Source: Verrucomicrobiia bacterium
Lineage (GTDB): Bacteria > Verrucomicrobiota > Verrucomicrobiia > Limisphaerales > CAIMTB01
Length of the DNA: 64,000 nucleotides
NCBI GenBank assembly: GCA_019634625.1
Contig: JAHCBA010000027.1
Span: 1 to 64,000, forward strand
Direction: 5' to 3'
Below the pieces are notes generated by a model. It was given only the letters and a program-made list of their open reading frames with translations, was not told the DNA's origin and did no database searches. Below, one piece after another: positions 1-64,000 of the stretch. The position numbers and the translations under genes were made by a program. Position 1 is the stretch's first letter, and each line of letters starts with the position of its first letter.

Positions 1-216
1 GGGTTTGGGCGGGACACGGATGAGGAGATGGAAGTGGTTGGACATCATGCAGAAGGTGATGACGTCGATGTCACAGAACCGGGCGAGGTGGTGGAGGATG
101 TTGAGAAGTTTGTGCTTGGCGGAGTCGTCGAGGAGGGGAAGGCGACCGGCGACGCGGGACATGCAATGGTACGTCGCCGGGAGGGTGGGGTCGGCTTTGA
201 TGCGACGGGTTCTCAT
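1..216 (-). CDS. Y1 (IS200-like/REP-associated) transposase, N-terminal part, cut by window edge
   Basis: The 72 visible codons begin MRTRRIKADPTLPATYHCMS and run to the HUH motif NHFHLL followed by IRVPPKP, where the window ends. The protein is nearly identical to the start of the complete copy at 23667-24647, so this is a second copy of the same single-strand DNA transposase family, which nicks DNA with one tyrosine. The HUH histidines are intact, but the catalytic tyrosine lies outside the window, so I cannot say whether this copy is complete. An AT-rich repeat pair lies just upstream of its start, as at the other full copy. Confidence 0.85.
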   Translation of the reverse strand, partial: MRTRRIKADPTLPATYHCMSRVAGRLPLLDDSAKHKLLNILHHLARFCDIDVITFCMMSNHFHLLIRVPPKP

Positions 217-300
217 GGAGTGAGGGCGGGTAAGGGTAGAGGGGCGGCAAGCCTGCGCTGATTTCGTGATTTCGGAAAGGGTGAGCCGGAACGTTGGGGA

Positions 301-367
301 TGTCAATCTAAATGGGCTGTCATATTGTAAATAGAGAGTCAATTCAAAAAGTCTGGCTAATAATTTG
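301..367. repeat. AT-rich dispersed element, two units
   Basis: A markedly AT-rich patch in a GC-rich genome, holding two degenerate units of a family seen also near 24756, 35635-35850 and 51318-51461. The better unit (336-366) reads GTCAATTCAAAAAGTCTGGC followed by TAATAATTT. It lies between the Y1 transposase start and the 3' end of the rhomboid gene. No gene or clear promoter is visible in it. Confidence 0.55.
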
Positions 368-380
368 TTCGCTCGCCTCC

Positions 381-1295
381 TCACCCGCGCAGTGCTGCGA
401 ACCAGGTGGCGGCGATCAGGATGAGGTAGAGCGCCGCGGCAGCGAGATCCGATCGACGTTCCGTGGTCAAGGGGGGGGCGAAGGTGAAGGCGGCGGCGAT
501 GCCTCCCCCGCAGAGGAATCCACCCGCATGGGCGAGGACATCCGAGCTGGGCGAGGTGCCAAGGAGGATGAACAGGAGGCTGCCGCCGAGAAGGCCGCGG
601 GTGACCGTGCCGCGGGGGATGTGCCGGGCGTGGAGGTCGGTGAGGAGGGAGACGGTGAGCATTCCGAGGGCGCCCATGACGACACCGGAGGCGCCGAGTC
701 CGATGTAGTCGTGCCCGCGCCACCACCAGGCAAGCAGGTTGCCAAGCGTTCCGGCGAGGAGAGTGCCCAGAAGGGCCGGGCCGGCCCGGTAGCGACCCAT
801 GGCGAGTCCGAGCAGGAGAAGGCCCGAGGTGAGGTTGGCAGCGAGGTGGTCGAGGCCGGAGTGGAGGAAGGTGGCGGTGAGGGGGCGCCACCAGTCGCCA
901 TGGGCCACCGCGGCCGTGACGAACCGGCCCATGTCGTGGAGGCGGCTTCCCGGGGCTTCGGCTGCCAGATGGAAGGCGATGAGGAGGAGGCACCAGGCGA
1001 GGACGCCGCCATGAAAGAGGAAGGGGCCGACACCGGGGGTGAGAAGACTTGGGGAACGGCGGTTTTCGAGGTGGTAGGCGCGCAGCGTCCGGAGAGCGGG
1101 AAGGGCGTCGGGCGGATCCACTTCGAGGGACCAGCCGCGTTCGCCCGCCGGGGGGCGGATGACGCAGGCGATCTGCTGGCTGGCCAAGGCAAGGCTCCAA
1201 TCCATGGCCTGGCGTTCCGAACGGGCGGGAATCAGCACGCCGGCGCCGGGGGCGGGCGGGAGGGGAACGCCGGGATCGATGGGGGCCGGAATCAC
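381..1295 (-). CDS. Rhomboid-family intramembrane serine protease
   Basis: A 304-residue multi-pass membrane protein. A soluble N-terminal part of about 90 residues is followed by six or seven hydrophobic segments. The rhomboid signature is present: HSGLDHLAAN (145-154), the nucleophile motif GASG with Ser203, and the partner His256 in DVLAHAGG. Rhomboids cleave transmembrane substrates within the membrane; the substrate here is unknown. The GTG start follows an in-frame stop, and the only other nearby candidate is the ATG of residue 31, which would cut into a conserved-looking stretch (RSERQAMDWSLALAS). It lies 207 bp downstream of the FG-GAP protein on the same strand and may share its transcript. 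Confidence 0.9.
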   Translation of the reverse strand: MIPAPIDPGVPLPPAPGAGVLIPARSERQAMDWSLALASQQIACVIRPPAGERGWSLEVDPPDALPALRTLRAYHLENRRSPSLLTPGVGPFLFHGGVLAWCLLLIAFHLAAEAPGSRLHDMGRFVTAAVAHGDWWRPLTATFLHSGLDHLAANLTSGLLLLGLAMGRYRAGPALLGTLLAGTLGNLLAWWWRGHDYIGLGASGVVMGALGMLTVSLLTDLHARHIPRGTVTRGLLGGSLLFILLGTSPSSDVLAHAGGFLCGGGIAAAFTFAPPLTTERRSDLAAAALYLILIAATWFAALRG

Positions 1296-1502
1296 GTTGG
1301 TGACGGTTCCGGTGCCCGGGCAGGTGGAGGAGGGAGGTGGACGGGCTTCATCCTTGAATGAGACGCCGGGTTATCCGCAGTTGGCGCCGACCACGCCGAG
1401 GAAGACACCATTGGTTGGCATGGGAACATCGGGTCGATTTTCACCCGGACGCAGATCGAGCACCGTTCGCCGGGCTGAGCACAAGGACGATCTTGTTCCT
1501 GG

Positions 1503-4500
1503 CTAGTCCGGTTGGAGGCGGTTGGGGAAGGCGCGAACCGAGCGGGCGCCGGAGGGCCAGGGGAGATCGGAGCGGGTGCCATCGGGCCAGCGGATGAGAA
1601 GGCCTGCGGGATCGATGGGGGCGGCGAGGACCAGGGTGGTGTGGTCCTGGGACCCGTAGCCGGAGCCGGCATGGAGGCCGCGGGCGGGGCCGAGTTGTTT
1701 TCCGAAGCGGAGTTGAAGGATGACACCGATGGCGTCGGGATTGGCGGGCGGGCCGGCGAGGGAGATGCGCACCCCGGGTTGACCGCGGGTGTTGCGAAGG
1801 ACGGTGAGAGGGCTGCGGTATTGGGCGACGGCGAGGTCGGGGCGGCCGTCGCCGTCGAAATCGGCCCCCGCCGTGCCGCGTTGTTCGCCATGCAGGGCGA
1901 TGCCGGATTCGGCCGGTGGGAGGGCCCGGAAGCCGCCCTGTCCATCCCCGAGAAGGAGCAGTCCGGTGCCGGCATCCTGGCGGGCGGTTTCGACGTCGGT
2001 GCCGAAGAAGTTCTGGGCGAGGAAGAGGTCTTCGTGGCCGTCGCCATCGAAATCGGCGACGGCGACGCCGAAGGCCGGTGCGAACTGGGCTTCGATGGGG
2101 AGGGGACGGGGTTCGAAGCGGTTGCCGCGATGGAGGAAGAGCATTGAGTCGAGGGTGGTGGCTTCGAGGCGGGTGGCACGGGAGGCGGCGGGGCCGAGCA
2201 AATCATGGATGGAGGCGGCTCCGTAGTCGCGGTGGGACGGGAACCGGGCGGCGACGGAGGGGAGGGAGGCGATGACGGCTTTGCGTTCGCGCCACGGGGT
2301 GACTTTGGCGAGGAACGGATCGTGGGAGGCCAGCAGGGGGATTTGGGAGCCGTCGCCCGCGAAGTCGCCGTGGTAGAGGAGGATGGGGGAGGGATGCCAG
2401 CCGGGGAGGTCGGGGCGCCCGTTGCGACCCCAGTTGGTGGCGACGAGGTCAAGCTGGCCATCGCCATCGAAGTCCCCGGCGGCGATGCCGTTCCAGAGGC
2501 CGCGGTACGGGGCGAGGCCGAATTCGGTGGTGGCTTCGACAAGCCGGCCGTCGCGGTTGAGGAAGAGGCGGATGGAATCCCATTCCGAGGCGAGGGCAAG
2601 ATCGGGGCGTCCGTCTCCATCCAGGTCGGCGAAGACGGCGCCGCTGATGCGTCCCAGGGCGGGGAAGGATTGGGCGACGGTCCATGATCCCGCGTGGGCA
2701 CGGAGGAGGAAGGAGTGCGCGGCTTCGGGGTAGCGTCCGGGAACGGCGCGACCTCCGACAAAAAGGTCGAGGACACCGTCACCATCGACGTCGGCGAAGG
2801 CGAGGGGGCCGGTGGCGGAGGGGGGCAGAGGCCAGTTGGGCAGGCGGGGTGGCGGCGCGGGTGTTGGCGTGGGGAGGGGGACGGCGCGAAACGGTGCGGC
2901 GTCGGGGTCGGCATTCTCCCAGTTGGATTCTCCGATCCAGAGGAACGGGGCGCCGGTTGGGCCGGGAGCGACGACGAGGGCGTTCTGGTCGCGGGGGTTG
3001 GTGCGGGGGAGACCGGTGAGGGGCAGTTCGTTGAAACCACCGTGGGGAGGGTTCCGATAGGCGAGGGTACGTCCGCCGGTGCCCCCGGAGACGAGGAGGT
3101 CCGGTCGTCGATCGCCATCGAGGTCGGTCCAGGCGACGGCGGGGCCGAGGTTGCTCAGGCGACGGGGGAGGAGCGGTTGACGGGCGAAGTCGTCGAAGGG
3201 GGCGTCGGTGTGGAGGTGCGGGAGGGGAGGGGTGACAGGGGTGAAGAGGGGGAGGGGCCGGGAAGGAGGCGGGGCGGGTTGGGGAAGGGAGGCGGTTTCG
3301 AAGATCTCGTAGAGGCGATTGGGTTGGGCGTGGGGGACGCGGGAGAGGTGGCCGCTGCGCCAGCGGACTTCGATTTCGAGGGAGGTGGCGGAGCCGGTGG
3401 CGAAGACGCGCATGGGATCGTCACTCGATGCGTAGCGACCGCCGGCGATCATTTCCTGGGACTGGGTGACGGGTCCGCCCCGGACAGTGATGCGGGCGCC
3501 GATGCCGCGGGTGTTCTGGTGGGCGCCGCGCAGTCGGACGGCGAGGCGCGGGGCTGAGGCACGATTGCGATAGACGCGGGCGGGGGCGTTCATGGCGTTG
3601 ACCACGAGATCGAGGTCGCCGTCGTTGTCGAGGTCGGCGAGGGCGAATCCGTGGGCGACGCCGACGGTGTTGAAGCCCCACTGCTCGCCCACCTCCTCGA
3701 AGGTGAGGTCGCGGCGGTTGCGGAAGGCGAGGCTGGGGGTGGCTCGATGCGGGAGGAGGGCGAGGTTTTTCCGGCGCATGGCAGGGGTGGTGTCGCCGCC
3801 GGAGCGCCGGATGACGTCGAGGGCATCGGCGTCCTGGAGGTCGTGCAGGTTGCCGGTGGTGACGAGGAGATCTTCCCAGCCATCGAGGTCCACATCGAGG
3901 AAGAGGGCGGCCGGGGTCCAGTCGGTGGCGGCGAGTCCGGCGAGGGTGGCGATTTCGGCGAAGGTGCCGTCGCCGCGGGCGAGGTGGAGGGTGTTGCGGG
4001 GAATTTCCGGGCGGAATTCCGGGTCTTCGACGGGCCAGGTGACGGAACCTTTGAGGGTGTCGGGTCGCTGCCAGGCGCGGAACTGGCGGCGGGGACTGAG
4101 CATGTCGGCGACGAAGAGGTCGTCGTGGCCATCCCGGTTGATGTCGGCGGCATCGACGGCCATCGAGGCGAGGCTGAAGGAGCGGAAGGCATGGCGCGGG
4201 GCGGCGCGGAAGCGGCGGCCGCCTTCGTTGAACCAGACGCGGTCGGGCCAGGCGACGAAGTCGTTGCAGACGTAGAGGTCGGGGAGGCCGTCGCCGTTGA
4301 GATCACGGAAGAGGACGGAGAGGCCCCAGTCGGTGGGGACGCTGGTGAGGGGTTGTCCGTCTTCGTCGAGGAAGAGGCCGGTGATCCAGGGGATGGGGGC
4401 AAAGCGGCCGTTGCCGCGATTGAGGTAGAGGATGTCGGGTTCGCCGCGTTCGATGACCATGGGGGCGCCGTCCGCCTGGGCGAGGGTGATGAAGCGATCG

Positions 4501-5240
4501 CGGGGTTCGAGGATGCGGGTGCCGTCGGGTTGGGTGCGCATTTCCATGCGGAGGCCGCGTGGATGATCGAAGAAGGTGTCGGTGCGGTAGTTGGTGACGT
4601 AGAGGTCGAGGTCACCGTCGCCGTCCACGTCGGCGAGGGCCATGGACGTGGCGCCGTAGGTGGGGGCGAGGCCGACGTCGCGTTCGGTGAAGCGTCCGGT
4701 GCCGTCGTTGAAGAAGGCGCGGGTTCCGGTGCCGAAGCCATTGACGAGCAGGTCGAGGTCGCCATCGCCGTCGAGGTCCACGAGGACGGCGCCCGTTGAG
4801 AACTGGCCGTGGCAGGCCACGCCGGCGGAGGCGGTGATGTCCTGGAAGCGCCAGTTGCCGAGATTGCGGTAGAGGCGGTTTCCGTTTTCGAGGCCGGTCA
4901 GGTAGAGGTCCACGAGGCCGTCGCCGTCGATGTCGCCGAGGGCGACTCCGGAGCCGATTTCGTAGAGGCGATTGGTGGAGAGGGTGGGGTTGGACAGGAG
5001 GTTGCTGAAGTTGATGCCGGTGACCGAAGGGGGAAGGAGGTCGAAGCCAGGGGGGCCTGGAGCGGGGGCGGGGAGTTCGGCGTATCGGTAGCCGGGGGTG
5101 TTGTGCCAGATGAGGGGGCTGGATGAGGCGGGCCGGGAGGGGGAGAGCAGCAGGAGCAGGGCGATGGCGGGCGGGAGCCATCGGAGGCGGGGTTGGAACC
5201 GATGGCGGAATCGGGAGGAGACAGGAGGGACAGCGCTCAT
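1503..5240 (-). CDS. Secreted FG-GAP/VCBS-repeat protein with two ASPIC/UnbV domains (CRTAC1-like)
   Basis: About 1245 residues. I place the start at the ATG giving MSAVPPVSSRFRHRF followed by a hydrophobic signal segment; a start about 120 bp further upstream would lie beyond the terminator at 5321-5356. The protein contains many calcium-binding FG-GAP repeats of the form DLDGDGDLDL, predicted to fold as beta-propellers. There is one ASPIC/UnbV module at about 575-640 and another at the extreme C terminus (about 1170-1245, ending in WPDGTRSDLPWPSG-like sequence). Proteins of this type are exported and probably bind or present extracellular partners; the exact role is unknown. It could also be described as an integrin-alpha-like protein. 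Confidence 0.85.
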   Translation of the reverse strand: MSAVPPVSSRFRHRFQPRLRWLPPAIALLLLLSPSRPASSSPLIWHNTPGYRYAELPAPAPGPPGFDLLPPSVTGINFSNLLSNPTLSTNRLYEIGSGVALGDIDGDGLVDLYLTGLENGNRLYRNLGNWRFQDITASAGVACHGQFSTGAVLVDLDGDGDLDLLVNGFGTGTRAFFNDGTGRFTERDVGLAPTYGATSMALADVDGDGDLDLYVTNYRTDTFFDHPRGLRMEMRTQPDGTRILEPRDRFITLAQADGAPMVIERGEPDILYLNRGNGRFAPIPWITGLFLDEDGQPLTSVPTDWGLSVLFRDLNGDGLPDLYVCNDFVAWPDRVWFNEGGRRFRAAPRHAFRSFSLASMAVDAADINRDGHDDLFVADMLSPRRQFRAWQRPDTLKGSVTWPVEDPEFRPEIPRNTLHLARGDGTFAEIATLAGLAATDWTPAALFLDVDLDGWEDLLVTTGNLHDLQDADALDVIRRSGGDTTPAMRRKNLALLPHRATPSLAFRNRRDLTFEEVGEQWGFNTVGVAHGFALADLDNDGDLDLVVNAMNAPARVYRNRASAPRLAVRLRGAHQNTRGIGARITVRGGPVTQSQEMIAGGRYASSDDPMRVFATGSATSLEIEVRWRSGHLSRVPHAQPNRLYEIFETASLPQPAPPPSRPLPLFTPVTPPLPHLHTDAPFDDFARQPLLPRRLSNLGPAVAWTDLDGDRRPDLLVSGGTGGRTLAYRNPPHGGFNELPLTGLPRTNPRDQNALVVAPGPTGAPFLWIGESNWENADPDAAPFRAVPLPTPTPAPPPRLPNWPLPPSATGPLAFADVDGDGVLDLFVGGRAVPGRYPEAAHSFLLRAHAGSWTVAQSFPALGRISGAVFADLDGDGRPDLALASEWDSIRLFLNRDGRLVEATTEFGLAPYRGLWNGIAAGDFDGDGQLDLVATNWGRNGRPDLPGWHPSPILLYHGDFAGDGSQIPLLASHDPFLAKVTPWRERKAVIASLPSVAARFPSHRDYGAASIHDLLGPAASRATRLEATTLDSMLFLHRGNRFEPRPLPIEAQFAPAFGVAVADFDGDGHEDLFLAQNFFGTDVETARQDAGTGLLLLGDGQGGFRALPPAESGIALHGEQRGTAGADFDGDGRPDLAVAQYRSPLTVLRNTRGQPGVRISLAGPPANPDAIGVILQLRFGKQLGPARGLHAGSGYGSQDHTTLVLAAPIDPAGLLIRWPDGTRSDLPWPSGARSVRAFPNRLQPD

Positions 5241-5320
5241 GGCCTCAGGGGGTCCGTGGGATTGCTGGCCTGGTGGAACCCGGCCGTCCGGAGGGGTGAG
5301 AGGGAGGAGAGAGGGGACTG

Positions 5321-5356
5321 GAAAAGAAGAGGGGGACCGGATGGCTCCGGTCCCCC
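5321..5356 (-). terminator. Rho-independent terminator downstream of the LamG protein
   Basis: The 10-bp arms GGGGGACCGG and CCGGTCCCCC (5331-5340 and 5347-5356) flank a 6-nt loop. Read on the minus strand they are followed by TCTTCTTTTC. This lies 49 nt past the stop of the gene ending at 5405 and before the next minus-strand gene. Confidence 0.75.
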
Positions 5357-5404
5357 GTGTCATGGGTGGGTACGTTCATGGCCGGTTGAGCCGGCCCGAG
5401 GGAT

Positions 5405-8320
5405 TCAGTTCCGGGTCCGGAGGTAGCGTTGGGCGCCGGTGGCGGGGATGGTGGCCGGGCTGGTGGCGCCGGCGACGGGGCTGAAGGGACCGGTCACGGC
5501 ATCGGCGCCTTCGAGGGTACCGGTGAAGGTCACGCGGATATTGGCGCCATCGCGGACGACGCTGAGGGTGGGGGTGGGACCGGTGGGCGCCGGGGGATCG
5601 TTGAAGTCCCAGTGGGCGACCAGGCCGGGATTGCCGGTGACGGCGCCGGGGGCGGTGCCGGAGGCGAGAGCCGCGATCTGGGCCGCGGTGAGGGCGGTAC
5701 GGAAGACGGCGAAGTCATCGAGGATACCCGCCATGCGGTTGTCGTTGACGCCGGGTCCGCCACCGATCATGAGGCTGGTAAAGTCCTGGGGCAGGGGATC
5801 GCCGAAGCCGGAGTGGAACAATTCGCCATTGATCCAGATTTCCTTTTCCTCGGCGCGCTTGACGAAGACGAAGTGGTGCCACTGTTCCCACCAGGCGGCG
5901 GTGCCGGAGTATCCGGGATAGCTGGAGATGTTGAGGTTGATGCGGGTTGAGTCACCGGCGCAGCAGCCCGAGTTGTCGAAGTAGATGGTGCTGTCACCCC
6001 AGGGGATGTGGGCCTGGAAGCCGCGGCTGGAACTCGGGCTGGAGGGCGAGAGGGCCCAGAAGGCCGAGGAATTGCGGACGGTGTGAAGCTTCTGCCAGAC
6101 CGCGAAGGTGAGGTTGTCGTCGGCCGAGGCGGCGTTGAGGAAGGTGGCGTCATTGACGCTGACGATGCCGGCCGGGGCGACGGGGAAGTCCATGCCGTAG
6201 TCGCCCGGCTGTCCGGTGCGACCGCCTCCATCGGCGGTCCACTGGGCGCCGGCGATGACGAAGCCGACCTTGCCATCGACCTTGTCGCGGGTGAGGGGCG
6301 GGATGGTGAAGGACCAGGACTCGGTGCGGGTGTTGCCGCCATGGGTGAAGGAGATCGAGGCCGACTGGGTCGAGGGCGACGGGAAGTCGGTGGGGGGATC
6401 GTAGGTCACGGTGATGACATTGCCGGCGCGATTGACGGTCGCGGTGACGGGCGAGCCATTGAGGGAGAGTTGGATGGAGGCGTCGGCCACGGCGGTGGGG
6501 CCTTCCTCGATGACGACCACGATGTTGGCGGTCGGGGAGGTTTGGGGTTCGCCGGGGGCGGGGACGACGCGGGTGATGGCCGTGGGGCTGCCGGTGGTGG
6601 TGGCGCGGTAGGCGCGGAAGCCCCCGCTGGCGCTGTCGTTGATGAGGGCGCGTTCGCCGTCGGCCTTGACGCTCTTCCATTCGATGTTGGCGCCGCCGCC
6701 GCCTTCGTACCACATGGTGCGGAAGGGATAGACGCCGGCCTGATCGACGACGACGCGGTAGAGGGTGTCGGCTGCGCCGCGCCCGCCGACGAACTGTCCG
6801 GCGAGCTGGGCCCGGAAGACATCGCGCACGTTGCCGGCAAGGGTCTGGAAGCCGTCATCGCTGTTGACGATGAGGGTGTGCACGCCGGCGGGGAGTTCGA
6901 TGAAGGTCCAGATGTAAGCGGCGATGCCGTCGGTTTGACCCGATTCACCGAGGCCAGGGATGCCGGGCATCTGTTCGTCCGGGGTGAACTCGCCGTTGGC
7001 CTCGAATTCGCTTTGGTTGAGGTTGATCACGCCGGGGATTTCGAAGCGGATGGGCATGCGATCGTTGGCGCCGGCGACGCCGCGGGCGAGGGCGGGTCCG
7101 ATGGAATCGGGATCGGCGAGATTGACGCCGAGGAGACCCGCGAGCTGCTGGGTGGGGCGGGTGTTGTCGTTGGCCTGGAAGGCGGCGTTCTGGTGGACCT
7201 CCCAGATGAAGCCCGGCTTCGAGGTGTCGGGGGTGACGGCGAGGTCTGGGGTCAGGAGGGCGTAATCGACGACGGTGAAGGTCCAGTTGAGGGTGCGGTC
7301 CTGTCCGTCATTGAAGGCCAGGGCGACCGCGTGCTGGGAGCGGGGCGCGAGCCGGCCAGGGGGTTGGTAACGGACGGTGGTGATATCGCCGGCTTTGGTC
7401 ACGGTCGCGGCAACCTCGCTGCCGTTGAGGCTGAGCCGGACGCTGGCCTGATTGACGGCGGCACCGGAGAGCTCGATCACAACGGGGGTGTCGAAGGCGG
7501 CGGTATTGGCATTGGGAGTGGGGGTCGCGGTCCGGACGAAGGTCGGTGCGGTTCCGGTAACCGAGCGATAGGCCTTGATGGTGGACGCATCGCTGTTGAC
7601 CAGGGCGCGGGTGCCGTTGGGCAGGACCTGGACGAACTCGATGTTGGCGCCGCCGCCGCCTTCCTGCCAGATGAGGCGGGTGGCATAGAGGCCGGCCCTG
7701 GTGACACGGATGGACATGACGGTGTCCGCCGCGCCGCGACCGCCGTCGAACTGACCGACGAAGGTGGCGAGAACATCCTTGGGGGCGGCACCACCCATGG
7801 AGAGGCGGAAGCCATCGTCGCTGTTGACGATGAGCGTGTGGGTGCCCTCGGGGATGTCGAGCCAGGTCAGGGCCTCGGCGGCGATGCCGTCGGTGCTGCC
7901 GGTCAGGCCGGGGATGCCGGGAAGGAAGTCGTCATCGGGCATGCTGCCGATGGAGACGCCGTCCTGGTTGAAATTGATGACCCTGCTGACGATGAACTGG
8001 AGGAGGGCATTGTCGGCGGTGCCCAGTTTCACGCCGGGTCCGTCGGCGCCGCCCTGTTCGTAGTCGGCCGCGTAGTTGGGGAGGGGATTGCCATCCCCGT
8101 CGCGGAGAAGACCGGCGAGGGCCTCCTCGGTTTTCTGGATGGTTGTCCGTTGGTCCGCCTCATTCTGGAACACGTTCCAAAGGAACCCGCGCTGGGCGGT
8201 GTTGGCGGAGCTGGAGGGGAGGGCGAACGTCTCGGGAATGACCACCTGGGCGCTGGCAGGGACCGAAAGCAGTCCGGCCAACGCGGCGGCGATTCCAAGA
8301 CGCAGGGATCGAGGAGTCAT
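5405..8320 (-). CDS. Large secreted protein with two PA14-like modules and a LamG domain
   Basis: A 971-residue exported protein starting MTPRSLRLGIAAALAGLLS with signal cleavage near ASAQ. An upstream in-frame start would add 25 residues ahead of a good signal peptide and is rejected. Two homologous modules (about 105-250 and 420-567) share HTLIVNSDDGF, the GGRGAADT segment and EGGGGANIE, resembling PA14/GLEYA-type carbohydrate-binding domains; each is followed by an Ig-like stretch. A concanavalin-A/LamG-like domain follows (about 690-890), with LDDFAVFRTALTAAQI and VAHWDFND typical of LamG. The last 70 residues form a short beta domain. A role in binding or degrading polysaccharide outside the cell is plausible, but no catalytic residues were identified. 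Confidence 0.8.
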   Translation of the reverse strand: MTPRSLRLGIAAALAGLLSVPASAQVVIPETFALPSSSANTAQRGFLWNVFQNEADQRTTIQKTEEALAGLLRDGDGNPLPNYAADYEQGGADGPGVKLGTADNALLQFIVSRVINFNQDGVSIGSMPDDDFLPGIPGLTGSTDGIAAEALTWLDIPEGTHTLIVNSDDGFRLSMGGAAPKDVLATFVGQFDGGRGAADTVMSIRVTRAGLYATRLIWQEGGGGANIEFVQVLPNGTRALVNSDASTIKAYRSVTGTAPTFVRTATPTPNANTAAFDTPVVIELSGAAVNQASVRLSLNGSEVAATVTKAGDITTVRYQPPGRLAPRSQHAVALAFNDGQDRTLNWTFTVVDYALLTPDLAVTPDTSKPGFIWEVHQNAAFQANDNTRPTQQLAGLLGVNLADPDSIGPALARGVAGANDRMPIRFEIPGVINLNQSEFEANGEFTPDEQMPGIPGLGESGQTDGIAAYIWTFIELPAGVHTLIVNSDDGFQTLAGNVRDVFRAQLAGQFVGGRGAADTLYRVVVDQAGVYPFRTMWYEGGGGANIEWKSVKADGERALINDSASGGFRAYRATTTGSPTAITRVVPAPGEPQTSPTANIVVVIEEGPTAVADASIQLSLNGSPVTATVNRAGNVITVTYDPPTDFPSPSTQSASISFTHGGNTRTESWSFTIPPLTRDKVDGKVGFVIAGAQWTADGGGRTGQPGDYGMDFPVAPAGIVSVNDATFLNAASADDNLTFAVWQKLHTVRNSSAFWALSPSSPSSSRGFQAHIPWGDSTIYFDNSGCCAGDSTRINLNISSYPGYSGTAAWWEQWHHFVFVKRAEEKEIWINGELFHSGFGDPLPQDFTSLMIGGGPGVNDNRMAGILDDFAVFRTALTAAQIAALASGTAPGAVTGNPGLVAHWDFNDPPAPTGPTPTLSVVRDGANIRVTFTGTLEGADAVTGPFSPVAGATSPATIPATGAQRYLRTRN

Positions 8321-8623
8321 GGGGTTGGAATGGTATGATTTTGGGTTGATGACGATCGACAGGTGTCGATGGCACCCGATTCCGGCCCAACCCACGGCCC
8401 TCCCTGTGGAGGTTCATGATTCCGCGGACCCGCAATGATGTTGGGCCGTTGGATGGCTGGCTGGGACAGCGTCGGGAACGGGGAGAGGGAATCCGGCCGG
8501 GAGATGAGTGGCAAGCAGAATTATTATCCCGTGAGCATGGATCTCTTATGTAAGAGTCCATTAGGGCCTGTTCGTGCGTGTCGCGATAAGATTGCTGCTT
8601 GGAAGGCGAGGAGGAGGGCGGAG
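8321..8623. other. Intergenic spacer between divergent genes
   Basis: No credible gene. It holds the start region of the LamG protein (minus strand) and a hairpin at 8539-8559 (GGATCTCTTA, TG loop, TAAGAGTCC, one bulged T) just after an AT-rich AATTATTATCCC patch. A 7-bp repeat array and a dispersed repeat follow before the prolyl oligopeptidase. Confidence 0.5.
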
Positions 8624-8721
8624 ACCTGAGACCTGAGGCCTGAAGCCTGAAAGCTGAGGCCTGAGGCCTGAAAGCTGAGGCCTGAGGCCTGAAAGCTGAG
8701 GCCTGAGGCCTGAGGCCTGAG
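8624..8721. repeat. Tandem heptamer array 1 (14 units of RCCTGAR/AGCTGAG)
   Basis: Fourteen uninterrupted 7-bp units, mostly ACCTGAG, GCCTGAA, AGCTGAG and GCCTGAG. The 21-bp trimer GCCTGAA-AGCTGAG-GCCTGAG occurs three times in a row, showing recent higher-order duplication. The same heptamer family, in the same orientation, forms arrays at 25516-25585 and 44825-44922. Confidence 0.95.
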
Positions 8722-8801
8722 GCCCGGTTCCCAGGCGGAATGGGAGGTCCGGGCAAGATCGAGCCCATCGGGCCGGCACAAAGGCGGCGATTGAACGGTG
8801 T

Positions 8802-8856
8802 GCCTGCGGGTTCGAGGACGAGGACGAGGACCGCCCTTCGGGATGAGTACGAGATG
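8802..8856 (+). repeat. Dispersed ~55-bp repeat, copy upstream of prolyl oligopeptidase
   Basis: Starts GCCTGCGGGTTCGAGGACGA, then CCGCCCTTCGGG and GAGTACGAG. A direct copy lies at 11130-11186, just after the same gene, with only a few substitutions. CCGCCCTTCGGG can form a short hairpin. Confidence 0.9.
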
Positions 8857-8964
8857 CGCCGAGGGATGGCTTGGGCGAGTTCCAAGGGCCTGAGATGCGG
8901 TTGGCACGAGGGATTGAGGCGAATGGTTTTGACCGGGGTTGGGGCGGGCGGTGAGGTTTCGGGG

Positions 8965-11097
8965 ATGAAGGCATGGATGGTCTGGCCCTTGCTCGCGGTG
9001 GTGGTCTCGTGCGCTCATCGGCCGGTGCAACGGGTGACCATGGACTATCCGCAAACGCGCCGGGAGGCGGTGTCGGACACGTATCACGGGGTGACGGTGG
9101 AGGATCCGTACCGGTGGCTGGAGGATGACCGGTCGGAGGAGACGGCGGCGTGGGTGGAGGCGCAGAACCGGGTGACGTTTGGGTATCTGGAGGCGATTCC
9201 GGAGCGGGCGGCGATCTCGAACCGGCTGACGCGGCTGTGGAACTTCGAGCGTTGGGGCAATCCGGGGCGGCGGGGGGAGCGGTATTTTGTGTCGAGGAAC
9301 GACGGTCTTCAGAACCAGTCGGTGCTGTACACACTGGAGGGATTGGAGGGTGAGATGCGGGTGCTGCTGGATCCCAACCGGCTTTCGGAGGACGGGACGG
9401 TGGCGTTGAGCGGGGCGACGGCGACGGAGGACGGGGCGCGACTGGCGTACGGGGTGGCGCGGTCGGGATCGGACTGGCAGGAATGGCGGGTGCGGGATGT
9501 GCGGACGGGGGAGGATCTTCCCGACGAGATCCGTTGGGTGAAGTTTTCGCGGGCCTCGTGGACGCGGGACGGGCTGGGGTTCTACTACAGCCGGTACGAC
9601 GCACCGCCGGAGGGGGCACGACTGACGCAGGCGAACTACTTCCACAAGCTGTATTACCACCGGCTGGGAACACCGCAGGACGAGGACGAGCTGGTGTATC
9701 ACCGGCCGGACCGGAAGGAATGGAACTTCAGCGGCACGGTGACGGATGACGGGCGGTATCTGGTGATTGTGGCGTACGAGGGGACGGATCCGCGGAACCG
9801 GGTGCTCTACCGGGACCTGACGGTGGAGGGATCGCCGGTGGTGGAATTGCTGATGGACTTCGACGCGGACTACACGTTCATCGACAACGACGGGCCGGTA
9901 TTCTGGTTTCGGACGGATCTGACAGCACCGCGGGCGCGGGTGATTGCGATCGACGTGACGCGACCGGAGCGGGAGGCGTGGCGGGAGGTGATCCCGGAAG
10001 CCGAGGACACGCTGACGCGGGTTTCGGTGGTGGGGGACCGGTTCCTTGCGCATTACCTGAAGGATGCGCGGAGTGTGGTGAAGGTGTTCGGGCTGGACGG
10101 GGGATTGGAGCGGGAGGTGGATCTGCCGGGACTGGGATCGGCGTCGGGATTTGACGGGAAGCGGACGGACCGGGAGACCTTCTACACGTTCACCGGGTTC
10201 ACCATGCCGGCGACGGTGTACCGGTACGACGTGGAGACGGGGACCAGCACGGTATGGCGGCGGCCGAGGGTGGATTTCGATTCGGACGCCTACGAGACGC
10301 GGCAGGTGTTTTACGCGAGCAAGGACGGGACGCGGATTCCGATGTTTGTGACGCACCGGAAAGGCTTGGCGCTGAACGGGCGGAATCCGACGTACCTTTA
10401 CGGGTACGGGGGGTTCAACATCAGTCTGACGCCGTCGTTCTCGGTGGCGATCGCCGCTTGGCTGGAGATGGGGGGGGTGTATGCGATGCCGAATCTACGG
10501 GGCGGCGGGGAGTATGGGGAGGCGTGGCACAAGGCGGGGATCAAGCTGAACAAGCAGAATGTATTCGATGATTTCATCGCGGCGGCGGAATGGTTGATCG
10601 CCAACGGGTACACGGCCCCGGAGCGGTTGGCGATCGGGGGCGGGAGCAACGGCGGGTTGCTGGTGGGAGCGTGCATGACGCAGCGGCCGGAATTGTTTGG
10701 GGCGGCGCTGCCGGCGGTGGGGGTGCTGGACATGCTGCGGTTCCATCGGTTCACCATCGGGTGGGCCTGGACCAGCGACTACGGGAGCAGTGACGATCCT
10801 GAGGAATTCCGGGCGTTGCACGCGTACTCGCCGTATCACCGGCTGCGTCCGGGAGTGCGGTACCCGAGCACGATGGTGACCACGGCGGATCACGACGACC
10901 GGGTGGTGCCGGCGCACAGTTTCAAGTTTGCGGCGCGGCTACAGGAGATGCATGCGGGGCCGAATCCGGTCCTGATCCGGATCGAGACCAAGGCGGGTCA
11001 CGGGGCGGGGAAGCCGACGAGCAAACTCATTGCCGAGGCGGCAGACCGGTGGGCGTTCCTGGTGCGGGAACTGGGGATGCGGGTGCCGTGGAGGTAG
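8965..11097 (+). CDS. Prolyl oligopeptidase family serine peptidase (S9A)
   Basis: 710 residues. The start is set at the ATG giving MKAWMVWPLLAVVVSCAHRP, a signal with a lipobox-like LLAVVVSC; in-frame codons further upstream run through repeat DNA and are unlikely to be translated. The N-terminal beta-propeller is followed by an alpha/beta-hydrolase domain with the triad Ser561 (GGSNGG), an Asp of DHDDRVV (642-645) and His679 (GHGAGKP), spaced as in pig prolyl oligopeptidase. The enzyme is expected to cleave proline-containing oligopeptides, probably in the periplasm or anchored to a membrane. It is flanked on both sides by the same ~55-bp repeat. Confidence 0.95.
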   Translation: MKAWMVWPLLAVVVSCAHRPVQRVTMDYPQTRREAVSDTYHGVTVEDPYRWLEDDRSEETAAWVEAQNRVTFGYLEAIPERAAISNRLTRLWNFERWGNPGRRGERYFVSRNDGLQNQSVLYTLEGLEGEMRVLLDPNRLSEDGTVALSGATATEDGARLAYGVARSGSDWQEWRVRDVRTGEDLPDEIRWVKFSRASWTRDGLGFYYSRYDAPPEGARLTQANYFHKLYYHRLGTPQDEDELVYHRPDRKEWNFSGTVTDDGRYLVIVAYEGTDPRNRVLYRDLTVEGSPVVELLMDFDADYTFIDNDGPVFWFRTDLTAPRARVIAIDVTRPEREAWREVIPEAEDTLTRVSVVGDRFLAHYLKDARSVVKVFGLDGGLEREVDLPGLGSASGFDGKRTDRETFYTFTGFTMPATVYRYDVETGTSTVWRRPRVDFDSDAYETRQVFYASKDGTRIPMFVTHRKGLALNGRNPTYLYGYGGFNISLTPSFSVAIAAWLEMGGVYAMPNLRGGGEYGEAWHKAGIKLNKQNVFDDFIAAAEWLIANGYTAPERLAIGGGSNGGLLVGACMTQRPELFGAALPAVGVLDMLRFHRFTIGWAWTSDYGSSDDPEEFRALHAYSPYHRLRPGVRYPSTMVTTADHDDRVVPAHSFKFAARLQEMHAGPNPVLIRIETKAGHGAGKPTSKLIAEAADRWAFLVRELGMRVPWR

Positions 11098-11108
11098 GGG
11101 GGAAGTCT

Positions 11109-11127
11109 GGAAACCCTCCGGGTTTCC
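11109..11127 (+). terminator. Stem-loop just after the prolyl oligopeptidase stop
   Basis: Perfect 8-bp arms GGAAACCC and GGGTTTCC with a TCC loop, 11 nt after the stop codon. No T-run follows, so it may be a weak terminator or part of the repeat that begins 3 nt later. Confidence 0.45.
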
Positions 11128-11129
11128 GG

Positions 11130-11186
11130 GCCTGCGGGTTCGAGGACCAGGACGAGTACCGCCCTTCGGGCTGAGTACGAGGACTG
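11130..11186 (+). repeat. Dispersed ~55-bp repeat, copy downstream of prolyl oligopeptidase
   Basis: Direct copy of 8802-8856: GCCTGCGGGTTCGAGGACCA, then CCGCCCTTCGGG and GAGTACGAG. Confidence 0.9.
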
Positions 11187-11220
11187 AGGAGGGAGAAGGG
11201 GTGTGGTGCAATGGGTTGTG

Positions 11221-11340
11221 GACTCGCGGAGCTCGTCCCTCCGAAAGGTGGAATGCGGTGGTGAAATCGGAGGGCTGAGGACTGCGAGGCGCAGGGAAGG
11301 GGTGCGATGGGAAGGGGACTTGCGGAGCTCGTCCCTCCGA
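11221..11340. repeat. Two copies of the GCGGAGCTCGTCCCTCCGA repeat
   Basis: GCGGAGCTCGTCCCTCCGA occurs at 11226-11244 and again ending at 11340, both in plus orientation. An inverted copy is at 28616-28640 next to topB. The spacer between the two copies here contains no gene. Confidence 0.85.
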
Positions 11341-11368
11341 ATCACCGGTCGCGCCTGCGCGTTCCCCG

Positions 11369-12091
11369 TCAGCGGCCGATGGCGAGGCGTTCGGCGAGGC
11401 GCGGGGGCAGGCCGGCGTCGAGGATCTTCTTCTGAGCCTTGGCGATGTCGTAGGGGAGGCGCCGGAGTTCGATGGTGTTCTCCGTGGTATCGTAGATGAC
11501 GTAGGCGGCGCGGGGATTGTTGTCGCGGGGTTGTCCGACGCTGCCGACGTTGACGAAGTACTTCTTGCCGGGCTCGATGCGGAAGCGGGAGTAGGTGCCG
11601 CCCTTGACGACGCTGTCGCGGACGAAGGCGACAGGGACGTGGGTATGGCCGAAGAAGCAGACGGAGGTGTTCTGGTAGGTGAAGCTGGAGGCGGCCTCGA
11701 GTTTGTCGAAGACGTACTGCCAGCGCTGGGGGGCGTCGAGGGTGGCGTGGACGATGGTGAAGCTGCCGACGAGGCGGAGGTATTTCAGGTCATGGAGCCA
11801 CTTGCGATCCTCGGCGCTGAGCTGCTGTCGGGTCCAGGCGACGGCTTCGAGGGCGAGGGGGTTGAAGCCCTCGGCAAAGGCGTCGTTGGAGCAGTACTCG
11901 TCGTGGTTGCCCTTGACGCAGGGCATGTTCATGTCGCGAACGATGTCGAGGCACTGTTTGGGGTTGGCGCCGTAGCCGACGACATCGCCGAGGCAGACGT
12001 AGTGGGTGCAGCGCTGCTCCTTGGTGTCGGCGAGGACGACCTCGAAGGCGTCGAGGTTGGCGTGGATGTCGGCGATGATCGCGTATCTCAT
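11369..12091 (-). CDS. Calcineurin-like metallophosphoesterase (YfcE/MJ0936-type)
   Basis: 240 residues starting MRYAIIADIHAN. All metal-binding motifs are present: DIHAN, GDVVGYG, GNHDE, HATL and GHTHVP. Proteins of this family are small cytoplasmic phosphodiesterases or protein phosphatases; the substrate cannot be told from sequence. The start is chosen at the methionine directly before the first metal motif, since the in-frame extension of 37 residues would overlap the upstream acylphosphatase. It lies 10 bp after the acylphosphatase gene and is probably co-transcribed with it. Confidence 0.92.
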   Translation of the reverse strand: MRYAIIADIHANLDAFEVVLADTKEQRCTHYVCLGDVVGYGANPKQCLDIVRDMNMPCVKGNHDEYCSNDAFAEGFNPLALEAVAWTRQQLSAEDRKWLHDLKYLRLVGSFTIVHATLDAPQRWQYVFDKLEAASSFTYQNTSVCFFGHTHVPVAFVRDSVVKGGTYSRFRIEPGKKYFVNVGSVGQPRDNNPRAAYVIYDTTENTIELRRLPYDIAKAQKKILDAGLPPRLAERLAIGR

Positions 12092-12101
12092 CTTGCGTGT
12101 A

Positions 12102-12386
12102 CTACCGCAGGATCTGGAATCCACGCAGATCGCCGCGCGGCTCGGTCCATTGAACGGTTTCGTTTCGGATACAGGGGCCCAGGCCGGAATCCCGGAGGGC
12201 AAGGCGGAAGGCTTCGAGTTCCCCGCGGGCGCCCTCGGCGATCAGTTCCACCGATCCGTCGGTACAGTTCCGCACCGTGCCGCAGACGTCAAAGCCGCGC
12301 GCGAGTTCGCGCGCGGTGTAGCGGAAGCCGACACCCTGAACCTTTCCCGAGTACTGCACGATGACGCGTTGACGCTCTGCCTTCAC
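12102..12386 (-). CDS. acyP: Acylphosphatase
   Basis: A 94-residue protein, the normal length for the family, with a GTG start. It has the acylphosphatase signature VQGVGFRY (catalytic Arg22) and GTVRNCTDGSVE (catalytic Asn40). It hydrolyses carboxyl-phosphate bonds of acyl phosphates in the cytoplasm. It is the first gene of a short minus-strand pair with the metallophosphoesterase. The ISKra4-type insertion ends about 130 bp upstream and may have separated it from its original promoter. Confidence 0.95.
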   Translation of the reverse strand: MKAERQRVIVQYSGKVQGVGFRYTARELARGFDVCGTVRNCTDGSVELIAEGARGELEAFRLALRDSGLGPCIRNETVQWTEPRGDLRGFQILR

Positions 12387-12517
12387 ACCGCCGTTTCCAA
12401 CCTTCCGGCATATCGCATCGTTGCCGAAGGATCGGGGACCGACCCTTCCGGGAACGAACGCGGGGGACGATTGAAGCGGAAGGGGGGCACTGGCCTCAAT
12501 GTTTTTGATGGGTGGCG

Positions 12518-12526
12518 GGGAGCAGC
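12518..12526. repeat. 9-bp target-site duplication, left copy
   Basis: GGGAGCAGC directly abuts the left terminal inverted repeat of the insertion; the identical 9 bp is at 14287-14295. Confidence 0.8.
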
Positions 12527-12548
12527 GGGTGTCGGACCAAAATCTTCA

Positions 12549-13850
12549 TTAAGCAGCCAGCGCGAGGGAGTCGTTGCGGGCGGAGTGGAGGTTAAGCCTG
12601 AGTTTCCAGAATTCCGAGGTGCGTCGGCTGCTATGAATGCACCGCAAGGCGAGGATGTTCTCCGCTCCCGGTTCTGACCACCGCATGCCGGACTGTTTGC
12701 ATCGCGCCCCGATGACGGTCTTGCAACCGGCTTCGACGACACCCGAACCGATGAAGTACCCCTTCGCGCGGAAGGTGCCGTACTGCATGCGCTCGACGTT
12801 GTTCACGAAGTAGCCCAAGGCCGAGTCGACCGCAGCCTCGGCTGACCGGCCGCGTGACTCCCGTCGGCTCTGGTCGATCAGACCGCGGACTCCGTCGCGC
12901 AGCAGGCGCTTGGCCCAGCGACGAAGTCGGGCCTTGTAGTCGGGATGATCCTTGCCGATGAGCGCGTCCAGGACCGTGCCCGCATGTTCCATGGCGTGGA
13001 AGAAGTCGACGATCTGGATGGCATCCTTGAAGCAGTCGCGCCCCATGCGCTCCAAACCGGCGGCGCCGTCGATCAGAAGCACCACCTGCTTGGCCGTGCC
13101 CATCCCCCGGCGGAGCGCTTCCCGGCGCAGGATGGGGCCGAACTGATCGATGGACTCGAGGCTGGAGACATAGGTCGTCGACTCGTGGTCACGGATAGGG
13201 TGCCCCTCGGGATCGCGGCCGTGCTGGGTGAACACGCAGCCAAGGTACACTTGGGCTGTCTTGGCCGAGCCGTCGGGTTGCTTTCCGCGCCGGCCGGCCA
13301 GGACTTCCTTGCGCATGGGAATGCCGGTACCATCGCCACTGACGTACAGGACAGAAGCGTCGGTCGAACCCAACGGCCCCTCCCGTTCCTGCCACGCCTG
13401 GGCGGCCGAACCAACCCGTTGGACCACGCGCTGGATTTGGCGGGCGCAAACGCGGATGCCACCGGTTTCGGCGAGGTGGCGCTCGGCTTTGTCGAAGCCG
13501 GTTTCGTCGGCGCCTTCCAGGCACATCAAGCGTGCCAAGGCTGGGGTGTACGCGACCTCCAGGCCCAGGGCGGCATCAGCGGGGAAATGACCCTGCTTGC
13601 GACGGGGGTTGTAGTAATAGTCGCGCTCGATGGCGAAGGAGCCAAAGAGGCATTGAACATCGAGCACCTGCCGGCCCTTGAAATGTTCTCCCGGCTTGGG
13701 CTGGTAGGAGCGATCGATGCGCTCGGCCGCCTGCTGCAGCAGGAAACCGACGAGGGCGGTGGCGGGTTTGAAGATCGCGGTACGGACCAAGGTCTCGAGC
13801 TGCTGCACCGCCTCGCCCGAGGGCGCCTGGGCGGAGAACCTCGCCATCAA
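12549..13850 (-). CDS. ISKra4-family transposase, main frame (OrfB)
   Basis: 433 residues in the open frame from its first possible internal start; the frame stays open further upstream to the A9 tract, where it would be entered by a -1 shift from OrfA. Sequence such as YVSGDGTGIPMRK, VLLIDGAAG, DFFHAMEH and GYFIGSGVVEAGCKTVIGAR is typical of ISKra4 transposases, with acidic residues of a DDE-type catalytic core. The C terminus ends about 20 bp from the left inverted repeat. No frame damage was seen. It could be made alone from an internal TTG/ATG, but fusion to OrfA is more likely. Confidence 0.9.
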   Translation of the reverse strand: MMARFSAQAPSGEAVQQLETLVRTAIFKPATALVGFLLQQAAERIDRSYQPKPGEHFKGRQVLDVQCLFGSFAIERDYYYNPRRKQGHFPADAALGLEVAYTPALARLMCLEGADETGFDKAERHLAETGGIRVCARQIQRVVQRVGSAAQAWQEREGPLGSTDASVLYVSGDGTGIPMRKEVLAGRRGKQPDGSAKTAQVYLGCVFTQHGRDPEGHPIRDHESTTYVSSLESIDQFGPILRREALRRGMGTAKQVVLLIDGAAGLERMGRDCFKDAIQIVDFFHAMEHAGTVLDALIGKDHPDYKARLRRWAKRLLRDGVRGLIDQSRRESRGRSAEAAVDSALGYFVNNVERMQYGTFRAKGYFIGSGVVEAGCKTVIGARCKQSGMRWSEPGAENILALRCIHSSRRTSEFWKLRLNLHSARNDSLALAA

Positions 13851-14203
13851 GTCCGAGATCTCGGCTTCCTGGGCGAGGAGGCAGGGGAGATCTTTTTTTT
13901 TAGGGAATCCGGGAAGCGGTTCTGCCGGGTGTGATCGACGGTGAGATCGATGAAGGCTTGGGCGAGGGCCTCGAACTGGAGGCGGTTGTCGATGGCGGCC
14001 TGGAGGGCGGGGGCGTCGTCTGCGGAGACGCGTTGGGTTTGGTTGGTGCCGTCGTTCCAGACCTGGTGTTTGAAGTAGGGGCCGGTCTTGGAGCCTGAGG
14101 GAGAAGCACGAAACTCGGCCTTGAGGCTGCCGAGTTCCATGGAGTCGAGGGCGGCCATTTGCTGGAGGAGTGCGGTGCGTTTGGCGAGAAAGGAGTCGCT
14201 CAT
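13847..14203 (-). CDS. ISKra4 OrfA (upstream frame of the transposase)
   Basis: 118 residues as read without a shift, starting MSDSFLAKRTALLQQMAALD. It lies 83 bp inside the right end of the element. Up to residue ~100 (HTRQNRFPDSLKKK) it looks like real coding sequence; after the A9 run the zero-frame continues only as low-complexity SPASSPRKPRSRT and stops, while the -1 frame runs straight into the transposase. It is therefore probably the N-terminal part of a fused transposase, perhaps with a separate regulatory role when unfused. Confidence 0.8.
   Translation of the reverse strand: MSDSFLAKRTALLQQMAALDSMELGSLKAEFRASPSGSKTGPYFKHQVWNDGTNQTQRVSADDAPALQAAIDNRLQFEALAQAFIDLTVDHTRQNRFPDSLKKKISPASSPRKPRSRT
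13893..13901 (-). other. A9 slippery tract for -1 frameshifting between OrfA and OrfB
   Basis: On the coding strand the sequence is CTA AAA AAA AAG ATC. A -1 slip gives AAA GAT CTC CCC TGC and an open frame into MARFSAQ of the transposase. The -1 frame is closed immediately upstream by TAA formed from CTAA, so the frames overlap exactly at the A run. Ribosomal or transcriptional slippage would both work. Confidence 0.75.
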
Positions 14204-14286
14204 AGGGCCAATCTGTCTAGCCGCTAGACAGTTCGCATCAAAAAAGGGTCATAAACCGATCCTCTCCCGGAGTTTGTCATGCACCC

Positions 14287-14295
14287 GGGAGCAGC
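14287..14295. repeat. 9-bp target-site duplication, right copy
   Basis: GGGAGCAGC immediately outside the right end of the ISKra4-type element, identical to 12518-12526. Confidence 0.8.
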
Positions 14296-14311
14296 GGGGT
14301 GGCGGTGGGGA

Positions 14312-15094
14312 TCAGGCGGCGCCATCGCTGCCGGCGATGCGGTGACCGACGCCTTCGTGGAGGAGGGCCTTGAGGTAGGAGCGGTTGAGGCGGGTGATGA
14401 AATCGAGGCTGATTTCCTTGGGACAGACGGCGGCGCAGGAGCCGGTGACGGTGCAGGTGCCGAAGCCTTCGCCGTCCATGGCGGCGACCATGGCGAGGAC
14501 GCGTCGGTGACGTTCGGGCTGGCCCTGGGGGAGGAGGCCGAGGTGGGAGACCTTGGCGGCGACGAAGAGCATGGCGCTGGCGTTCTTGCAGGCGGCGACA
14601 CAGGCGCCGCAGCCGATGCACTGGGCGGCATCCATGGCGCGGTCGGCGACCTCCTTGGCGATGGGGATGGCATTGCCATCGGGGGCGGAGCCGGTCCGGA
14701 CGCTGATGTAGCCGCCGGCCTGGATGATGCGGTCGAAGGCCGACCGATCGACGACGAGGTCGCGGAGGATGGGGAAGGGCTGGGCGCGGAAGGGTTCGAT
14801 GGTGATGGTGTCGCCGTCGCGGAAGCTGCGGAGGTAGGTCTGGCAGGTGGCGATGGCGCGGCCGGGCCCGTGGGGTTTGCCGTTGATGGTGAGGCAGCAG
14901 GTGCCACAGATGCCTTCTCGGCAATCGTGGGCGAAGGCGATGGGTTCCTCTCCGCGGCTGGCGAGGCGGTCATTGACCACGTCCAGCATTTCGAGGAAGG
15001 ACATGTTGGGGTTGAGGTCGGGAGCTTCGTAGGTACGGAACTCGCCGGGGGCGGAGGGACCTTTCTGGCGCCAGACGCGGAGGTGAACTTTCAT
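14312..15094 (-). CDS. sdhB: Succinate dehydrogenase/fumarate reductase iron-sulfur subunit
   Basis: 260 residues. The N-terminal ferredoxin domain carries CREGICGTC (Cys58, 63, 66) and a fourth Cys84 for the [2Fe-2S] cluster; [13 protein letters not shown] and [14 protein letters not shown] supply ligands for the [4Fe-4S] and [3Fe-4S] clusters. It passes electrons from the flavoprotein to quinone through the membrane subunit. It is the last gene of sdhCAB, 37 bp after sdhA. Its stop lies 26 bp from the ISKra4 insertion. Confidence 0.95.
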
Positions 15095-15131
15095 GGAGGC
15101 AGGAGGAGGGAGAGGGGTTGGTTGAGGCGCC

Positions 15132-17045
<1,914 letters not shown>

Positions 17046-17064
17046 GGCGGGGGAGGGGGGGCGG

Positions 17065-17787
17065 TCAGGAGATGAGGCGGAGGTACACGGCGGCGGGGAT
17101 GGCGGCGTAGCCGGCGAAGATGGCGATGGCGAGGCCCTGGGCGATCCGTTCTAGGCGTTGCCGCCAGGCGCCCTCCATCCAGCCGAGGGATTGGAACATG
17201 GCGCTGGCGCCATGGCTGAGGTGGAGGGAGAGGAGGCCGACGGCGACCAGGTAGAAGACGGTCACGATGGGTTGGCGGAAGCCGGCGACGAGCATGGCGT
17301 GGACGTCGCGATACCCTTTTTGAGGGCCGTGTTCGACGACCAGTTGGGTGAAGTCCTTGGCCGGGCTGGTGGCGGGCAGGAGATTGACGGCAGGGGCCTG
17401 GACGGTGAAGTGGAGGAGGTGATAGACGACGAAGGCGGCGACCACGAGGCCGGTCATGAGCATGTGCCGGGACGCCCAACTGGCGGCGTAGGGAGTGGTG
17501 CCGGCGCCGTAGGAGGCGGGTCGGGCTGCCTTGTTGCGGAGGCTGAGGCTGATGGCGGCCCACAGGTGGAGTCCGACCACGGCGAGGAGGCCGAGGCGAA
17601 CGGTCCAAAGGACCGCGGCGTTGCTGTGGAGGAGGTGGCCGTAGGCGTTGATGCGCTCCTTGGGGAGGAACATCTGGAGATTGCCGACGAGGTGCCCGAT
17701 CACGAAGAGGAAGAGGGCGGCGCCGGTGGCTCCCATGATGACCTTCAGGCCGAGGGAAGACCGAACAAAGAGCAGCAGCGGTTTCAT
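17065..17787 (-). CDS. sdhC: Succinate dehydrogenase cytochrome b subunit (type B, di-haem)
   Basis: 240 residues with five hydrophobic segments, beginning [19 protein letters not shown]. Histidines in [25 protein letters not shown] and LLSLHLSHG fit the two-haem b558 family. It anchors the complex and reacts with quinone. There is no SdhD, as expected for this type. It is the first gene of sdhCAB, and a perfect 15-bp tandem duplication lies about 65-95 bp upstream of its start. Confidence 0.92.
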
Positions 17788-17852
17788 GACTCGCGATCCG
17801 ATCGACTACAATCCGCCAGGGCATGGAGGACGGTTCGCTGCAAAGGCCGGAG

Positions 17853-17882
17853 ACGACCCTTGGTGATACGACCCTTGGTGAT
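17853..17882. repeat. Perfect 15-bp tandem duplication upstream of sdhC
   Basis: ACGACCCTTGGTGAT occurs twice with no gap. It lies in the 185-bp space between sdhC and the HAD gene. It could be a pair of regulator binding sites or a recent duplication. Confidence 0.8.
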
Positions 17883-17972
17883 CATTAGTTGCTCACCTTC
17901 TTCCGGCCGGATTGCCTGGCTGAATCTTATGGAGAGTCTAGGGGGCGGGGTATCGTCCGGCGAGAGAAAACT

Positions 17973-18677
17973 TTACGCGGGCCGACCTTCGGAAGGCGCG
18001 GGAGGGCGGGTCCAGGCGAGCAGATCGCGGAGCGATTGGATCTGCAGGTCCTGGGAAGGGGCATCGCGGCGGAGGTGGAGGGCACGCAGGCCTGCGGCGG
18101 TGGCCCCGGCGAAATCGTTGCCGAGTTCGTCGCCGACATGGAGGACGGAGGCGGCGGGGCGGCCCAGTTGGCGGAGGGCTTCTTCGAAGATGACGGGGGA
18201 GGGTTTGGCGAAGCCGGTTTCGCAGGAGATGACGAGGCAGTCGAAGTAGCGGTCGAGGCGGAGGGCGGCGAGGAGGGGGCGGAGGCGTTCGTCCCAGTTG
18301 GAAACGATGCCGAGGTCGATGCCCTGGGCGGCGAGGGCGTCGAGGGTGGGGAGAACATCGTCGAAGACGCGCCAGGCGGACGGTTGGGCGAATTCGTCGT
18401 AGAGGGCGGGAAAGAGGGAGTCGGGGAGCGGCGCGGAAGTCAGGGGCGAGAAGACCTCGTGGACGAGGCGCTGCCAGTCGGAGCGGGAATGGTGGAAGGG
18501 TTGGATGCGGCGCCAGGCGTCCTGGAATCGGGATTGGAGGGCCTCCGGGGGAAGGGCGGGATAGCCATGACGGGCGGCGACGCGGGCATAGACAGCGCCG
18601 ACGGTAGGGTGGGGTTGCAGGAGGGTGCCGCCGACGTCGAAGGTGATCGCCTGGAGGGCAGGGTCGCTGAGGCTCAT
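17973..18677 (-). CDS. HAD-superfamily hydrolase, subfamily IA (HDHD3/REG-2-like)
   Basis: 234 residues. Motif I is TFDVGGTLL: the nucleophile Asp is present, but the usual second Asp two residues later is Gly, as in the HDHD3/REG-2 branch. Motif II is IVSNWDE, the lysine is in GFAKPSP, and motif IV is HVGDELGNDFAGA. It is probably a small-molecule phosphatase of unknown substrate, or a non-catalytic relative given the motif I change. The start is 16 bp after the stop of the esterase gene, so the two probably form an operon. Confidence 0.88.
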   Translation of the reverse strand: MSLSDPALQAITFDVGGTLLQPHPTVGAVYARVAARHGYPALPPEALQSRFQDAWRRIQPFHHSRSDWQRLVHEVFSPLTSAPLPDSLFPALYDEFAQPSAWRVFDDVLPTLDALAAQGIDLGIVSNWDERLRPLLAALRLDRYFDCLVISCETGFAKPSPVIFEEALRQLGRPAASVLHVGDELGNDFAGATAAGLRALHLRRDAPSQDLQIQSLRDLLAWTRPPAPSEGRPA

Positions 18678-18693
18678 GCGGGCGTCCCGTGGA

Positions 18694-19464
18694 TCACGGG
18701 CGCTGGTGGCTGAGAAGCCATTCGTAGAGGGCGGGGTTGTCGTAGGTTTCGGTCCACGAATCGTGTCCCGCCTCGGGATAGACGGTGAGTTTGGGCTGGT
18801 TGCCGATGCGGCGGTAGGCCTCGATCATCCGTTCCGATTCGGCGAGGGTGACGACGGTGTCCTTGGCGCCGTGGAAGGCCCAGATGGGGAGGCGGGCGAG
18901 GGCATCCCGTGCGGGACCGGCGGAGAGCCAGACGGGGATCGGGTCGCCACCGCCGCAGATGGGGACGATGGCGGCGAAGCGGTCGGGGGAGGCGGAGGCC
19001 CAGGCCCAGGTACCGAAGCCGCCCATGCTGAGGCCGGTGAGATACACGCGTTTGGGGTCCACGGCGTGGCTCTGGAGGAGGTCAGAGAGCATGGCATCGA
19101 GGGCGACGGTGTCCCAACGTTCGCCGGGCGGGCATTGGGGGGAGGCCACGATGAAGGGGAAGTCGGGGCGTTGCCCGACGATCTTCGGGGGGCCGTGGCG
19201 GGTGACGAGTTGGAGGTCGTGTCCTCGCTCGCCGGCGCCATGGAGGAAGATCATCAGGGGCCAGCGGCGGGCGCCATCGGCCTGGTAATCGCTGGGGAGG
19301 AAGAGGAGGTAGGGGACGGAGACCTGGCGGCGGATGGTGATTTCGATCCGCTGGGGATGCTGGCGTCCGGGGTTGAGTTCCGCGGCAGGCATAGGAGAAA
19401 CGTGGGTCAGCAGAAGGGCGAGAGGAAGGGCCCGGCGTGCAAGGAACCGAAGGAAGGCGGTCAT
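18694..19464 (-). CDS. Secreted alpha/beta-hydrolase (carboxylesterase/LpqC-like)
   Basis: 256 residues with an N-terminal signal (RRALPLALLLTHVSPMPAAE). The oxyanion motif FLHGAGERG, the nucleophile motif GLSMGG, an Asp in GAKDTVV and His in AGHDSW complete the triad. Related enzymes are phospholipase/carboxylesterases or feruloyl-esterase-like proteins that release acyl groups from polymers; the substrate here is unknown. It is divergent from aroK, with a 97-bp intergenic region containing a perfect dyad. Confidence 0.88.
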   Translation of the reverse strand: MTAFLRFLARRALPLALLLTHVSPMPAAELNPGRQHPQRIEITIRRQVSVPYLLFLPSDYQADGARRWPLMIFLHGAGERGHDLQLVTRHGPPKIVGQRPDFPFIVASPQCPPGERWDTVALDAMLSDLLQSHAVDPKRVYLTGLSMGGFGTWAWASASPDRFAAIVPICGGGDPIPVWLSAGPARDALARLPIWAFHGAKDTVVTLAESERMIEAYRRIGNQPKLTVYPEAGHDSWTETYDNPALYEWLLSHQRP

Positions 19465-19512
19465 GGGAGGCGGGCACCTTACGAAGAGTTCGGTGACCGG
19501 TCAACGGGGAGA

Positions 19513-19533
19513 CTTGGCAAAGCGATTGCCAAG
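19513..19533. promoter_or_regulatory. Dyad CTTGGCA-N7-TGCCAAG in a divergent promoter region
   Basis: Perfect 7-bp inverted repeat between the esterase and aroK. It could be an operator or an RNA hairpin; no regulator gene adjoins it. Confidence 0.4.
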
Positions 19534-19561
19534 GGTTGGTCGGGGATGGCAATGCAGGCGG

Positions 19562-20107
19562 ATGACGGAGCCGCGCGACATTCGGAATCTGGCCCTGGTG
19601 GGGTTCATGGGGTCGGGGAAGAGCACGGTGGGGCGGATGGTGGCGCGCCAGTTGGGACTGACGTTTGTGGATACCGACGAGGCGGTGGAGGCCCGGACAG
19701 GGAAGCGGATTTCGGCGATTTTCGAGACCGAGGGGGAGGCGGCCTTCCGGGCGTTGGAACGGGAGGCATTGGCGGAGTTGGTGGGTTGCGACGACCAGGT
19801 GATCGCGACGGGAGGCGGTCTGGTCTGTCAGCCGGGCAACCTGGACCTGCTGAAATCGCGATCGCTGGTGGTGTGTTTGTGGGCGTCGCCGGAGACCATC
19901 TGGGAGCGGGTGCGAAACCAGACGCATCGTCCGCTGCTGCGGGTGGAGGATCCTCAGGCGGAGATCCGGCGGCTGATCCACCTGCGATCGGGGGCTTACC
20001 GGCAGGCGGATGTACTGGTGAATTCCGGGCTGCGGAGCCTGAGGGAAGTGGCGACGCACGTGGCGCACCACTATCGGATGGCGCGGAGCAAAGGGGGTGG
20101 CGGGTGA
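19562..20107 (+). CDS. aroK: Shikimate kinase
   Basis: 181 residues starting MTEPRDIRNLALVGF. The P-loop GSGKST is at 17-22, followed by the shikimate-binding DTDEAVE, an arginine-rich FETEGEAAFRALE, ATGGGLV, and the lid region RPLL. It phosphorylates shikimate with ATP in the chorismate pathway. The stop codon overlaps the GTG start of queG (GTGA), implying translational coupling. No other aro gene is nearby. Confidence 0.95.
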   Translation: MTEPRDIRNLALVGFMGSGKSTVGRMVARQLGLTFVDTDEAVEARTGKRISAIFETEGEAAFRALEREALAELVGCDDQVIATGGGLVCQPGNLDLLKSRSLVVCLWASPETIWERVRNQTHRPLLRVEDPQAEIRRLIHLRSGAYRQADVLVNSGLRSLREVATHVAHHYRMARSKGGGG

Positions 20108-21147
20108 GGAACCGGCTTGTGAGGCGGGCGCTGGAACTGGGATTCGACGCCTGCGGGGTGAGCCGGGCGACGCCACCCGAATCGGCGGAACGCTATCGAT
20201 CCTGGCTGGCCGACGGTTGTCACGGGACGATGGGGTATCTCGAGAGGACGGCGGAGAAGCGGGAGGATCCGGGGCGGGTGCTGGAGGGAGTACGATCAGT
20301 GGTGGTGCTGGCGGCCTCGTACCATGCCAGCGGGTGGCTGGGGGAGGAACCCGGGAAGGTGGGGCGCGGCGTGGTGGCCCGGTATGCGCGGCACGACGAC
20401 TACCACGAGGTGCTGGCATCTCGATTGAAGGTATTGGCGGAGGAGGTGAACCGGTGGGGCGGGGAGGGGACGCGGTCGCTCTGGTACGTCGATACGGGGC
20501 CGATCCTGGAGCGGGACGTGGCCCAGCGGGCGGGGGTGGGGTTCATCGGGAAGCATACCAATCTGATTGGGCGCCGGATGGGCAATTGGATCTTCCTGGC
20601 GGAGATCCTGACCACGGCGGTCATCGAGGAGGATGCGCCGGAGCGCAACCAGTGCGGGAATTGCGAGCGCTGCCTGACGGCGTGCCCGACGGGGGCGATC
20701 ACGGAGCCGTTCCGGCTGGATGCCCGGCGATGCATTTCCTACCTGACGATCGAGCTCAAGGGTTCCATCCCGGAAGGCTTGAGGCCGGCCGTGGGGAACC
20801 GGATTTTCGGGTGTGACGACTGCCTGGCGGCCTGTCCGTGGAATCGGTTTGCGGTGGAGGGGCGATTGATGGCGGGGCATCGGCGGGCGGACTTCCATCA
20901 ACCGGAACTGGTGGAGTGGCTGGCTCTGGATGACGCGGCCTTTCGAGCGAGGTTTGCGGGGACGCCGATGCTTCGGGTCAAGCGGCGTGGCCTGCTCCGG
21001 AACGTGTGCGTGGCCCTGGGGAACACCGGGAGCCCGGCGGAGATTCCGGCCTTGGAGCGGGCGGCATCGGACCCGGAGCCGCTGGTGGCAGAGCACGCGC
21101 GCTGGGCAATCGACCAGATCCGTCGGCGGATGGAGGCGCGGGTGTAG
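20104..21147 (+). CDS. queG: Epoxyqueuosine reductase
   Basis: 347 residues, with the GTG start overlapping the aroK stop. It contains the cobalamin-binding DUF1730 part (VVVLAASYHASG, DTGPILERDVA, GVGFIGKHTNLI) and two clusters CGNCERCLTACPTGAI and CDDCLAACPWNRF for two [4Fe-4S] centres. A HEAT-like helical tail follows (GLLRNVCVALGNTG, EHARWAIDQIRR). It reduces epoxyqueuosine to queuosine in the tRNA wobble position. Confidence 0.95.
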   Translation: MRNRLVRRALELGFDACGVSRATPPESAERYRSWLADGCHGTMGYLERTAEKREDPGRVLEGVRSVVVLAASYHASGWLGEEPGKVGRGVVARYARHDDYHEVLASRLKVLAEEVNRWGGEGTRSLWYVDTGPILERDVAQRAGVGFIGKHTNLIGRRMGNWIFLAEILTTAVIEEDAPERNQCGNCERCLTACPTGAITEPFRLDARRCISYLTIELKGSIPEGLRPAVGNRIFGCDDCLAACPWNRFAVEGRLMAGHRRADFHQPELVEWLALDDAAFRARFAGTPMLRVKRRGLLRNVCVALGNTGSPAEIPALERAASDPEPLVAEHARWAIDQIRRRMEARV

Positions 21148-21200
21148 GCGGGATTGGCCGGGCGCCCTTCCGAGAAGGGCATGGAGACTGGATGGAGCGA

Positions 21201-21848
21201 CTATTCGAGGCCCTTGGGCGGGTTCAGCACGGTGGCGGCGAGGATGGCTTGACGGACGGTTTTGGGGGATTGGAAGAGGGCGTTCACCAGGGCTGCAGGC
21301 GCTTCTCCAACAGCCGGGCGGCGGGGCGAAAGGGGCGGGGCGACCCGGGGAGCGGGACGGTGAGGGTGAGTGGAGGACGACCGGTTCCGGGGAGTGCGCG
21401 CGGATGAACCGCGTGTCGTGGTGACGGTCCGTGCATGGACGGGCGGCGTAGAGGCCGGCCCGGTCACCGGATAATCCCGACCCGGGGTTGCAGGGTGTGG
21501 AACCAAGGCGGGAGCCGGGACGGGTGGGGGAACAGGTGCAGCCGGCTCCAGTACAGGGGGAGGGGGCTCCTGGCGGAGGCCCTCTCCTTCGAGCAGGCGG
21601 CGCAGTTGTTCCTGCCAGGATTCCACCGGCGGCGGTGGCGGCACTTCGGGACTGCTGGAGAGGGTCCCGGCGTGCGGGTCGCGCCGGAGTTCCGTTGGCG
21701 GTTCGTCAAGGAACTCCGGCTCGGGTTCGACGTCCAGGCCCCGTTTCTCGCGGGAACGTTTCTGGAGGTACTGGGCAATGCCGGTGATGAGGAAGAACAG
21801 CAGTGCGGCCAGGATCTCGTACCATTCCGGTGCGGCGAACAGGGGCAT
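21201..21848 (-). CDS. Conserved membrane-anchored hypothetical protein, proline-rich
   Basis: 215 residues. One N-terminal membrane segment (EILAALLFFLITGIAQYL) is followed by a charged stretch, a long Pro-rich low-complexity region and a short conserved-looking C terminus VRQAILAATVLNPPKGLE. From memory, similar C-terminal motifs (ILGPP-like) recur in verrucomicrobial and planctomycetal proteins next to floA. It follows floA on the same strand with a 38-bp gap and may act with the FloA/NfeD membrane system. The function is unknown. Confidence 0.75.
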   Translation of the reverse strand: MPLFAAPEWYEILAALLFFLITGIAQYLQKRSREKRGLDVEPEPEFLDEPPTELRRDPHAGTLSSSPEVPPPPPVESWQEQLRRLLEGEGLRQEPPPPVLEPAAPVPPPVPAPALVPHPATPGRDYPVTGPASTPPVHARTVTTTRGSSARTPRNRSSSTHPHRPAPRVAPPLSPRRPAVGEAPAALVNALFQSPKTVRQAILAATVLNPPKGLE

Positions 21849-21886
21849 GGGCGGTGTGGGCGAAGCGGCGCCTCAATGGGGCCGGA

Positions 21887-22948
21887 TCAGATCTTGGCGT
21901 CCTGGGCGGCGGAGGAGGTCGGCCCGGCGATGGACTCACGCATGGTGGTGTCGGCCTGGACGTTCTTCATCCGGTAATAGTCCATGATGCCGAGATTGCC
22001 GGCCCGGAACGCCTCGGCCATGGCCAGGGGCACCTGGGCCTCGGCCTCGACGACACGGGCGCGCATTTCGGCGACGCGGGCGAGCATCTCCTGCTCCTGG
22101 GCGACGGCGTTGGCGCGGCGGACTTCGGCCTCGGCCTGGGCCTTGAGCTTGTTGGCTTCCGCCTGTTCGGACTGGAGTTTGGCCCCGATGTTCTCGCCGA
22201 TGTCGATGTCGGCGATGTCGATGGAAAGGATCTCGAAGGCCGTGTTGGAATCGAGGGCCTTGCTCAGGACCGTGTTGGAGATGCGGTCCGGGTTTTCGAG
22301 GACGTCCTTGTAGGTGGTGCTGGAGCCGATGGTGGTGACGATGCCCTCGCCGACGCGGGCAACGATGGTGTCCTCGGTGGCACCTCCAACGAAACGTTCG
22401 AGGTTGGTACGGACGGTGACGCGGGCCTTGACCTTGACGGCGATGCCGTCTTTGGCGACGGCGTCGATGGTGTTCTTGCCGGAATTCGGGTTGGGGCAGT
22501 CGATGACACGGGGGTTGATCGAGGTTTTGACGGCCTCGATGACGTTCTTGCCGGTGCCCTTGGTGGCGAGGTCGATGGCGCAACCGCGGTCGAAGTCGAG
22601 GTGAATGCCCGCCTTCTGGGCATTGATCAGGGCCTGGATGACCATCATGACGTTGCCGCCGGCGAGGTAATGGGTGGAGAGGTCGTCAATGGCGACCTTG
22701 CGATCGCCGCTGGATTCGTCACGGACGCGGAGGCCGGACTTGATGGCATTGATGCGGGCATCGACGACCATGCCGACGGGGACTTTCCGGAGCTTCAGGG
22801 AGATCAGTTCCATGAAACCGACCGGGGCGCCGGACGACCAGGCGCGGATCCAGATGGCGCCGAAGTTGAGGAGGACGAGGATGACGACTAAGCCGACAAT
22901 GGCCAGCAGGCCAAGCAGACCGACTGTGATGAGTTCTCCGAGGGGCAT
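21887..22948 (-). CDS. floA: Flotillin-like protein FloA
   Basis: 353 residues. A hydrophobic N-terminal hairpin (about 8-38) is followed by the FloA core ([55 protein letters not shown]) and a coiled-coil rich in Ala, Glu and Gln ([20 protein letters not shown]). FloA oligomerises in the membrane and organises functional microdomains. The gene follows nfeD by 38 bp, and this pair is common. Confidence 0.95.
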
Positions 22949-22986
22949 GGTGATGTTCCGAGGGTTTCCCGAGATGTTGGACCGAA

Positions 22987-23448
22987 TCAGTCTTCCGTCG
23001 CGCGCACGACCACGCGCATCCCTTCCACGGCGACGACACGGAGGGGAGAACCGCGCTGCACCATGGCGCCTTCCGTCACCACGTCAACCCGCTGGCCGTC
23101 GATCAAGGCGGTGCCGGACGGCCGGAGCGGGGTGAGGGCAGTGCCGGTCTTGTGCAGCAGTTGGGGGCGCTCGGTCCGAATCTCTCCGACCTCCCCGGCC
23201 GACACAAAGCGGCGGCCAAGGCGGCTGTTGGGGAAGTAGCGGAACCAGGCGAAGACTCCGACGCTGAAGAGTCCGGTGACGGCGACAAGGGTGAAGTTCC
23301 CGGCGGGGACGCCGAGGTCGCGGTAAGCGACGACCACGGCACCGATCAGGCAAATCACCCCCAGGCTGCCGGCGATCAATCCGGGCAGGACAGTCTCCAA
23401 GGCCAGCAGGACGAGACCAGCGACCAGGAGGGTGATGACCAGCGCCAT
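22987..23448 (-). CDS. NfeD-family membrane protein
   Basis: 153 residues. Several hydrophobic segments in the first ~95 residues are followed by a soluble OB-fold-like C-terminal domain ([18 protein letters not shown] through [11 protein letters not shown]). It lacks a ClpP-like protease domain, so it is the short NfeD form (NfeD1b-type) that partners flotillins. It is the first gene of nfeD-floA-hypothetical. Confidence 0.9.
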
Positions 23449-23666
23449 GGGGGAAGGCTAGCAGGAGGGCGGGTCCGACCGCCAGCGGTCTCTTGCGGGG
23501 AATTCGGCGTCTGCACGGCAATCGCGGAGACGGGAGGAGTTGGCTGTGGTGTTGATTTCGCAATCGATCGGCAGAGGTGAACTCCCTGGGCTACATGAAG
23601 CGGGACTAAACACTCGAAGACTGAGGCAATGCCCCGACCAGCACACCACGGCCTCTGAGGCGCCAT

Positions 23667-24647
23667 CTACCCCACCGCATCCACACGGAGATCGCGCAAC
23701 ACGGCAACTCCTGGAATCGGGGCGCCTCGAATGATCCGTGCGCCGCTCTTGCGTCGCTTGCCGAACTTGTCCCGGTGCCGCTCCCACATCTGGTCCACGA
23801 ACTCCTTCGAGCCCAGGAACACCCCGTCGGTCATGTGCCGGATCCGTAGGCGCAGGATCTGGCCCAGCGGCAGTTGACCGCCCCGCGCCAGTTCCGCCCG
23901 GATCGCCTCCGGATCCAGCACCCGCTTGTCGCTCCGCCCTGACGTCCCGCCAATCACGTAAAGCGCCAGGCGATATTCTGCTGACGCTGTGCTCCAGTCG
24001 GCTGCGCCCAGAAAGCCCATGATTCCGCGGCGGATGACCTTGTCGCCGGTGAGGGCGGCGGCGTAGCCGCAGAAGCGGTAGTCCTTGGGATCGTTGACCA
24101 GTCCGGCGCGGACGGGGTTGAGGTCGATGTAGGCGGCGATGGCGCGGAGGGTGCTGGGGCAGTCCTCCACCAGGACACTGCGGAAGCGTTCGCCCCAGAG
24201 GTAGCCGGTACGGTCATGACGGCGGTTGTACCAGCGGGAGAAGCGTTGCTTGAACTCCTGGAGGAAGACGGAGAGGTCGGCGATTCGGGAGAGGACCGCC
24301 TGGCGGATGTCGTCGGGGATGGGCTGGCCCCTGTTGAGGGCGGCGCGGGCGAGGGTGGGGAGGGTGGCCTTTGGGCCGTAGAAGTCCTCGAGTTTGGCGA
24401 GGATGACGTCGTCCGGGAGGGAGTCTGGTAGGGGTTTGGGCGGGACGCGGATGAGGAGGTGGAAGTGGTTGGACATCATGCAGAAGGTGATGATGTCGAT
24501 GTCGCAGAAGCGAGCGAGGTGGTGGAGGATATTGAGGAGTTGGTGTTTGGCGGAATCGTCGAGGAGAGGAAGGCGACCGGCGACGCGGGACATGCAGTGA
24601 TAGACCGCCGGGAGGGAGGGATCGGCCTTGATGCGGGGGATTCTCAT
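23667..24647 (-). CDS. Y1 (IS200-like/REP-associated) transposase, full length
   Basis: 326 residues starting MRIPRIKADPSLPAVYHCMS. The HUH motif NHFHLL and a tyrosine in FKQRFSRWYNRRHDRTGYLW indicate the single-strand nickase core (first ~200 residues). The C-terminal part (LGQILRLRIRHMTDGVFLGS) is an added DNA-binding-like segment typical of transposases found singly in genomes. No insertion-sequence ends were found, so it is probably a RAYT-type domesticated or solitary copy. An AT-rich repeat and a hairpin lie ~110 bp upstream of its start. Confidence 0.9.
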   Translation of the reverse strand: MRIPRIKADPSLPAVYHCMSRVAGRLPLLDDSAKHQLLNILHHLARFCDIDIITFCMMSNHFHLLIRVPPKPLPDSLPDDVILAKLEDFYGPKATLPTLARAALNRGQPIPDDIRQAVLSRIADLSVFLQEFKQRFSRWYNRRHDRTGYLWGERFRSVLVEDCPSTLRAIAAYIDLNPVRAGLVNDPKDYRFCGYAAALTGDKVIRRGIMGFLGAADWSTASAEYRLALYVIGGTSGRSDKRVLDPEAIRAELARGGQLPLGQILRLRIRHMTDGVFLGSKEFVDQMWERHRDKFGKRRKSGARIIRGAPIPGVAVLRDLRVDAVG

Positions 24648-24754
24648 TGGGGTGGGGGTATGAGGGGTATCAGGGGTGGCAGTGATGTGGGAGAGGCGGG
24701 TGCAGGTGAACGGAATGGTGAGGCAGAGGATGAGCCATGGAGTTGGAGGAGGCA

Positions 24755-24799
24755 ATAATAAAGCGCCTGACCCACTATAAAAGTCGCGCTCGGCGACTT
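24755..24799. repeat. AT-rich dispersed element with adjoining hairpin
   Basis: CAATAATAAAGCGCCTGACC then ACTATAA, a diverged unit of the AT-rich family, directly followed by a 7-bp hairpin (AAGTCGC, GCTCG loop, GCGACTT at 24781-24799). It lies between the divergently transcribed transposase and YihX-like gene. Confidence 0.5.
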
Positions 24800-24813
24800 T
24801 GGCGGTCGCCGTT

Positions 24814-24826
24814 GGGGGGGGGGGGG
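24814..24826. repeat. Poly-G tract (13 G)
   Basis: Thirteen consecutive G residues in the leader of the YihX-like gene, 51 bp before its ATG. Tracts this long are prone to length change by slippage. Confidence 0.9.
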
Positions 24827-24877
24827 AACTGCAGGCATTCGCGGGTCCGGGCTTGGCAAGGGGAAGGAGGATGCCGC

Positions 24878-25507
24878 ATGTCTGGGCGGATGATGGCGCG
24901 ACGACCTGCGGCGGTGGTGTTCGATCTGGGGCGGGTGCTGCTGGATTTCGATTACGGGCTGGTGGTGGGGCGGGTGGCAGCGAAGGCCGCGACCGGGACG
25001 GCGGAATTGCAGCGGATCTTTCTCGAATCGCCGCTGCTTCCCGCCTACGAGCGGGGCGAACTGAGTTCGGAGGGATTCTATGAGGCAGTGCGGGAGGCGA
25101 CAGGGTTCCGGGGCGACTATCCGGAGTTCGCCGGGTACTTCGCCGACATTTTTTCGGAGATTCCGCCGATGGTGGCGCTGCACGAGGTCCTGCGGGCCAG
25201 CGGTGTGCCAACCTTCATTTTCTCGAACACGAATGCCCTGGCCATCGAGCATATCCGCCGAAACTTCCCGTTCTTCGGGCGCTTCGACGGTTATGTGCTG
25301 TCGTATGAGCACGGGTCGATGAAGCCCAGCGCGCCGCTGTACGAGGTGGTGGAACGACTGACCGGGCGATCGGGAGCGGATCTGCTCTACCTCGACGATA
25401 TGGCGGAGAATGTGGCGGCGGGACGTGACCGCGGCTGGCAGGCGATCCACCACGTGAACCCAGCGGATTCGCGATCCCGGGTGGCGGCGACAGGACTGCT
25501 GGGGTGA
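24878..25507 (+). CDS. HAD-superfamily phosphatase, YihX-like
   Basis: 209 residues. The start is fixed by AGGAGG seven nt upstream of the ATG. Motif I is VFDLGRVLLDFD, with Gly at the usual second-Asp position, as in E. coli YihX (alpha-D-glucose-1-phosphate phosphatase, FDLGNV). Other motifs are FIFSNTNALAIEH, MKPSAPLY and LYLDDMAENVAAG. A sugar-phosphate phosphatase role is likely. The leader contains the 13-G tract and an AT-rich element. It converges on topB across a heptamer array and a long hairpin. Confidence 0.88.
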   Translation: MSGRMMARRPAAVVFDLGRVLLDFDYGLVVGRVAAKAATGTAELQRIFLESPLLPAYERGELSSEGFYEAVREATGFRGDYPEFAGYFADIFSEIPPMVALHEVLRASGVPTFIFSNTNALAIEHIRRNFPFFGRFDGYVLSYEHGSMKPSAPLYEVVERLTGRSGADLLYLDDMAENVAAGRDRGWQAIHHVNPADSRSRVAATGLLG

Positions 25508-25515
25508 GGGTTGAG

Positions 25516-25585
25516 GACTGAAGACTGAGACCTGAGGCCTGAAGCCTGAAGCCTGAAACCTGAAACCTGAAACCTGAAACCTGAA
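25516..25585. repeat. Tandem heptamer array 2 (10 units)
   Basis: Ten uninterrupted 7-bp units: GACTGAA, GACTGAG, ACCTGAG, three GCCTGAA and four ACCTGAA. Degenerate units (AACCTGA, AGGCTGA twice) continue beyond the hairpin to about 25667. Confidence 0.95.
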
Positions 25586-25594
25586 ACGACTTAA

Positions 25595-25631
25595 GACTTT
25601 TCGTTGCGCTGCCGCAGCGCGACGAAAAGTC
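25595..25631. terminator. Long stem-loop between convergent genes
   Basis: Arms GACTTTTCGTTGCGC and GCGCGACGAAAAGTC form a 15-bp stem (one G-T wobble position) with a 7-nt loop. It sits between the convergent YihX-like gene and topB inside the heptamer array, so it may end transcription in both directions, though there is no clear T-run. It could instead be a REP-like element. Confidence 0.55.
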
Positions 25632-25673
25632 GGGTTGAACTGAACCTGAAGGCTGAAGGCTGAAGGGGCGGGG

Positions 25674-28505
25674 TCAGCGTTCGGGGAACTCGAAGGTGAT
25701 CTTGCTCTTGTCGCCAAGAACGAGATGGGCGGAGAAGTGTTTCCCGGTCTTGCGGGAGACGAACTTGTCCAGGAGATCGGTGCGGCCTTCGCGGAGGAGC
25801 CTGGCCATCTGGTCGCGTTCGAGGGGTTGTTCGAGGATGGTGCGCCCGGACTTGAACTTGCAGGGGCGGGTGGGGCGCTGGGTGTTTTCGCAGAGGTATT
25901 CGTCGGCCATTTCGAAGACCTGACCCTGGCAGCGGGGGCAGGTGCCGACGGGTGTGAGGCCGGTGAAGTTGACGGGGGGCGGGGGCGGTCCCTTCTCTTT
26001 GGGTGCAGCGGCCTTGGCGCGGGGCTGGCGGGGGGCGAATTCGAAGCTGACCTTGCCCTCCTTGAGGACGAGGAAGGCCTCGAATTTCCTTCCGGTGCGG
26101 TTGGAGACGAATTCCTTGAGGAGGTCGGTCTTGCCTTCGGCCAGGAGTTTTCGGACCTGGGCGGGGTCAAGGGGCTGCTGCAGGATGGTCTTGGAGGAGC
26201 TGAAGTCGCAGGACTTCGACGGGCCAACGGCGCGTTCGCAGACGTACTTCATGCCGGCGTCGAAGACGTTGGAGGAGCACTTCGGGCAGGGGCCGAGCGG
26301 GGTCTGGCCGGTGAAATCCGGGGCGGTGGCGCCGGCCGCATCGTTGCCCTCGGCATCCTTGCCGTTGCCGAAGTCGAACTCCGCTTTGAAGTCGGGCCCC
26401 GGGCCGAGCTTCATCATGGCGTCGAAGGGGCGCCCCTGCTTGCTGCGGAAACCGCGGAGGGGTCCGACACGACTCTGGCGGATGAGTTCCTCGACCTCCT
26501 CGGGTTCGAACTGGCGGCCGAGAATGATTTTGTACACGGACCACGAGCAGCCCTGGCACTGGAAGGTCTTGTAGGTTTCGTGGATCACGCCGCCGCATCG
26601 GGGGCAGGGGATCTGAAGGCGACCGAAATCGCCGGGGATGGTGTCGTTGTCGTAGCTCTTGGCGCGGTTGACGATTTCCTCGGTGAGGGAGCGGATTTCG
26701 GTCATGAAGACGTCGCGACCGAGGTCGCCACGTTCCATGCGCTTGAGTTTGTGCTCCCATTCGCCGGTGAGGGCGGGACGGGTCAGGGTTTCGACGCCGA
26801 GTCCGTTGAGGAGGACCATGAGGGAGAAGGCCTTGGCGGTCGGCTGAAGTTCCTTGCCCTGGCGGACGATGTAGTGGTCCTCGATGAGACCCTCGATGAT
26901 CTGGGCACGGGTGGCGGGCGTGCCGAGGCCCTTTTCGGCCATGGCCTCGCGGAGGTCGTCGTCCTCGACGAGTTTTCCCGCGCCTTCCATGGCGCTGAGG
27001 AGGGTGGCTTCGGTGTAGCGCGGGGGCGGCTTGGTGCGGCTGGCCTTCACCTCGATGTCCGAGGTCTGGACGGTTTCGCCGGGCGTCACCGGGGTGAGCA
27101 CCGGGGCGTCGCCGGTGGCCTGAACCTCCTTGCCGTACACCTCGAGCCAGCCGGGCTTCACCAGGACCTTGCCGACGCTCTTGAAGGGTTCCCCCTCGAC
27201 GCGGGTGATGCGGACGGTTTCGAGGAACTCGGCTGCCGGGAAGAACACAGCCAGGAACCGGCGGGTGACGAGGTCGTAGATCTTCTGTTCGGGCTCGGTG
27301 AGCGACCTGGGCGGTTCCGGGGTCGGGATGATGGCGAAATGGTCGCTGACCTTGGCGTTGTTGAACACGCGGCGGTTGCCCGGGCGGACCCAGTCCTGGG
27401 CCAGGATCTTGTTGGCGAGGGGGGTGTAGCCACCGGCGGCAGCTTCGAGGGCGGAGAGCGTTTTGCGGACGGTGGCGGGGTAATCCTCGGGGAGGTGCCG
27501 GGAATCGGTTCGCGGGTAGGTGAGGACCTTGTGGCGCTCGTAGAGGGCCTGGGCGATGGCGAGGGTGTTCTTGGCGCTGAAGCCGAACCGCCCGTTGGCC
27601 TCGCGTTGCAGCGAGGTGAGGTCGAAGAGCAGCGGCGAAAGCTGGGTGGTGGGTTTGCTCTCCTCGGTCACGATGCCGGGCCGCCCCAGGCAACGCTCGC
27701 GGATCGACACGGCCCGTGCTTCCTCCCAGATCCGTTCCGCACGCAGGTCCGGATCACCATCCTTGCCGTCCGGCCGTTGAAAACGCTCATCGAACCAGCG
27801 TCCGGGGTAGGGACCGGCGGCGGCGTCGAAGGTGGCCATCACCTCCCAGTAATCGCGGGTGACGAAGTCGCGGATCTTCTGTTCGCGTTCGACGACGATG
27901 GCGAGGGTGGGGGTCTGGACGCGGCCGACGGGGGTTTTGTTGAAGCCACCTGACTTGTTATTGAACGCGGTCATGGCCCGCGTGCCGTTGATCCCCACGA
28001 GCCAGTCGGCTTCGGCGCGGCAGCGGGAGGCGTCGGAGAGCGGGCGCATTTCGGGGTCGGACCGGAGGCGGGCGAAGCCCTCGCGGATGGCGGCGGGGGT
28101 CATCGACTGGAGCCAGAGGCGTTCGACGGGCTGCCTGGCGCCGGTGAAGGCCGCGATGTTGCGGAAGATGAGTTCGCCCTCCCGCCCGGCATCGCAGGCG
28201 TTGATCAGGCGGTCCACGTCCTTGCGCTTGATCAGGCGGGTGAGGGTCTTGAGCCGGTTCTCGTTCTTTTCGATGGGCACCAGGGTGAAGTGGGGCGGCA
28301 GATGCGGGAGGGCATTGAAGGTCCACTTGCCGCGCTTCACCTCGTGCTCCTCGGGGACGGCCAGTTCGAGGAGATGGCCGACGGCGGACGAGAGCAGGTA
28401 CTGATCGCTCTCGAAGTAGTCGTCGTGCTTCTTAAAGCCCCCGAGCGCCCGAGCGATGTCGGTGGCGACGGAGGGTTTCTCGGCGATGATGAGTGCCTTG
28501 GCCAT
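25674..28505 (-). CDS. topB: DNA topoisomerase III
   Basis: 943 residues starting MAKALIIAEKPSVATDIARA. Toprim residues are in IAEKPSV and DAGREGELIF; the catalytic Tyr330 is in VLTYPRTDSR, matching Y328 of E. coli TopB. A type IA core runs to about residue 630. The long C-terminal region has three zinc-ribbon/toprim-like repeats (CPRCGGVIHE, CPKCSSNVFD, CPRCQGQVFE), two of them followed by a repeated KTILQQPLD/RTILEQPLE segment, so the tail looks internally duplicated. It relaxes and decatenates DNA. The start is taken at the conserved MAKALII; 27 residues of in-frame upstream extension are discarded. Confidence 0.95.
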   Translation of the reverse strand: MAKALIIAEKPSVATDIARALGGFKKHDDYFESDQYLLSSAVGHLLELAVPEEHEVKRGKWTFNALPHLPPHFTLVPIEKNENRLKTLTRLIKRKDVDRLINACDAGREGELIFRNIAAFTGARQPVERLWLQSMTPAAIREGFARLRSDPEMRPLSDASRCRAEADWLVGINGTRAMTAFNNKSGGFNKTPVGRVQTPTLAIVVEREQKIRDFVTRDYWEVMATFDAAAGPYPGRWFDERFQRPDGKDGDPDLRAERIWEEARAVSIRERCLGRPGIVTEESKPTTQLSPLLFDLTSLQREANGRFGFSAKNTLAIAQALYERHKVLTYPRTDSRHLPEDYPATVRKTLSALEAAAGGYTPLANKILAQDWVRPGNRRVFNNAKVSDHFAIIPTPEPPRSLTEPEQKIYDLVTRRFLAVFFPAAEFLETVRITRVEGEPFKSVGKVLVKPGWLEVYGKEVQATGDAPVLTPVTPGETVQTSDIEVKASRTKPPPRYTEATLLSAMEGAGKLVEDDDLREAMAEKGLGTPATRAQIIEGLIEDHYIVRQGKELQPTAKAFSLMVLLNGLGVETLTRPALTGEWEHKLKRMERGDLGRDVFMTEIRSLTEEIVNRAKSYDNDTIPGDFGRLQIPCPRCGGVIHETYKTFQCQGCSWSVYKIILGRQFEPEEVEELIRQSRVGPLRGFRSKQGRPFDAMMKLGPGPDFKAEFDFGNGKDAEGNDAAGATAPDFTGQTPLGPCPKCSSNVFDAGMKYVCERAVGPSKSCDFSSSKTILQQPLDPAQVRKLLAEGKTDLLKEFVSNRTGRKFEAFLVLKEGKVSFEFAPRQPRAKAAAPKEKGPPPPPVNFTGLTPVGTCPRCQGQVFEMADEYLCENTQRPTRPCKFKSGRTILEQPLERDQMARLLREGRTDLLDKFVSRKTGKHFSAHLVLGDKSKITFEFPER

Positions 28506-28615
28506 GACCAGAGGTGGGCGGCTTCTACACCACGGCCCTTGCGAGGCGCAACCGTTTGGTCTCCGGAATGTGCGATTCGGGCGCATCTCCGAGTTGTCGG
28601 TACCGAGCCAGCGAA

Positions 28616-28692
28616 TCGGAGGGACGAGCTCCGCGAGTCCTCAACCGAACGCTCCACACCGTTGCGGCCTCGTGGAACTCGGCCCTCCGAGG
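28616..28692. repeat. Inverted copy of the GGAGCTCGTCCCTCCGA repeat, with a diverged second copy
   Basis: TCGGAGGGACGAGCTCCGCG (28616-28635) is the reverse complement of the sequence at 11221-11244. A diverged copy in the other orientation (GGAACTCGGCCCTCCGAGG) follows about 30 bp later. It lies between topB and the DUF1501 operon, in a 287-bp spacer with no gene. Confidence 0.85.
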
Positions 28693-28792
28693 TGCCATTT
28701 GGCGGAGTTCGCACCTCTCCCCACAACTTCGGGATGCACGGACGAGGGAGGGGCGATGGCGAATCCTGTGGCGCGGGGTGGGGGGTTCGGGT

Positions 28793-30196
28793 ATGACGCT
28801 CCGCATGTTCGACCTCCTCGCAGAATCTCCGGACGATCGTGCCCGTTTATGCGGGCGGGGGCATTCCCGGCGCGAATTTCTCCAAGTCGGTGCGTTGGCG
28901 GCGCTTGGGCTTTCCCTGCCCCAATACCTCCGGGCCAGTCAGACAGGCCTGGTCAAGCCGGGACACGACCATCGTTCGTGCATCCTGATCTTCAATCTCG
29001 GGGGGCCGAGCCATCTGGATTTATGGGACATGAAGCCGGAGGCGCCCAGTGAAGTGCGGGGGCCGTTCCAGGCGATCCGGACGAAGTCCGATGCCTTCGA
29101 GATCTCCGAGCTGCTCCCCCGGCACGCGGCACTGGCCGACAAATTTTCGCTGGTGCGGTCGTGTCATCATGACGGCGCGGCGGTGCACGACGCCGGCTGG
29201 CAGATGTTGCAGACGGGGCGCCGGTTCACGGGGGGGATCCACACGCCGCACGCGGGGGCGGTGGTTTCGCATTTGATGGGCCGCAAGACGGACCTTCCGC
29301 CGTTCGTGGTGCTGCCGGAACTGATGGGGAGGGGCGGGGGCAATCTGCCGAACGGCCAGGCCGGGGGTTTCCTGGGGAAGGCGCACGATCCGTTCGCGCT
29401 GATGGCCGATCCGTCACAGGAGGACTTCCGGGTGCCGGATCTGCTGCCGCCCGACCAGATGGCGGCCACGCGGCTCGATCGTCGGCGGCGGATGCGGGAC
29501 ATTGTGGACGGGGTGGTGAAGGCGTTCGAGGCGAGCGAGGATGCGCGGCTGCTGGACGAGAATTTTCACGCGGCGTTCCGGCTGATGACCAGCGAGCAGG
29601 CACGGGCGGCGTTCGATTTGACGCGGGAGCCGGTGGCGGTGCGGGAGCGGTACGGGATGAACCGGTTTGGGCAGTGTTGTCTGCTGGCGCGCCGGCTGGT
29701 GGAGAGCGGGGTGCGGTTTGTCACCATCAACACGTTTCTGACCGTGTTCGACGAGATCACCTGGGACATCCACGGCTCGAAGCCGTTCACCTCGATCGAG
29801 GGGATGAAGGACATCGTGTGTCCGATGTACGACCAGGCGTACAGCGCGCTGATCGAGGATCTCGATCAGCGGGGAATGCTGGGGGACACGATGGTGGCGA
29901 ATCTGGCGGAATTCGGGCGGACGCCGAAGGTGAATCCGGCGGGTGGGCGGGACCACTGGCCGCAGTGTTTCACGGTGTACTTCGCGGGGGGCGGCGTGCG
30001 CGGGGGGCGGGTGGTGGGGGCGAGCGATCCGGTGGGTGGATTTCCGGCGGAGCGTCCGGTGGTGCCGGGGGATCTGGTGGCCACGATTTTCCACAGTCTG
30101 GGGCTGGATCACACGGCGCATCTGCCGGGGCCTGGCGGACGGCCGTTTCCGCTCACCGATCTTGGCACTGAACCCATCCGGGAGCTGTTCGCATGA
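28793..30196 (+). CDS. DUF1501 protein with Tat-like signal
   Basis: 467 residues. The N-terminal segment RREFLQVGALAALGLSLPQY is a Tat-type signal. DUF1501 sequence follows: GGPSHLDLWDMKPEAP, SCHHDGAAVHDAGWQM, AEFGRTPKVNPAGGRDHWP. DUF1501 proteins belong to the alkaline-phosphatase-like clan and are abundant in Planctomycetes and Verrucomicrobia next to DUF1549/1553 proteins; the activity is unknown. The start at MTLRMFDLLAESPD is preferred, though MFDLL four codons later is possible. Its stop overlaps the start of the next gene by 4 bp (ATGA). Confidence 0.92.
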   Translation: MTLRMFDLLAESPDDRARLCGRGHSRREFLQVGALAALGLSLPQYLRASQTGLVKPGHDHRSCILIFNLGGPSHLDLWDMKPEAPSEVRGPFQAIRTKSDAFEISELLPRHAALADKFSLVRSCHHDGAAVHDAGWQMLQTGRRFTGGIHTPHAGAVVSHLMGRKTDLPPFVVLPELMGRGGGNLPNGQAGGFLGKAHDPFALMADPSQEDFRVPDLLPPDQMAATRLDRRRRMRDIVDGVVKAFEASEDARLLDENFHAAFRLMTSEQARAAFDLTREPVAVRERYGMNRFGQCCLLARRLVESGVRFVTINTFLTVFDEITWDIHGSKPFTSIEGMKDIVCPMYDQAYSALIEDLDQRGMLGDTMVANLAEFGRTPKVNPAGGRDHWPQCFTVYFAGGGVRGGRVVGASDPVGGFPAERPVVPGDLVATIFHSLGLDHTAHLPGPGGRPFPLTDLGTEPIRELFA

Positions 30197-32436
30197 GGCC
30201 GATCGTCCGGGCGAAGGTGTGGGCGGTGGCGGCCTGGGTGGCGGCCTGGGGGGGACTGGGGGCGGCGGCGTGGGGCGCGGAAGCGGTGCCGAGCTTCCGT
30301 CACGACATCCTTCCGATCCTGTCGCAGGCGGGGTGCAGCACCGGGGGATGCCATGGGGCCCTGGCCGGGAAGGGCGGGTTCCGGTTGTCGCTGTTTGGCT
30401 ACAATCCCGAGGCGGATTACCGGTCGATCACGCGGGAGATGCGCGGGCGGCGGGTCGAGTTGGGCGATCCGGGACGGAGCCTGCTGCTGACCAAGCCGAC
30501 GACGGCGTTGCCGCACAAGGGGGGGATGCGGTTCGGGGTGGATTCGGAGGAGTACCGGCTGATGGCGGCATGGATTGCCGCGGGGTGTCCGCCGCCGCTT
30601 CCGGACGATCCGGTGCTGGAAGACCTGGAAGTGTTCCCTGCGGAGGCGCGGGGCGAGCCGGGCGGCACCATTTCACTGCGGGTACGGGCGCGGTTCAGCG
30701 ACGGGACGGAACGGGACGTGACGCGGTGGGCGAAGTTCACGTCGACGGACGAGACGGTGGCCAGCGTGGACCGGGCGGGAACGGTGACCGTGCTGGGCCA
30801 CGGCGAGGGAGCGGTCACGGTGTGGTATTCCGCGCGCATTGTGGCGGCCCGGGTGGTGGCGCCGTACGCGCATGCGATTCCGGGGTCGGTGTATGCCGGG
30901 GCGCCGCGTTCGGGTTTCATCGACGACCTGGTGCTGGAGCGGCTGGCGGAGCTGGCCTTGCGGCCGTCGCCGCCGGCGGACGACGCGACGTTTGTGCGGC
31001 GGGCCTTTCTGGACACCATCGGGCGGCTGCCCACGCCGGAGGAGGCGCGGGCCTTCGTGGAGGATCCATCGCCCGGGAAGCACGAGCGCCTCGCCGAACT
31101 GCTGCTGGCCCGTCCGGAGTACATCGATTTCTGGACGTACAAGTGGTCTGACATCCTGCTGGTGAGCGGGGCCAAGCTGCGTCCGCAGGCGTTGACCGCG
31201 TACTACGGGTGGATCCGGGACCAGGTGGCGCTGAACACGCCGTGGGACGAACTGGTGCGGCGGGTGGTCACGGCGCGGGGTTCCTCGGTGGAGGACGGGG
31301 CGAGCAATTTCTACGCGGTGCACCAGGACCCGGAGACCATGGCGGAGAACGTCAGCCAGGCGTTCCTGTCGCTCTCGATCAACTGTGCCAAGTGCCACGA
31401 TCATCCGTTGGAGAAGTGGACCAACGACCAGTACTACGCCTTCGCCAACCTCTTTTCCCGGGTGCGGGCCAAGGGATGGGGCGGCGACGCACGGAACGGC
31501 GACGGGCGGCGGACGCTGTATGTGGAGCCCGAGGGCGAGCTGATCCAGCCGCGCACCGGCAAGCCGCAGCCGCCGGCGCCGCTGGACGGGGAGCCGCTGG
31601 ATCCGGACGACGCGGAGGATCGCCGGGTGCGGTTGGCGGAGTGGCTCACGGATCCGGAGAATCCGTACTTCACGCGGGCGATCGTCAACCGGGTTTGGGC
31701 GCACTACCTCGGGGTGGGCCTGGTGGATCCGGTGGACGATCTGCGGGTGTCGAATCCGGCGAGCAACGAGCGGCTCCTCGACGCGCTCTCGGCGTTCCTG
31801 GTGGAGCGGCGGTACGATCTGAAGGCGCTGAAGCGACTGATCCTGGTGTCGCAGACTTACCGGCGTTCGAGCGAGGTGCTCGAGGAGAACCGGGAGGATC
31901 GGCGGCACTACTCGCGGTTTTATCCGCGGCGCCTGACGGCGGAAGTGCTGAAGGACGCCATCGCCGATGTGACCGGGGTGGGCGACACGTACACGGAGAT
32001 TCTGCTGAGCGACGGATCGACGGAGAAGACCGCGCTGTATCCTGGCGAGACGCGGGCGCTGCAACTGAAGGACTCCGCGGTGCGATCGTATTTTCTGAAG
32101 ACCTTTGGGCGGAACCAGCGGGAGATCACCTGCGAATGCGAACGGTCAAACCAGCCGAACCTGATCCAGGTGCTGCATCTGGCGAACGGCAGCACGATCA
32201 ACGAGAAGCTGGCATCCCGGGAGGGCCGGGTGACGCAGTTGCTGGCCACCGACCCGGCGCCGGAACGCATCCTGGAGGAGGCGTGGATGCGGAGTTTCAG
32301 CCGGGCGCCGTCGGAGGCGGAACGGCGCGAGTTCGGGTTGCTCCTGGCCGACGCGGGTCCCGAGGGGCGGCGCGAGGCGGTCGAGGACCTGTTCTGGGCG
32401 CTGCTGACGTCGCGCGAGTTTCTTTTCCAGCACTGA
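30193..32436 (+). CDS. DUF1549/DUF1553 protein with Big2 domain and cytochrome-like motifs
   Basis: 747 residues with an N-terminal signal (WVAAWGGLGAAAWGAEA). The first part has CSTGGCHG, resembling a haem site. A bacterial Ig-like (Big2) stretch, from about 145 to 215, reads GTISLRVRARFSDGTERDVT. DUF1549 (PSCyt2) is at about 240-430 and includes CAKCHDHPLEKWTNDQYYAF with a CXXCH motif. DUF1553 (PSD1) fills the rest, including TRAIVNRVWAHYLGVGLVDP. The trio with DUF1501 and a cytochrome/WD40 protein is a recurrent planctomycetal-verrucomicrobial operon of unknown function, probably periplasmic. Confidence 0.92.
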   Translation: MRPIVRAKVWAVAAWVAAWGGLGAAAWGAEAVPSFRHDILPILSQAGCSTGGCHGALAGKGGFRLSLFGYNPEADYRSITREMRGRRVELGDPGRSLLLTKPTTALPHKGGMRFGVDSEEYRLMAAWIAAGCPPPLPDDPVLEDLEVFPAEARGEPGGTISLRVRARFSDGTERDVTRWAKFTSTDETVASVDRAGTVTVLGHGEGAVTVWYSARIVAARVVAPYAHAIPGSVYAGAPRSGFIDDLVLERLAELALRPSPPADDATFVRRAFLDTIGRLPTPEEARAFVEDPSPGKHERLAELLLARPEYIDFWTYKWSDILLVSGAKLRPQALTAYYGWIRDQVALNTPWDELVRRVVTARGSSVEDGASNFYAVHQDPETMAENVSQAFLSLSINCAKCHDHPLEKWTNDQYYAFANLFSRVRAKGWGGDARNGDGRRTLYVEPEGELIQPRTGKPQPPAPLDGEPLDPDDAEDRRVRLAEWLTDPENPYFTRAIVNRVWAHYLGVGLVDPVDDLRVSNPASNERLLDALSAFLVERRYDLKALKRLILVSQTYRRSSEVLEENREDRRHYSRFYPRRLTAEVLKDAIADVTGVGDTYTEILLSDGSTEKTALYPGETRALQLKDSAVRSYFLKTFGRNQREITCECERSNQPNLIQVLHLANGSTINEKLASREGRVTQLLATDPAPERILEEAWMRSFSRAPSEAERREFGLLLADAGPEGRREAVEDLFWALLTSREFLFQH

Positions 32437-32447
32437 TCCGTACTCCC

Positions 32448-35300
32448 ATGCGCACGCTGCTTTTGCTCGTCGTTGTCGCCGGATGCGGCGGAATGCTGGC
32501 CCGGGCCGACGCGGGGTTGACCTACGAGCGCGACATTGCGCCGATCTTCCGGGCCTATTGTGCGGGGTGCCACAACGACCGGGACGCGGAGGGGGAATTC
32601 TCGGTCGAGACCTTTGCGCGGCTGCGGGGGGGCGGGTCGGACCATGGCGATCCGATCGTTCCGGGCGATCCCGAGGGATCGTTTCTCATCCGATCGCTGG
32701 AGCGGAAGGCGCGACCGTTCATGCCGCCGCGCGACGAGGCGCCGGTCCCGCCTTCGGAGATCGAGCGCTTGAAGCGGTGGATTGCGGGGGGCGCTGCGGG
32801 TCCGGAGGACGACCGGTCGATCCTGGAAACGCTGGTGACCCCGACATTGCCGGGTGCGCCCGGGCCGTCGCCGGTGCTGGCCGTGGCGGCTTCCCCTCAC
32901 GGTACGCTGCTGGCGGTGGGACGGGCGGACGGCATCGAGGTGCGGGATGCCGAGACGGGGGAGGTGTGGGTGGTGCTTCGGGACCTGCCTGGCAAGGTCA
33001 ACGCGCTTCAATTCTCGACGGACGGGACCCGGTTGTTGGCGGCGACGGGCATTCCCGGGTTGCGGGGGGTGGCGATTCTGTTCGACCTGGCCTCGGGCGC
33101 ACGGGTGCGCGAGTTCGGGGGGCATTCGGACATTCTGTACGACGCCGAGTTTTCGCCGGACCAGACTTTGGTGGCGACCGGGGGGTACGACCGGGAGATC
33201 CGATTGTGGCAGGTGTCCGACGGGGCGCTGATCCGGACGTTGGCGGTGCATCAGGGGGCCATCTTTGATCTGGCGTGGCATCCCGGGGGCCGGGTGCTGG
33301 CGTCGGCCAGCGCGGATGAGACGGTGAAGCTTTGGCGCGTGCCGGACGGGCTGCGGTTGGACACGCTGAACCAGCCGCAGGGGGAGCTGATGTCGGTGGC
33401 CTTCACACCGGACGGGCGGCACATCCTGGCGGCGGGAGCGGACAAGCGGATCCACCTGTGGCGGTTTGTGTCCCGTGACGCTCCGGCCTTGAATCCGCGG
33501 CTGCAATCGCGGTTTGCGCACGAGACGGCCATCCACGCCCTGGCCCTGAGCGCCGATGGACGATTCGTGCTGTCGAGCGCGGACGATCACACGCTCAAGT
33601 TATGGAGCCTGCCGGACCTCGAGTGGATCCAGGAGTATCCCGTCCAGCCCGATGTGGTGGCTGCGGCGGTTGCCATGCGGCATCCCGCCCGGTTTTACCT
33701 CGGACGGATGGATGGCTCGACCGCCACGCTGCCGGGGTTGTCGGGCGACCGGATGGGCGAACCCGGGCCGCAGCCCCTGAGGCTTGCCGCCGTGGCGGCG
33801 TCAGCCCCGGAGTTGGAGGGTGTCGAGGCGGTTGCCGCCGGGGGGCAGTCGGCGTCGGCGCCGGCGCGGGTGCAGGAGCGCGAGCCGAACGATGTTCCGG
33901 GCGATGCGCAGGGCGTGACGTGGCCGGTGGAGATCGAGGGGAGCATCGACCGGCCGGGGGATGCGGACCTGTTCCGGTTTCAGGCGCGGGCTGGCGAGCC
34001 GATGTGGTTGGAAGTCATCGCGGCCCGGGCGCAATCGCGATTGGATTCGCGGATCGAGGTGTTGCATGCCGACGGCCGGCCGGTCGAGCAGGTGGTGCTT
34101 CAGGCCACCAAGGATTCGTGGTTCACGTTTCGCGGGAAGGACTCCGACACTTCGGACGACTTCCGGGTGCACAACTGGGCGGAGATGGAGCTGGACGAGT
34201 ACCTGTATGCCAATGGCGAGGTGGTGCGGTTGTGGCTGTACCCGCGGGGACCGGATTCCGGGTTCAAGGTTTATCCGGGTGAAGGACGCCGCCACACGTT
34301 CTTTTCGACCACACCGCTGGTTCACGCCCTGGGCGCACCGTGCTACATCGTCACGCCTTACCCGCCGGGATCGGATCCGGCGCCCAACGGGCTGCCGGTG
34401 TTCCGGCTCAACTACGTCAACGACGATGATCCTTCCCGGCGGCATGGGACCGACTCGATGCTGCCCTTCACCGCCCCGGCCGACGGGGAGTATCTGGCCC
34501 GGGTCACGGATGTCCGCGGGTTTGGGGAAGGGAGCGGATTTCACTACGTCCTCGCCCTTCGCGCGCCGCGGCCGGACTTCGAGGTGAGCCTCCAGGGGCT
34601 GAATCCCAAGGTCAGTCCTGGCAGTGGTCGCGAGCTGATCTTCCGGGCCCAGCGCCACGAGGGCTTCGACGGTCCGATTCGGATTGAGGTGAACGGTCTG
34701 CCGTCGGGATGGGACACCAGCGCACCGGTCGAGATCGAGGCGGGGCAGGTGGGGGCGGTCGCCGTGTTGTATGCGGGGGCCGACGCGGGGGATCCGGATG
34801 ACGAGGCGGATCGTGCGGTGACGGTGACCGCGACCGCGGTGATTGCGGGGCGGGAGGTGAAGAAACCCATCGGCGGACTCGGCAACCTCCAATTGGGCGC
34901 GCCGCCCAAGGTTACCGTGGAGATTCTGCCCTCCGAGGATCGGTCGGTGGTGCAGACGCGCCCGGACGGGCTGCTGGAGTTTTCGCTGCGACCTGGCGAG
35001 ACCCTCACCGCGAGGGTGCGTGCGACGCGGCACGATTTCGAGGGGCGGATCGAGTTTGGAAACGAGGATTCGGGCCGCAACCTGCCGCATGGACTTTATG
35101 TGGACAACATTGGGCTCAACGGGCTCCTCATTGTGGAAGGGCAGTCGGAGCGGGAATTCTTCATCACCGCCGCTCCCAAGGCGCAACCGGGCAGCCGGTT
35201 GTTTCACCTGCGGGCGCGGGCCGATGATGGGCAGGCTTCTCGACCGGCACTGATCCGGGTGCTGCCGGTCGAGGCGTTGGCGACGCTTCCCGGACGATAG
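32448..35300 (+). CDS. Periplasmic cytochrome-type/WD40/pre-peptidase C-terminal domain protein
   Basis: 950 residues. A signal (MRTLLLLVVVAGCGGMLARA) is followed by a Planctomycete-type cytochrome domain with CAGCH (Cys38). A WD40 propeller follows at about 140-430, with repeats such as LVATGGYDREIRLWQV and VLASASADETVKLW. After about residue 470 come pre-peptidase C-terminal (PPC)-like and Ig-like beta domains (EREPNDVPGDAQGV, GDADLFRFQARAGEP). It starts 11 bp after the previous gene and completes the operon. The start is taken at the signal peptide methionine. Confidence 0.9.
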   Translation: MRTLLLLVVVAGCGGMLARADAGLTYERDIAPIFRAYCAGCHNDRDAEGEFSVETFARLRGGGSDHGDPIVPGDPEGSFLIRSLERKARPFMPPRDEAPVPPSEIERLKRWIAGGAAGPEDDRSILETLVTPTLPGAPGPSPVLAVAASPHGTLLAVGRADGIEVRDAETGEVWVVLRDLPGKVNALQFSTDGTRLLAATGIPGLRGVAILFDLASGARVREFGGHSDILYDAEFSPDQTLVATGGYDREIRLWQVSDGALIRTLAVHQGAIFDLAWHPGGRVLASASADETVKLWRVPDGLRLDTLNQPQGELMSVAFTPDGRHILAAGADKRIHLWRFVSRDAPALNPRLQSRFAHETAIHALALSADGRFVLSSADDHTLKLWSLPDLEWIQEYPVQPDVVAAAVAMRHPARFYLGRMDGSTATLPGLSGDRMGEPGPQPLRLAAVAASAPELEGVEAVAAGGQSASAPARVQEREPNDVPGDAQGVTWPVEIEGSIDRPGDADLFRFQARAGEPMWLEVIAARAQSRLDSRIEVLHADGRPVEQVVLQATKDSWFTFRGKDSDTSDDFRVHNWAEMELDEYLYANGEVVRLWLYPRGPDSGFKVYPGEGRRHTFFSTTPLVHALGAPCYIVTPYPPGSDPAPNGLPVFRLNYVNDDDPSRRHGTDSMLPFTAPADGEYLARVTDVRGFGEGSGFHYVLALRAPRPDFEVSLQGLNPKVSPGSGRELIFRAQRHEGFDGPIRIEVNGLPSGWDTSAPVEIEAGQVGAVAVLYAGADAGDPDDEADRAVTVTATAVIAGREVKKPIGGLGNLQLGAPPKVTVEILPSEDRSVVQTRPDGLLEFSLRPGETLTARVRATRHDFEGRIEFGNEDSGRNLPHGLYVDNIGLNGLLIVEGQSEREFFITAAPKAQPGSRLFHLRARADDGQASRPALIRVLPVEALATLPGR

Positions 35301-35410
35301 TCGGTCGATGCATCCGTGGACGCGCGGCGTGCCGCCTGACGGTACATCCCGAATTCTGGGTTCAGCGTGCAGGGGCTTGGGATTGGAGCAGGGTAGTGGG
35401 GAATGATTCT

Positions 35411-35436
35411 GGCCGGCTGAAGCCGGGACACCGAGC
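35411..35436. repeat. Dispersed hairpin repeat, copy 1
   Basis: GGCCGGCTGAAGCCGGGACA followed by CCGAGC: a CCGGCT-GA-AGCCGG hairpin plus a GACACCGRGC tail. A second copy with a compensatory stem change is at 47694-47719. Confidence 0.7.
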
Positions 35437-35445
35437 TAGGGCGGA

Positions 35446-35580
35446 CAAGGGAGCCCATCGGGTCCGCGAACTCCTTCTTCTCCGGGCACACCCCAGCCCG
35501 TTGGTGATGTGCCGGATCCGCACTCGCAGGATCTGTCCCAGCGACGTTCGCCCATTCCCGGATGCCCCGCGCTGTCCGGT
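35446..35580 (-). pseudogene. Decayed C-terminal fragment of the Y1 transposase
   Basis: The minus strand encodes LGQILRVRIRHITNGL in one frame and CPEKKEFADPMGSL in another, matching LGQILRLRIRHMTDGVFLGSK and KEFVDQMW of the intact copy (23667-24647). A frameshift therefore splits the match, and the N-terminal two-thirds is missing. DNA identity is still clear (GATGTGCCGGATCCG and AGGATCTG). Confidence 0.85.
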
Positions 35581-35632
35581 TCTGCCCGGCTTGCCTCCAA
35601 CCCCGCCAGCCTCTCCGTGCTGCCTTCCAGTC

Positions 35633-35850
35633 CTAATAAAGTAAAGAGTCAGGCTAAGCAATCTTGACCGCGATTGAGCTTCGGTCCTCGAGGGATCTCC
35701 TTCCCTTCCGGCGCTCCCATTCAGGACCTGGTTGGGGATCGTCTACAATCAATTATAAAATGCCGGGCAATTTAATTGGATAGTCAACAATAAAGAGTCG
35801 GGCAGTCTATTTGTTTATCAACAAGAAAGAGTCTGGCGGATAATTTTTTT
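35633..35850. repeat. Cluster of AT-rich dispersed elements
   Basis: At least four degenerate units: AATAAAGTAAAGAGTCAGGC (35634), a TATAAAATGCCGGGCAATTT type (~35752), GTCAACAATAAAGAGTCGGG (35783) and TCAACAAGAAAGAGTCTGGC (~35819). They follow the transposase remnant and precede the PEP-CTERM-like gene. The whole 670-bp spacer from 35301 to 35970 has no intact gene. Confidence 0.65.
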
Positions 35851-35970
35851 GGTTCAGACGCTTGCCGGGAACCTGAGTGCGAGGCGCCGGTTTAGGGTCG
35901 GGGTCCATTCGCGGCAAATCCGTTGCGTTTCCGGGGAGGGTGGGGAAGGTCGCCTTGGCCCCGTACCATC

Positions 35971-36810
35971 ATGAACTTGATCCATGTACAATCGCTTCCC
36001 GAGGGAGGCGCAGTGAAGTCCGGGGGACCGGGCGATGGCCCCGGGATTCAAGGGAAGTCCATCTGGGGTGGCTGGCCCCGTGCGGTCTGGCGGCGGGTTG
36101 GGGCGGGTGCCGTGTTGGGGGGCCTGCTGGTTGCTTCGGGATGGGCGGGAGCGGCTTCCTTGGGGATTCGTACGGTATTCCAGCAGTATGATCTTTCGAT
36201 CTCCTGGGTGGAGGACGGCGAATGGGGTGGCGTGACCCGGACCAGCAGCAGCAGCGGCATCATCGGTGCGGCTCGGACGCCCGGCGATTCGGCGGCGGCG
36301 GGAGCCTGGGTGGGAACCGGGGGGATGGGCATCAGCGGGTATTGCGCGGAGGTGGACGGAGCGGGGATTTCGGCGTGGGCGGAGGGCACGTGGGTGTTTC
36401 AGCCCGAATGTCCGGTGCTCGTACTGACCCTTGAGGGCCACTACCGCTACAACTACTACGCGTGGGAGCAGACGCTGGAGGTATCGCTCTGGGATATCAC
36501 CGCGGGGCGAAGCCTGGTGACCTACTTCGGGGACAACTTTGAGTATGGCGAAGTGCCTCCTGAGGTCAGGTTCGAGGTGGATCCGACGCATCTGTACCGG
36601 TTCGTGCTCAAGGGGTCGATGTATGCCTACGCCTCGAAGGACGTGGATATCGAGGTGCGAACGACGCTGCGGTCCGTGCGGCCGGTCCCCGAGACGGCAT
36701 CGAGTCTCGGGCTTCTGATTCTGGCGATGACGGTGGGGTGCGCGGTGGTGCGGCGGGGTCACCAGACTCCAAAGGCGCCGTCGGCGCCCCAGAGATGCGA
36801 GGCGCGGTAG
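35971..36810 (+). CDS. PEP-CTERM-like exported protein
   Basis: About 279 residues if translation begins at [13 protein letters not shown]; the true start is uncertain. A signal-like segment ([18 protein letters not shown]) lies at roughly 40-60. The C terminus has VPE, then a hydrophobic stretch ([17 protein letters not shown]) and RR, a PEP-CTERM sorting signal in which the second Pro is absent. Exosortase would cleave it and pass it to the envelope; no exosortase gene is in this window. The middle is a beta-rich domain with no recognised family. The last 52 bp overlap the convergent pseudopilin gene. Confidence 0.75.
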
Positions 36811-37559
36811 GCACGCATGCGTGACATGGGGCGCCAGGCGGCCGAGCCGTCGAGAAGGGCGACGTTGCCGCCGCGCCCGCCGATGTCGGCGGGAGTCTGG
36901 TCGAAGAGGCGGTCGTCCTGATCGAAGTGATCTTCTTCGCGGACGATGGGGCCGCGGGCGCCGTGGGGGGCGAGGATGCGCTGGAAGCTGGGGCAATAGA
37001 CGTTGAGGTCGGCGACGAGGACGAGGGTCGGGTCGTCGCCGGACTTCTGGGGAGAGGTCCAGCGATTGGTGGAGCCGGGCACGGCGTCCCAAGGGGTGCC
37101 GGGATGTCCGCCGAGGTAGTGATAGGCGATGGCGATGCCGTAGTCGTCGTGGAGGCGCCAACCTTCGCGACGTTCCATCCAACGGGTGAGGTTGGGACAA
37201 TCGAGGGAGCGGAGATCGCCTGCGTACCGGAGGAGGTTGGTTTTGGAGGCGTGGGAGAGGATGGGGGTGTGGGTATCGTTGGGATTGCTGTTGTCGGTGC
37301 CACCGGGGGGGAGCCGGTCTTCGTGATCACCGGCGTAGAGGTGGGCGGCGAGGACGAATTGGCGCTGGAGGTTGAGGCAGGCGGTTCGGCGGGCGCGTTC
37401 GCGGGCGTTGGCGAGAGCGGGCAGGAGCATGGACGCGAGAATCCCGATGATGGCGATGGTGACGAGCAATTCGACCAGCGTGAAGGCGGGGTTGGTGGCT
37501 GGGAGGGTGGACGGGCGTTGGCCGGCTTCGCCCGGACGGGATGACCGGCGCGGGTTCAT
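36759..37559 (-). CDS. Type II secretion pseudopilin-like protein (prepilin N-terminal cleavage motif)
   Basis: 266 residues. After a 24-residue leader comes the prepilin motif [20 protein letters not shown]. The C-terminal part ends with [17 protein letters not shown], the family's H-X9-DG region with the His replaced. Such proteins are very abundant in Planctomycetes and Verrucomicrobia and are processed by a prepilin peptidase; their role is unclear. The start codon overlaps the stop of the PQQ-type propeller gene (ATGA), so it is translationally coupled. Confidence 0.9.
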
Positions 37560-39160
37560 GGTCGGCCCTCCCGATCTTGAACGCGGAAGAACCGGATTGG
37601 CCCGAGATCGGCAGGAAGCTCGGTGACCAGGGCATCTCCCTCGGGCTGGAGCGGGGCGAAGACGGTGGGCCAGGGCTGAGGTGGTCCGGGCAGTTCGGGA
37701 GTGCTCAGGACTTCGAGTCGCCCGGCCCAGGCGGGGTTGATTGGGGCGCCGTCGAGGCTGGCGACTTTAAGGCGGACGCCGCCGCCATTCCGGGGAAGTT
37801 CGGTGGCGAGTCGGAGCGGGGGAAGCGGGGGTGGGGCGGTGCTGAGATCGACGGCGACGATTTCGGATTGCAATGAGGAATTGCGGGCGAAGAGGACGCC
37901 GTTGGCGAGGGCGGGACGATTCCAGCAGTGGGCATGAAGGATCTTGAAGCGGCCGAGTTCGGAGTAGCCCTGGGGGTTGGGCGGAACCAGGACAAGTTCG
38001 CCGGACTCGGTGAGGACGATGAGGGAATTGGCGGCGCGGATGAGGCTGCCGAAGCCGATATTGCCGGAGCCGACTTGAGTTTGGGTCCAGCGGTTGGTGC
38101 CGGCGGACGGGTCGAGGCAGGCGAGGCGAGCCTGGGCGGAAGTGGGACTGGGGATGGCGTAGATGAATCCTTCGTGTGCCACCGGGGTGGACCAGTGGAG
38201 TTGGTAGGCATTACCGCGTTGACGGGCGGTTTCGACCGCGGTGAAGCCGGAGTCGGTGCGGCTGATCTGCCCGATCCAGGTTCCCGCGGCGTAGGCAGCG
38301 GAGGCGTGAACGTGGTTGCCAGCCACGACGGGAGAGGCGGCCGTGGACGTGTGGGAGGGGGAGAACTCGAGGCGCCAGAGGACGGCGCCGGTTTCGGGGA
38401 CGACGCTGACGAGCCCGGGGAGGGTGAGGAAGATGGCCTGGGCGACGCCGTCGAGGTGGGCGAGGACGGGGGTGGCGTGGGTCAGGCCGACTTCCTGACC
38501 GCTCCAGGCGGTCGAGCCGTCGTGCTTGCGAACGGCCATCAGGCGGCGGCCGGGAGCGTTGGCATTGAGGAGGATCAGGTCACCCACCAGGAGCGGCGAG
38601 GCGGCGTTCTCCCAGGGAAGGACGGAACTGCCGAGTTCCTGGGGAAAATCGCGGATCCACGCGATGTCACCGGTCCCGGCGTGCAGGGCGAGGAGTTTCA
38701 GGTGGGACGTGATGAGATAGACGCGATCGCCATCGAGTGTGGGGGTGGAGCGGGGCCCGTCGATGCGGTCGTCGTATCCGGCGAGGTCGGTGTAACGGGC
38801 GCGTTCGACGTCCACGGCCCAGAGGGGGTCGCCGGTGGCGGCGTCGAGGGCCAGGCAGAACTCGCGTTCCCCGGAAGGGGTGGCACGCCGTTCCTGGGTG
38901 ACGATCCGGCCGTGCTGCGCGGCGATCGAACTCCAGCCGGGACCGATGGGCCGGCGCCAGAGGATGCGCGGGGGCTGTTCCTCCCAGTCGGTGCGAACGG
39001 ACTCCAGGGAACTGCCGTCACCGAGCGGCCCGTGGTACTGGGGCCAGTCGGCGGCGGGGAGGACGGTCGCGGTGCAGGCCAGGAGGGCGAGGGTGAGGAA
39101 CGCAGTGCGCCGGGAGGCGCCGGAGCGGGGGTGGGATCGGAGACTGGCGGCGTGGCGCAT
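37556..39160 (-). CDS. Secreted PQQ-type beta-propeller protein
   Basis: 534 residues with a signal ([20 protein letters not shown]). Repeats of the PQQ/quinoprotein-like propeller include [36 protein letters not shown] and [14 protein letters not shown]. The start is placed at [11 protein letters not shown]; the frame is open further upstream only as a shadow of the channel gene. It probably binds another protein or has lost catalysis, since no PQQ ligands were confirmed. It lies 26 bp after the sodium channel and overlaps the pseudopilin by 4 bp. Confidence 0.85.
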
Positions 39161-39186
39161 GGGCGAAGGCCCCGGCCGCCGCGGGG

Positions 39187-40065
39187 TCAGGGCTGGGCCG
39201 AAGGGCTGTCTGGAGGTGTCGCGCCGTTGGGGGGCGGTGTCAACCTGCGTTCGACCGTGGTGCGGAGGTTTTGCAGATCCTGTTCCATCCGGCGCAGGGT
39301 CACGATGAGATCGTCCTGGCTGAGGAAGGCAGGGGGTTCGGTGGCGAGTTCCTGCATGGTCGAGACGATGATCCCGATGAAGAGATTGAGGATGGTGAAG
39401 GTGGCGACGACGATGAAGGGGACGAAGAAGGCCCAGGCCCAGGGGTGCGACTCCATGACGGGCCGGACGATGCCCATCGACCAGCTCTCGAGGGTCATGA
39501 TCTGGAAGAGCGTGTAGAGGCTGCGTCCGAGAGTGCCGAACCAGTCGGGATGGGTGGGTCCGAACAGGGCGGTGACCAGCACGCCGGCGGTGTAGTAGAA
39601 GATGCTGGCGACCGCGATGACACTGGCGAGACCGGGGATGGCGTGGAGGAAGGCGGCGACGACCTTGCGGAGCTGGGGGATGATGGTGAGCAACCGGAGG
39701 ACGCGGAGGACGCGGAGCGAACGGAGGACCGACCATGCACCGGAACCCGGGACGAGGGCGATGCCGACGACGGCGGCGTCGAACCAGTTCCAGCCGTTGC
39801 GCCAGAAGAGGCCGCGATAGGCGGTGAGTTTGATGCCGAGTTCGACAACGAACAGGGAGAGGCAGATCCGGTCGATGGCCACGAGCCATCCGCCGATCTG
39901 GGCGCGCAGGCTCGGGCTGGTTTCCATTCCGAGGATCACGGCGTTGATCAGGATGACAACGGTGATGGCGATTTCGACGCTGCGGGCTTCGACGCGACGG
40001 GCCAGGGACAGGCGCCAGGGGGCGGCGCGGGTAGCCAGCAGACGCTGGAGATCGAGCTCACTCAC
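39187..40065 (-). CDS. Bacterial voltage-gated sodium channel (NaChBac/BacNav family)
   Basis: 292 residues with six transmembrane segments. S4 has arginines at every third position (R115, R118, R121, R124), giving the voltage sensor. The selectivity filter TLESWS (191-196) matches the Na+-selective TLESWS filter of NaChBac-type channels. A C-terminal coiled coil (LIVTLRRMEQDLQNLRTTVE) fits the tetramer bundle. It probably passes Na+ on depolarisation and could serve motility or pH responses. It follows eno on the same strand after a stem-loop. Confidence 0.92.
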   Translation of the reverse strand: MSELDLQRLLATRAAPWRLSLARRVEARSVEIAITVVILINAVILGMETSPSLRAQIGGWLVAIDRICLSLFVVELGIKLTAYRGLFWRNGWNWFDAAVVGIALVPGSGAWSVLRSLRVLRVLRLLTIIPQLRKVVAAFLHAIPGLASVIAVASIFYYTAGVLVTALFGPTHPDWFGTLGRSLYTLFQIMTLESWSMGIVRPVMESHPWAWAFFVPFIVVATFTILNLFIGIIVSTMQELATEPPAFLSQDDLIVTLRRMEQDLQNLRTTVERRLTPPPNGATPPDSPSAQP

Positions 40066-40101
40066 GGTGGGCGGCGGGCGGGCGCGAGCGGGGAGGGGGA
40101 A

Positions 40102-40134
40102 CCGGACTTCCCGTCAGGGTGGTGGGAAGTCCGG
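40102..40134 (-). terminator. Stem-loop after enolase
   Basis: A perfect 11-bp stem, CCGGACTTCCC and GGGAAGTCCGG, with an 11-nt loop, 14 nt past the eno stop. On the minus strand it is followed only by TTCCCCCTCC, so it may attenuate rather than fully stop transcription into the channel gene. Confidence 0.6.
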
Positions 40135-40147
40135 GATGGGTGGCGGA

Positions 40148-41537
<1,390 letters not shown>

Positions 41538-41730
41538 GAAACGGGGGTCCGAGTTCAGGGCTGCCGGGACTCCGGAAAGGGGATATTCCAACGTGGAAGC
41601 CTCCGACCGGAATCGCGATGGCCGCCTGGATTTGGTGGTGGGCCGGGGTTGGCAGGATGGGGTGGGGTCGAGGTGACGCGGATGCTCGGACCGATGGACT
41701 TCGGCGAGGCCGCTTTTTATCGTCCGGGGC

Positions 41731-43095
41731 ATGGCGTCCACGGTTCGCGTCCGGTTTGCTCCCTCGCCGACGGGTTTTCTGCATATCGGCGGGGCGCGCA
41801 CGGCCCTGTTCAACTGGCTTTTTGCCCGCAGCCAGAGGGGTGCGTTTGTATTGCGGATCGAGGACACCGATGCGGCCCGCAACACGCAGGAGGCAACCGA
41901 TGTGATTCTTCATGGGTTGAGGTGGCTGGGGCTGGACTGGGACGAGGGGCCGGAGACTGGCGATCCCGATGGGCCGAGCCGCGGCGAGCGGGGTCCGTAT
42001 TTTCAGTCCCGAAGGTCCGGACATTACCAGCGGTGGATCGAGGTGTTGCGGCAGCGGGGTCATGCCTACGAGCGCGACGGGGCGGTGCGCTTCCGGATGC
42101 CCCGGGAGCCGATCGTCCTTCGCGACCGGATCGTTGGCGAGATCACCCGCGCGCTGACCGACCGGGAGGAGGCGGACCCGGACTTCGTCATCGTTCGAAG
42201 CGATGGGCAGCCGGTGTTCCACCTGGTCAACGTGATCGACGACCTGGAAATGGGCATCACGCATGTCATCCGCGGCGAGGACCACGTCAGCAACACGGCC
42301 AAGCACATCGCACTCTTCCGGGCGCTTGGGGCCGAGGCGCCGGAGTATGCGCACATCCCGCTGATTCTGAATCCGGACGGATCGAAGATGAGCAAGCGCG
42401 ACCGGGGGGCGAGCCTGCAGTCGTATGTGGAGGAAGGGTATCTGCCGGCGGCGGTGAACAATTACCTGTGTCTGCTTGGTTGGAGCCCGAAGGGCGGGGA
42501 GGAACCGATGACCCTCGAGGAGGCGGCGCGCCGGTTCAGGCTGGAAGATGTGAACCGCAGCAATGCGCGGTTTGACCTGAAGAAGCTCGAGCACTTCCAC
42601 TTCGAGCATACCCGGCGGCTGGATCCGGCCCGGTTCGTGGAGATCGGTGCGGCGGCCCTGCGGCGGGCCGGCATCGACACGTCCGCCTTCGCGCCCGAGT
42701 ACGTCGCGGCGGCACTTGGGACGGTCCAGGAGAAGGGGCGGCTGTTCGGGGAACTGGCGGGGTGGGTGGACTTCTATTTCCTCCCGGACCATGCCCTGCG
42801 CTTCGATGCCGAAGCGGTGGCGAAGGCATTGACCCCGGCGAGCGCACCGCTGCTCGGGCAGTTGCGGGAGAGGTTCGCGGCCTTGCCGGGGTTCGAAGCC
42901 GCCGCCCTCGAGGCGGCGCTGAAGCAATTGGCGGTGGATCTCGGGGTGAAGGCCGGTCCGCTGGTGCAACCGTGCCGGGTGGCCTGCACCGGGCGCGGGG
43001 TCGGCCCGAGCCTTTATCACCTGATGGCTGTGCTGGGCCGGGACCGCGTGTTGAACCGTCTCGACCTGGCGCAGGCGAAGGCCGTTCAGGGTTAG
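41731..43095 (+). CDS. gltX: Glutamyl-tRNA synthetase
   Basis: 454 residues beginning MASTVRVRFAPSPTGFLHIG. The class I HIGH-like motif LHIGG and the KMSKRDRG signature are present, as are the acceptor-binding and C-terminal helical domains. It charges tRNA-Glu (and in some bacteria tRNA-Gln). The 290-bp space between eno and this gene holds only the eno promoter region. Confidence 0.97.
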   Translation: MASTVRVRFAPSPTGFLHIGGARTALFNWLFARSQRGAFVLRIEDTDAARNTQEATDVILHGLRWLGLDWDEGPETGDPDGPSRGERGPYFQSRRSGHYQRWIEVLRQRGHAYERDGAVRFRMPREPIVLRDRIVGEITRALTDREEADPDFVIVRSDGQPVFHLVNVIDDLEMGITHVIRGEDHVSNTAKHIALFRALGAEAPEYAHIPLILNPDGSKMSKRDRGASLQSYVEEGYLPAAVNNYLCLLGWSPKGGEEPMTLEEAARRFRLEDVNRSNARFDLKKLEHFHFEHTRRLDPARFVEIGAAALRRAGIDTSAFAPEYVAAALGTVQEKGRLFGELAGWVDFYFLPDHALRFDAEAVAKALTPASAPLLGQLRERFAALPGFEAAALEAALKQLAVDLGVKAGPLVQPCRVACTGRGVGPSLYHLMAVLGRDRVLNRLDLAQAKAVQG

Positions 43096-43195
43096 GCCCA
43101 TGTTCCGTTCGACATTCCGCAGACGCACCCCGGGTGTACCGTGCGGCAAGAGGGGGATGGGATGGAAGGATGGTACAGGGTCTTGCCGCCCTTCG

Positions 43196-43260
43196 TTTGG
43201 TGTGCACGCTTTAGCGTGTCGGGGTGGTTCGGAGGCTCACGCTGAAGCGTGGACACCCAA
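43196..43260. repeat. Interrupted inverted repeat with CACGCTTTAGCGTG and CACGCTGAAGCGTG
   Basis: Two 14-bp palindromes (43205-43218 and 43238-43251) are themselves arms of a larger inverted repeat with outer TTTGGTGTG and GACACCCAA. It resembles a BIME/REP-type element, in the 245-bp space between gltX and the HIT gene. Confidence 0.85.
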
Positions 43261-43340
43261 CCCCTCTGGCGGGGCGGGAAGCGGGGGGGCGAAGGTTTCC
43301 GGCGTGACCGGGGGGTGGGGAGGGGCTAGCGTTTCGGGCG

Positions 43341-43835
43341 ATGGAACGTCTGCACGCCCCGTGGCGGATCGAGTATATCCTGGCGCCGAAGGAGCCGGGC
43401 GGAAACGGATCGGTGTTTCGTCGGATCGGGGAAGGGACGGACGACGAGGAAAACCTGGTGGTGGCACGGGGCCGGACCTGCTACGCGCTGCTGAACAACT
43501 ACCCGTACAATGGCGGCCACCTGATGGTGGTGCCGTACCGTCAGGTGAGGGATCTGGACGGATTGACGGACGAGGAGATGCTGGAGTTGATGCGGATGGC
43601 GCGGCGTTGCATGAGGGTGTTGCGGGAGTCGATGAAGGCGGACGGGTTCAATGTGGGGCTGAATCTTGGGCGGGTGGCGGGGGCGGGGATCGAGGAGCAT
43701 TTGCATCTGCATGTGGTGCCGAGGTGGGCGGGGGACACGAACTTCATGCCGGTGCTGGCGGGGACGACGGTGTTGCCGCAGGCGTTGCGGGAGGTGGCGG
43801 AAAATGTGCGCCAGGCGTTGGCGCGGGAGGAATGA
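43341..43835 (+). CDS. HIT-family hydrolase/AP4A-type phosphorylase-like protein
   Basis: 164 residues with the histidine triad EEHLHLHVVPRW and upstream NNYPYNGGHLMVVPY, both typical of the HIT branch related to Ap4A phosphorylases. It probably hydrolyses or phosphorylyses nucleoside phosphates. The phoH start is 7 nt after its stop. Confidence 0.93.
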   Translation: MERLHAPWRIEYILAPKEPGGNGSVFRRIGEGTDDEENLVVARGRTCYALLNNYPYNGGHLMVVPYRQVRDLDGLTDEEMLELMRMARRCMRVLRESMKADGFNVGLNLGRVAGAGIEEHLHLHVVPRWAGDTNFMPVLAGTTVLPQALREVAENVRQALAREE

Positions 43836-43842
43836 GACGCTT

Positions 43843-44823
43843 GTGAGGGAGACCACCGAGGAGACGCTGCACTTCGAGAGTGCGCGCCACGCGCAGCAGT
43901 TGTTCCACAACGACCCCAAGAACCTGCAGGCTTTGGAGAAGGCGCTGGGGGTGAAGGCCACGTCGAGGGAGGGATGGATCAAACTGGAAGGCGGCACCGA
44001 CGCGGTGGGGAAGGCTCGACGGCTGTTCGAATTGCTCGAGGCCTCGGCCAAGGCGGGGCAGCCGATCCGGACGAAGGAGTTTGCCTACGCCCTGAACGTG
44101 GTCCAGCACGAGGGGGCGGAGGCGTTGGCCGACCTGTTCGGGACGCGGATCCAGACTTCGACCCGGAAGGCCCAGGTGACGCCGAAGACGACCGGGCAGC
44201 GCCGGTATGTGGAGGCCATCCGGCAGCATGACCTGACCTTGGGGATCGGGCCGGCGGGGACGGGGAAGACCTACCTGGCCATGGCCATGGCGGTGGCTTC
44301 GTTGCGGGAGGAGAAGGTGGCCCGGATCATCCTGACGCGTCCGGCCGTGGAGGCGGGCGAGGCGCTGGGTTTCCTGCCCGGCGATCTGTACGAGAAGATC
44401 GCGCCCTATCTGCGACCCCTGCAGGACGCGCTGCACGACATGATGCCGGCGGAGGACATTCAGAAGAACAAGGAACGCGGGGTGATCGAGATCGCGCCGC
44501 TGGCGTACATGCGGGGACGGACGTTGAACAACGCCTTTGTGATTCTGGACGAGGCGCAGAACGCCACGGGGGAGCAGATGTTCATGTTCCTGACCCGGCT
44601 GGGATTCGGGTCGCGGGCGGTGGTGACGGGGGATCCGACACAAATCGACCTTCCCAAGAACCGTCCGTCGGGGCTGGTCGAGGCGGTGCGGGCCTTGCGC
44701 GGGGTGGAGGGGATTGCCGTGTGCGAGTTCACCCGGCGCGACGTGGTGCGTCATCCGCTGGTGCAGCGGATCATCTCGGCCTACGAGGAACACCGGGGCC
44801 GGCGGGATAGGGAGGGGCCGTGA
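43843..44823 (+). CDS. phoH: PhoH-like ATPase
   Basis: 326 residues if the GTG start (VRETTEETLHFES) is correct; GGAGG lies 12 nt upstream and no better codon is near. An N-terminal KH-like part is followed by Walker A GPAGTGKTYLA and Walker B FVILDEAQN. It is an RNA-related NTPase frequently encoded beside ybeY, as here. The heptamer array separates the two genes. Confidence 0.92.
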   Translation: MRETTEETLHFESARHAQQLFHNDPKNLQALEKALGVKATSREGWIKLEGGTDAVGKARRLFELLEASAKAGQPIRTKEFAYALNVVQHEGAEALADLFGTRIQTSTRKAQVTPKTTGQRRYVEAIRQHDLTLGIGPAGTGKTYLAMAMAVASLREEKVARIILTRPAVEAGEALGFLPGDLYEKIAPYLRPLQDALHDMMPAEDIQKNKERGVIEIAPLAYMRGRTLNNAFVILDEAQNATGEQMFMFLTRLGFGSRAVVTGDPTQIDLPKNRPSGLVEAVRALRGVEGIAVCEFTRRDVVRHPLVQRIISAYEEHRGRRDREGP

Positions 44824-44824
44824 G

Positions 44825-44922
44825 ATCTGAAACCTGAAACCTGAAACCTGAAACCTGAAACCTGAAACCTGAAACCTGAAACCTGAAACCTGAGACCTGA
44901 GACCTGAGACCTGAAGACTGGA
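44825..44922. repeat. Tandem heptamer array 3 (14 units)
   Basis: Mostly perfect ACCTGAA units (ATCTGAA, eight ACCTGAA, three ACCTGAG, ACCTGAA, GACTGGA). It starts one base after the phoH stop and ends 28 bp before ybeY. Confidence 0.95.
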
Positions 44923-44950
44923 GATCTGAGGGCGGAGACGGGAACGGAGT

Positions 44951-45418
44951 ATGAAGCGGGAGGTGGTGGTGCGGGTGCGGCAGCGCCGGTGGCTCGTGGA
45001 CCGGGAGGGATTGACGCGTCTGACCGAGGCGTTCCTGGGGGAGGAACTGGGGCTGGGGGAGTGGTGTCTGGGGATTCAGCTGGTGGGGGAGCGGGCGATG
45101 TCGGAGCAGAATGAGCGGTGGCTCGGTCACGAGGGGTCCACGGATGTCATCACCTTCGACCATCGGGAGGGGCCGGGGGAGGCGCTTCATGGGGAGTTGT
45201 TTGTGAGCGTGGACGACGCGGTGCGACAGGCGGAGGAGTTCGGGAGCACGCCGTCGATGGAGTTGGTGCGGTACGTGGTGCATGGCGTGCTGCACTTGCA
45301 GGGGTACGACGATCGGGACGGGGTCTCGCGACGGGCGATGAAGCGGGCGGAGGATCGTTGGGTGAGGCGGCTGGCGAGACGGTTCGCGTTGCGGGAGTTG
45401 GTGGCTCGCCTAGGGTGA
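44951..45418 (+). CDS. ybeY: Endoribonuclease YbeY (rRNA maturation factor)
   Basis: 155 residues with GSTDVITFDH and the metal motif HGVLHLQGYDD. The last of the three metal-binding residues of the usual HGxLHLxGYDH motif is Asp here rather than His. Bacteroidetes YbeY proteins, from memory, also have Asp at that place (GYKD), so the enzyme may still be active. It takes part in 16S rRNA 3'-end processing and ribosome quality control. phoH lies upstream across a repeat array; DUF502 starts 4 bp downstream. Confidence 0.92.
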   Translation: MKREVVVRVRQRRWLVDREGLTRLTEAFLGEELGLGEWCLGIQLVGERAMSEQNERWLGHEGSTDVITFDHREGPGEALHGELFVSVDDAVRQAEEFGSTPSMELVRYVVHGVLHLQGYDDRDGVSRRAMKRAEDRWVRRLARRFALRELVARLG

Positions 45419-45422
45419 ACGC

Positions 45423-46196
45423 ATGAGCGAGAAGGCACACACGTGGAGGGGCGATTTCTACGCCGGGGTTGCCATTGTGTTGCCGGTGGCGGTCTCGCTG
45501 GTGATTTTCGAGTGGCTGCTGGGGGCGGTGTCGAATGCCGCGAGCACGCTGCTGTTCTTCCTGCCCTGGGTTCTGGACCGGGAGTTCATTTATGTGAACG
45601 GGCGGAGCGGCCAGATGTTCTGGCACTGGAAGGTGGCGGCCACGGTGCTGCTGGTGGCGCTGGTGTGGCTGACCGGGCACCTCGGCCGCGATTTTCTGGG
45701 CCGGAAGGCGATTGCGGCGGTGGACGCGATCCTGTTGCGGGTGCCGGTGTTGAACACCATCCACGGGGTGGTCAAGCAGGTGAACGATGCGTTCCGGTCC
45801 ACCCACGGCCGGTCGTTCAAGCAGGTGGTGCTGGTCGAGTTCCCGCGGAAAGGAGTGTATTCGCTGGGGTTCGTGACCGGGGCGGACCAGCAGGAGGTAC
45901 AGCACCGGACACAGGAAAAGGTCCTGAGTGTCTTCGTTCCCACCACGCCGAATCCGACCAGCGGCTACCTGGTCATGGTACCGGAAAACCAGGTGCGGGT
46001 GCTCGACATGACGGTGACGGACGGAATCAAGTACATCATCAGCCTCGGCTCCGTGACGCCCCCATGGCAGCCGGCATTGCCTGGGGGGGCGGGGACGCTG
46101 GTGGCCCCGGCCAACGGGGAGGCCCCGGGGGTGCTGGAGGGTGGGAGTGGGAGGGAGGAGGAAGGTTCCACGGTGACCGTGGTCGAGGCGCGGTGA
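45423..46196 (+). CDS. DUF502 membrane protein
   Basis: 257 residues. Two membrane segments (FYAGVAIVLPVAVSLVIF, VAATVLLVALVWLTGHLG) are followed by conserved DUF502 sequence LRVPVLNTIHGVVKQVNDAF, VVLVEFPRKGVYSLGFVTG and VFVPTTPNPTSGYLVMVPE. The function is unknown. The stop overlaps a GTG that could start recO (GTGA). Confidence 0.9.
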   Translation: MSEKAHTWRGDFYAGVAIVLPVAVSLVIFEWLLGAVSNAASTLLFFLPWVLDREFIYVNGRSGQMFWHWKVAATVLLVALVWLTGHLGRDFLGRKAIAAVDAILLRVPVLNTIHGVVKQVNDAFRSTHGRSFKQVVLVEFPRKGVYSLGFVTGADQQEVQHRTQEKVLSVFVPTTPNPTSGYLVMVPENQVRVLDMTVTDGIKYIISLGSVTPPWQPALPGGAGTLVAPANGEAPGVLEGGSGREEEGSTVTVVEAR

Positions 46197-46207
46197 GCGG
46201 GGGTTCC

Positions 46208-46870
46208 ATGGAAGAGCGGGCAACGGGAATCGTGGTGCGGGTGCGTCCGTTGACGGAGAGTTCGCTGATTGTGCACTGGCTGACCGAGGAGGCGGGGCGG
46301 GTGGCGACGGTGGCCAAGGGGGCGCGGCGGGCCAGGTCGCCGTACCGGGGCCGGCTGGACTTGTTCCATGAGGCGGCGTTCACCTTCCGGAGGTCGCGCC
46401 GGTCGGAGCTGCACGGGCTGGGGGAGGTGACGCTGCGGACGGTGTTTCCGCAGTTGCGGACGGACTGGAGCCGGCTGGCGCAGGCGGCCTACGGGGTATT
46501 GCTGATCGAGAAGACGACCGAGACGGACACGCCGCTGCCGGGCACGTGGGGGCTGTTCCGGGCGTACCTCGTCCATCTGGAACGGGCCGCGGTGTCGCCA
46601 TTGGCGGTGTGGAGTCTGGAACTGCGGCATTTGGCGGAGTCGGGATTGCTGCCGGGGTGGGAAGGGGGAGGGCTTCCGGAGTCAAGCGGGCAGCTCGCGG
46701 AATCCCTTCTCGAAGCGGAGTGGGGTGATTGGCCCGAGGGCATGCCGGAGGAGGGGGTGTGGCGTCCCCTGGACCGGTGGCTGCGCCGGGTCCTGGGCGA
46801 GGGAGTTGGAGCGGTGCCGAAGGGAAGGGCTGAGGCGTTGGGGCTCTCTGGGGCGATCCGAGCGAGTTGA
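46208..46870 (+). CDS. recO: DNA repair protein RecO
   Basis: 220 residues from MEERATGIVVRVRPLTESS; an alternative GTG five codons earlier overlaps the DUF502 stop and may be used. The N-terminal OB-fold (LIVHWLTEEAGRVATVAKGA) and the helical domain typical of RecO are present. No zinc-finger cysteines are seen in the C-terminal part. It helps load RecA in the RecF pathway. Confidence 0.9.
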   Translation: MEERATGIVVRVRPLTESSLIVHWLTEEAGRVATVAKGARRARSPYRGRLDLFHEAAFTFRRSRRSELHGLGEVTLRTVFPQLRTDWSRLAQAAYGVLLIEKTTETDTPLPGTWGLFRAYLVHLERAAVSPLAVWSLELRHLAESGLLPGWEGGGLPESSGQLAESLLEAEWGDWPEGMPEEGVWRPLDRWLRRVLGEGVGAVPKGRAEALGLSGAIRAS

Positions 46871-46964
46871 GCGATTTGAGGTGCGCGAGGGGGGGTGGAC
46901 CGGGTAGGAGAGGGGTTGCGCCTGGGAGGGCGGCCATGCATCCCGAATCCATACGGGAGGGGCT

Positions 46965-47666
46965 ATGCTTTGTTTCAAGGCGAAGGAAGGTGCCGGTTCC
47001 GGCCAGGGACGACGGCGTGGGGGGTTCACGCTGCTGGAGTTGATGGTGACCGTGGCGGTGGTGGCGCTGCTGGCGAGCCTGCTGGGGGCGGGGGCGGGTC
47101 GGGTTCGGGCGCGGGCGCACGGGGCGATGTGTCTGAATCATCTGCGGCAGTGGGGGCTGGCCACGATGTTGTATGCGCTGGACCATGGCGATTGGCTGCC
47201 CCCCGAGGGCTTCCCAAATCCCGGGGACGCGCAGACAAACCGCGGGTGGTACATCCAGTTGCCGAGGCAGATGGGCATTCCGAGGTACCATGATCAGGCG
47301 TGGCGGACGGACCCTTCCGCCGGGGTGGGTTCGACCGTCTGGCTGTGCCCGGCGAACCGGCGTCGGAGCAACGGCCGGAACCTGTTTCACTATTGCTTGA
47401 ATCAGCACGTGGACGGGACCAGCGAAGGGGACATGCCGACGCGTTTGGGGAGCGTGCCGGAGCCATCGAGGATGGTGTGGCTGTTCGATTCGAAGAACCT
47501 GCCGGCGGTGGGCTATTGGGGGTATGTCCACACGAACCTGCATGTGGGGGGCGCGCAGTTTCTCTTTCTGGACGGGCACGCCCGGCGGTTTCGCGCCATG
47601 GACTACTGGGATTCCGCGGCAGACCGTGGCAGGACGAACCATCCGCGGATCCGATGGGTTCCGTGA
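46965..47666 (+). CDS. Type II secretion pseudopilin-like protein with H-X9-DG motif
   Basis: 233 residues. The prepilin motif GGFTLLELMVTVAVVALLAS follows a 20-residue leader. The C terminus has HVGGAQFLFLDGHARRF, a true H-X9-DG motif. It lies after recO with a 94-bp gap. A type II secretion-related but unassigned envelope role is likely. Confidence 0.9.
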   Translation: MLCFKAKEGAGSGQGRRRGGFTLLELMVTVAVVALLASLLGAGAGRVRARAHGAMCLNHLRQWGLATMLYALDHGDWLPPEGFPNPGDAQTNRGWYIQLPRQMGIPRYHDQAWRTDPSAGVGSTVWLCPANRRRSNGRNLFHYCLNQHVDGTSEGDMPTRLGSVPEPSRMVWLFDSKNLPAVGYWGYVHTNLHVGGAQFLFLDGHARRFRAMDYWDSAADRGRTNHPRIRWVP

Positions 47667-47693
47667 GGCGTCAAGGTCGCGGGTTCCAGCTGC

Positions 47694-47719
47694 GGCCGAC
47701 CGAAGTCGGGACACCGGGC
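47694..47719. repeat. Dispersed hairpin repeat, copy 2
   Basis: GGCCGACCGAAGTCGGGACA followed by CCGGGC: a CCGAC-CGAA-GTCGG hairpin and the GACACCGRGC tail. The G-C pair of copy 1 (35411-35436) is an A-T pair here. Confidence 0.65.
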
Positions 47720-47791
47720 GGGGGGGCACCAGTTTTGCCTTTCCCGGTCCGTGGCCCGCTCCGCACATTGCGCGGGACGACTGCTGCCACC

Positions 47792-48691
47792 ATGAACGAC
47801 GCCGCCCAAGTCCTGCGCGAATTCGCGCCGCGCCATCCGTACTTCGTGGGAATCGACTCCGACGGGTGCGTATTCGACTCGATGGAGATCAAGCACAAGG
47901 AGTGCTTTACGCCGATGTTCATCAAGCACTTCGGCCTCCAGGCGGTGGCGCGGTATGCGCGGGAGGTTTGGGAGTTCGTCAACCTCTACTCGAAGACGCG
48001 GGGCATCAATCGTTACCCGGCCCTCTCCAACGCCCTCACCCTGCTGGCCGAGCGGCCGGAGGTGGCGGCGCGGGGAGTCCGGGTGCCTGGGACCGACGAT
48101 CTGGATGCCTGGATGGCGCGGGAACCCCAGCATTCGCTGTCCACCCTGCGGGCCGAGGTGGAAACGCGCGGCAACGAGGCGCTGGGGCCCGTCCTGGAAT
48201 GGTCCCTGGCGGTGGATCGGCAGATTCAGGACATTGTGCACGGGGTGCCACCGTTTCCGGGTGTTCGCGAATGCCTGGCCCGGCTGGAAGGGCAGGCCGA
48301 TGCCATGGTGATCTCGCAAACCCCCGGAGCGGCCCTCTCCCGCGAGTGGGCGGAGCATGCCCTGGCGAACCAGGTTGCGCTGATTGCCGGGCAGGAACTG
48401 GGATCGAAGAAGGAACATTTGCGTGCGGCGGCAGGCGGGAAGTACCCGCCGGGTCAAGTCCTCATGATCGGGGATGCGCCGGGCGATTTCACGGCGGCCA
48501 AGACCAATCTGGCGCTGTTTTATCCCATCATTCCCGGCCGCGAAGAGGTTTCCTGGCAGCGGTTGTTGTCGGAGGGGCTCGATGCGTTCTTTGCCAACCA
48601 GTATGCGGGGGACTACGAAAGCGCGCTGGTGCGCGAGTTCAACGCATCGCTCCCCGAGCGTCCGCCGTGGCAGTCGATGGGGCGAGGCTGA
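47792..48691 (+). CDS. HAD-superfamily hydrolase
   Basis: 299 residues. Motif I is GIDSDGCVFDS with both aspartates present; motif II is AMVISQTPG; motif III lysine in GSKKEHL; motif IV is VLMIGDAPGDFTAA. The long cap of about 150 residues makes it larger than usual HAD-IA proteins. It is probably a phosphatase of unknown substrate. The start is at MNDAAQVLREFAPRH. A hairpin repeat lies upstream. Confidence 0.88.
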   Translation: MNDAAQVLREFAPRHPYFVGIDSDGCVFDSMEIKHKECFTPMFIKHFGLQAVARYAREVWEFVNLYSKTRGINRYPALSNALTLLAERPEVAARGVRVPGTDDLDAWMAREPQHSLSTLRAEVETRGNEALGPVLEWSLAVDRQIQDIVHGVPPFPGVRECLARLEGQADAMVISQTPGAALSREWAEHALANQVALIAGQELGSKKEHLRAAAGGKYPPGQVLMIGDAPGDFTAAKTNLALFYPIIPGREEVSWQRLLSEGLDAFFANQYAGDYESALVREFNASLPERPPWQSMGRG

Positions 48692-48753
48692 GTCCATGCC
48701 GGGCGAGGCGGTTGGGGATCCGGAGGGGGCGCGAAAACGCCTGTTCGCGCCGA

Positions 48754-48782
48754 TTGACACCTCCCCCCGGCGCGCATAGCCT
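48754..48782 (+). promoter_or_regulatory. Predicted sigma70 promoter of rpsU
   Basis: TTGACA (48754-48759), 17-nt spacer, TAGCCT (48777-48782). The predicted start is near 48789, about 77 nt before the rpsU GTG. A 7-bp hairpin (48729-48750, GCGCGAA/TTCGCGC) directly precedes the -35 box and may end transcription from the HAD gene. Confidence 0.6.
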
Positions 48783-48865
48783 GCCGCTCCATTTTGACCG
48801 GAGCGGCTGTGGTCCGGGGGGTTGCCCTGCTGGAAAGCCGAGGTCGGGAAAGGAAGTGACGTAGC

Positions 48866-49063
48866 GTGACCGAGATCAAACTGAAAAAAGGCGAACCGGT
48901 GGAAAAGGCCCTTCGGCGCCTGAAGAAGAAGGTGGATCGCGAGGGCATCCTCAAGGAGGTCCGGAATCATCGGCATTACGAGAAGCCGAGCGAACGCCGC
49001 CGCCGCAAGCTGAAGGTTGCGCGCTTCAACGCGATGCTGAGCGCCCGCTACGCGGAGCTGTAA
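48866..49063 (+). CDS. rpsU: 30S ribosomal protein S21
   Basis: 65 residues, GTG start, with the S21 pattern MTEIKLKKGEPVEKALRRLK and a basic C-terminal RRRRKLK region. It is a small-subunit protein near the 3' end of 16S rRNA. An AGGA-rich sequence is upstream, though 12 nt away. Confidence 0.95.
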   Translation: MTEIKLKKGEPVEKALRRLKKKVDREGILKEVRNHRHYEKPSERRRRKLKVARFNAMLSARYAEL

Positions 49064-49202
49064 GGCTCTGGCGTCTGGTGGGCAGCTCGACAGCCGCGGC
49101 TTGGCGATTTCCGTTGGCGGGATGGCGTGTGGAGCTTGCCGGGATCTGACCTGGCGTTCCTTCGGGGTCCACTGCGCCATCCCGGCCACGGGCTAGGCGA
49201 TC

Positions 49203-50117
49203 ATGTATTCGCTTTCCAGTTGCTGGAATTCAGGCCGGCATACCTGTGGCCGACAGATGCTGCAGGAGATCCGGTCCTTGGGGTTCGAGTATGCCGAGTT
49301 GAGCCACGGGATTCGGCTTGGGCTGCTCCCGGGCATCATTGAGGCGGTCGAGGCCGGCGAGATCAAGATCTCCTCCCTGCACAACTTCTGCCCGCTTCCG
49401 ATCGGCATCCATTATCCGGCGCCCAACCTGTTCAAGTTCACCGCGTTGGATCGTCGGGAACGGGACAACGCATGGAAGCACACCCTGAAGACGCTGGACA
49501 CGGCGGCGCGCCTGAAGGCTTCCCTGGTGGTGTTGCACATGGGGGCGGTGGAGATGCGGGACTACACGGACCGGTTGCTCGAGATGATCGAGGCTGGGAA
49601 GCGTGAGACGCCTAAGTACGAGAAGCTGTTGGAAGAAGCGGTTCACAAGCGGGAATCGCGCAAGGAACCGCATGTGGAGGTGGCCTACGCTTTCCTGCGG
49701 GCCCTGGCGGAGGAGGCATCGAGCCGGGGCGTGCGGTTGGCGATCGAGAACCGGGAGGCCATCGAAGAGATCCCGTTCGAGAGCGATTTCCACCTGTTTT
49801 TCCGGGAGTTTCCGCAGTCCTGCATTGGGTATTGGCACGACACCGGCCATGGGCAGATCAAGGAGAATCTCGGGTTGATCCATCATGCGATGCATGTGGG
49901 CGGGCTGGCGGATCGGTTGCTCGGATTCCACATCCACGATGTCGGCTTTCCGGGGCGTGACCACATGGTTCCCGGGACGGGCACGATCGATTTTGCCGCA
50001 CTCGCGCCCTATGTCCGGCCGGAACACTTGAAAGTTCTGGAACTTAGCCCGTCGGCTCCCGCCGAAATGATCCCGCAGGGCCTGGCGCACATCCAGGGCC
50101 TGTGGGGTCCCGAGTGA
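49203..50117 (+). CDS. Sugar phosphate isomerase/epimerase-type TIM-barrel protein
   Basis: 304 residues of the AP endonuclease 2/xylose-isomerase-like family. Metal-site-like residues include HNFCPL, VVLHMGAVE, LAIENRE, YWHDTGHG and GFHIHDVGF. The substrate is unknown; an isomerase or epimerase is the best guess. The last base pairs overlap the next gene in GTGA form. Confidence 0.88.
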   Translation: MYSLSSCWNSGRHTCGRQMLQEIRSLGFEYAELSHGIRLGLLPGIIEAVEAGEIKISSLHNFCPLPIGIHYPAPNLFKFTALDRRERDNAWKHTLKTLDTAARLKASLVVLHMGAVEMRDYTDRLLEMIEAGKRETPKYEKLLEEAVHKRESRKEPHVEVAYAFLRALAEEASSRGVRLAIENREAIEEIPFESDFHLFFREFPQSCIGYWHDTGHGQIKENLGLIHHAMHVGGLADRLLGFHIHDVGFPGRDHMVPGTGTIDFAALAPYVRPEHLKVLELSPSAPAEMIPQGLAHIQGLWGPE

Positions 50118-51232
50118 AAGGGGCGGTCCGCAGGATCTGGTCAGTTGCCTGGCGGTTGGGGATGGCCGGAGTGCTTCTGGCCTGGGCGTTTCATGCGATT
50201 TTTCACGACCAGAGCCGGTCGGTCTTGGCGGCTGAGGGAGTGGTGCTGGACGCCATGCCGCGTTGGGAACGCTGGGTGACGGTGTGGCGGTTGGGTCCGG
50301 TGGAATTGGGGCGGACGCTTCTTGCCGTGCAGGCTGGCTGGCTGATCGCTTCGATCGGGTTGTGGGGGTTGACGATCCTGCTGGGTGCCTGGCGGTGGTG
50401 GCTGGTGCTGCGATCGCAGGGGTTGAACCCCGGTTTCCGGCGGACCCTGGAAATCTCCTTCATCGCCCATTTCTTCAACTCGTTCCTGCTGGGGGCCACC
50501 GGCGGCGACCTGTTGAAGGCGTATTACGCGGCCCGGGTGACGCATCACCTCAAGACCGAAGCGGTCACCAGCGTGCTGCTTGACCGCGTCCTGGGGCTCT
50601 TCGCGATGCTGGCTTTCGCCACCTGCCTGTTGATTCCCAATCTCGGGATGGTGCTGAACCACCCGCGGATGGTGCTGTTGGGAGCGGTGGTGCTGGGCAT
50701 GACGGTGGCGGCCGGTGGATTTCTGCTGGTATCCCTGCGGGGAGGCGTTTCCCAGGTGTTGCCGAATGCCCGGCATTGGCTGCGTCGCCTGCCTCGCGCC
50801 GCGATGATCGAGCGGGCGCTCGAATCGTGCCGGGTTTTGGGCAGGTCCCGGGCCGTGCTGGGAAAGGCGCTGGTGTTATCCGTCGTGTTGACGGCGGTTT
50901 GCGTGATTCAGTTGATGACCTTGGTATGGGGGTACGGGTTGCAGGTGGCATGGACACCGATGTTCCTGGTGGTGCCGGCGGTGATCTGCATTTCGGCGCT
51001 GCCGTTGACGCCGAATGGTCTTGGGGTCCGGGACAACCTTTACCTGTATCTGCTGAGCCTGCCCGAGATTGGAATCGGCGCCGGCACGGCCGTGGCGATT
51101 TCGTTGGTGGCCTACGCGGGGAGTCTGGTCTGGAGTGCGGTGGGCGGGGTGCTGTACGTCTTCCGGCGGCGGGAACGGCACTTGGCCGAGGCGGTGGCTG
51201 AGGAATCGGCCGAGGCTGGGCGGGACGGTTGA
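50114..51232 (+). CDS. Flippase-like integral membrane protein (LPG synthase TM region/UPF0104)
   Basis: 372 residues, with a GTG start overlapping the previous stop and a possible start 4 codons upstream. About eight hydrophobic segments and the family motif NSFLLGATGGDLLKAYY followed by SVLLDRVLG identify the lysylphosphatidylglycerol synthetase transmembrane/UPF0104 family. Members move lipids or carry glycolipid steps. The substrate is unknown. Confidence 0.88.
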   Translation: MKGAVRRIWSVAWRLGMAGVLLAWAFHAIFHDQSRSVLAAEGVVLDAMPRWERWVTVWRLGPVELGRTLLAVQAGWLIASIGLWGLTILLGAWRWWLVLRSQGLNPGFRRTLEISFIAHFFNSFLLGATGGDLLKAYYAARVTHHLKTEAVTSVLLDRVLGLFAMLAFATCLLIPNLGMVLNHPRMVLLGAVVLGMTVAAGGFLLVSLRGGVSQVLPNARHWLRRLPRAAMIERALESCRVLGRSRAVLGKALVLSVVLTAVCVIQLMTLVWGYGLQVAWTPMFLVVPAVICISALPLTPNGLGVRDNLYLYLLSLPEIGIGAGTAVAISLVAYAGSLVWSAVGGVLYVFRRRERHLAEAVAEESAEAGRDG

Positions 51233-51317
51233 GAGGCGGCGCCCGACTCCTTCTCATCTGCGCTGCGATCCGGACGTTGGATTTTGAGCGCCGGCAAGCC
51301 TTTGGACTTCGCCCATC

Positions 51318-51461
51318 GAGTCAATAAAATGAACCTGACTTATTAATCAGGGGAGCGAGTACGGAGATCAAAAGTCAATGCAATGAACCTGGCTTATTAT
51401 TTGAGAAACGGCGTCAACAAACTAAACCTGGAGTCAACAAATCAAACCGGGCTTAATAACT
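51318..51461. repeat. Cluster of AT-rich dispersed elements (no transposase nearby)
   Basis: Four degenerate units, starting near 51320 (GTCAATAAAATGAACCTGAC), 51374 (GTCAATGCAATGAACCTGGC), 51413 (GTCAACAAACTAAACCTGG) and 51433 (GTCAACAAATCAAACCGGGC). Irregular spacing (54, 39 and 20 bp) shows they are separate insertions rather than a simple tandem array. They fill most of the 301-bp gap before the SPFH gene. Confidence 0.7.
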
Positions 51462-51534
51462 ATGGGGCGTCCTTTTTTCTGGAGAGTTTTCCGCAACTCC
51501 CCTATCCGCTGGGACATCATCCATCCGGGCAGCC

Positions 51535-52617
51535 ATGAGCATCCTCAAATTTCTGCGGTCACAGGCGTGGGAGATCATTCAGTGGGAGGAGAACGACGTC
51601 CGGGACACCCTAAGCTTCCGATGGCCGGACGAGGATCGGGAGATCAAGCGAGGGGCGCAGTTGATCGTGCGGGAGAGCCAGATGGTGCAGTTCGTGTACC
51701 TCGGGCAGTACGGCGACCTGCTGGGGCCCGGGAAGCATTCGCTGACCACCGACAACATTCCGATCCTCTCGCGGCTCAAGGGCTGGAAGTACGGCTTCGA
51801 GAGCCCGTTCAAGGCGGATGTGTACTACATCGTCACCCGCCTGTTTTCGGGAAACAAGTGGGGGACCTCGAACCCGATCATGATGCGGGACAAGGACTTT
51901 GGGGTCGTGCGGGTGCGGGCGTACGGCACCTTCGATTTCCGGATCGTGAATCCGCCGGTTTTTCTGCGGGAAGTGGCGGGAACAGACCATCAGTTCCGGC
52001 TGGACGAGTTTCACGACACGATGCGGTCCCGGATTGTGAGTGTTTTCAGCGACGCAGTGGCCAGTGCGCAGATTCCGGTGCTGGACCTTGCGACCCGGTA
52101 CCAGGAGGTGGGCGAAGCGATCCTGCCGCTGATCAATCCGCAGACGTCCGCGAAGTACGGCATCGAGATCACGAGTTTCATCCTGGAGAACGCCTCCGTG
52201 CCACCGGAGGTGGAGGCGGCCATCGACAAGCGATCGAGCATGTCGGTGGTGGGCGACCTGAACGACTACGTGAAGTTCCAGATGGCCCAGGGCATGGAGA
52301 AGGGGGAGGGCAGCACCGGGAGTGCGGCGGCGCAATTGGGCATTGGACTGGCCATGGCCCAACAGATGGCCCAGCAGTTTGCCCAACCGGCCGGCACGCC
52401 GGCCGCGGCCGCGGCCCCGGCCGCGGCGGTTGGGGTTGGGGCGGCGGCCGCACCGCAGTCGCCACGGCTCTATTCGCCGGAGGAGGTGGCCCAGGCGCTG
52501 GGCGTTACGGAGGCCGATGTGCTATCGACATTGGAATCGGGGGAATTGAAGGGGCGCCGGATCGGGAGTGCGTGGCGCGTATCGCAGGCGGCGCTGGACG
52601 AATTCCTGGCCCACTGA
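51535..52617 (+). CDS. SPFH-domain protein with C-terminal excisionase-type HTH
   Basis: 360 residues. The N-terminal SPFH/virion-core-like part (about 1-255) resembles B. subtilis YdjI: MSILKFLRSQAWEIIQWEEN, GPGKHSLTTDNIPI, and VVRVRAYGTFDFRI. An Ala/Pro/Gln-rich linker follows (265-305). The last 50 residues form an excisionase/MerR-like helix-turn-helix (LYSPEEVAQALGVTEADVLS, then GELKGRRIGSAWRVSQAALD). This domain usually binds DNA, which is unusual for a membrane-associated SPFH protein; a peptide-binding use is possible. The zinc-ribbon partner starts 63 bp downstream. Confidence 0.85.
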   Translation: MSILKFLRSQAWEIIQWEENDVRDTLSFRWPDEDREIKRGAQLIVRESQMVQFVYLGQYGDLLGPGKHSLTTDNIPILSRLKGWKYGFESPFKADVYYIVTRLFSGNKWGTSNPIMMRDKDFGVVRVRAYGTFDFRIVNPPVFLREVAGTDHQFRLDEFHDTMRSRIVSVFSDAVASAQIPVLDLATRYQEVGEAILPLINPQTSAKYGIEITSFILENASVPPEVEAAIDKRSSMSVVGDLNDYVKFQMAQGMEKGEGSTGSAAAQLGIGLAMAQQMAQQFAQPAGTPAAAAAPAAAVGVGAAAAPQSPRLYSPEEVAQALGVTEADVLSTLESGELKGRRIGSAWRVSQAALDEFLAH

Positions 52618-52680
52618 GGAGTTCCGGAACGGTGAGGAAGGGTCGGAATTGGGTGGACGGTGCGGGGCCGGGGTTTCGGC

Positions 52681-53817
52681 ATGGCGCCCGCCCCCGGCAA
52701 TGAGGCCTTGGATCGCGTCATGTCCGACTTCCAATCGATTCAGAAATACGCCTGCCCCGCATGCGGGGCCGATGCCCGGTGGGACGCGGGGCGCCAATTG
52801 CTGGTTTGTCCGTACTGCAGCACCGTTTCCCCGGCGCGCCTCGGGGCGGACGGGCAATGGGTTGGGGAGAACGACCTGGTCGAGGCCCTGCGTCAATTGA
52901 CTCCGGACCAGCGCGGTTGGCAGGCCTCCACCAAGTCGGTCCAATGCCGGAACTGCCACGCCATTTCCGTCTTCGAAGCGCGGCGCGTTGCGCAGCGCTG
53001 CGATTTCTGCGGGTCCCCGTCGATCGTGGCGGTGGAGGCGCAGCGAGCGCCGATCCGGCCCAGCGGGGTGCTGCCGTTCCAGGTGCCGGTGGATGCGGTG
53101 CGGGAACAGATGCGCGTCTGGTATGCCTCGCGCTGGTTTGCGCCCAACCGGCTTCGATCCCGGGCCCTGACCGACACCGTCCATGGCGTGTACCTGCCCT
53201 ACTGGACCTTCGACGCCCAGGTGATGGCCCGGTGGTCGGCGGAGGCGGGGCATTACTATTACGAGACGCAGACCTACCGGGACGCCAACGGGAACCGGCA
53301 GACGCGGCAGGTGCGGCGGATTCGGTGGGTGCCCAGTTCCGGGCGGCTGAGCCACTTTTTCGATGACGAGCCAGTGCCTGCGACCAAGGGGGTGCGGACG
53401 GATCTGCTGCGGGGCATCGAGCCGTTTCCGACGAAGACGGAGTTGAAGCCGTATGACGCGGGATATCTGGCGGGCTGGGTGGTGGAGCAGTACCAGATCG
53501 ACCTGGTGGCGGCGGCCAGGAAGGCGCGGGAGGCGATGGACGCGAAGGCCCGCGGGTTATGTGCGGCCCAGGTTCCCGGGGACACCCATCGGAACCTGCG
53601 GGTGCAGGCGGACTATTCCTCGCAGACCTTCAAGCACCTTCTCGTGCCGGTCTGGCTGTTGAATTACCAGTTCGGGCGCACCACGTATCAGGTCCTGGTC
53701 AACGGCTCGACGGGCAGGATTGCCGGGGACCGTCCCTACAGTTGGGTGAAGATCGTCCTGACGATCCTGGCGGTGGGAGTGCTTGCGGTGTTGGCAGCGG
53801 CCCTCGTTCAGCGGTAG
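52681..53817 (+). CDS. Zinc-ribbon membrane protein (YdjG-like partner of SPFH protein)
   Basis: 378 residues from MAPAPGNEALDRVM; a GTG 21 nt upstream is a possible start. Two zinc ribbons are seen: CPACGADARW with CPYC, and CRNCHAIS with CDFCGSPS. The middle part has repeated aromatic beta-sheet sequence (YLPYWTFDAQVMARW), and there is one C-terminal membrane segment (IVLTILAVGVLAVLAAALV). Gene order with the SPFH protein recalls the B. subtilis ydjF-I stress locus, but no PspA homologue is present here. Function in membrane stress is inference. Confidence 0.82.
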   Translation: MAPAPGNEALDRVMSDFQSIQKYACPACGADARWDAGRQLLVCPYCSTVSPARLGADGQWVGENDLVEALRQLTPDQRGWQASTKSVQCRNCHAISVFEARRVAQRCDFCGSPSIVAVEAQRAPIRPSGVLPFQVPVDAVREQMRVWYASRWFAPNRLRSRALTDTVHGVYLPYWTFDAQVMARWSAEAGHYYYETQTYRDANGNRQTRQVRRIRWVPSSGRLSHFFDDEPVPATKGVRTDLLRGIEPFPTKTELKPYDAGYLAGWVVEQYQIDLVAAARKAREAMDAKARGLCAAQVPGDTHRNLRVQADYSSQTFKHLLVPVWLLNYQFGRTTYQVLVNGSTGRIAGDRPYSWVKIVLTILAVGVLAVLAAALVQR

Positions 53818-53830
53818 GGTGGGGTTCCGG

Positions 53831-54856
53831 TCATACGAAGGTGGCGTCGGGCAGTTCGGGGGAGAAGAGCCGTTCCCAACGATGGGGGAACGGGTGCCAG
53901 ACGATCGCCTGGAACAGGAGGGATCGAACGCGCCAGCGGGAGACCTTCCAGCGCCTGGCCGGGTTCAGGACCCGGTTCACCGCCAGCAGGCGCAGGGTTT
54001 CGGCGCCGATCAGGAGGGGGAGGGCACACCCGAGCCGGACGCGGAATTGGTTCCGGGGCGTGGTGCAGGTGTAGCGCCAGCCGGCCGTGAGGTGGTCGGC
54101 GGCTTGGAGGAGAAGGGCGGAGTAGAGGGGGCGAAAGCGGGGTTCGGTGCCGGGATCCAGGAGGTCTTCCGGTTGGAGCCCTTGTTGGTCGAGGGATGCG
54201 CGAGGGATATAGCACCGGCCCTGGCGGAGATCGACGGGCAGATCCCGGAGGATGTTGACCAGTTGAAGTCCTTTGCCGAAGCGGCCGGCATCATCGAGGT
54301 AGCGGGCCATGCAGAGGGGTTCGCGGGGATAAAGGTGCGAGCGGCAGAGCCGGGTCCAGAAGCCTCCGACACAACCGGCGACCCGGAAGGTGTAGTCGTC
54401 CAGATCACCCTCGGTGGCGAGGGCGACCACCTGTCCCGGGTCAGCCTCACCGAAGCGCCTGAGGTCGAGTTCCTGTCCGCTGGCGATTGTCTCCAGGACC
54501 TCACGGACGCAGCAGCGGTCGAAGCAGGCGAAGCGGTTGAGTTCGGCGATCACTTCCTCGATGCGTTGCAGGAGGAGGCGCTCGGCGGGCCGGGCCTGGT
54601 TCTCCGCCAGGGACCCGAAATCGACCGGCCCGGCACGGACGCCCAGGATGCGGTCCTTGAGGAGGTGCAGGGCCTCGATCCGCAGGTCCATCGGGAGGAT
54701 GGCGGTGTCCGCGATGGTGTCGGTGGCGCGAGCGAGCAGGTAGGCGACGCCGATCTGCGTCCGGACGGGTGTGGGCAGGAGCCTCAGGGTGAGGTGGAAC
54801 GAGCGCGAAACCTCGCGCAGGAGGCAGGTGAGCGGAGCCGACTCGGGCGCGGTCAT
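53831..54856 (-). CDS. Squalene/phytoene synthase family protein
   Basis: 341 residues starting MTAPESAPLTCLLREVSRSF; an upstream ATG five codons earlier is also possible. The first aspartate motif is DTIAD within ARATDTIADT, and the second is NILRDLPVD in KGLQLVNILRDLPVDLRQGR. The conserved regions look nearer to true squalene synthase than to HpnC/HpnD or phytoene synthase. It would condense two prenyl diphosphates, giving squalene or a carotenoid precursor. No other isoprenoid gene is next to it, and a 14-bp gap separates it from the convergent zinc-ribbon gene. Confidence 0.85.
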   Translation of the reverse strand: MTAPESAPLTCLLREVSRSFHLTLRLLPTPVRTQIGVAYLLARATDTIADTAILPMDLRIEALHLLKDRILGVRAGPVDFGSLAENQARPAERLLLQRIEEVIAELNRFACFDRCCVREVLETIASGQELDLRRFGEADPGQVVALATEGDLDDYTFRVAGCVGGFWTRLCRSHLYPREPLCMARYLDDAGRFGKGLQLVNILRDLPVDLRQGRCYIPRASLDQQGLQPEDLLDPGTEPRFRPLYSALLLQAADHLTAGWRYTCTTPRNQFRVRLGCALPLLIGAETLRLLAVNRVLNPARRWKVSRWRVRSLLFQAIVWHPFPHRWERLFSPELPDATFV

Positions 54857-55150
54857 GCGGTTGGGGCTCATCCTATGCGAGAAGATTCCGTCCGCCAACG
54901 GCGTCGATGCGGCCGGGCGCAGAGATCACGCGGCTGAGTCGTCTGTTACAGGGCCGTTGGCAGATTCCGTTGGCGAGGTTGCGCAGGCGAGCCGGCACCT
55001 TGCCGTCGATAGCCAGAACCCATCTCCCCTGCCCCCGTTGCCCATCCGCCCGATCCGGGCGAATCCATCGTGGGCCACCCGGCCACCCAACCTTCCGGGC
55101 GGAAACCCGGAACTTTGCAAGGGCCGATCCATCTGGCGTAGTGGCGCTTT
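54857..55150. other. Intergenic region between divergent squalene synthase-like and Sua5-like genes
   Basis: No gene is apparent in these 294 bp. It contains a 7-bp hairpin (TTCCGGG, CGGAAA loop, CCCGGAA at 55093-55112) about 40 bp before the Sua5-like start. No clear promoter was identified. Confidence 0.5.
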
Positions 55151-56188
55151 GTGGTGGCCGAGAATCTCGAATCGACGCGCGGGGTGGAGGTGCTGCCCAC
55201 CGACACCCCGGAGCGGTTTGCCGCGGCGGTGATTCGGGCTGCCGATCTTCTGCGGGCCGGAGAGGTGGTGGCGTTGCCGACCGAGACGGTGTACGGGCTG
55301 GCGGCGAACGCATTGGACCCGCTGGCGGTGCGTCGCCTGTACACGGTCAAGGGCCGGCCGGCCGGCAATCCGGTCATTGTCCATGTCGCCACCGGGGCCA
55401 TGGCGCGCGCCTGTGCCCGTGAATGGCCGGTCGATGCGGACCGGCTGGCGGCGTCGTTCTGGCCCGGCCCGCTGACCCTGGTGGTGCCCCGGTCCGGGCG
55501 GATTCCCGACGAGGTCACGGCGGGCGGGGACACGGTGGGGATACGCTGGCCGTCGCATCCGTTGATCCAGGCGGTGATCCGGGCGTGCGGATTTCCGTTG
55601 GCGGCACCCAGCGCGAACCGGTCGAACTGCGTTTCCCCGACGCAGGCGGCGCACGTGGTGGCATCGCTGGGGGACCGGATCCCGCTGGTGGTTGATGGGG
55701 GCGCCTGCCAGGTGGGGATCGAATCGACGGTGCTGGATCTGGGAACGGTTCCGCCACGGATTCTGCGTCCGGGGACGATCCATGAGGAGTCGCTGGCGGC
55801 AGTCCTGGGTTCGGTGGCCATGGGAGGCGACGGAGCGAAGGTGCTGCGGAGTCCGGGTCAGTTGCCCCGGCATTACGCGCCGCAGGGGCGGGTGGGGGTG
55901 CTGCGCTGGCGGGATGACGCGGACCTGGCGCGGCAGATGCGCGAACGGGGTTGGGAGCCGGCGGGGACGCATGTGTTGGCGCATGAGCGGGTGCCGTCGG
56001 CGGGGGTGGCGGCGCGGGTCTGTGTGATTCCGCACGATGCGGAGGCATTTGCGCGGGCGTTGTATGCCGAGTGGCATGGTTGCGATGCGTTGGGGGCCCG
56101 GTGGATTGTGGTCGAGGCGGTGCCGGAAGGGGCGGTGTGGGGCGGTGTGGCGGACCGTTTGCGACGGGCGGAAGCGGCGGGGGTGTGA
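55151..56188 (+). CDS. L-threonylcarbamoyladenylate synthase (Sua5/YwlC, long form)
   Basis: 345 residues with a GTG start. The YrdC domain (about 1-215) has KGRPAGNP, SANRS and VVDGGACQVGIESTVLD; a second domain follows (about 230-345), as in Sua5 rather than short YrdC. It makes threonylcarbamoyl-AMP for the t6A modification of tRNAs that read ANN codons. It lies upstream of murJ, separated by 66 bp. Confidence 0.93.
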   Translation: MVAENLESTRGVEVLPTDTPERFAAAVIRAADLLRAGEVVALPTETVYGLAANALDPLAVRRLYTVKGRPAGNPVIVHVATGAMARACAREWPVDADRLAASFWPGPLTLVVPRSGRIPDEVTAGGDTVGIRWPSHPLIQAVIRACGFPLAAPSANRSNCVSPTQAAHVVASLGDRIPLVVDGGACQVGIESTVLDLGTVPPRILRPGTIHEESLAAVLGSVAMGGDGAKVLRSPGQLPRHYAPQGRVGVLRWRDDADLARQMRERGWEPAGTHVLAHERVPSAGVAARVCVIPHDAEAFARALYAEWHGCDALGARWIVVEAVPEGAVWGGVADRLRRAEAAGV

Positions 56189-56254
56189 GGGTGAGGGGGG
56201 CGGAGCGGGCGGATGCTCGCCTCGGGTGGCGAATGCGGGCTAACTCCGCGCGGC

Positions 56255-57856
56255 ATGTCGAAGATGTTCAGGTCCACGGGGGCGATGGCGGGAGCCACCT
56301 TGATCAGCCGGTTGCTGGGGTTGGTGCGGGAGATGGCCTATGCGCGGTTCATGGGGAACGGCTGGGTGGCGGGGGCCTTCCTGCTGGCCTTCCAGATTCC
56401 GAACCTTTTCCGGCGGCTGCTGGGTGAGGGGGCGCTGACCGCGGCGTTCATTCCGGTGTTCAAGGAGACGGAGAAGCGCGAGGGGGAGAGGGCGATGTGG
56501 CACTGCGCGAACGGGGTGGTTTCGGGGTTGATCGTGGTGGCATCGGCGGTGGTCTTGGTGGCGGTGGCGGGCATTTCGGTGGCCTTGGGCTGGGGGGAAC
56601 TGGAGAACCAGACGCGGCTGATGCTGGAGCTGCTGCGGGTGATGTTTCCGTACACGCTGCTGGTGTGCCTGGCTGCCGTCTGCATGGGGATGCTGAACGC
56701 GCGGGGCCTCTTCTTCATTCCGGCGCTGGGGGCGGCCCTGTTGAACGTGGTGATGATCGCCACGGTGCTGGTGTGGGCGCCGCGAATCGAGGGTGGGCTG
56801 GAGTCGAGGATCCATGCGCTTGCCTGGGGGGTGCTGGCGGCTGGGGTGGCCCAGGCGCTGTTCCAACTTCCGGCGCTATGGCGGGAGGGATGGCGTCCGC
56901 GGTGGGTGACGCCCTGGCGGGAGACGGGAACGATGGAGGTGGTGCGCCGGATGATCCCGACCACGGTGGGGGTGGCGGCATTCCAATTGAACCTGTTGAT
57001 CACCCAGGGATTCGCCTTTGTGCTGGGCGCCTCGATTGTGGCGTCGTTCCAGTACGCGGTGCGGCTGATGGAACTGCCGCAGGGCCTGTTCGGGGTATCG
57101 ATGGCCACCTTCCTGTTGCCGACCCTGTCAGGGCTGGCGACGGATCGGAAGTATGAGGAGTTTCGATCGATGCTGCTGCACGGGCTCAGCCATCTGCTGC
57201 TGATCAATCTGCTGGCGAGCGCCCTGTTGATGGGATTGGCGCGTCCGATTGTTCGATTGCTCTACGAGGGGGGTGCGTTTCAGGCATCGGCCACGGAGAG
57301 CGTGGCCTTCGCGCTCGTGTTTCTGGCGCCGGGTCTGGTGGCGTTTTCCGCCACCGGGATCCTGGCGCGGGCGTTTTATGCGCTTGGGGAGACGCGGGTT
57401 CCGATGCAGATCAGCGTGTTTTGTCTGGCTCTGAACACGGTGTTGTCGGTGCTGTTTGTGCTCGCCTTGCGGGAAGGGGGGCTGGCGCTGGCCAACACCC
57501 TGACCGCGCTCGCCAACGCCGCCCTGCTGGGGTACGCGCTCAAGCGGAAATTCCCGAAGCTGGACTGGGGCTGGTTGTGGCGGGAGACGCGGGTGGTGCT
57601 GGCGGTGGCGGTGGCGGTGGGCATTGGGGTGGCGCTGCTGGGGCGGGGGCTGGAGGATTTTCTGGGGACGGAGGGGGGGTGGGCGCGCGGAGCGACGGTC
57701 GCTGTTCCGGCGGGAATCGGGGCCTTGGCGTACGGGGTCCTGCTGGGATGGCTGAAGGTGCGGGCGTTTCGGGACTGGCTGGAGTGGGCGGTGACGTCGA
57801 TTCGGCGTCGGGCCGGGGGTGGTGGAGAGGATGGGGGAACGGGGGGGAAATCCTGA
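56255..57856 (+). CDS. murJ: Lipid II flippase MurJ
   Basis: 533 residues starting MSKMFRSTGAMAGATLISRL. About 14 membrane segments and conserved MurJ sequence (FQIPNLFRRLLGEGALTAAF, MELPQGLFGVSMATFLLPTL, RPIVRLLYEGGAF) identify the MATE/MOP-type flippase that moves lipid II to the outer side of the membrane for peptidoglycan. A weakly structured, Gly-rich C-terminal tail follows. Confidence 0.95.
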   Translation: MSKMFRSTGAMAGATLISRLLGLVREMAYARFMGNGWVAGAFLLAFQIPNLFRRLLGEGALTAAFIPVFKETEKREGERAMWHCANGVVSGLIVVASAVVLVAVAGISVALGWGELENQTRLMLELLRVMFPYTLLVCLAAVCMGMLNARGLFFIPALGAALLNVVMIATVLVWAPRIEGGLESRIHALAWGVLAAGVAQALFQLPALWREGWRPRWVTPWRETGTMEVVRRMIPTTVGVAAFQLNLLITQGFAFVLGASIVASFQYAVRLMELPQGLFGVSMATFLLPTLSGLATDRKYEEFRSMLLHGLSHLLLINLLASALLMGLARPIVRLLYEGGAFQASATESVAFALVFLAPGLVAFSATGILARAFYALGETRVPMQISVFCLALNTVLSVLFVLALREGGLALANTLTALANAALLGYALKRKFPKLDWGWLWRETRVVLAVAVAVGIGVALLGRGLEDFLGTEGGWARGATVAVPAGIGALAYGVLLGWLKVRAFRDWLEWAVTSIRRRAGGGGEDGGTGGKS

Positions 57857-57895
57857 ATGCGGCTTGGACCAAGGCATTTAGGGGACAGAAACCTA

Positions 57896-57924
57896 TTGAC
57901 GCCAAACGTCGGTGGGGATAGGAA
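57896..57924 (+). promoter_or_regulatory. Predicted sigma70 promoter of the PEP-CTERM gene
   Basis: TTGACG (57896-57901), 17-nt spacer, TAGGAA (57919-57924). The predicted leader is about 60 nt before the ATG at 57991. Confidence 0.5.
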
Positions 57925-57990
57925 GTCCCGCGACGAACCCAAGGTAGGGGGTCCAGTCGCCCGACAACTAGAACGACAATCTCGAATTTG

Positions 57991-58662
57991 ATGAAAAACA
58001 ACGAGCGAGTTTCATGGATGGGTGGTGTGGTGGTCGCCGGGCTGCTGACGTCGTCCGCGCTGGGCCAGACGCCGTTCATTGCTTACAACAACAGCACGAC
58101 GCCGTTGGATTCCTTCTTCGCGAGCCAGCGTGAATTCGGCGATCAGATCAACATTGGCACGGCGGGATGGATCGCGGATTCGTTCCGGTTCGAGTACTTC
58201 GCCTCAGGACTGGCCGGGGGGGAGACCGCGGTGGTGCGGTTTTACGAGAACAACGGCGTGCCGGTGGGTGCGGGTGGAACGCAGGCGCCCGGTGCGCTCC
58301 TGTTCGAGAGCACCGAGTTCTCCCTGGTGAATGGCAACATTCCGGTTCAGATCGTTGATCTGCAGCCGCTCGGGATTGCGCTTCCAGCTTCGTTCACTTG
58401 GACCGTGGTGCCGAGGGGCGTCAGCGGCGCCGAGATTTTCGGGCTGAAGCTGTATGATCCGCCGACGGTGGGATCGAGCCTGGACGACATCTGGCAGTTT
58501 GGGGTGAGCGGTTGGGAGTTGCTGCAGGTGGATGGATTGCCGACTGGGGCTTCGGCGAATTTCGGGGCGATCCTGACGGCCGTCCCCGAGCCTGGCCCGG
58601 TGGCGTTGCTGGCATTGGGTGGTCTTGCCCTGCTGGTGCGCCGGCGTGCGGCCAGCCGCTAA
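57991..58662 (+). CDS. PEP-CTERM domain exported protein
   Basis: 223 residues. The N-terminal signal ends near SALGQ. The C terminus is a clear PEP-CTERM sorting signal: VPEP, the hydrophobic stretch GPVALLALGGLALLV and RRR. Exosortase is expected to cleave it, and such proteins are often tied to exopolysaccharide; the export genes follow 80 bp downstream, past a terminator. The middle part is a beta-rich domain of unknown family. Confidence 0.88.
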   Translation: MKNNERVSWMGGVVVAGLLTSSALGQTPFIAYNNSTTPLDSFFASQREFGDQINIGTAGWIADSFRFEYFASGLAGGETAVVRFYENNGVPVGAGGTQAPGALLFESTEFSLVNGNIPVQIVDLQPLGIALPASFTWTVVPRGVSGAEIFGLKLYDPPTVGSSLDDIWQFGVSGWELLQVDGLPTGASANFGAILTAVPEPGPVALLALGGLALLVRRRAASR

Positions 58663-58692
58663 GGGATGAGCTTGGAAACCCTTTGAAACGCA

Positions 58693-58718
58693 ACGCGGGC
58701 CTATGCGCCCGCGTTTTT
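58693..58718 (+). terminator. Rho-independent terminator after the PEP-CTERM gene
   Basis: Arms ACGCGGGC and GCCCGCGT (58693-58700 and 58707-58714) with a 6-nt loop, then TTTTT. It isolates the PEP-CTERM gene from the following export genes. Confidence 0.85.
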
Positions 58719-58743
58719 CGTTTATCGGGAGAGGGAACCTGAC

Positions 58744-60051
58744 ATGAAGCACACCCTGTGGGGAATCGAGGGCGGCGAAGCGGCCATGGAAGCCGCCCGC
58801 AGACGGCAGATCGATGGGCGCATCCGTCGGGAGCGGGGAGTGGGTGGGGTTGGAACGGCGGGATGGCTGCTGGCGATGATGGCAGGAGGTTCGGCGTGGG
58901 CGGATTTCGATTCGGAACGCTATTTGATCTACGAACTGGGGTCGGTGACGCTGCGGCCCCACCTCGGGATTGGTCAGGTCTATGACAGCAACATCTTCTA
59001 CAACGACGAGAACCGGGTGGATGATTTCATCACCACGGTTCAGCCCAGTCTGGGAGCGTTTTATGGAGACCGGGAGGCGAGCTTCGCATCGCTGCGGTAC
59101 ACGCTGGATGCGTCGTTTTACGCGGAGCGGGACGATCTGAACAATCTGGGGCATTCGCTGGTTCACCAGAGCCGGTTCCAGTTTTCGCGAACCTCGATCG
59201 AGGGGCAGGATCGGTTTTCGATCACGAAGAACCTGCTGGGCGGGTCGTTCAGCTACATCCAGCGGCGGATTGGGGTGGTCAGTCTCCGGGACGACTGGCG
59301 GGCGGATTACTCGCTCTCGCCAAAGACGAGTCTGGGGGCGCGGGTTTCGTTCGACATGGTGGACTACGATGCCAAGGACTTGGCGCCGAACCACCTGTAC
59401 GATTTCATGTCGTATTCAGGGGGCTTCCGTGTGGGCTACCTGCCGTCGGAGAAGATCGTGGTCTATCCGGAAATATCGGCGGGCCAGAGCCTGCGGGAGA
59501 CCAACAGCCCCTTGGTGCGTGAGGCGCCGGACCTGACGTTTTACGGGATTTCGGTGGGCGCCGAAGGCGAGTTCACGCCCAAGCTGACCGGCACGGTGTC
59601 GGGCGGCTACGAGTTCCGGGACTACGAGGACGACACGGAAGTGCCCAACGGGTGGATTGCCTCGGTGCAACTGCGTTGGCAGGCGCGGCCGAAGACGGTG
59701 GTGAGCGTGGGGTACCGTCACTGGATTGAGGTATCGCGAGAGGTTGTGGGGAGTTCGTACAACGTGCATCGCCCGTCGGTGGCCGTGACGCAGCAATTGG
59801 GCACGCAGGACCGGTGGACGCTGGGTGTGGAGGGGTTCTATCAACTGGACGATTACGACGAGACTTCGCGCTTTTCGGGTGTGGCGCGGAAAGATACCTT
59901 GGGAGGTGCGTCGGCCCGGGCCAGCTATCGGTGGCAGCCCTGGTTGGTGGCATCGGCAGGATACGATTTCAGGATTTACGACGGCAACGTTCCGACCATA
60001 CCGACCTATGAAGTACATCGCGTTTCGCTGCGCCTGGCGGCAGGTTATTGA
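58744..60051 (+). CDS. Outer-membrane beta-barrel protein of the exopolysaccharide locus
   Basis: 435 residues. A long N-terminal leader precedes the signal (GWLLAMMAGGSAWA-D), after which alternating aromatic beta-strands run to the end and finish with VHRVSLRLAAGY. The length and style fit the putative beta-barrel porin 2/EpsL-like group beside Wza/Wzc-type genes. It may form or support an export pore. The true start may be later than the ATG used. The Wza-like gene begins within its last 44 bp. Confidence 0.78.
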   Translation: MKHTLWGIEGGEAAMEAARRRQIDGRIRRERGVGGVGTAGWLLAMMAGGSAWADFDSERYLIYELGSVTLRPHLGIGQVYDSNIFYNDENRVDDFITTVQPSLGAFYGDREASFASLRYTLDASFYAERDDLNNLGHSLVHQSRFQFSRTSIEGQDRFSITKNLLGGSFSYIQRRIGVVSLRDDWRADYSLSPKTSLGARVSFDMVDYDAKDLAPNHLYDFMSYSGGFRVGYLPSEKIVVYPEISAGQSLRETNSPLVREAPDLTFYGISVGAEGEFTPKLTGTVSGGYEFRDYEDDTEVPNGWIASVQLRWQARPKTVVSVGYRHWIEVSREVVGSSYNVHRPSVAVTQQLGTQDRWTLGVEGFYQLDDYDETSRFSGVARKDTLGGASARASYRWQPWLVASAGYDFRIYDGNVPTIPTYEVHRVSLRLAAGY

Positions 60052-60625
60052 TGGGCTGGGAGTCTGGCTGGCATTGGCCGGCCTGGGCCTGGGCCTGGGT
60101 GCGGCAAGTCCGAGGGCCATCGGGCAACTGACGGAGTCGTACCAGATTCAGGCGACCGACATTCTGCTGATCGAGGTGGTCAACGAGCCGCAGCTTGGGG
60201 CGAAGGAATTCCGGGTGTCGGCCAACGGGGAAGTCTCGTATCCGTTCATTGGAGCGCTGCGGGCGGCGGGGCGGACGACGGTCGAGGTCCAGCAGGAGGT
60301 GAAGCGATTGCTGGAACTCGATTATCTGGTGAATGCCCAGGTGATCGTGCAGGTGCGGGAGTTCAGGCGGGCGCATGTGGCGGTGTTCGGTCAAGTGAAC
60401 CGGCCGGGCCTGATTCCGCTGCCGCCGGAGCAGAAGATGTCGGTGATGGAGGCCATTGCTGCGGCGGGCGGGTTCACCCGGTTGGCGAGGACACGGAACA
60501 TCGAGTTGACGCGGGCCGGGATGGAGGAGCCGCTGCGGTTCCGGGTGGAGGACCTGACGAATCCCGAACGGATTGTGCATGTCGAGCCCGGCGACACGAT
60601 CTTCGTGCCCGAGTCCCGGATCTAG
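60008..60625 (+). CDS. Polysaccharide export protein (Wza-like, Poly_export and SLBB)
   Basis: 205 residues. An atypical N-terminal signal (GVWLALAGLGLGLGAASPRA) is followed by Poly_export sequence (YQIQATDILLIEVVNEPQLG, FRVSANGEVSYPFIGALRAA) and an SLBB domain (VAVFGQVNRPGLIPLP, MSVMEAIAAAGGFTRLA). It forms the outer-membrane or periplasmic channel for exopolysaccharide. It is short compared with E. coli Wza and lacks the C-terminal amphipathic helix. The ATG start lies inside the end of the preceding gene and is the first in-frame ATG before the signal. Confidence 0.9.
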   Translation: MKYIAFRCAWRQVIDGLGVWLALAGLGLGLGAASPRAIGQLTESYQIQATDILLIEVVNEPQLGAKEFRVSANGEVSYPFIGALRAAGRTTVEVQQEVKRLLELDYLVNAQVIVQVREFRRAHVAVFGQVNRPGLIPLPPEQKMSVMEAIAAAGGFTRLARTRNIELTRAGMEEPLRFRVEDLTNPERIVHVEPGDTIFVPESRI

Positions 60626-60699
60626 AATGGCAACTGGGGAGTTGCCCGGGAATTGGCGCGGCTGGCAGATTGGATGAACGACGGTATCGCGGAAGTGCT

Positions 60700-62859
60700 A
60701 TGGAATCTTCGGACAACCCACGCAAGGGCCTGCTGAGCGCGGAGGCCAAAGTCCATCTTCGCCACTATTGGCAGGTCGTCCTTGAGCGCCGGTGGCTGGT
60801 GGTGATCGGCTTCTTTCTGTGCATGCTGGCTTCGGCCCTTTACCTCCTGAAGGCGCCCAAGATTTACCGGGCCACGGCGGTGATCCAGATCGACAGGGAA
60901 ACCGAGGGCCTGTTCTCCGCCAAGGAGCTGGTGCTCAGCACGGGGCGGGAGCAGGACTACCTGCAGACCCAGTACAAGAATCTCCAAAGCCCGACGCTCC
61001 TGCGGAAGGTGATTGCCGAGATGCAGTTGGAGAGAATCCCCGAATACCAGCGGCACCTGGACATCGTTGATGCGGTGCGGCGGGAGATCGAGATCGTGCC
61101 GATCCGGCTGACGCGGCTGGTGGAGGTGCGGGTGGAGAATCCGGATCCACGGATGGCCACGAACATCGCCAACACGCTGGCTCGCCAGTTCGTGGACGAC
61201 AACATGCTGTTGCGCCGGGCCCGGGCGATGGATGCCGTGAACTGGATGGGCGCGGAACTGGTGGAGAAGGAACGTCAGGTCCGCAAGGCGGACGAGGAAC
61301 TGCAGTCGTACAAGGAGCAGTACGACATGGCCTCCCTCGAGGCCAGCCAGAACGTGGTGCTCCAGTCGGTGCAGCAGGCGCAGATAGCGTTCAACAGTGC
61401 CCAGGGGGAGGCGGCGGCGGCGCAGCAGGTGGCGGCCGAGGTGGTGAGGCTGGTCGAGGACGGGGCGAGCCTGGACATCATTCCCGAGATTGCGCAGAAC
61501 CTGGCGATCCGCGAACTCAAGGTCCGGCTGGCGGAGCGGGAGGCCCATTTGCAGCAGTTGCTCACCCGCTACAAGGAGAAGTGGCCCGATGTGATTCAGG
61601 CGCGCCGCAACATCGAGTCGCTGCGGCTCAGCCTCGAGGATGAAGCCCGGAAGATCTTCGAATCGATTCTTACCCGCGCCCAGATCGCGACCGCCACGGA
61701 GCGCCGGATGGAGCAACTGCTCGAGAGCAAGCAGAAGGCGTTGCTGGACCACAACCGGCTTCGGATCGAGTACGAGGCCCTCGAGAGACGGGCGGAACAG
61801 GCGAAGATGATCCTGAACAACCTGCTGGCGCGCACGGAGGAACTTCAGGTCTCGGCCAGCAATTCGGTCAACAACATGCGGATCGTGGACGAGGCGCCAC
61901 TGCCGCTGATGCCGGTGAAGCCGAAGATCCCGATCGTTCTGATCCTGGGAATCATGGGGGGGCTCGGGTTGGGGCTGGGACTGGCCTTCTTCGTGAATTA
62001 CCTCGACGACTCGATCAAGAGCCAGGACGACATCGAGACGTTCCTGAACCTCCACTTCCTGGGGTACGTGCCGAACATCAAGGCGGGGAACCTTCACGAG
62101 CGGGATCTGCATGCCCATCTGCATCCGAGGTCGGCGGCGGCGGAAAGTTTCCGGACGGTGCGGGCGGCCATCACGCTGGCGGCGCGGGCGGACAAGATGC
62201 GGGTGTTCGGGGTCACATCGAGCATCCCCTCGGAGGGCAAGTCCCTGTGCGCTTCGAACTTTGCCATCGTGACCGCGCAAGCCGGGTTCCGGACGGTGCT
62301 GATCGATGCGGACCTTCGCCGTCCGTCGGTCCACAAGGCCTTTCAGATTCATGCGCCGGAGGGGTTGGCGAGCCTTTTGCAGGGTACCACGACGAAGCTG
62401 GAAGACATCGTTCACAAGTCGTCCGTGCCGAATCTCGACGTGATCGCCTGCGGCCCGATCCCGAGCAACCCGTCGGAACTGCTGGAGGGGGCACGGATGG
62501 AGCAGGTGTTGGCGGACCTGCGGGAACGCTATGAGCGCGTGGTGATTGACTGCCCGCCCATCAGTGCGGTGAGCGATCCCCTGGTCATCGGCGCCAAGGC
62601 GGACGGCATCATTTACGTGATGAAGTTCAAGAAGATCCGTCGCGAGCACGCCCGGCGTTCGGTGCAACGGATCCAGGACGCGGGCATCCAGGTGGTGGGC
62701 GTCGTTCTCAACGACATCGACTTCGAGGGGCGCGATTCGTACTACTACTCGTACTACTACTATCAGAACCAGTACTACTCGCACTACCGGACCGAGCCGA
62801 CGGCGCCGGTGGCGAAGCCGGTGCCCGAGGGCAAGGAGCCGGCGGGTGCGAAGTCCTGA
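60700..62859 (+). CDS. Polysaccharide co-polymerase/BY-type tyrosine autokinase (Wzz-Wzc)
   Basis: 719 residues. The Wzz domain has two membrane segments (about 33-51 and 410-430) flanking a long coiled coil (about 190-380). The kinase has Walker A SIPSEGKS (~510), Walker A' VLIDADLRRP (~534) and Walker B VVIDCPP (~615). The C terminus has a tyrosine-rich cluster YYYSYYYYQNQYYSHY (about 679-695), the autophosphorylation site. It controls chain length and export of exopolysaccharide. The start is the ATG giving MESSDNPRKG. Confidence 0.95.
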   Translation: MESSDNPRKGLLSAEAKVHLRHYWQVVLERRWLVVIGFFLCMLASALYLLKAPKIYRATAVIQIDRETEGLFSAKELVLSTGREQDYLQTQYKNLQSPTLLRKVIAEMQLERIPEYQRHLDIVDAVRREIEIVPIRLTRLVEVRVENPDPRMATNIANTLARQFVDDNMLLRRARAMDAVNWMGAELVEKERQVRKADEELQSYKEQYDMASLEASQNVVLQSVQQAQIAFNSAQGEAAAAQQVAAEVVRLVEDGASLDIIPEIAQNLAIRELKVRLAEREAHLQQLLTRYKEKWPDVIQARRNIESLRLSLEDEARKIFESILTRAQIATATERRMEQLLESKQKALLDHNRLRIEYEALERRAEQAKMILNNLLARTEELQVSASNSVNNMRIVDEAPLPLMPVKPKIPIVLILGIMGGLGLGLGLAFFVNYLDDSIKSQDDIETFLNLHFLGYVPNIKAGNLHERDLHAHLHPRSAAAESFRTVRAAITLAARADKMRVFGVTSSIPSEGKSLCASNFAIVTAQAGFRTVLIDADLRRPSVHKAFQIHAPEGLASLLQGTTTKLEDIVHKSSVPNLDVIACGPIPSNPSELLEGARMEQVLADLRERYERVVIDCPPISAVSDPLVIGAKADGIIYVMKFKKIRREHARRSVQRIQDAGIQVVGVVLNDIDFEGRDSYYYSYYYYQNQYYSHYRTEPTAPVAKPVPEGKEPAGAKS

Positions 62860-62923
62860 AGCCGGGTCCTGAATCCGGCCGGGGACGGACCGCGGGCCGG
62901 ACGGCCGTGCATCGGGCCGTGCA

Positions 62924-63295
62924 TCAACGAGACTCGGTGACGAGGAACGTGTCCGAGTGCTCGTAGGCAGGGGCGCAGCAGCACAGCAGGTGCAGGGCAT
63001 CGGGTCCGGTGTTCCACAGTTGATGGACGAGGCCCGGAGGGATGGCGATGGCGTCGCCTTCGCGAACTTCCCGTTCTTCCGACCCCAGTCGCAGCAGCCC
63101 GGTGCCCTTGGTGATCAGGTAGATTTCCTCGGTTCGGGCGTGGTAATGGGCCTGGGTGCAACCTCCGGCGGGCACGCGGGCCTCGGCCAGGCTCTGGTGG
63201 CGCAATCCCGAGTTTCGATGGGCGAGGAGTTCCCGGATTTCCGAGCCGTCGAGGGTGATGAAGGGAGCGGGTTGGTCGAGATTGACGACGTCCAT
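62924..63295 (-). CDS. Cupin-domain protein (mannose-6-phosphate isomerase-like)
   Basis: 123 residues from MDVVNLDQPAPFITLDGSEI, preferred over a start 24 codons upstream because it matches the usual family N terminus. Cupin motif 1 is HYHARTEEIYLITKGTG and motif 2 is AIAIPPGLVHQLWN. It is a small metal-binding protein of unknown substrate. It is divergent from the rhodanese gene. Confidence 0.88.
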   Translation of the reverse strand: MDVVNLDQPAPFITLDGSEIRELLAHRNSGLRHQSLAEARVPAGGCTQAHYHARTEEIYLITKGTGLLRLGSEEREVREGDAIAIPPGLVHQLWNTGPDALHLLCCCAPAYEHSDTFLVTESR

Positions 63296-63402
63296 GGGGT
63301 TCAGCGTCGCCACCCATGTGGAGATGGCGCAAGGATGCATCGAGGCTTTGGGGGCGTTCTTCGCCATTGGCGGGGAAGCGGCGGTTCCGTAGCCTCGGGG
63401 GC

Positions 63403-63774
63403 ATGCAGCATTCGCCTGGTTTCCTGCGTGTGGTCGAGGCGGTTCGACCCGTCGTTCGCGAGGTCTCCGTCGAGGAGGCGCGGGCCCGGTTGGCGAACGA
63501 CCCCAAAGCCGTGCTGCTGGATGTCCGGGAGGATTTGGAATGGGCGGCAGGCCATGCGGCGGAGGCGCGTCATCTTGGGCGCGGCGTCCTGGAGCGGGAC
63601 ATTGAAGCCGCGTTCCCGGATCCCGGGACCGAGATCATCATGTACTGTGGCGGCGGATTCCGTTCGGCCCTGGCCTGCGAGGTGGCGCAGCGGATGGGTT
63701 ACACCCGCGTGTTTTCGCTGGCGGGAGGATTCAAGGCCATGACGGCCGCGCAATGGCCCATGGCGCGCGGGTGA
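63403..63774 (+). CDS. Rhodanese-like sulfurtransferase
   Basis: 123 residues with the active-site Cys in MYCGGGFRSA and the rhodanese sequence LLDVREDLEWAAGHAAEARH. It is a single-domain protein that transfers sulfane sulfur. A DsrE-like gene starts 25 bp downstream, supporting a sulfur-relay role. Confidence 0.9.
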   Translation: MQHSPGFLRVVEAVRPVVREVSVEEARARLANDPKAVLLDVREDLEWAAGHAAEARHLGRGVLERDIEAAFPDPGTEIIMYCGGGFRSALACEVAQRMGYTRVFSLAGGFKAMTAAQWPMARG

Positions 63775-63799
63775 TTGGGGCGGTCTTTCCATTCCCGCG

Positions 63800-64000
63800 A
63801 TGAACACCTCGCCAGCCCTGCGCGGACGCAAGTTGGGGATTCTGCTGTCCACCCGCGCCGAGGAGCCCCCGTTCCGGCACGGGGTGAAGCTGGCGGAAGC
63901 GGCCCTGGATGCGGGAGTGGATGTGTATCTCTACTGCATCGACGAGGCGGTGCGCGGGGTTGGCGACGAGGCGCTTCAGGCGCTCAAGGAGCGGGGCCTC
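63800..64000 (+). CDS. DsrE-family protein, N-terminal part, cut by window edge
   Basis: The 67 visible codons begin MNTSPALRGRKLGILLSTRA and continue as a Rossmann-like DsrE fold (VDVYLYCIDEAVRGV). DsrE proteins carry sulfur or respond to redox state. The active-site region is outside the window. It is probably co-transcribed with the rhodanese gene. Confidence 0.75.
   Translation, partial: MNTSPALRGRKLGILLSTRAEEPPFRHGVKLAEAALDAGVDVYLYCIDEAVRGVGDEALQALKERGL

What the first reader, a model, noticed from the sequence alone, without database searches (positions are those of the whole stretch)
51535..53817. SPFH protein fused to an excisionase-type HTH, paired with a zinc-ribbon membrane protein
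The SPFH part matches the YdjI-like group, but the C terminus is a MerR/excisionase-like helix-turn-helix instead of the usual zinc-ribbon or GYF-like end. With its zinc-ribbon partner and no PspA gene nearby this is an unusual combination, perhaps linking membrane state to DNA or to another protein.
Basis: partly seen in the sequence, partly recalled or inferred. Interest (0 to 1): 0.55.

Follow-up and report, generated by a model that had tools for sequence, protein, structure and literature searches.

The report
Scaffold protein with repurposed DNA-binding fold
A bacterial membrane-scaffold protein of a known family ends in a small domain shaped like a DNA-binding switch; the fusion turns out to be widespread, and the domain seems to have lost the residues used to grip DNA, so it probably grips another protein instead.

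Summary
Window 51535-52617 encodes a 360-aa YdjI-like SPFH protein (PF13421, 268 bits) whose residues 312-359 match HTH_17/excisionase models above curated cut-offs and are predicted as a MerR/BldC-type winged HTH. It is followed by a two-zinc-ribbon, single-TM protein. The genome's only PspA match lies on another contig.

The fusion is not rare: the 80 best relatives carry it, as do 32 of 209 YdjI-like proteins typed from three phylum samples, in one clade. NCBI already names one 'SPFH and helix-turn-helix domain-containing protein'. The partner is encoded in 14 of 14 HTH-type genomes of the 288-genome sample and in 33 of 34 genomes reached through loci.

The DNA reading is unlikely: the recognition helix has net charge -2 to -4 in all rows examined, and the position of BldC Arg30, whose alanine mutant hardly binds DNA, is Ala or Ser in 94 of 97 rows. 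Best reading: a protein-docking module in the slot that GYF_2, zinc-ribbon or SHOCT domains fill in sister proteins. What it docks is unknown. A widespread variant of a known family.

The parts
51535..52617 (+). SPFH-HTH protein, 360 aa: SPFH/Band_7_1 (aa 28-237), helices and low-complexity linker (aa ~240-310), MerR/excisionase-type winged HTH (aa 312-359)
52462..52614 (+). C-terminal HTH_17 domain with acidic recognition helix (E326, D328, E334) and basic wing (R341, R342, R348)
52720..53817 (+). Membrane partner, 365 aa: two 4-Cys zinc ribbons (C12/15/30/33, C76/79/94/97), long-stranded beta domain, C-terminal TM-like helix (aa 342-364); start chosen by comparison with relatives
51318..51466 (+). 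Direct-repeat array upstream: GTCAAnnAAnnnAACCnGG at 51413 and 51433 (exact), 51320 and 51374 (1 mismatch); role unknown, motif not found upstream of 93 other HTH-type loci

Best explanation
This is a YdjI-like SPFH scaffold working with a YdjG-like zinc-ribbon membrane protein. SPFH subunits are taken to assemble at the inner face of the membrane (inferred from the fold and from B. subtilis YdjI), held there by the membrane partner. The C-terminal tail presents a small exchangeable interaction domain to the cytosol. In most of the family that domain is GYF_2, a zinc ribbon or SHOCT; in this clade it is a MerR/excisionase-fold HTH that has lost its DNA-contact side chains and docks a protein (the membrane partner, a client, or a neighbouring subunit). 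Shown by computation: domains, predicted fold, single clade in the samples, loss of contact residues, co-occurrence with the partner. Inferred: oligomerisation, membrane recruitment, protein docking. Not known: what the HTH binds.
For: Domain and fold. Same slot held by GYF_2, DZR zinc ribbons or SHOCT in sister proteins (Pfam on 8 examples; pattern-based typing of 209 proteins). HTH type one side of a branch: 33 rows, 100* in FastTree and in IQ-TREE quick. Recognition helix net charge -2..-4 in 97 of 97 rows (near-duplicates included) and 32 of 32 of the samples (13 of these are also among the 97); Asp at the D328 position in every one. BldC contact side chains K26, T27, T29, R30, W31, K33 (PMC5859096, passages; register through) fall on mostly A, D, hydrophobic, A/S, S/T, E. 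In one search the R30 position is Ala in 72 and Ser in 22 of 97; R30A essentially abrogated BldC binding to DNA. Partner in 14 of 14 HTH-type genomes of the 288-genome sample and in 33 of 34 genomes reached through loci, 31 of which did not show it in the stretch fetched around the gene. Precedent for a MerR fold turned protein-binder: CbpM on the CbpA J-domain (PMC4063869, passages). YdjI needs YdjG and YdjH for membrane foci (PMC8581546, passages).
Against: In B. subtilis the two-hybrid link to YdjI was with YdjH (and PspA); YdjG was seen to bind YdjH. This genome has no YdjH-type TPM match, so direct binding of SPFH protein and zinc-ribbon partner has to be assumed. The wing keeps basic residues (K/R341 and 342 nearly invariant, R348 invariant in A1), so nucleic-acid contact through the wing is not excluded. 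Nothing shows what the HTH binds. The partner's cytosolic part is not basic (mean net charge -3.2 over residues 1-112 in 49 HTH-type rows, though less acidic than -7.9 in 8 rows of other types), so charge complementarity is at best weak. The partner also goes with GYF_2-type proteins (44 of 74 stretches), so it need not be what the HTH binds. One genome of 34 lacked the partner (G322). SPFH model confidence is moderate (mean pLDDT 72.6).
Confidence: 0.6

Rival explanations
1. The HTH does bind DNA: the scaffold ties the chromosome, or its own promoter, to the membrane, in the way RacA anchors DNA (RacA role recalled).
For: HTH_17 and excise scores above cut-offs; among the 50 PDB rows shown the one match to that part is DNA-bound BldC, 6ama_B, E 0.018, TMt 0.77, rmsd 1.9; nearest solved sequence by profile is phage Gp37, E 0.0085, an excisionase as I recall; conserved basic wing; a four-copy direct repeat lies just upstream in this genome, with both exact copies of the motif in the 6.7 Mb genome, and BldC binds direct repeats.
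Against: Acidic recognition helix in all rows examined and loss of the BldC side-chain contacts; the repeat motif was not found, with one mismatch allowed, in up to 300 bases upstream of 93 other HTH-type genes, which keep the same HTH.
Confidence: 0.13
2. The HTH is a subunit clasp: HTHs of neighbouring subunits pack head to tail (as BldC does on DNA) and close the SPFH ring, with no outside client. In sister proteins GYF_2 would do the same by gripping the PPPxP motif of a neighbour.
For: 74 of 74 GYF_2-type proteins carry a PPPxP motif in the last 150 residues, against 0 of 30 SHOCT, 2 of 65 zinc-ribbon and 9 of 32 HTH types. BldC multimers are head to tail.
Against: BldC interface residues Trp31, Arg22 and Glu16 map to Thr332, Gly323 and Glu317 (the last is Gln in the A1 consensus), so that interface is only partly kept (register as above). 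No multimer prediction could be run.
Confidence: 0.2
3. The HTH is a passive folded cap with no binding partner, kept for stability of the tail.
For: None direct; no partner identified.
Against: Strong conservation of helix positions expected to be exposed (E326, D328; exposure not computed) and no loss or swap within the sampled clade.
Confidence: 0.07

Closest known systems
B. subtilis YdjI (SPFH protein of the pspA-ydjGHI operon; PMC8581546, passages)
   Same: Band_7_1 SPFH (the PF13421 control search rings in B. subtilis); encoded with a two-zinc-ribbon TM protein
   Different: YdjI ends in a zinc ribbon (PMC11237479, passages, where it is called YdjL); here an HTH; no linked pspA; no TPM/YdjH match in the genome at E 0.01
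'SPFH and helix-turn-helix domain-containing protein' WP_224153175.1, Comamonas odontotermitis plasmid
   Same: 62.4% identity over 99% of the query; next gene is a TFIIB-type zinc ribbon-containing protein
   Different: Pseudomonadota, on a plasmid record; an automatic name, no function given
BldC (MerR-like, PDB 6ama)
   Same: Winged-HTH fold of the C-terminal domain
   Different: BldC is free-standing and binds DNA; its helix contact residues are replaced here
CbpM (PMC4063869, passages)
   Same: Works-like precedent: MerR-type fold without the DNA residues, binding a protein
   Different: Free-standing coiled-coil dimer; no SPFH part; no sequence comparison run here

Membership tests
YdjI-like SPFH (PF13421) | Band_7_1 domain above the curated cut-off | tested here: met
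   268.1 bits, cut-off 24
YdjI-like SPFH (PF13421) | C-terminal zinc ribbon as in B. subtilis YdjI | tested here: not met
   HTH_17 in its place; within PF13421 the end varies, so this bars 'YdjI ortholog', not the family
PspA-YdjGHI operon system | linked pspA | tested here: not met
   only PspA match on another contig
PspA-YdjGHI operon system | YdjH with TPM domain | tested here: not met
   no PF04536 match in the genome (96.98% complete) at E 0.01
YdjG-like membrane protein (partner) | two N-terminal zinc ribbons | tested here: met
   six Cys in 57 of 57 rows, C12 and C15 in 56 of 57 with one gap
YdjG-like membrane protein (partner) | TM segment | tested here: met
   hydrophobic C-terminal helix 342-364 in the model and sequence; no TM program run
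YdjG-like membrane protein (partner) | NTF2-like domain related to YpeB | tested here: inconclusive
   no PDB match at E 0.001; second look Z at most 3.2; YdjG itself not compared
HTH_17/excisionase DNA-binding domain | sequence profile and winged-HTH fold | tested here: met
   87 of 87 members of A1 match PF12728
HTH_17/excisionase DNA-binding domain | DNA-contact residues on the recognition helix (as in BldC) | tested here: not met
HTH_17/excisionase DNA-binding domain | binds DNA | not testable with these tools
   needs EMSA or ChIP

The most novel reading that the evidence does not exclude
YdjI-type SPFH scaffolds carry a cassette slot at the C terminus into which unrelated small binding folds have been swapped; in one clade across three phyla the cassette is a DNA-binding fold stripped of DNA contacts and turned into a protein clasp or adaptor of a membrane-stress scaffold that works with a zinc-ribbon membrane anchor and without a linked PspA.
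Probability: 0.45. Interest if true: 0.55.

Novelty: new variant of a known kind. Interest (0 to 1): 0.4.

Why it matters
It would be a clear case of a DNA-binding fold re-used for a protein contact inside a membrane scaffold, in a family where four unrelated folds occupy the same position. That makes the open question of what YdjI-type SPFH proteins hold or recruit testable by swapping tails. It also warns that automatic 'helix-turn-helix' labels on SPFH proteins do not imply DNA binding.

Tried and rejected
A sigma54-type promoter (GG-N10-GC block seen by eye upstream in the window and two of three near relatives): scored over 94 HTH-type upstream regions, mean best score 14.5 against 14.4 in local shuffles, so not a general feature. 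The upstream repeat array as an operator read by the HTH: motif not found upstream of 93 other HTH-type genes, no repeats in three near relatives. Charge complementarity between HTH and the partner's cytosolic part: not supported (only 8 rows stood in for the other types). A conserved third gene: in 81 HTH-type loci, beyond the five largest clusters, which hold the two genes and, as I judge from the sequences shown, their other-frame shadows, no cluster recurred in more than 9 loci. Fold of the partner's middle domain: no clear PDB match. Mobile-element reading: 20 plasmid records match the SPFH protein, one of them over most of its length; one phage record matches, at 29.7% and without the HTH region. 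Literature searches with SPFH plus YdjI/PspA, helix-turn-helix/zinc ribbon, YdjG, excisionase, GYF_2, Verrucomicrobi, and 'SPFH domain-containing protein'/helix-turn-helix and phage shock protein/Band-7/SHOCT listed no paper whose title or passages seen describe this fusion; PMC7159879, listed twice, holds SPFH and Band-7 only in its references, and PMC10936438 was seen in passages; PMC6524685 was not opened.

Rows dropped: window's phylum, 69 of 71 matches typed (the window's own match counted apart, one fragment, G286, not fetched); second phylum 53 of 53; third phylum 87 of 94 (seven rows, mostly fragments, not fetched). Controls: 10 of 16 ordinary HTH_17 hits used; the other six were matched by the profile only in part or not at all. 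In the IQ-TREE run 67 of the non-HTH rows were drawn at random after 12 long rows were left out. Tail typing other than HTH is by simple patterns and is approximate: L134, typed 'other', is SHOCT by Pfam. The helix count misregistered two rows; one search corrects it.

Full report
What is there. The ORF at 51535-52617 gives a 360-residue protein with a Band_7_1 SPFH domain (residues 28-237) and, at residues 312-359, an HTH_17/excisionase domain that passes the curated cut-offs of Pfam and NCBIfam. AlphaFold2 gives the C-terminal domain with pLDDT near 90 and the order helix, helix, two strands, helix. Among the 50 PDB rows shown by Foldseek, 49 are SPFH-type or vault matches and one, rank 50, is DNA-bound BldC over 52 columns (6ama_B, TM 0.77 by target length, rmsd 1.9, 29% identity). 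The next gene, best started at ATG 52720, encodes two four-cysteine zinc ribbons, a well-predicted domain of very long strands and a C-terminal hydrophobic helix. The genome's only PspA match lies on another contig and there is no TPM (YdjH-type) match.

How common. The best 80 of 462 relatives in species genomes all match over the HTH as well; ranking by similarity to the query favours that. A view not tied to the HTH comes from PF13421 searches: 66 of 288 genomes of the window's phylum, 53 of 398 of a second phylum, reached through a genome titled Lysobacter terrigena, and 92 of 199 of a third, reached through a MAG titled Acidobacteria. Of the 69, 53 and 87 proteins typed, 13, 4 and 15 end in this HTH. 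Nearly all others end in GYF_2, zinc ribbons or SHOCT by simple patterns (8 unassigned), which Pfam bears out on eight examples. On trees of the SPFH part alone the 33 HTH rows, window included, are one side of a fully supported branch, so one origin fits the sample; weak support around it leaves the sister group open. The HTH itself is a distinct subfamily: in the window's phylum 14 hits score 95-105 bits, each at the end of a PF13421 protein, and the next best is 46.6. NCBI's annotation already uses the name 'SPFH and helix-turn-helix domain-containing protein' for a Comamonas relative, next to a 'TFIIB-type zinc ribbon-containing protein'.

The pair. In the 288-genome sample the partner is found in 39 genomes, 37 of which have a PF13421 protein (table 37, 29, 2, 220; Fisher p 4e-26, kinship not corrected), and in 14 of 14 genomes with the HTH form. 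Of 80 HTH-type loci from species genomes 49 show the partner in the fetched stretch. For the 31 that do not (two of them end within 600 bases of the gene, others are short), plus three that do, the whole genomes were searched: 33 of 34 encode it and one, G322, does not. So the association largely survives loss of linkage.

Does the HTH bind DNA? Probably not. The 12-residue recognition-helix stretch has net charge -2 to -4 in all 97 rows (near-duplicates included) and in all 32 rows of the three samples, with Asp at the same place in every one; ten ordinary HTH_17 domains of the same genome and genus have 0 to +4. Read against BldC (contacts from PMC5859096, passages; register through the Gp37 and BldC alignments), the six side-chain contacts of the helix are replaced; the Arg30 position is Ala or Ser in 94 of 97 rows, and R30A in BldC essentially abrogated DNA binding. 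Against this, the wing keeps basic residues. A published precedent exists: CbpM has a MerR-type fold, lacks the DNA residues and binds a J-domain (PMC4063869, passages).

How it likely works. By the YdjI model (PMC8581546, passages), the SPFH protein is recruited to the membrane by integral partners, YdjG and YdjH, and is needed for PspA foci; there the two-hybrid contact of YdjI with a membrane protein was with YdjH, and YdjG bound YdjH. Ravi and colleagues (PMC11237479, passages) describe the B. subtilis pair as band-7 plus zinc ribbon, and two zinc ribbons plus a YpeB-related domain and TM. The present pair has the same plan with the tail exchanged and YdjH missing, so direct contact of the two proteins is an assumption. 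I take the tail to be a docking module. One pattern hints at what such tails do: each of 74 GYF_2-type proteins carries a PPPxP motif in its own tail, a likely GYF ligand (recalled), against 0 of 30 SHOCT, 2 of 65 zinc-ribbon and 9 of 32 HTH types. This would fit clasps between subunits, and keeps the subunit-clasp rival alive for the HTH form.

Verdict. Observation confirmed, rarity refuted, protein-docking outlet favoured over the DNA outlet. It is a widespread variant of a known family; no paper describing the fusion appeared in the searches listed (with passages).

Noticed in passing
window 51318-51466: Four-copy direct repeat upstream of the SPFH gene; both exact copies of the motif in the 6.7 Mb genome lie here, plus two of the fifteen one-mismatch hits. 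Not found within 300 bases upstream of 93 other HTH-type genes.
   Followed up: partly
window 51477-51509; L040 5943-5970; L041 980-1015; L042 5943-5970: Block around TTTTyTGG..GAG.TT..yGCAACTCCCCTAT shared upstream of the gene in the window and its three nearest relatives, with GG-N10-GC spacing in three of four; possibly a promoter, not general in the family.
   Followed up: partly
GYF_2-type loci such as L010, L012, L033: All 74 proteins typed GYF_2 carry a PPPxP motif in the same tail, hinting at GYF-to-neighbour clasping.
   Followed up: partly
L095:2169-4339: Two partner-type zinc-ribbon genes in tandem downstream of the SPFH-HTH gene.
   Followed up: no
genome G217: Has a strong partner match but no PF13421 match at 1e-10 in the same sample: an orphan partner or a gap in the assembly.
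   Followed up: no
model mb17363bf0ec8, partner residues 155-318: Three predicted strands of 28-33 residues at high confidence without a clear PDB match; the domain was not searched alone.
   Followed up: partly
L043, L058, L059, L073, L075: MAG records titled Betaproteobacteria, Deltaproteobacteria or Bifidobacterium breve carry the protein at 66-69% identity to the window; labels or binning may be wrong for some.
   Followed up: no
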